Positions 1 to 18,716 of a DNA stretch of 18,716 nt are shown in pieces. This DNA comes from Brachybacterium sp. Its GTDB lineage: Bacteria > Actinomycetota > Actinomycetes > Actinomycetales > Dermabacteraceae. The position numbers and the translations under genes are program-made. The number at the start of each line of letters is the position of its first letter. The first letter of the stretch is position 1. The notes under the pieces are model-generated. The model was not told the DNA's origin and searched no databases. It saw only the letters and a list, made by a program, of their open reading frames with translations. Location of the stretch: contig DAHVRS010000332.1 in the NCBI GenBank assembly GCA_027322375.1, forward strand, positions 1 through 18,716. The letters run 5' to 3'.

Positions 1-668
1 TCGCCGACCTCGCCCTCGAGACGGTCCCCGCCCTCGCCAGCGCCGACGACGCTGGGGCCGACGGGGCAGGGCTCCCGGCCGATGGCGCGCGGGTCCCCTC
101 GGTGCTCGACATGGGCTGCGGCTCCGGCCACTACCTCGCGACCCTCCTGAACCACGCCCCGACAGCGCGCGGCCTCGGCGTGGACACCTCGGCGCGCTCG
201 CTGCGGTTCACGACCCGCGCCCATGAGCGGGCCGCCGCCGTGCTCGGCGATGTCTTCTCCCGCTTCCCCCTCGCGGACGACTCGGTGGACGTGCTGCTGG
301 ACGTGTTCGCGCCCCGGAACCCCGCCGAGTTCGCGCGCGTGCTGCGCCCGGGCGGCGCACTGCTCGTCGCCCGCCCCTCCCCCGATCACCTCGCCGAGCT
401 GCGCAAAGCCGTGCCCGGGATGGTCGATGTGGACCCGCACAAGGAGGAGCGCCTGCATGCGGCGCTCGATCCGCACCTGACGGAGATCGCGCGGCGCGAG
501 CTGCGCGTCCCGCTGCGCCTGGCCCCCGAGGCCGCTCGGGATCTCGTGGCGATGACACCGAGCGCACGCCACGTCGACGCCGCCGCGCTCGCGCAGCAGT
601 TCGGCGAGGACGCGCCTACGCTCGAGGTGACGCTCGGCGTGGTCCTCTCCGCGCACCGTCCCCGCTGA
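1..668 (+). CDS. rlmA: 23S rRNA (guanine-N1)-methyltransferase, RlmA/TlrB family (5' end cut off by the window)
   Basis: The frame is open from base 3 with no stop, so the start and the N-terminal zinc-binding part of the family lie outside the window. What is visible is the Rossmann methyltransferase: the SAM-binding motif LDMGCGSGHY at about 100-131, an acidic strand-2 end (GLGVDTS), the motif VDVLLDVFAPRNPAEFARVL and the family-typical RPGGALLVARPSPDHLAELR. The C-terminal part, with LVAMTPSARHV, also follows RlmA closely. Known family role: SAM-dependent N1 methylation of a 23S rRNA guanine in the hairpin 35 region, G745 in RlmA(I) and G748 in the Gram-positive RlmA(II)/TlrB branch. Methylation at G748 can affect macrolide response. 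Which guanine is used here cannot be read from the sequence. It is separated by 75 bp, with a promoter-like site, from the next gene. Confidence 0.85.
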   Translation, partial: ADLALETVPALASADDAGADGAGLPADGARVPSVLDMGCGSGHYLATLLNHAPTARGLGVDTSARSLRFTTRAHERAAAVLGDVFSRFPLADDSVDVLLDVFAPRNPAEFARVLRPGGALLVARPSPDHLAELRKAVPGMVDVDPHKEERLHAALDPHLTEIARRELRVPLRLAPEAARDLVAMTPSARHVDAAALAQQFGEDAPTLEVTLGVVLSAHRPR

Positions 669-681
669 GCCGCACCTCACC

Positions 682-709
682 ACGACAGTGCAGGTGGGGC
701 CGATAGGCT
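682..709 (+). promoter_or_regulatory. Candidate promoter for the HAD hydrolase gene
   Basis: ACGACA (682-687, four of six matches to TTGACA) and TAGGCT (704-709, TANNNT type) are 16 bp apart in the short gap before the GTG start at 744. A start of transcription near 716 would leave a leader of about 28 nt that holds the AGGAG ribosome binding site. Pattern-based only. Confidence 0.4.
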
Positions 710-743
710 GGAGGTCCACCCATCCCCTCGCCCCAGGAGTGCT

Positions 744-1601
744 GTGTCCTCGTCCGTCCTGTCCCGTCGCCGCGTCATCCACCTCGACTTCGACGGCACC
801 CTCGCCCAGGCCGGCATCATGCCGCGCGCCCAGGTGGAGACGGTCCGGCGCGCTCGCGCCGCCGGTCACGTGATGGTGCTGAGCACCGGTCGTCCCACCT
901 CGATCGTCCACCCCGACGTGCTGGAGCTCTTCGACGCCGCGGTGACCTCCGCCGGTGGGCATGTGCGCGTCGGTGAGGAGCTCCTGCGCGATGTCCGCTT
1001 CCCCGAGGCGCTCGCACGCCGCACCGTGGAAGCGCTCGAGGCCGCTGGCGCGTCCTACGTGCTCGAGGCACCGGACTCGCTGTGGTGCTCCCCCAGCTCC
1101 GCCGAGCTGCTCGAGGAGCGCCGCGCCGGGATCCCCACCCCCGGTGAGGGCGATCTGGGCCGCGGCGCGCTGGACATCATCGAGGCGGTGCAGGTGACCG
1201 ACGATCTTCCCAGCAAGTCCTTCGCGAAGATCTCCGTGTGGAGCTCGCCGGTGCAGGTCGAGGAGATCGCCGCGCAGCTCGGTGACGAGATCGGCGCGCT
1301 GCCCAACTCGATCTCCGAGGACGGCCGCGGCTCCGGGGAGCTGCACCTGAGGGGGATCGATAAGGCCGACGGGCTGCCGCTGCTGGCCGAGCACTTCGGC
1401 ATCCCGGTCGAGGACTCGATCGCGGTGGGCGATGGCCCGAACGACCTGGGGATGCTGCGCGCGGCAGGGACCGCCGTCGTGATCCGCGGCTCGCGCCCCG
1501 AGGTGCTCGCCACCGGGGATCTGGAGATCGCCCCGCCTGCCGAGCACGGCATCGAGGACGCCTTCGCGCAGCTGGGACTGTTCGAGCCCGTCAGCGTCTG
1601 A
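744..1601 (+). CDS. Cof-type HAD-superfamily hydrolase (HAD-IIB)
   Basis: This 285-residue protein carries all HAD motifs. Motif I is DFDGTL (residues 15-20: nucleophile D15, acid/base D17). Motif II is the Ser/Thr in LSTGRP (46-51), motif III is probably K207, and motif IV is GDGPNDLGML (from 229) with the two magnesium-binding acids. The insert of about 120 residues between motifs II and III is the C2 (type IIB) cap. The family dephosphorylates small phosphorylated metabolites such as sugar phosphates or flavin precursors in the cytoplasm. The cap sets specificity, so the substrate cannot be named. The GTG start is supported by AGGAG at 735-739, although the 4-nt spacing is short. It follows the rRNA methyltransferase with a promoter-like site between them. 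Converging transcription is closed by the hairpin at 1611-1643. Confidence 0.9.
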   Translation: MSSSVLSRRRVIHLDFDGTLAQAGIMPRAQVETVRRARAAGHVMVLSTGRPTSIVHPDVLELFDAAVTSAGGHVRVGEELLRDVRFPEALARRTVEALEAAGASYVLEAPDSLWCSPSSAELLEERRAGIPTPGEGDLGRGALDIIEAVQVTDDLPSKSFAKISVWSSPVQVEEIAAQLGDEIGALPNSISEDGRGSGELHLRGIDKADGLPLLAEHFGIPVEDSIAVGDGPNDLGMLRAAGTAVVIRGSRPEVLATGDLEIAPPAEHGIEDAFAQLGLFEPVSV

Positions 1602-1610
1602 GCTCGACAT

Positions 1611-1643
1611 CGCAGCTGAGCCGCGATGTACGGTTCAGCTGCG
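1611..1643. terminator. Bidirectional terminator hairpin between convergent genes
   Basis: A 13-bp stem (CGCAGCTGAGCCG at 1611-1623 with 1631-1643, one G-U pair) closes a 7-nt loop. It starts 9 nt after the stop of the HAD gene and includes the stop codon of the minus-strand gene. There is no U-tract, as is common in GC-rich actinobacteria. Confidence 0.65.
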
Positions 1644-2462
1644 GTGGCGCAGCCCGAGGAGCACCAGCCCCACCGAGGCGACGAGCGCGCCGGCGCCCAG
1701 CAGGATCACCGCCTGCGGCATCACCTGCGTGGCGAAGCGCTCCTCGAAGACCTGCACGATCGGGCCGAGGAACACCGCCTGATCCACCGCGTCCGGGACG
1801 ATCTGCTCGATCCGCGTGGTGAGCAGCCAGGTGGCGAGCCCGGCGAGGACCGCGCCGAGCCCCGCCGCGGTCAGCGCCACGCGTCGGTGCGAGGACACGA
1901 GCAGGGCGAGCACCGCGAGGGCGAGCGCGATCGGCCCTGCCCGGTGCGCCCAGGGGTCCAGGATCGTGGCGTGGGTCAGCAGCGGCACGTCCGGGATGGT
2001 CGCCATCGTGATCGTGGCGCTGTCCGGGCGGGGCAGGTTGTCCACGAGCGGCAGCGAGTCCTCCGCGGACGTCAGCAGGGAGTCGATCAGCGGCAGCAGG
2101 TCCACGTCCAGCGGGGAGGCGCCCGGGGTGAACAGGGCCCCGTGCAGCTCGACCATCGCCCTGTCCCACACGGTCGCGTAGGCCTCGGTGCCCGTCAGGC
2201 GCGGTGCCTGCTCCTGCAGCAGCGGTGAGAGGCGGTCGGCGAGGAAGCCGGGGACCAGGTCGTTCGCGAGCACCTCGTCCACGGCGCTGTCGGTGAGGGA
2301 GCGCTGCAGCGTCGCAGCCGAGGAGAGCGGCTGGGTGATCGCGAGGAACCCGTCCTGGTCCACGACGTTCCGCTCGATCCACACGGCCGGCAGCCAGAGC
2401 GCGCCGAGGAGCGTCGCCGCGATCAGCAGCAGGGCGGAGAGCAGGTCACGCAGGGAGGACAC
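1635..2462 (-). CDS. Predicted four-helix membrane protein of unknown function
   Basis: The frame is open from a GTG at 2594, but the first 44 residues are Pro/His/Arg-rich and unlike a protein N-terminus. I place the start at the GTG at 2462, which begins MSSLRDLLSALLLIAATLLG and gives 275 residues. The upstream ribosome binding site is poor, so the start is uncertain. The protein has one helix at about residues 6-28, a long extracytoplasmic region of roughly 140 residues rich in Asp/Leu/Pro (with VDQDGF near the start), and three helices in the last 90 residues ending in a basic tail (GLRHRS). The layout of an N-terminal anchor, an external domain and a C-terminal helical hairpin recurs in uncharacterised actinobacterial membrane proteins. 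I recognise no catalytic motif and assign no function. It converges on the HAD hydrolase gene. Confidence 0.7.
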   Translation of the reverse strand: MSSLRDLLSALLLIAATLLGALWLPAVWIERNVVDQDGFLAITQPLSSAATLQRSLTDSAVDEVLANDLVPGFLADRLSPLLQEQAPRLTGTEAYATVWDRAMVELHGALFTPGASPLDVDLLPLIDSLLTSAEDSLPLVDNLPRPDSATITMATIPDVPLLTHATILDPWAHRAGPIALALAVLALLVSSHRRVALTAAGLGAVLAGLATWLLTTRIEQIVPDAVDQAVFLGPIVQVFEERFATQVMPQAVILLGAGALVASVGLVLLGLRHRS

Positions 2463-2599
2463 GCGCCCACGGTACCGCCGGTCAGCGTCGTGAGGAGGGT
2501 GGGCTCCCCCACGCCGGTGTAGGGGTGTGGTGCGAGTGCTGTGCAGGCGCGGGAGGTGTGCGGGCACGGAGCAAATTGCAGGGTGTCCGGGCACGCGAA

Positions 2600-2632
2600 C
2601 GGCCCCGCACCGTGTCGAAGGGTGCGGGGCCG
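2600..2632 (-). terminator. Terminator hairpin after the NlpC/P60 gene
   Basis: A perfect 12-bp stem (CGGCCCCGCACC at 2600-2611 with 2621-2632) has a 9-nt loop. It lies 35 nt downstream of the minus-strand stop at 2668. No U-tract is present. Confidence 0.7.
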
Positions 2633-2667
2633 TGAGCCGGGGTCAGGACCGGCGAGAGCGAGCGGGA

Positions 2668-3606
2668 TCAGCCGATGCGGATGAAGGTCCAGCTGCCGGA
2701 GTAGATGTTGCGCTCAGAGGTGTCCACGCGGGAGTTGCCGGCGTCGACGAAGGTGTTGCCACCGGCGTAGATGCCGATGTGGCCGGGCTTGTAGACGAGG
2801 TCGCCGGGGCGGGCCTCGGAGCGCGGGATCACGGTGCCGGCAGCGGCCTGGCCGGCCGCACCGCGAGGCAGGCTGATGCCGTGCTGGGCGTAGACCCACT
2901 GCACGAACCCGGAGCAGTCCCAGCCCGACGGGGAGGTGCCGCCGTAGACGTAGGGGGTGCCGATGCCGGAGCGGGCCGTGGCGAGGATGGAGCTGCCCTT
3001 CGCGGCGGACGGAGCCGGCGAGGAGGACTCCTCCTTCTTCTTCGAGGAGGAGTCGGAGGACGAGGAGCTGGAGGAGCTCTCAGAGGAGGAGGACGAGGAG
3101 CTGGAGGAGCTCTCAGAGGAGGAGGACGAGGAGCTCTCGGAGTTGCTGGAGGTGCTGGAACGCTCCTCGGAACGGTTCGCGCGGTTGTCCTCGCGGGTCT
3201 CGGTCTGCTGCTCCTCCTGAGCGGCCTCCTCGGCGGCGGCCTCCTCAGCGGCCTGGCGCTCGGCCTCCGCAGCGGCCTCAGCGGCGGCGATCTCCTCCTC
3301 CGTGGGGCCCACCTCGATGGCGATGGTGCTGGCCTTGGGGGCGGGGGCGAGTGCCGGCTGAGCATCGGCCTCAGCGGTCTCGGCGGCGGGGATGCCCACG
3401 GCCGGGGCGACGACGGGGGTGAGCAGCGCCGGGGCTGCGGCGTCGGCCTGCGGGCCGTCGGCCTGGGTCTCGGCGGTCGCGGCGGAGGCGCCACCGATGA
3501 GGATCGCGGCGGCCATGGCGGCGCCGGCGCCTGCGCGGCTGACGTGGGTCACGGGGGTGACCGCACGCATGGCGCGGCGGTGAGTGTTCTGAGCGGTCTT
3601 CGACAC
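2668..3606 (-). CDS. Secreted NlpC/P60 peptidoglycan hydrolase with serine-rich linker
   Basis: This 312-residue exported protein has a long signal peptide: a basic n-region, the hydrophobic stretch AAMAAAILIGGASAATA and probable cleavage after A45. An Ala/Pro-rich segment follows, then an Ala/Glu-rich stretch likely to be coiled (about 101-135). A low-complexity linker at 149-188 is almost only Ser with scattered Glu/Asp. The C-terminal NlpC/P60 domain (about 204-312) has the catalytic Cys231 in WDCSGFVQWVYAQHG and His276 in PGHIGIYAGG. The third position is probably Asp288, which corresponds to the Glu used by RipA-type enzymes. The family cleaves D-Glu-mDAP-type bonds in stem peptides, typically for cell separation. 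The GTG start at 3606 has GGGAG seven nt upstream. It stands alone behind a 195-bp leader region. Confidence 0.9.
   Translation of the reverse strand: MSKTAQNTHRRAMRAVTPVTHVSRAGAGAAMAAAILIGGASAATAETQADGPQADAAAPALLTPVVAPAVGIPAAETAEADAQPALAPAPKASTIAIEVGPTEEEIAAAEAAAEAERQAAEEAAAEEAAQEEQQTETREDNRANRSEERSSTSSNSESSSSSSSESSSSSSSSSSESSSSSSSSDSSSKKKEESSSPAPSAAKGSSILATARSGIGTPYVYGGTSPSGWDCSGFVQWVYAQHGISLPRGAAGQAAAGTVIPRSEARPGDLVYKPGHIGIYAGGNTFVDAGNSRVDTSERNIYSGSWTFIRIG
3058..3140 (-). repeat. 33-bp tandem repeat encoding the Ser/Glu linker
   Basis: Two identical 33-bp units (3058-3090 and 3091-3123) are followed by a partial third unit from 3124. The unit is 11 codons, so copy changes keep the frame. 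It encodes the poly-Ser linker of the NlpC/P60 protein, and the plus strand here is almost all purine. Confidence 0.85.
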
Positions 3607-3801
3607 GAAATAGCTCCCAGCCCCGGGGCCGTGGCCCTCGCGCAGTCTCTGTCGACTCGCTTCCCATCCCGGTGCACGAAAGGGGCTTTCCAGGGGGGAG
3701 TGCCGCCGCTCCTACCGCGTCGGCACGACCTCGACCATAGGGGGCGGGAGCGCTCAGGCGCGGCCTCCGGGAGGCTTCTGGGAAAGAGCTTGACGGACCC
3801 T
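3607..3801 (-). other. Intergenic leader region upstream of the NlpC/P60 gene
   Basis: This 195-bp gap holds a stem-loop at 3700-3726 (GTGCCG/GTGCCG-complement arms with inner pairing) and, on the minus strand, a weak -10-like TATGGT (3734-3739) without a convincing -35. A small GCCTC/GAGGC hairpin near the regulator's stop could be a weak terminator. I looked for the c-di-AMP (ydaO) riboswitch that often precedes such genes in actinobacteria and did not find its core. Confidence 0.3.
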
Positions 3802-4521
3802 TTACCCGGCGGTGAGCGGGGTCACATGGAGCTGGTCTGCGACGATCTCCGTCACTGCGACCTCGCCCCCTTCGGGGCCGCGCAGCACGATGCTGTCCCC
3901 GACCCGCTCCGCGTCGAGGCGAGCCCCGGGGATCATGCCATGACCTGCAAGTTCACCGAGAAGTGCGACATCGCTCTGGACCCGCTCCCCGATCCGCTCT
4001 AGCCGGACCGCGAGGGACTGCCCGTCTTCGACGGCGGCGCTCAGCTCACGTTCGGGGTTGGCAGGGTCTTTACCCATGTCGGTGGCCTGGGTCTCCTCGA
4101 TCCCGAGGGCCGCGAGGCCGGGGATCGGGTTGCCATAGGGGTCGATGTACGGGGGCGACATCTTCTGGGCGAGACGCTTCTCGACCTCGAGGCTCATCAC
4201 GTGCTCCCAGCGGCACGCCTCCTCGTGCACGTGCGCGTAGTCCAGCCCGATGACATCCAGGAGGTGGCGCTCGGCCAGGCGGTGCTTGCGCATCACGTCG
4301 GTCGCGACGGAGTTCCCTTCGGGGGTGAGGCGGATGCGGCGCTGATCGTCGAGATGGAGCAGCCCGTCGCGCTCCATCCGGGCGACGGTCTGGGAGACGG
4401 TGGGGCCGGAGTGGCCCAGGCGCTCAGCGATCCTGGCCCGCATCGGGGCGATCCCGGCCTCATGGAGCTCGAACACCGTCTTCAGGTACATCTCGGTGGT
4501 GTCGATGAGATCTCCGGACAC
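3802..4521 (-). CDS. DtxR/IdeR-family iron-dependent transcriptional repressor
   Basis: The 239-residue protein has three parts: an N-terminal winged helix ([16 protein letters not shown], recognition helix in [18 protein letters not shown]), a dimerisation domain, and a C-terminal SH3/FeoA-like domain. The metal ligands align with DtxR at an offset of one residue: M11, C103, E106 and H107 at the primary site, H80, E84 and H99 at the ancillary site, and E179/Q182 (in GERVQ) from the third domain. The Cys and Glu pattern points to iron rather than manganese. The family binds DNA as Fe(II)-loaded dimers to repress uptake and siderophore genes and to activate storage. I chose the GTG at 4521 over the upstream ATG at 4554 because AGGAGG lies five nt before it and IdeR proteins begin there. 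No DtxR-box was recognised in the window. Confidence 0.93.
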
Positions 4522-4556
4522 AGGCCCCTCCTCGGTCAGTGCGACTGGCGCCATCC

Positions 4557-4562
4557 AGCTTA
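4557..4562 (-). promoter_or_regulatory. Candidate -10 element of the DtxR/IdeR gene
   Basis: TAAGCT on the minus strand would start transcription near 4550 and leave a leader of about 29 nt containing the AGGAGG site. The same hexamer precedes the nitrite reductase fusion gene. No clear -35 element is visible. Confidence 0.35.
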
Positions 4563-4631
4563 TCCGGCGTCACCGACGCCCCGTGCACCGTTCACCCACG
4601 GCCGAGCAGGTGCGTGCTGCTCGGGAACGCA

Positions 4632-4665
4632 CAGCGCCCCGAACCCATGGGGGTCCGGGGCGCTG
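4632..4665 (-). terminator. Terminator hairpin after sucD
   Basis: A 15-bp stem with one mismatch (CAGCGCCCCG at 4632-4641, continuing to 4646, pairs with 4651-4665) and a 4-nt loop lies 33 nt past the sucD stop. It is the strongest terminator-like structure in this half of the window. Confidence 0.8.
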
Positions 4666-4698
4666 CGACGGGCGCGGCTCATTGCCGCAAGGGCTGTC

Positions 4699-5589
4699 TC
4701 AGGAGAGGCCCTTCATGATCTCGCGCATGAGATCGGCGGTCTCTGTGGGGGTCTTGCCCACCTTCACGCCAGCGGCCTCGAGGGCCTCCTTCTTCGCCTG
4801 CGCGGTGCCCGCGGAGCCGGAGACGATCGCGCCGGCGTGGCCCATCGTCTTGCCCTCGGGGGCGGTGAAGCCCGCGACGTAGCCGACGACGGGCTTGGTG
4901 ACGTGGGCCTTGATGTACTCGGCCGCACGCTCCTCGGCGTCGCCGCCGATCTCGCCGATCATGACGATGCCGGCGGTGTCGGGGTCGTTCTCGAACGCCT
5001 CGAGCGCATCGATGTGGGTGGTGCCGATGATCGGGTCGCCGCCGATGCCGATGGCGGTGGTGAAGCCGATGTCAGCCAGCTCGTACATCATCTGGTAGGT
5101 CAGGGTGCCGGACTTGGAGACCAGACCCAGCTTGCCCGCACCGGTGATGTTCGCGGGGGTGATGCCCGCGTTGGACTTGCCGGGGCTGATCAGGCCCGGG
5201 CAGTTCGGGCCGATGATGCGGGTCGCACCCTTGGCCTGCGAGTAGTTGAAGAACTCGGCGGAGTCCTTGACCGGGATGCCCTCGGTGATGATCACCAGGA
5301 GCTCGATCTCGGCGTCGATCGCTTCGATCGCGGCGGCCTTGGCGAACTTCGGCGGCACGAAGACCACCGAGACGTTCGCGCCGGTGGCCTCCATGGCCTC
5401 GGCGACGGTGCCGTAGACGGGCACCTCGGTGCCGCCCTCGAAGGTGACGGTCTGCCCGGCCTTGCGGGGGTTCACGCCGCCGACGATGTTCGTGCCCGAG
5501 TCGAGCATGCGCTGTGAGTGCTTCATGCCCTCCGAGCCCGTCATGCCCTGGACGATGACCTTGCTGTTCTCATCAAGGAAGATAGACAT
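4699..5589 (-). CDS. sucD: Succinyl-CoA synthetase (succinate-CoA ligase) subunit alpha
   Basis: The 296 residues are the normal length for this subunit. The N-terminal CoA-binding domain includes [20 protein letters not shown] and [13 protein letters not shown]. The catalytic His251 sits in the loop [14 protein letters not shown] and is phosphorylated during the reaction. The power helices follow [19 protein letters not shown]. With SucC it interconverts succinyl-CoA, ADP or GDP and phosphate with succinate, CoA and NTP in the citric acid cycle. It starts with ATG 12 nt after the sucC stop on the same strand. The upstream ribosome binding site is weak, so coupling to sucC translation is plausible. 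It is the last gene of the operon, closed by the hairpin at 4632-4665. Confidence 0.97.
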
Positions 5590-5601
5590 GTCGGGTGCTG
5601 C

Positions 5602-6771
5602 TCACTTTCCTGCGGCGGCGGCCTCGGCGACCTTCGCGGCGCCGCCGTCCATGGTGTCGGCCTGGGTGACGAGGGGGTGGGCGAAGTCCGCGAGGATCTT
5701 GCGACCCTCCTCGACGTTGTTGCCGTCGAGGCGCACGACGAGCGGCTTGGTGGCCGCGTCGCCGAGCTTCTGCAGGGCGCCGACGATGCCGTTGGCGACC
5801 GCGTCACAGGCGGTGATGCCGCCGAAGACGTTGACGAACACCGCGGAGACCTGCTCGTCGCCGAGGATGACGTCGAGGCCGTTGGCCATCACCTCAGCGC
5901 TCGCGCCGCCGCCGATGTCGAGGAAGTTCGCGGGCTTGACGCCGTGCTTCTCCCCCGCGTACGCGACGACGTCCAGGGTGGACATGACCAGGCCCGCGCC
6001 GTTGCCGATGATGCCGACCTCGCCGTCGAGCTTGACGTAGTTGAGGTCCAGGGCCTTGGCCTTGGTCTCCAGCGGGTCCTCGGAGGTGACGTCGACGAGG
6101 TCGGCGTGGCCCTCCTGGCGGAACTCGGCGTTGTCGTCGAGGGTGATCTTGCCGTCCAGCGCGACGATGTCGCCGGCGCCGGTCTTCACCAGGGGGTTCA
6201 CCTCGACGAGGGTCGCGTCCTCCTCGCGGTAGACGTCCCACAGCTTCTGCAGCACGGGGGCGACCTTCGCACCGGTCTCGGCGTCGAACTTCGCGGCCTC
6301 GACGATCTCCTTCGCCTTGGCCTCATCGATCCCGACGTTGGGGTCGACGGCCACGCGCGCCAGGGCCTCGGGCCGCTCGACAGCGAGCTGCTCGATCTCC
6401 ATGCCGCCCTCGACCGAGCACATGGCCAGGTAGTTGCGGTTCGCGCGGTCCAGCAGGAGCGAGAAGTAGTACTCCTCGGCGATATCCGCGCCGGCCGCGA
6501 TCATCACGCGGTGCACGGTGTGGCCCTTGATGTCCATACCGAGGATCTCGGAGGCCTTCTGCTCCGCCTCCTCGGGCGACTTGGCGATCTTCACGCCACC
6601 GGCCTTGCCACGCCCACCGGTCTTCACCTGGGCCTTGACGACGACGACCGGGGTGCCGAGCTTCTCGGCGCCGGCCTTGGCTGCGGCCGGGTCCTCCGCG
6701 ACGACTCCTCCGAGCACGGGCACGCCGTGCTTCTCGAAGAGATCGCGGGCCTGGTACTCATACAGGTCCAC
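5602..6771 (-). CDS. sucC: Succinyl-CoA synthetase (succinate-CoA ligase) subunit beta
   Basis: The chosen GTG at 6771 begins with the standard N-terminus [19 protein letters not shown] and gives 389 residues, the family's usual size. It has GAGAGGA about ten nt upstream. The frame continues upstream to 6843 but encodes nothing SucC-like there. The protein has an ATP-grasp fold with the glycine-rich loop [12 protein letters not shown] (50-61), EVNPLV with metal-binding residues, and the CoA-ligase signature [26 protein letters not shown] and [12 protein letters not shown]. It binds the nucleotide and contacts the phosphohistidine of SucD. It is the first gene of the sucCD operon. A TACGCT -10 box about 77 nt upstream (6848-6853) could drive it. 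Confidence 0.97.
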
Positions 6772-6847
6772 GGGGTGCTTTTCCTCTCGATGTCGGCAGT
6801 GGGCGGCAGGCCGCACTGGCCTCGATGCCACCCCTGGGAACACCGCC

Positions 6848-6862
6848 AGCGTAACGCGTCAC
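6848..6862 (-). promoter_or_regulatory. Candidate sucC -10 box with overlapping imperfect palindrome
   Basis: On the minus strand TACGCT (6848-6853) fits an actinobacterial -10. It is overlapped by the 12-bp GTAACGCGTCAC (6851-6862), palindromic except for one base pair, a position suited to a repressor. The remaining 267-bp gap (6772-7038) shows nothing else that I can name. Confidence 0.3.
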
Positions 6863-7026
6863 ACGCACGGGCCATGACCGCAGGGGCAGGGTGCGAGGGG
6901 ACTCACGTCCGCTCCACCGGACAGTCGCCGACGTGTGCGGAAAGCGCCTCTCCCGATTCTGGCCTGCTCGCGCACCCTCCCGACGGACGCACTGGGCGCT
7001 CGGGGCGTCCGCCCAGGTGCGCGGTC

Positions 7027-7032
7027 TACGAT
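7027..7032 (+). promoter_or_regulatory. Candidate -10 box for leaderless transcription
   Basis: TACGAT lies exactly six nt before the ATG at 7039, which puts the expected transcription start on the A of the start codon. There is no Shine-Dalgarno sequence, in keeping with a leaderless mRNA. Confidence 0.5.
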
Positions 7033-7038
7033 GGAACG

Positions 7039-7398
7039 ATGAGTCGAGCCTCCCGCGGCCTGGTCCAGCGCGTGCGCGAGCACATCGGTTTCAGCGTCGT
7101 CGCGATCGGTGTGCTGTTCGTGGTGCTCCGGCTGGTGGGCATCCGCTCGACCTTCGCGGGTTTCGCGATGTCGGTGCTGATCACGCTCGCCCTGAACGTC
7201 GGGCTCTCCTACTACCAGGAGTACCGGGCGAAGAACCCGAAGAAGCAGCCGGCGCCGCGCGGCGGCGGGGACATCCGCTTCCGCGAGGACGATGACTACC
7301 GCGACGAGGCGCGGCCGCGATACGAGGACCGGACTCGCTATGAGGACCGGGCCCGCTATGACGACCGGCCCCGCGACCGTCGCGACGAGCGCCGCTGA
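7039..7398 (+). CDS. Small two-helix membrane protein with charged Tyr/Asp/Arg repeat tail (DUF4229-like)
   Basis: This 119-residue protein begins MSRASRGLVQRVREH. Two hydrophobic helices follow at about 15-32 (FSVVAIGVLFVVLRLVG) and 38-57 (FAGFAMSVLITLALNVGLSY), then a long hydrophilic tail. The tail ends in imperfect repeats of the type RYEDR (RYEDRTRYEDRARYDDRPRD) and is likely disordered and cytoplasmic. Layout and size resemble the DUF4229 family of actinobacterial membrane proteins; this is a resemblance, not a confirmed match. No function is known to me. The start is the ATG preceded at six nt by TACGAT, so the mRNA is probably leaderless. The same frame stays open far upstream, antisense to sucC, but that part is not credible coding sequence. 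It is followed after 14 bp by another small membrane protein in one operon. Confidence 0.75.
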   Translation: MSRASRGLVQRVREHIGFSVVAIGVLFVVLRLVGIRSTFAGFAMSVLITLALNVGLSYYQEYRAKNPKKQPAPRGGGDIRFREDDDYRDEARPRYEDRTRYEDRARYDDRPRDRRDERR

Positions 7399-7412
7399 GG
7401 CGAGGAGACCCC

Positions 7413-7985
7413 ATGGCCGACTGGAAGACGTACGCGAAAGCGGCGCGCAACACTGCGCGTCGGCAGGCCCCCGAGGCGCGCGATGCGGCCCGACGAGCGG
7501 GCGATCGTGCGAGCGGCTATGTGCGCGCCGCCGGGCGCGCGGTCGACGAGGGCTGGCGCGAGGACGGCCGCCCCGGCGGCTCCTCCCGCAGCGCCGAGGA
7601 GCCCCGCTCCGCCGGCAGCTCCCGCAGCACCGACAGCTCTGGCACCGACGACGGGTCGCGCCAGCGCGGCGCGGCGCCTCGCCGCGTGACCACCGAGTCC
7701 CTCAGCCGCGACGCCGCCGCGTACTACACGGTCGCGAGCCGCCGGGTGCAGCGCGCGAACATCATCCCGCGCCTCCTGCGCGCACTGCGCGATGCGCTGC
7801 TGATCGGGGTCTCGCTCCTGGCGATCTGGGCGGTGCTCGCCGCCGCCGGGCTGCCGATCCCCTTCTCCACGGTGCTGCTCGTGGTCGGCGTGATCGTCGC
7901 GGCGAGCTTCGGCGCAGGCGTGTACGCGCAGTGGAAGCGGAGCCAGGAGGCCTTCGAGGCGGCCCCGGACCCGCGCGAGAGGTGA
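7413..7985 (+). CDS. Two-helix membrane protein of unknown function
   Basis: The 190-residue protein starts MADWKTYAKAARNTARRQAP. It has a basic, Ala/Arg-rich helical region to about residue 45 and a Ser/Gly/Arg-rich linker to about 90. A segment SRDAAAYYTVASRRVQRANI leads into two membrane helices: about 128-146 (LLIGVSLLAIWAVLAAAG) and 150-170 (FSTVLLVVGVIVAASFGAGV). A short charged tail closes the protein. GAGGAG (7402-7407) lies five nt before the ATG, so this start is well supported. It is 14 bp downstream of the preceding membrane-protein gene and almost certainly co-transcribed. I recognise no enzymatic motif. The amphipathic basic N-terminus could bind membrane or nucleic acid, but that is speculation. 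Confidence 0.75.
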   Translation: MADWKTYAKAARNTARRQAPEARDAARRAGDRASGYVRAAGRAVDEGWREDGRPGGSSRSAEEPRSAGSSRSTDSSGTDDGSRQRGAAPRRVTTESLSRDAAAYYTVASRRVQRANIIPRLLRALRDALLIGVSLLAIWAVLAAAGLPIPFSTVLLVVGVIVAASFGAGVYAQWKRSQEAFEAAPDPRER

Positions 7986-7990
7986 CTCGC

Positions 7991-8033
7991 GCGCCCTGCG
8001 CGTGACAGCCGACCCCTGCGCCCTGCGCGTGAC
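7991..8033. repeat. 16-bp direct repeat upstream of the nitrite reductase fusion
   Basis: GCGCCCTGCGCGTGAC occurs perfectly at 7991-8006 and 8018-8033, a 27-bp period. Each copy contains a small GCGC/GCGC dyad. A further GTGAC lies at 7982. It follows the stop of the previous gene and lies about 120 bp before the -10-like box of the next, so it may be operator DNA or part of a terminator region. Confidence 0.6.
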
Positions 8034-8148
8034 CTGAGCCGCATCCTCTGAGCTCTTCCCGCACTGGACCGACGCGCAACCGGGCTGACTCATAGCCGGC
8101 ACCCCGCAGGCGGGACCAACGCCACGTCCACGCCGTCCGGCCCACACC

Positions 8149-8154
8149 TAAGCT
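8149..8154 (+). promoter_or_regulatory. Candidate -10 element of the nitrite reductase fusion gene
   Basis: TAAGCT (the hexamer also found before the DtxR gene) would start transcription near 8161, giving a leader of about 65 nt. The -35 region is not recognisable, so an activator may be needed. The rest of the 240-bp gap holds the direct repeats at 7991-8033. Confidence 0.35.
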
Positions 8155-8225
8155 GGGAAGGTCTCTGCCCTGCCCTCCCGACCGGTCGCCCGCCGCCCTG
8201 GCCGGGGCATCGTCCCGAGGTGGTC

Positions 8226-11200
8226 ATGCCCTCCCTGCCCTCGCCCTCCACCCGCCCCGCCGATGCCGGGCCCTCGGCGCTGGACCGCGGTGCATGGCAT
8301 CGCCGCGCCTCCCGCCCGATCCTGGCGTGGATGGTGGCGCTCGTCGTCGTGGTGATCGTCCATCGCTGGCTGCCGCAATCGCGCTGGCTGATGGTGCACA
8401 TGGTGACGCTGGGACTGATCACCACCTCGATCCTCGTGTGGGGTCAGCACTTCACCGAGGCGCTGCTGAAGGTGCGGCTCGAAGAGGAGACGCGCAAGCG
8501 CCAGCTGCGGCGGATCCACCTGCTCACCGCCGGCATCCTCGTGACGATCGCGGGGATGCTCCCGGCCTGGCCGTGGCTCGTGGTGCTCGGCGCGCTGATG
8601 GTCTCCGCGGCGCTGGTCTGGTACGCGATGGCGCTCGGCGCGCAGGTGAAGGCCGCGATCGCCCCGCGCTTCCGGTTCACGGTCACCGCCTACATCGCCG
8701 CCGCGTCCCTCATCCCCGTCGGCGCGACGCTCGGCGCGATCATGGCGTTCGGGCCGGGTGAGCCGTGGCAGGGACGCCTGCTGCTCGCGCACCAGGTCGT
8801 GAACCTGCTGGGCTTCGTGGGGATCACGGTCAGCGGCACGCTGCTGACGCTCTGGCCCACCGTGCTGCGCACGAAGATCGAGCTGGTCGCCGCGCAGCGC
8901 GCCGCGAAGGGACTGCAGGGCATGTTCCTGGCGGTGCTGGGCGCGACCGTCGCGGCGCTGACCGGCTCCGCCCTCCTCGGCGCGGTGCTCGTCGCGATCT
9001 ACTTTGCCTGCTTCGGCTGGCTCGCCGTGACCCTCGTGCGGCTCGCGGTGCGCTCCGCCCGGCAGGAGCGCAACACCCCGCTATCGCTGTTCCCGGTCCT
9101 CTCGATCGCCGCGGGCGTGCTCTGGTTCGCCGGCGCCGTCGCCGCGCTGGGGGTCATGTGGTGGGGCTCGGCCGATGCGCAGCTGTCCGCGTCCCTGGTC
9201 GCGGCCGATGCGCAGAAGCTCACCGTCCCCTTCGTCGCCGGGTTCCTGCTGCAGGTGCTGTTCGGGGCGATGAGCCATCTGCTGCCGGTGAGCCTGCGCG
9301 GCGGGCCCCGCTCCACGAAGGCGGCGCTGGAGATGATGAGCCGCGGCGCGGTCGTGCGCGTGGTCGGCGTCAACCTCGCCCTCGCGCTGCTCGTGCTCGC
9401 CTCGGCCGAGGCCGGCTGGGCCGATGCAGTGTTCTCCGCGCTCACGCTCGGCACCGGGGATGTGGCCGATTTCGGCTCCCTCTCCCGCGTGCTCGTCTCC
9501 CTGCTCGCTTTCATCGCGCTCGTGTCCTTCGTGGTGCTGATGATCCTCGGGGTGAGGGCCAGCATCCGCAACCGCAGCGTCGCACTGCCCACCCCGACCG
9601 GGGTCCCGGGCCCCGGCACGTCGGCCGACGGGCTGCCCGGCACGACCTCGAGCTCCTCGGCCGACGGCCGGCCCTCGCTCCTGGCGGGCACCCCGTCGGG
9701 CGCCAGCGCTGCGGCCGGCGGACCCGCGGGTGCCCCGTCGGGCACGCGCTCCGCCGCAGCGGAGACCTCCCCCGCCCGGGTGCGGGCTCGCGTCGCCGCC
9801 GAGGAGCGGCGCATGGACCGTCGCTCCCTCACCGGGGCGCTGGTGGGCATCGGCTCCGTGCTCGGCGTCTCCGCGCTCGGCGCGTCCCTGGACCGGGCCG
9901 GCGGTGCCCTGCCCGGTACCGGCTCGGGCACGACGGGCACTGGCACCGCGCGGGCGGTCACGCCCACCGGGGAGACCACCACGATCGCGGTGAGCATGGC
10001 AGACATGCGCTTCACCCCCGACCGGCTCGAGGTCCCCGCAGGGAACACCCTGGTGGTGGAGCTGCGCAATGACGATCCGCAGGAGGTGCACGACCTCGTC
10101 CTCGCCACCGGTGTCACCTCCGGCCGCCTGCAGCCGGGCGATGCGACCACGCTCGACGCGGGAGTGATCACCGAGGATGCCGAGGGCTGGTGCTCGATCG
10201 TCGGCCACCGTGCGATGGGCATGGTCCTCACCGTCGTCGCTGTCGGCGCGCCTGCCGCGACCGCGCCCGCGGAAAGCGGGGACAGCAGGGCGACGACCGA
10301 TGAGCTCGCCCCTGTGCGCGCCGATATGCAGGCCGCGCCCGGCGCCGGGTACACGGTGCGCGATGCGCGCCTGCCGGAGGCCGCGGGCATGGATCAGCGC
10401 CTCACCCTCGAGGTGCAGGACCTGCCTGTCGAGCTCGCGCCCGGCGTGGGCATGGACGCGATGACCTACGAGGGCACCGTGGTGGGGCCGGTGCTGCGCT
10501 CCGAGATCGGGGCACGCCTCACGATCGACCTCGTCAACAACGGCATGATGGGGCACTCCCTGGACCTGCACGCGGGCCGGGTCGCGCCTGACGAGGTGAT
10601 GCGCACGATCCCGCCCGGGGAGAGCCTCACCTACGCGATCACCACCGAGCACGCCGGGATCTGGCTCTATCACTGCTCGTCGATGCCGATGACGGTGCAC
10701 CTCACCGCAGGGATGATCGGTGCACTCGTGGTACCGCCGGCGGGGCTCGCGCCCACGGACCGGGAGTACGTGCTGGTCCAGTCCGAGCACTACCTGGTCC
10801 CCGTCGGCGCGCCCGGCTACGAGGACTCGATGCACGAGGACTCGGCGCAGCACGGCATGCAGGGCCACGGCATGAAGGGCCACGACAGGACCACCCCGGA
10901 CCTTCCGGAGAACATCCACCCGGTGAGCACCGAGAAGATCACGGCCGAGCGCCCCGACTTCACGGTCTTCAACGGGCACGCCACCCAGTACGTCCACGCG
11001 CCGCTCGAGGCGAAGGTGGGCGAGCGGGTGCGGCTGTGGGTGCTCGCCGCGGGGCCCTCCCGTGGGATCTCCTTCCACGTCGTCGGTGGAGTGTTCGACA
11101 CGGTCTTCAAGGAGGGCGAGTACCTGCTGCGGCCCGAGAACGAGACCGGGGGCGGCTCCCAGGCGCTCGATCTCGCTGCCGCGCAGGGCGGGTTCGTGGA

Positions 11201-11297
11201 GCTCGTGTTCGACGAGCCCGGCACCTACACCGCCGTGAACCACTCCTTCGTGGAGATGGAGCGAGGCGCTCGAGCACTGATCAAGGTCACTGCCTGA
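8226..11297 (+). CDS. Membrane-anchored copper nitrite reductase fusion: 12-helix domain + cupredoxin + NirK
   Basis: The protein has 1023 residues. The ATG is preceded by GAGG at five nt and preferred over the GTG at 8220. Residues 31-443 form about twelve membrane helices with His58 (helix 2), His189 (helix 6) and His351 (helix 10), the helices that carry heme/copper ligands in heme-copper oxidases. Residues 445-530 are a Pro/Gly/Ser linker, followed by MDRRSLTGAL and a thirteenth helix (about 535-552). A one-domain cupredoxin (about 585-675) has type 1 ligands H622, C656, H661 and M666. The NirK module (about 715-1023) has type 1 H777, C817, H825, M830, type 2 H782, H816, H1006, and catalytic D780 and H951. 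The C-x7-H-x4-M spacing is AniA-like (class II). Expected reaction: nitrite to nitric oxide outside the membrane. A His/Met-rich loop lies at 869-886. No denitrification partner is nearby. Another multicopper oxidase activity remains possible. Confidence 0.88.
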   Translation: MPSLPSPSTRPADAGPSALDRGAWHRRASRPILAWMVALVVVVIVHRWLPQSRWLMVHMVTLGLITTSILVWGQHFTEALLKVRLEEETRKRQLRRIHLLTAGILVTIAGMLPAWPWLVVLGALMVSAALVWYAMALGAQVKAAIAPRFRFTVTAYIAAASLIPVGATLGAIMAFGPGEPWQGRLLLAHQVVNLLGFVGITVSGTLLTLWPTVLRTKIELVAAQRAAKGLQGMFLAVLGATVAALTGSALLGAVLVAIYFACFGWLAVTLVRLAVRSARQERNTPLSLFPVLSIAAGVLWFAGAVAALGVMWWGSADAQLSASLVAADAQKLTVPFVAGFLLQVLFGAMSHLLPVSLRGGPRSTKAALEMMSRGAVVRVVGVNLALALLVLASAEAGWADAVFSALTLGTGDVADFGSLSRVLVSLLAFIALVSFVVLMILGVRASIRNRSVALPTPTGVPGPGTSADGLPGTTSSSSADGRPSLLAGTPSGASAAAGGPAGAPSGTRSAAAETSPARVRARVAAEERRMDRRSLTGALVGIGSVLGVSALGASLDRAGGALPGTGSGTTGTGTARAVTPTGETTTIAVSMADMRFTPDRLEVPAGNTLVVELRNDDPQEVHDLVLATGVTSGRLQPGDATTLDAGVITEDAEGWCSIVGHRAMGMVLTVVAVGAPAATAPAESGDSRATTDELAPVRADMQAAPGAGYTVRDARLPEAAGMDQRLTLEVQDLPVELAPGVGMDAMTYEGTVVGPVLRSEIGARLTIDLVNNGMMGHSLDLHAGRVAPDEVMRTIPPGESLTYAITTEHAGIWLYHCSSMPMTVHLTAGMIGALVVPPAGLAPTDREYVLVQSEHYLVPVGAPGYEDSMHEDSAQHGMQGHGMKGHDRTTPDLPENIHPVSTEKITAERPDFTVFNGHATQYVHAPLEAKVGERVRLWVLAAGPSRGISFHVVGGVFDTVFKEGEYLLRPENETGGGSQALDLAAAQGGFVELVFDEPGTYTAVNHSFVEMERGARALIKVTA
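9801..9815 (+). promoter_or_regulatory. Internal ribosome binding site and ATG inside the nitrite reductase fusion
   Basis: GAGGAG (9801-9806) is six nt before an in-frame ATG at 9813 (Met530), which begins MDRRSLTGAL and the internal hydrophobic helix. Initiation here would give a 494-residue exported protein of cupredoxin plus NirK with a twin-arginine-like signal. Codons for Glu-Glu explain the motif equally well, so function is a hypothesis. Confidence 0.4.
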
Positions 11298-11306
11298 CAT
11301 GCCTCG

Positions 11307-11339
11307 GACGGGCCGGCCGCTTCTCGCGGCCGACCCGTC
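11307..11339. terminator. Bidirectional terminator hairpin between the fusion gene and pcrA
   Basis: A 14-bp stem with one mismatch (GACGGGCCGGCCGC at 11307-11320 with 11326-11339) and the loop TTCTC lies between the convergent stop codons at 11297 and 11363. It can serve both strands. Confidence 0.75.
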
Positions 11340-11362
11340 ACTGACTGCTCGTCACGGCCTGC

Positions 11363-13993
11363 TCAGAGCTTGGTGACTGCCGCGTAGCGCAGCAGCAGGC
11401 GCTTACGGCCGTGGGGCTCCTTGAACTGTGCCTCGATCTGCGTCTTCTCGCCCTGCCCGGCGACCTCGGTGACCGTGCCCATCCCGAAGGAGTCGTGGGT
11501 GATGCGATCGCCGACGGCGAGCTGAGGCAGCTTGTCGACGGGGGTCGCCTTGCGGCCGGAGCCGAGGCTGGGACGCTTCACATCGCGCCGGCCGCCGCCG
11601 ATCCCCCCGCTGAAGGACGGGCCGCGGCGCGAGCCGCCGTCGCCGAAGCCGCCGCTGTAGCCGCCACCCCCATAGCCGCCGCTGCCGTATCCGCTGCCGA
11701 AGCCGGCACCGCCGAGCGTGGAGCCGGCGCGCGCCACGTCCAGCACCTCTTCCGGCACCTCGTCGAGGAAGCGGCTGGCGGGCATGAAGTTCGACTGCCC
11801 CCAGGTCGAGCGCATCTGCGCGCGGGTGAGGTACAGCTTCTCGCGGGCGCGGGTGATGCCCACATAGGCCAGGCGCCGCTCCTCCTCGAGCTCGTCGGGG
11901 TCCTGGAGGGTCCGGTTGTGCGGGAAGGTGCCGTCCTCCATGCCGGTGAGGAACACGACCGGGAACTCGAGGCCCTTGGCGGTATGCAGGGTCATGAGGG
12001 TGACGAACTGGTCCGCCTCGCCGGGCAGCTGGTCGGCGTCGGCGACGAGGGAGACCTTCTCGAGGAAGCGGTCCACGAGGCTCGCCTCGGGATCGTCCTC
12101 CAGCTGACCCTCCTGCTCGTCCTCCATCTCGCTGGCGAGCGCGTCGAGCTCCTCCATCTGCGCCTCGAACTCGGCGGCGACGCTGATGAGCTCCGCGAGG
12201 TTCTCCAGGCGTGATTCGTCCTGCGGGTCATCGCTGCCCTGCAGCTCGGCGTAGTAGCCGGAGCGGGTGAGGATCGCCTCGAGGAGGCCCGCGGGGCCCT
12301 CCCCGCCCTCGGCCATCGCCTGGAGGTCCTCGAGCATCGCCACGAAGGTCCGCACCGCGTTCAGGGAGCGGGTCGCGATGCCGGGCGCCTCTTCGGCGCG
12401 GCGCAGCGCCTCCCCGAACCCGATCCGCTCGCGCTCAGCGAGCATCGCGATCGCGGCCTCGGCCCGGTCGCCGATGCCGCGCTTGGGCACGTTGAGGATG
12501 CGGCGCAGGTTGATCTCGTCGGCCGGGTTCGCGAGGACCTGGAGATAGGCGATCGCGTCCTTGATCTCGCGGCGCTCGTAGAAGCGCGTGCCGCCCACCA
12601 CGCGGTACGGCAGGCCCACGCGGATCAGCTGATCCTCCAGCGCACGGGACTGGGCGTTGGCGCGGTAGAAGATCGCGATGTCCCCGGCGCGGCGGCCGTC
12701 ATCGACGAGGGCGTCGATCTGGCGGCCGATGTAGCGGGCCTCGGCCTGCTCGTCATCCGCCACGTAGAGGGTGATCTGCTCGCCCTCGCCGTGATCGGTC
12801 CACAGGTTCTTCTTCCGCCGTCCCTGGTTCTCCTCGATCACGGCGTTCGCGGCGGTGAGGATGTTCTGGGTGGAGCGGTAGTTCTGCTCGAGCACGATCG
12901 TGCGGGCGGACGGGAAGTCCTGCTCGAACTCGACGATGTTGCGGATCGTCGCGCCGCGGAAGGCGTAGATCGACTGGTCCGAGTCGCCCACCACGGTGAG
13001 GTCCGCGCGAGGGTCCTCCCCCACCAGCTCGCGCACCAGCTGGTACTGGGCGGTGTTGGTGTCCTGGTACTCGTCGACCAGGAGGTGGCGGAAGCGGCGG
13101 CGGTAGCCCTCGCGGATCGCGGGGTTGTCGCGCAGCAGCGCGACGGTGAGGCCGATCAGGTCGTCGAAGTCGACGGCATTCGCCTGACGGAGCCGCTCGG
13201 TGTAGTTCGTATAGATCCGCGCGAGGGTCCGCTCGAAGGGGTTCTTCGCGCTCTCCGCCTGGTCAGCGAAGTCGATCGGGTCCACGAGGTCGTTCTTCAG
13301 CGTGGAGATCCGGGAGGCGAGCGCACGCGGGGCGTGCTTCTTCGTGTCCAGCTCGAGGTCCTTGGCGATCGTGGTGATCAGGCGCAGGGAATCGGCGCTG
13401 TCGTAGATCGTGAAGGAGCTCTTCAGCCCGGCGGCGGCCGCATCGCGACGCAGGATCCGCACACAGGCGCTGTGGAAGGTCGAGACCCACATCGAGCGCG
13501 CCGCGGGCCCGATGAGCTCCTCGACCCGCTCGCGCATCTCGGCCGCGGCCTTGTTGGTGAAGGTGATCGCGAGGATCTCGCCGGGCAGCGCCTCGCCGGT
13601 GCGCAGCAGGTGCGCGATGCGGCGCGTGAGCACGCGGGTCTTGCCGGAACCTGCGCCCGCGACGATCAGCAGCGGGCTGCCTCGGTGCTCGACGGCCTCG
13701 CGCTGGGCGGGGTTCAGCCCGTCCACGAGCTCCTCGAGCGCGGGCCCGCCGGTCACCGGGGCAGGCCGGCGCGGCGGCGCGGGCGGGAGGTCCACAGGCT
13801 GCGGCGGCAGCTCGTCGTAGGGCGGCTCGTCCTCCTCCGGCGGCGCGTCCTCGTCCGGGTGCCCCTCCTCATACGGCGTCTCCTCCGCGGTCGACGCGCC
13901 GGGGCCCGTCCGAGGCGGCTGCGGGGTCACGGAGACGCCCTCCAGGCGGCGGAAGGCGTCGGGCAGCGAAAGGTCGTCGAAAAGAGAGCTCAT
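11363..13993 (-). CDS. pcrA: ATP-dependent DNA helicase PcrA/UvrD
   Basis: The 876-residue SF1A 3'-5' helicase has the Walker A loop GAGSGKT (113-119), ITFTNKAAAEMRERV (motif Ia), the Walker B LLVDEYQDTN, motif III GDSDQSIYAFRGA, motif IV LEQNYRS, motif V TAKGLEFPVVFLTGMEDGTFPH and motif VI LAYVGITRAREKL. Known role: unwinding in nucleotide excision and mismatch repair, and removal of recombinase or stalled complexes. Unusual parts are an 85-residue acidic, Pro-rich N-terminal extension and a Gly/Tyr-rich stretch at about 760-800. The latter lies before a C-terminal Tudor-like domain (VGDRITHDSFGMGTVTEV), which in PcrA binds RNA polymerase. The ATG at 13993 (MSSLFDDLSL) has GGAGA at four nt. 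The in-frame ATG at 14032 lies inside a palindrome and is less likely. Confidence 0.95.
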   Translation of the reverse strand: MSSLFDDLSLPDAFRRLEGVSVTPQPPRTGPGASTAEETPYEEGHPDEDAPPEEDEPPYDELPPQPVDLPPAPPRRPAPVTGGPALEELVDGLNPAQREAVEHRGSPLLIVAGAGSGKTRVLTRRIAHLLRTGEALPGEILAITFTNKAAAEMRERVEELIGPAARSMWVSTFHSACVRILRRDAAAAGLKSSFTIYDSADSLRLITTIAKDLELDTKKHAPRALASRISTLKNDLVDPIDFADQAESAKNPFERTLARIYTNYTERLRQANAVDFDDLIGLTVALLRDNPAIREGYRRRFRHLLVDEYQDTNTAQYQLVRELVGEDPRADLTVVGDSDQSIYAFRGATIRNIVEFEQDFPSARTIVLEQNYRSTQNILTAANAVIEENQGRRKKNLWTDHGEGEQITLYVADDEQAEARYIGRQIDALVDDGRRAGDIAIFYRANAQSRALEDQLIRVGLPYRVVGGTRFYERREIKDAIAYLQVLANPADEINLRRILNVPKRGIGDRAEAAIAMLAERERIGFGEALRRAEEAPGIATRSLNAVRTFVAMLEDLQAMAEGGEGPAGLLEAILTRSGYYAELQGSDDPQDESRLENLAELISVAAEFEAQMEELDALASEMEDEQEGQLEDDPEASLVDRFLEKVSLVADADQLPGEADQFVTLMTLHTAKGLEFPVVFLTGMEDGTFPHNRTLQDPDELEEERRLAYVGITRAREKLYLTRAQMRSTWGQSNFMPASRFLDEVPEEVLDVARAGSTLGGAGFGSGYGSGGYGGGGYSGGFGDGGSRRGPSFSGGIGGGRRDVKRPSLGSGRKATPVDKLPQLAVGDRITHDSFGMGTVTEVAGQGEKTQIEAQFKEPHGRKRLLLRYAAVTKL

Positions 13994-14013
13994 GAGGTCT
14001 CCAGGATAGGCGC

Positions 14014-14045
14014 GAGGCCCGACAGCATGCATGCTGTCGGGCCTC
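14014..14045. repeat. Perfect 32-bp palindrome upstream of pcrA
   Basis: The half-site GAGGCCCGACAGCATG (14014-14029) is followed directly by its exact reverse complement (14030-14045). It ends 20 bp before the pcrA ATG and begins 72 nt past the stop of the upstream minus-strand gene. As RNA it folds into a long hairpin, so it is a probable terminator for that gene. As DNA it could be an operator for pcrA. Confidence 0.85.
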
Positions 14046-14117
14046 TCGGGGGATGAGGCTCGCGATGGAGGGAGGTCCGGCCTCCTGCCACCGTGTCAGG
14101 AGCGCATCAGGAGCGGA

Positions 14118-14453
14118 TCAGACCAGCACCGCCACGACGACGTTGAGGATGATCGCGGTGGGGATGCCGAACCAGACCGGGGACGGGGTCTCGGTCTGCT
14201 TGCGGTCAGCCAGGTAGGCCAGGACCACAGCGACGATGCCCACCAGGGCCTTGATGCCGAGCTTCATGTGGTTCGGGTCGCCGTCGATCGAGACGAGCGC
14301 AGCGAGCACGATGCCGATCACGACCGCGCCGGCGGTCGCGTGGGCCATCCCCTTCGAGGGCTGGCGGGTGCGGGCAGCCGCGACCCAGGTGCCGAGCGCC
14401 ACGGCCCAGCAGATCAGGTGCAGCACGACGAGGAGCGAGAACAGGAAGGACAT
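14118..14453 (-). CDS. Four-helix integral membrane protein of unknown function
   Basis: The 111-residue protein is almost entirely membrane-embedded. Four helices lie at about 3-24 (FLFSLLVVLHLICWAVALGT), 37-54 (AHATAGAVVIGIVLAALV), 65-82 (LGIKALVGIVAVVLAYLA) and 93-111. Short basic loops (AARTRQPSKG, ADRKQTE) fit cytoplasmic placement. His12 in the first helix, His38 and His62 (GDPNHMKLG) could bind a cofactor or metal, but I cannot name a family with confidence. The ATG at 14453 has no Shine-Dalgarno site. It has TAACAT on the minus strand exactly six nt upstream, so the mRNA is probably leaderless. It is transcribed away from the flippase-like gene at 14534 and toward pcrA, from which the 32-bp palindrome separates it. 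Confidence 0.75.
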   Translation of the reverse strand: MSFLFSLLVVLHLICWAVALGTWVAAARTRQPSKGMAHATAGAVVIGIVLAALVSIDGDPNHMKLGIKALVGIVAVVLAYLADRKQTETPSPVWFGIPTAIILNVVVAVLV

Positions 14454-14459
14454 GACACC

Positions 14460-14465
14460 ATGTTA
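14460..14465 (-). promoter_or_regulatory. Candidate -10 box for leaderless transcription (minus strand)
   Basis: TAACAT on the minus strand ends six nt before the ATG at 14453, which places transcription initiation on the start codon. It shares an 80-bp divergent gap with the opposite promoter at 14522. Confidence 0.45.
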
Positions 14466-14521
14466 GATCCTTCGCCCTGGGAACCCCCTGCCGAGCCGCC
14501 CTTCTCACAGGGCCCGCGTGC

Positions 14522-14527
14522 GAGAAT
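14522..14527 (+). promoter_or_regulatory. Candidate -10 box for leaderless transcription (plus strand)
   Basis: GAGAAT ends six nt before the ATG at 14534 and no ribosome binding site is present. The spacing matches the other two leaderless candidates in this window. Confidence 0.4.
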
Positions 14528-14533
14528 CACCGC

Positions 14534-15619
14534 ATGTCAGCGGCCTCCCCCGACGTCCCCGACGAGGACCTGTCCCTGCTTCCGGCGGATCTCGCCGAGC
14601 TCGGCACCGCACCGCCGACGGCGCCCTCCACGGGCCGGATCGTGCTAGCCGCCGGGTCGATGCTCCTCGTGCTCACGCTGCTGGCCTGGGCGCTGCCCTG
14701 GGCGAGCGGAGCCAGCTGGGCGGAGATCCTCGAACGCCTGGGCTCCCTGCCTCCCTGGGCGGTGCCCGCCGCGGCGCTGCTCGGTGCCGGCGCCCTGCTC
14801 CTGGAGACCCAGACGGTCCGCGCCGCACTGCCGGGTGCCCGCCTAGGCCCTGCGCTGCAGGGGCACGCCGCCTCGCAGGCGATCGCACTCGGCGTGCCGG
14901 GCGGGACGATGATCGGGATGGGGGCGATGGCGTGGATCCTGCGCCGCAGCGGGCTCGCGCTCCCGCTGATCATCACGGGTCTGCTGCTCGCCTCCCTCGT
15001 GGAGATGGTGGTCACCTCGGTACTCGTGCCGGTCCTGGGCCTCGCCTCCTACGCGCTCTCCTCCGCCCTCGGCACGGCGCCGGTCGAGCTGCCCGGGACG
15101 GTGTGGGCGGCGCTGGTCGCACTCCTGGGGACCCTGCTCGCGCTCGGTGCGGTCGCCGTGGTGCTGCGCCGTGACGCGCTCGCATGGATCCTGATCGCGC
15201 TGCGGACCGGGATCCCTCAGGAGACGGGCCTCGTGATCCTCCGTCAGAGGGATGCGCTCGTGGGGCTCCTGCGCCGTCGCCCGCTCGCCCTGCTCCTGCC
15301 CACGGCCGCGGCGCGGGTGCTGCAGTGGCTCGCGCTCGTGCTCGCGGTGAAGGCGGTGGGCGCGGAGGTGCCGCTGCTGCTGACGGTCGCGATCTTCGCG
15401 CTCGGGCGTCTGCTCGCGCTCGTGCCGCTGACCCCGGGCGGCGCGGGGATCACCGAGAGCGTGGGCGCGGCCGCGCTCGTCGGCCTCGGCGTCGCCCCGG
15501 CGGAGGCCGCCGCGGCGATGCTCGTGCTGCTGGTGACGATGCTGATCGTGCCGCTGCTGGCCGGGATCCCGGCCGCGATGCTCGCGATCATCCGGCCCCG
15601 CCAGTCCTCAACGCCGTGA
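14534..15619 (+). CDS. Lysylphosphatidylglycerol synthase-type transmembrane protein (UPF0104, flippase-like)
   Basis: After a 35-residue acidic, Pro-rich cytoplasmic N-terminus, the 361-residue protein has about eight membrane helices. The family signature PLTPGGAGITESVGA near residue 300 and the earlier GVPGGTMIGMGAMAW fit the membrane part of the LPG synthase/UPF0104 family (PF03706). In MprF this domain flips aminoacylated lipids. Here no synthase (GNAT-like) domain is attached, so it belongs to the stand-alone members whose lipid substrate is mostly unknown. The ATG at 14534 is supported by a -10-like GAGAAT at six nt, which suggests leaderless expression. Its stop is one nt from the stop of the convergent gene at 15621, so there is no room for a separate terminator. 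Any stop signal must lie within the neighbouring reading frame. Confidence 0.85.
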   Translation: MSAASPDVPDEDLSLLPADLAELGTAPPTAPSTGRIVLAAGSMLLVLTLLAWALPWASGASWAEILERLGSLPPWAVPAAALLGAGALLLETQTVRAALPGARLGPALQGHAASQAIALGVPGGTMIGMGAMAWILRRSGLALPLIITGLLLASLVEMVVTSVLVPVLGLASYALSSALGTAPVELPGTVWAALVALLGTLLALGAVAVVLRRDALAWILIALRTGIPQETGLVILRQRDALVGLLRRRPLALLLPTAAARVLQWLALVLAVKAVGAEVPLLLTVAIFALGRLLALVPLTPGGAGITESVGAAALVGLGVAPAEAAAAMLVLLVTMLIVPLLAGIPAAMLAIIRPRQSSTP

Positions 15620-15620
15620 G

Positions 15621-16124
15621 TCAGTCCTCGTCCTCGTAGGCCGGGGTGGCGATGCCGAGGGAGTCGGAGGGGTGTGCGGGCGCGACCGGCCCGGCCCCGG
15701 ACCCGGACCCTGCCTGTGCCTCGGGCAGCAGCGGGTACCCGCCGATGCTCGCCCCGAGCCGAGTGCCGACGAAGGCGGCGACGTCATGGACGTGATCGCT
15801 CGCCTCCGCACCGCGGCCCAGGAAGCCCGCTCCCGAGTAGCCGCCGAGGCGTCGGCCGCTGGTGCGCTCCCCCGCGACCGCTGCCGTCTCCAGGCGCTTC
15901 GCCGCGCTGCGCAGGGAGGCGGAGGCGCGACTGAGCTCCGCGGAGGCACCGTCGGTCCAGGCCTCGTGGATCTCCTCGCCGAGCTCACGCGCCGCGGGAT
16001 CCTCCGCTGTGCACACGGCCGCGATCGCGTTCGCGACCCGCAGGCGCAGCAGGGTGAGCCGGTCCCCGGCACGGCGCATCGCCGCGGCCTGTTCGCGCAG
16101 CGCGCGGGGCTCAGGGCTGCTCAT
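15621..16124 (-). CDS. Hypothetical protein, helical N-terminus and disordered C-terminus
   Basis: This 167-residue protein is not recognised. Residues 1-85 (starting MSSPEPRALREQAAAMRRAG) are predicted as long amphipathic, Ala/Arg/Glu-rich helices, including AKRLETAAVAGERTSGRRLGG. This is somewhat like the helical hairpins of WXG/ESX-type or PPE-like actinobacterial proteins, but no WXG motif is seen. The C-terminal third is Gly/Ser/Pro-rich and ends in the acidic tail AYEDED. It has no signal peptide and no membrane helix. AAGGAG lies eight nt before the ATG at 16124, so the start is well supported. It is the third gene of the bldC-hydrolase operon, 25 bp behind the hydrolase stop. Its first codons contain one copy of the 17-bp direct repeat whose other copy spans the hydrolase stop. 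Confidence 0.75.
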   Translation of the reverse strand: MSSPEPRALREQAAAMRRAGDRLTLLRLRVANAIAAVCTAEDPAARELGEEIHEAWTDGASAELSRASASLRSAAKRLETAAVAGERTSGRRLGGYSGAGFLGRGAEASDHVHDVAAFVGTRLGASIGGYPLLPEAQAGSGSGAGPVAPAHPSDSLGIATPAYEDED

Positions 16125-16155
16125 TCGACGTCTCCTTGGCGCGCGGGGCTCAGGG
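16100..16155. repeat. 17-bp direct repeat at a gene junction
   Basis: GCGCGCGGGGCTCAGGG is found at 16100-16116, inside the start of the hypothetical gene, and at 16139-16155, across the stop of the hydrolase gene. The period is 39 bp. It looks like a local duplication that formed or moved the gene junction. Confidence 0.7.
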
Positions 16156-17196
16156 TGCCGGGGTCATCCCGTCGGGCGTCTCCATCGTAGGCGTCGGAGG
16201 GAAGCACGTCTCCAGCCATTCGTCCAGGATCTGCAGGGCACGGGCACGGGCGTCGGCGTCGGAGAGGAAGACGTCGTGCCGCGCCCCCCGGATCGCCTCG
16301 ATCTGCACCCGCGGCCCGAGCCGGCGAGCGGCCGCGGCGAGGGCGCGGACGTCGAGCACGGAGTCGGCGCGGCGCATCTCCTCGCGGAAGCGGGGGCCGA
16401 TGCGGGTGCGCGTGGAGTGCAGCACGAGGATCGGGATGGTGAGCGGTCCGGCCGCAGCGAGGCGGCGCTGCCCGTCCATCACCGCCTCGAGCGTCTCGGC
16501 GGGGAGGCGGTGGCCGCGTGCGGGCTTGAGGTCGAGGTCGTAGTCGTAGGGGCCGCCGTAGTCGCGGTGGGTGGTGCGGGCGTAGTGGTCGCTGCCGCGC
16601 GGGAGGATCGGCCGGCGGCGCAGCGCCCTCGCGAGCAGTCGGACCGGGCCGAGGGCGAGCCGCCTCGTGCCGGGGCCGAGGTGCATCTCGAGCCAGGGGG
16701 AGTTCAGGGCGAGTCCGGCGACGGTGCCGGGGTGGCGCTGCGCCCACAGCGCGGCGGTGAGCCCACCGGTGGAGTGGGCGAGGAGGATCGGGGGCCGGCC
16801 ACGGCCGATGTGTCGCAGCGAGGCGAAGATCTCGGCGTCGTAGCGGTTGAGGTGATCGACCGCGGTGGGGGTCTGATCGGGCAGGAGGCTGCGTCCGTGC
16901 TTGCGCAGGTCCAGTCCCCACACGTCATGGCCTCGCCTGCCGAGGTGCTCCATCAGGCCGCGGTCCAGGACGTAGTCGGACCAGCCGTGCATGAGCAGGA
17001 TCGGTGGCCGGGTCTCCCCCGCGCCTGTGCCGTCGGCGCTGCTGGCGCCTGCGCTCGCCGCGCCGTGCGTGCCTGCCTCGCCATGGGGGCCCGCCTCACG
17101 ATGGATGAGGGTTGCGACCAGGGGCCCTTCCTCATCGGACCCCAGGTCGAGGCGGTGACTGCTGTACCCGTCCCCGAGGACCGGGTCGCGGGTCAC
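16150..17196 (-). CDS. Alpha/beta hydrolase (serine aminopeptidase S33 / monoacylglycerol lipase-like)
   Basis: The 348-residue alpha/beta hydrolase has the oxyanion-hole motif LLMHGWSDY (67-75). The nucleophile elbow is LAHSTGG (Ser142), with His replacing the first Gly of GxSxG. The acid is probably Asp278 or Asp282 and the catalytic His is His307 in GARHDVFLS. The overall pattern, with DVWGLDLRKHGRS and a long lid region at about 165-235, fits the Hydrolase_4/S33 lipase-like group acting on acylglycerols or other esters in the cytoplasm. The exact substrate is unknown. There is an unusual Ala/Gly/Ser-rich insert at about 36-62. The GTG start overlaps the bldC stop as GTGA (17193-17196), which points to translational coupling with the developmental regulator. 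Confidence 0.85.
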   Translation of the reverse strand: MTRDPVLGDGYSSHRLDLGSDEEGPLVATLIHREAGPHGEAGTHGAASAGASSADGTGAGETRPPILLMHGWSDYVLDRGLMEHLGRRGHDVWGLDLRKHGRSLLPDQTPTAVDHLNRYDAEIFASLRHIGRGRPPILLAHSTGGLTAALWAQRHPGTVAGLALNSPWLEMHLGPGTRRLALGPVRLLARALRRRPILPRGSDHYARTTHRDYGGPYDYDLDLKPARGHRLPAETLEAVMDGQRRLAAAGPLTIPILVLHSTRTRIGPRFREEMRRADSVLDVRALAAAARRLGPRVQIEAIRGARHDVFLSDADARARALQILDEWLETCFPPTPTMETPDGMTPAP

Positions 17197-17411
17197 TTGT
17201 CCTTCGAGCTGTCGCGCAGGAGGTCCACGACCTCGTCGCGCCGATAGCGGCGATGACCGCCGAGGGTACGCATGTAGGTGAGCTTGCCTGCCTGTGCCCA
17301 GCGGGTGACCGTCTTGGGATCGACATGGAACATCTTCGCCACCTCAGCCGGGGTCAGCAGCTCGGCGACGTCGTCGTCACCGGTGGGCGGCTGCTCCGTC
17401 GAAGCATTCAT
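17193..17411 (-). CDS. bldC: BldC-family MerR-like transcriptional regulator
   Basis: The chosen ATG at 17411 gives 72 residues. The open frame extends to 17525, but the added residues are not BldC-like. The core ELLTPAEVAKMFHVDPKTVTRWAQAG is the winged helix-turn-helix with its recognition helix. KLTYMRTLGGHRRYRRDEV completes the wing and closely follows Streptomyces BldC. The usual MerR coiled coil and effector domain are absent, as in BldC. In Streptomyces this protein binds direct repeats as head-to-tail oligomers and delays sporulation. In non-sporulating actinobacteria its role is open. It leads an operon with a hydrolase (GTGA overlap) and a hypothetical gene. The ribosome binding site (AAAGG, about 12 nt away) is weak. 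Confidence 0.92.
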   Translation of the reverse strand: MNASTEQPPTGDDDVAELLTPAEVAKMFHVDPKTVTRWAQAGKLTYMRTLGGHRRYRRDEVVDLLRDSSKDK

Positions 17412-17794
17412 GGGGTGGTCGGCCTTTCGGGACGGGCGGAGGAGGAAGAGTCGCGCTCGGACTGGACCGGGAGAGCGGGGACCCGGGAACAGGGTAGTCG
17501 GTAAGGTGCCCTTCTCCGCCACCATCTCGGGGTATAGACCCGGTGAGCCTCACTGCATGACGAATTCTGCGCCCTCTCACCAGCGCCTCGCCACGCGCTA
17601 TCACCTCCCTCACAGCGCGTGCTTCACCCTCGCGGGACATGCGCTTTCCGCCCCTCGGGAGGGATGTCCGGCACGTCTCACCCTGTGGAGTTCGCCGGAC
17701 ACGGCGCTGAGCATGTACGCTGGGCTTCCGAAGCTAATGCCATCTTCCGGGTCGACAAGAACACCCGGCAGCCGATGCACAGGGGGTCAGATCC
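17412..17794. other. 383-bp divergent intergenic region between bldC and the DUF3073 gene
   Basis: I see no gene in this stretch. On the minus strand TATACC (17531-17536) could be a bldC -10 box, giving a leader of over 100 nt. On the plus strand TACGCT (17716-17721) could serve the DUF3073 gene with a leader of about 67 nt. A 7-bp inverted repeat ACGCGCT/AGCGCGT lies at 17593-17620. The region is less GC-rich around 17551-17570 (CGAATTCTG), where BldC autoregulation might act, but no clear direct repeat is visible. Confidence 0.4.
17716..17721 (+). promoter_or_regulatory. Candidate -10 element of the DUF3073 gene
   Basis: TACGCT is the same hexamer as the candidate sucC -10 box. It lies 73 bp before the ATG at 17795. 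No convincing -35 is seen. Confidence 0.35.
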
Positions 17795-17992
17795 ATGGGT
17801 CGCGGCCGACAGAAAGCCAAGCACACCAAGGTGGCTCGGGACCTGAAGTACTACAGCCCGCCGACCGACCTCTCCGCGCTGCAGCGCGAGCTGCAGGCGA
17901 AGCGGGCGGCGTCCTCCTCTGACGGGGACGACTGGGCCGAGGACAGCGACGACTGGGCCGACGAGGACGCTCCTTCCGCGCAGCGACGCTGA
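17795..17992 (+). CDS. DUF3073 family protein
   Basis: This 65-residue protein starts MGRGRQKAKHTKVARDLKYY, the hallmark of DUF3073, continues SPPTDLSALQRELQAKR, and ends in an acidic Asp/Trp-containing tail with a repeated DDWAED/DDWADE motif. The basic N-terminus and acidic C-terminus suggest a small nucleic-acid or ribosome-associated protein, but no function is established to my knowledge. The start is supported by AGGGGG at eight nt. DUF3073 genes often sit between purM and bldC in actinobacteria, exactly as here, which supports both the call and the view that the region is old chromosomal backbone. It ends 39 nt before the terminator hairpin shared with purM. Confidence 0.92.
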   Translation: MGRGRQKAKHTKVARDLKYYSPPTDLSALQRELQAKRAASSSDGDDWAEDSDDWADEDAPSAQRR

Positions 17993-18031
17993 GGACGCGT
18001 CGGCGCCTGACGCCGACCATCGTGACACCGC

Positions 18032-18062
18032 ACGAGGGCCGACCCGATGGGTCGGCCCTCGT
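18032..18062. terminator. Bidirectional terminator hairpin between DUF3073 gene and purM
   Basis: A perfect 14-bp stem (ACGAGGGCCGACCC at 18032-18045 with 18049-18062) has a tight loop. It lies between the convergent stops at 17992 and 18084. Confidence 0.8.
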
Positions 18063-18083
18063 ACTGTGCGGGGCACATGATGC

Positions 18084-18716
18084 TCAGGCCCAGCCCTGGT
18101 GCTGACCGGCGAGCATGACGGAGCCGCCCTCGACACCCTTGGCGCCGGCGAACACGTGCTCGAGCGGTGCGCCCGGCTCGGGCAGCGTGTCCTCACCGAC
18201 GACCTCGCCGATGACGCGGGCGCCGAGGCCCTGCTCGGCGAGCACCGCGAGGACTGCGTCTGCCTTCTCCGCGTCGACCAGGGCGATCATGCCGATGCCC
18301 ATGTTCAGCGTGCCCTCGAGGTCCAGCTGCGGCACCGACCCCCACTGCGCGACGCGGGAGAAGACCGCGCTGGGCTCCCAGCTGCCGCGGTCCACGCGCG
18401 CGGCGAGGCCCTGCGGCATGACGCGAGCGAGGTTCGCGGCGAGCCCGCCGCCGGTGACATGACTGAGGGCGTGGACGGCACCGGCGGTGCGCACATCGCG
18501 CAGCACGGCCAGCAGGTCCGCGGTATAGATGCGGGTGGGCTCGAGGAGCTCCTCCCCCAGGGTGCGTCCGAAGTCGTCGATGTGCTGCTCGAGGCCGAGG
18601 CCCGCCGCGGCGACCACGGCGCGCACGAGGGAGTAGCCGTTGGAGTGCAGGCCGGAGGCGTCCATGCCGATGACGACGTCGCCGCTGCGAACCCGCTCGG
18701 GGCCCAGCAGCTCGTC
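18084..18716 (-). CDS. purM: Phosphoribosylformylglycinamidine cyclo-ligase (AIR synthase), N-terminal part beyond the window
   Basis: The frame runs in from the right edge (visible start DELLGPERVRSGDVVIGMDA) and stops at 18084, giving 211 residues of the C-terminal part. Recognisable PurM signatures are SGLHSNGYSLVRAVV, LLEPTRIYTADLL, ALSHVTGGGLAANLARVMP and GTLNMGIGMIALV. The enzyme uses ATP to close FGAM to aminoimidazole ribonucleotide, the fifth step of purine synthesis, in the cytoplasm. The internal ATG at 18665 is not the start, because conserved residues precede it. The last residues (VEGGSVMLAGQHQGWA) form a short extension past the usual fold. Convergent with the DUF3073 gene through a shared hairpin. 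Confidence 0.95.
   Translation of the reverse strand, partial: DELLGPERVRSGDVVIGMDASGLHSNGYSLVRAVVAAAGLGLEQHIDDFGRTLGEELLEPTRIYTADLLAVLRDVRTAGAVHALSHVTGGGLAANLARVMPQGLAARVDRGSWEPSAVFSRVAQWGSVPQLDLEGTLNMGIGMIALVDAEKADAVLAVLAEQGLGARVIGEVVGEDTLPEPGAPLEHVFAGAKGVEGGSVMLAGQHQGWA

Follow-up and report, generated by a model that had tools for sequence, protein, structure and literature searches.

The structural literature has left unanswered why some copper nitrite reductases (NirK) carry an N-terminal cupredoxin, since the cupredoxin copper of the solved Hyphomicrobium enzymes lies too far from the core (PMC7201279, excerpts). In the protein described here the cupredoxin is situated between a membrane domain and the NirK core, and the question can therefore be tested directly in this protein.

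The gene occupies positions 8226–11297 of the window, the whole analysed stretch of 18,716 nucleotides from Brachybacterium sp. (GCA_027322375.1, contig DAHVRS010000332.1), on the forward strand, as do all of its features given below. It is a single open frame, supported by homologue matches, with an ATG at 8226 and a stop codon ending at 11297, and encodes 1,023 residues; an in-frame GTG at 8220 would lengthen the chain by two residues if it were used as the start. The gene seems to stand alone in the window, with the gene for a protein of 190 residues that matched no family (7413–7985) upstream and a convergent PcrA helicase gene downstream; a tRNA scan found none, and the source draft genome is 74% complete. 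The original prediction of three modules in one chain was borne out, as Pfam, TIGR02376 and AlphaFold2 place a membrane part, a cupredoxin and NirK in succession, the placement of the domains relative to each other being unsure in the full-chain AlphaFold2 model (pTM 0.66). A homologue search, in which 8000 candidates were scored, returned 878 proteins at E 0.001, which rules out a recent oddity of one genome. Since many of the best 120 homologues, which were listed, match over almost the entire chain with 45–81% identity, the three-module pattern is not due to chance; the nearest named relative among the matches listed is a Brachybacterium saurashtrense protein (81% identity).

The one-domain cupredoxin was located by Pfam and the model at residues 582–674 (9969–10247), with Cupredoxin_1 matching residues 581–644 (E 3.9e-9), and the NirK core was located by TIGR02376 and structure alignment at residues 708–1023 (10347–11294), with Cu-oxidase_3 of Pfam matching residues 734–838 (E 5.5e-9). 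The TIGR02376 match to residues 725–1022 (E 4.3e-40, 138 bits) falls short of the curated cut-off of 296, which is a database threshold and no biochemical feature, and the core has both the residues expected of NirK and the two-domain cupredoxin fold of known NirK. All residue numbers given in the original prediction were correct, and the completeness that it claimed for the copper sets was confirmed by alignment. Conservation was measured in two sets: 116 aligned full-length homologues among the best 120, rich in Brachybacterium and Dermabacter, and a more diverse set of 57 fused proteins from Brachybacterium, Dermabacter, Cutibacterium, Acidipropionibacterium, Enemella, Tessaracoccus, Arthrobacter, Rothia, Dietzia, Corynebacterium, Georgenia, Sanguibacter, Nocardioides and further genomes. 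The type 1 copper set of the cupredoxin, H622, C656, H661 and M666 (10089–10223), is identical in 116/116 and 57/57 proteins. In the core, we take H777, C817, H825 and M830 to be the type 1 ligands, H782 and H816 to be type 2 ligands, D780 to be AspCAT (these seven within 10554–10715), H951 (11076–11078) to be HisCAT and H1006 (11241–11243) to be the third type 2 ligand, presumably supplied by the neighbouring subunit. All of these residues are kept in 116/116 homologues and 57/57 fused proteins with the exception of M830, which is methionine in 115 of the 116 (leucine in one) and in 52 of the 57 (leucine in five).

The order of membrane part, cupredoxin and NirK is already known. Helen et al. 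(2016) described the NirK of Propionibacterium (Cutibacterium) acnes, of about 900 residues, as containing a predicted membrane domain of 400 residues, of unknown function, and a cupredoxin, in the same order as here and with no difference in kind (PMC4770552, excerpts). The database search proposed with the original prediction likewise found fused homologues, and five other Cutibacterium proteins fall inside the same fused clade as the window protein. According to Helen et al., the cupredoxin is present in all of the actinobacterial NirKs studied, and the membrane part in not all of them; the excerpts of PMC4770552 do not mention the fold, the histidines, stand-alone genes or an internal twin arginine of the membrane part. 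Similarly, among the papers listed from searches of the open-licence literature, none mentions in its title or the opening lines of its abstract an oxidase fold, a stand-alone gene, a twin arginine or a mechanism of action for the protein described here. New here are the degenerate form of the oxidase fold, the existence of this domain as a gene of its own beside NirK, and the twin arginine inside the chain.

The membrane domain comprises residues 21–451 (8286–9578), in which AlphaFold2 predicts 12 long helices, in agreement with the approximate number proposed earlier, together with two short helices (361–371 and 397–406). By comparison of models, this domain has the fold of heme–copper oxidase subunit I. 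Two of its histidines are conserved throughout: H189 on TM6 (8790–8792) is identical in 116/116 near homologues and 57/57 fused proteins, and H58 on TM2 (8397–8399) is histidine in 115 of the 116, with one gap, and in 57/57 fused proteins. Both are predicted from the helix count to lie close to the outer face. R148, Y156, Q343 and W300 are kept in nearly all sequences, but conservation does not extend to H75 and H351. The 12-helix domain thus has two invariant histidines, against six ligand histidines in oxidases. H58 could be one half of the low-spin heme ligand pair on TM2 and TM10, the other half of which is lacking, as H351, the sole histidine of TM10, is histidine in 4/51 covering stand-alone rows and 7/57 fused rows and no HxH is present; H189 could be one ligand of a second-metal site formed by a histidine of TM6 and a histidine pair of TM7, and TM7 (220–246) has no histidine. 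The usual pair of oxidase hemes cannot be assembled, because H75 and H351 are unconserved, TM7 has no histidine and TM10 has no HxH. In NO reductases, the TM7 pair and the TM10 HxH are the ligands of the second metal and the proximal heme, and both are visible in L144, a protein of the quinol-NO-reductase kind. A working oxidase or NO reductase joined to NirK is ruled out by the missing TM7 and TM10 ligands.

The sequences themselves give no link to the oxidases in the searches made. cbb3 CcoN and cNOR NorB share 7–11% identity with the domain, without a profile link; hhalign, with shallow profiles, gave a probability of 0.6% against six COX1 sequences and 0.5% against three quinol NO reductases; and Pfam gave no COX1 match in 14 members, the HMMER filters dropping most weak matches. 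The description as heme–copper-oxidase-like stood for the 12-helix subunit I fold and failed for the TM7 and TM10 ligands. Pfam and NCBIfam offered no named family for the membrane domain, their matches below E 0.1 being weak and short, and a viral fold search gave no match at E 0.001. Three weak profile matches to SemiSWEET among PDB sequences (E 0.01) were taken as chance. In the best COX1 stretch of hhalign, of a probability of only 0.6%, H189 is aligned with the first histidine of the oxidase TM10 HxH.

As judged from gene content, the 12-helix domain is also separately encoded and co-occurs with NirK across the phylum. In a sample of 396 genomes, searched at a domain threshold of E 1e-10, 53 hold the domain; eight matches are plainly fused (frames of 867–1219 residues) and most of the others are frames of about 410–640 residues. 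The surroundings of 40 of the 52 non-fused matches were examined, with flanks of up to 7 kb, leaving out ten of the weakest matches together with G353:C55 and G370:C340. A strong NirK gene directly adjoins the domain gene in seven of these 40 regions, and in all seven partners the NirK region retains the type 2 and catalytic residues. In one of them (L061), a single strand carries, in this order, NirK, a short cupredoxin whose start resembles that of a lipoprotein, the 12-helix gene and an Rrf2-type regulator; in another (L062), the cupredoxin and the 12-helix gene are paired, with NirK divergent; in two further regions (L051 and L068), the cupredoxin lies behind NirK in the unfused partner, as in the Thermus scotoductus NirK. 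In L044 and L047, the neighbour of the 12-helix gene is a multicopper oxidase that includes a cupredoxin domain; these two regions are not counted as NirK neighbours because the scores of 70 and 76 bits resemble those of other multicopper oxidases. A cupredoxin only is found beside L040 and L056, a doubtful one (E 0.01) lies beside L052, and 29 of the 40 regions, some of which end at contig ends, are without a NirK-like or confident cupredoxin match.

With strong NirK defined as at least 229 bits, a cut-off chosen visually where the scores drop from 229 to 165, the 396 genomes divide into 39 with both the domain and NirK, 14 with the domain only, 13 with NirK only and 330 with neither. On removal of the fused genomes the counts are 31, 14, 13 and 330, with p 8e-25, a value that ignores shared ancestry and includes several incomplete genomes; of the 17 families represented among the unfused genomes, 15 include at least one genome with NirK. 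In a midpoint-rooted tree of 94 domains, from which three of the 40 stand-alone regions were omitted for having fewer than 300 domain residues, the 57 fused rows form one clade with one stand-alone domain (L038) inside it, corresponding to two label changes. Most simply, this tree would be explained by one fusion event, after which the partner was lost once.

On these grounds the observation made at first is confirmed, and its interpretation as a membrane-to-nitrite electron path is partly supported. The membrane domain may receive electrons within the membrane, with menaquinol as the simplest source; these would travel by way of one or two b-type hemes, with H58 and/or H189 as ligands, to the externally located cupredoxin. 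The cupredoxin would then reduce the core type 1 copper, either within the chain or in an adjacent subunit of the trimeric NirK, and from there the electron would reach the type 2 copper, where nitrite is converted to nitric oxide. The oxidase fold would thus be the point at which electrons enter, and not a terminus at which oxygen or NO is reduced. We infer this path from sequence and models, and favour it because of the fold, the paired invariant histidines on the fitting side and the lasting association with NirK and cupredoxin; counted against it are the thin ligand set, the 14 of 53 domain genomes without a strong NirK and the copper distance in Hyphomicrobium. The membrane part has the shape of an oxidase with most metal sites lost, probably in order to draw membrane electrons directly, and the chances seem to us about even that the chain as a whole works as a dissimilatory copper nitrite reductase to which a membrane module for electron input is tethered. 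A broader proposal, which we put forward tentatively and regard as possible but somewhat doubtful, is that the domain represents a new class of membrane electron-input unit, an oxidase fold minus the oxygen- or NO-reducing centre, reused across Actinomycetota for electron transfer from quinol to cupredoxins, mainly for nitrite reduction, which originated as a gene of its own and later became part, by fusion, of a single-chain quinol-to-nitrite enzyme assembled by Sec and then Tat. If the electron path described above holds, an oxidase fold has acquired a new role in electron entry, and many actinobacterial NirKs (those of Cutibacterium, Acidipropionibacterium, Brachybacterium, Dietzia, Arthrobacter and others) would make NO with electrons taken directly from the membrane pool.

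An unlikely alternative, though the one that fares best, is that the membrane domain is no electron path but anchors NirK or loads copper through a relay of H58 and H189, with a separate donor feeding the core. Two invariant histidines, against six in oxidases, are too few for the usual hemes, and the co-occurrence with NirK and the cupredoxin neighbours would fit copper loading equally well. A plain anchor, however, would not keep two helix histidines everywhere and R148, Y156, Q343 and W300 nearly everywhere, nor would it occur as a separate 12-helix gene, and Pfam gave no copper-transport family in the 14 members.

The preferred path also requires the cupredoxin to deliver electrons to the core, and here comparison with solved enzymes is informative. 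The three-domain NirK of Hyphomicrobium denitrificans (2dv6, 6tfd and 6tfo) likewise has an N-terminal type 1 cupredoxin before the NirK core, and both domains could be aligned with the window protein; it differs in being without the membrane part and in the placement of the domains, with an r.m.s.d. of 14 over both domains compared with 2.1–2.4 for the cores of AniA and 6the. The distance from the cupredoxin copper to the core copper is about 24 Å in both of the Hyphomicrobium enzymes solved (PMC7201279, excerpts), and a mutant of the cupredoxin copper is more active (PMC4770552, excerpts), which would suit a cupredoxin off the electron path, a view put forward for the Hyphomicrobium enzyme, with a separate carrier reducing the core type 1 copper and the fused parts being regulatory or structural. 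We consider this improbable: pulse-radiolysis data for the Hyphomicrobium enzyme have been read as transfer to the core of the adjacent monomer (PMC7201279, excerpts), all four cupredoxin ligands are kept throughout the fused proteins, and separate cupredoxin genes adjoin the unfused membrane gene. By analogy, transfer to a neighbouring monomer is possible in the window protein. The Thermus scotoductus NirK also has a tethered cupredoxin as the presumed donor, there at the C-terminal end and with its copper about 14 Å from the core copper (PMC6400189, excerpts); the word transmembrane does not occur in the text of that paper.

That the domain handles nitric oxide, binding, sensing or removing the NO made adjacent to it in the manner of NnrS or NO reductases, is equally improbable, as the TM7 pair and TM10 HxH of the latter are absent and Pfam gave no NnrS match in 14 members; an NnrS search of 149 genomes of the phylum gave one weak match and none over the cut-off, a weak negative because the control gave 0/14.

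Between the membrane domain and the cupredoxin lie a linker and two features that were not part of the original prediction, a further helix and a twin arginine. The linker, residues 452–531 (9579–9818), would be cytoplasmic from the helix count and is mostly of low model confidence or disordered, with a short helix at 516–528; it is followed by a 13th hydrophobic helix, residues 532–558 (9819–9899), which begins with the twin arginine R532-R533 (9819–9824) and would take the remaining chain to the outer side. Although the preceding linker is not conserved, the twin arginine is invariant in 116/116 near relatives; it occurs in 31/31 fused rows of Dermabacteraceae and Propionibacteriaceae (L139 being assigned there by the tree) and in 12/26 other fused rows. 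In an analysis of linkers from 181 proteins, of which four were dropped as incomplete hits and identical linkers were counted once to leave 156, at least one lysine or arginine is found near the outer end of helix 13 in 108 of the 115 linkers scored as having the twin arginine. The median Kyte–Doolittle value of helix 13 is 1.61 in Dermabacteraceae and Propionibacteriaceae (31 rows, in four of which the script chose the wrong stretch) and 2.19 in the others (26 rows). Since the twin arginine makes no difference within the latter (2.23 with it and 2.15 without it), the weaker helix is a trait of the lineage and does not follow the twin arginine. Helix 13 of the window protein (1.76) is weaker than nine of the twelve TM helices, although barely so in the case of TM10, and TM2, TM3 and TM7 are weaker still; on the biological hydrophobicity scale, TM1, TM3, TM7 and TM10 score worse than helix 13.

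The layout resembles that of dual Sec/Tat proteins such as the actinobacterial Rieske protein and Sco3746, in which an even number of helices, a twin arginine, one helix and an outer cofactor domain follow each other, with the difference that two or four helices precede the motif in those proteins and 12 in the window protein (PMC5449189, excerpts). The words copper, nitrite and cupredoxin are absent from the main text of that paper. In this lineage, Sec may therefore insert the 12 helices, and Tat may take over at the internal twin arginine preceding helix 13 to export the copper domains; because arginines located where a helix starts on the inner side may also be ordinary topology signals, Tat export at R532-R533 is a prediction only.

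Within the genus Brachybacterium, 17 of 24 genomes, including that of the window, hold the domain, with frames of at least 927 residues in 15 of the 17 and shorter ones in G416 and G417. Nitrate reductase is over the cut-off in 11 of the 17 carriers, with sub-cut-off pieces in a twelfth (G417), and in four of the seven genomes without the gene, so that no link to nitrate reductase is seen. As no COX1-superfamily NO reductase was found in 14 of the 17 carriers, some of which are incomplete genomes, the enzyme may be a net source of NO. The other three carriers have a second COX1 match of the quinol-NO-reductase kind (L144 and two aligned to it), and the window genome contains one weak COX1 fragment.

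Some stand-alone genes for the 12-helix membrane domain, found in loci of other actinobacterial genomes (L numbers), have copper enzymes other than NirK among their neighbours. Multicopper oxidases with a cupredoxin domain are encoded near such genes in L044 (8196–9809, minus strand) and L047 (5063–6376, plus strand), and both fall below the strong NirK class (229 bits or more) in the NirK scoring. Because these oxidases are encoded close to its gene, the 12-helix protein may serve further copper enzymes besides NirK.

Where the neighbour is a separate NirK, this partner varies in two ways. In the alignment, the partner NirKs of L059 and L062 carry glutamine at the axial methionine position of the core type 1 copper site, a replacement also reported for the NirK of Thermus scotoductus (PMC6400189). 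In L051 and L068 a cupredoxin is fused C-terminally to the partner, behind NirK rather than ahead of it.

Mutually related regulator genes recur near the 12-helix gene in L040, L042, L060, L061 and L068; the L042 regulator, the sole member of this set that was tested, is of the Rrf2 type, and control responsive to NO or iron is possible. Directly ahead of the 12-helix gene starting at 6899 in L065 lies a gene for a 401-residue protein (5691–6893, plus strand). L060, L064 and L071 also have relatives of this protein close to their 12-helix genes. A Pfam search with the L065 protein at an E value of 0.1 gave no match; it is hydrophobic and, as judged by eye, resembles NnrS.

In L124 and L125, with the sequences taken as they stand, the 12-helix and NirK parts lie in separate frames, reflecting either sequencing error or decay. 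Two Dermabacteraceae genomes (L140 and L141) each contain a 435-residue 12-helix gene, and no NirK match was obtained among frames of more than 300 residues in the surrounding stretch.

The window itself also encodes, on the minus strand, a DtxR-like metal-dependent repressor (3802–4554), which at 256 bits is slightly under the NCBIfam cut-off of 290, as well as an NlpC/P60 protein (2671–3606) that contains a long segment rich in serine. Elsewhere in the same draft genome (G000), contig C500 holds a weak COX1 fragment (22 bits; 2607–2906, minus strand), which could be a piece of an oxidase or of an NO reductase.
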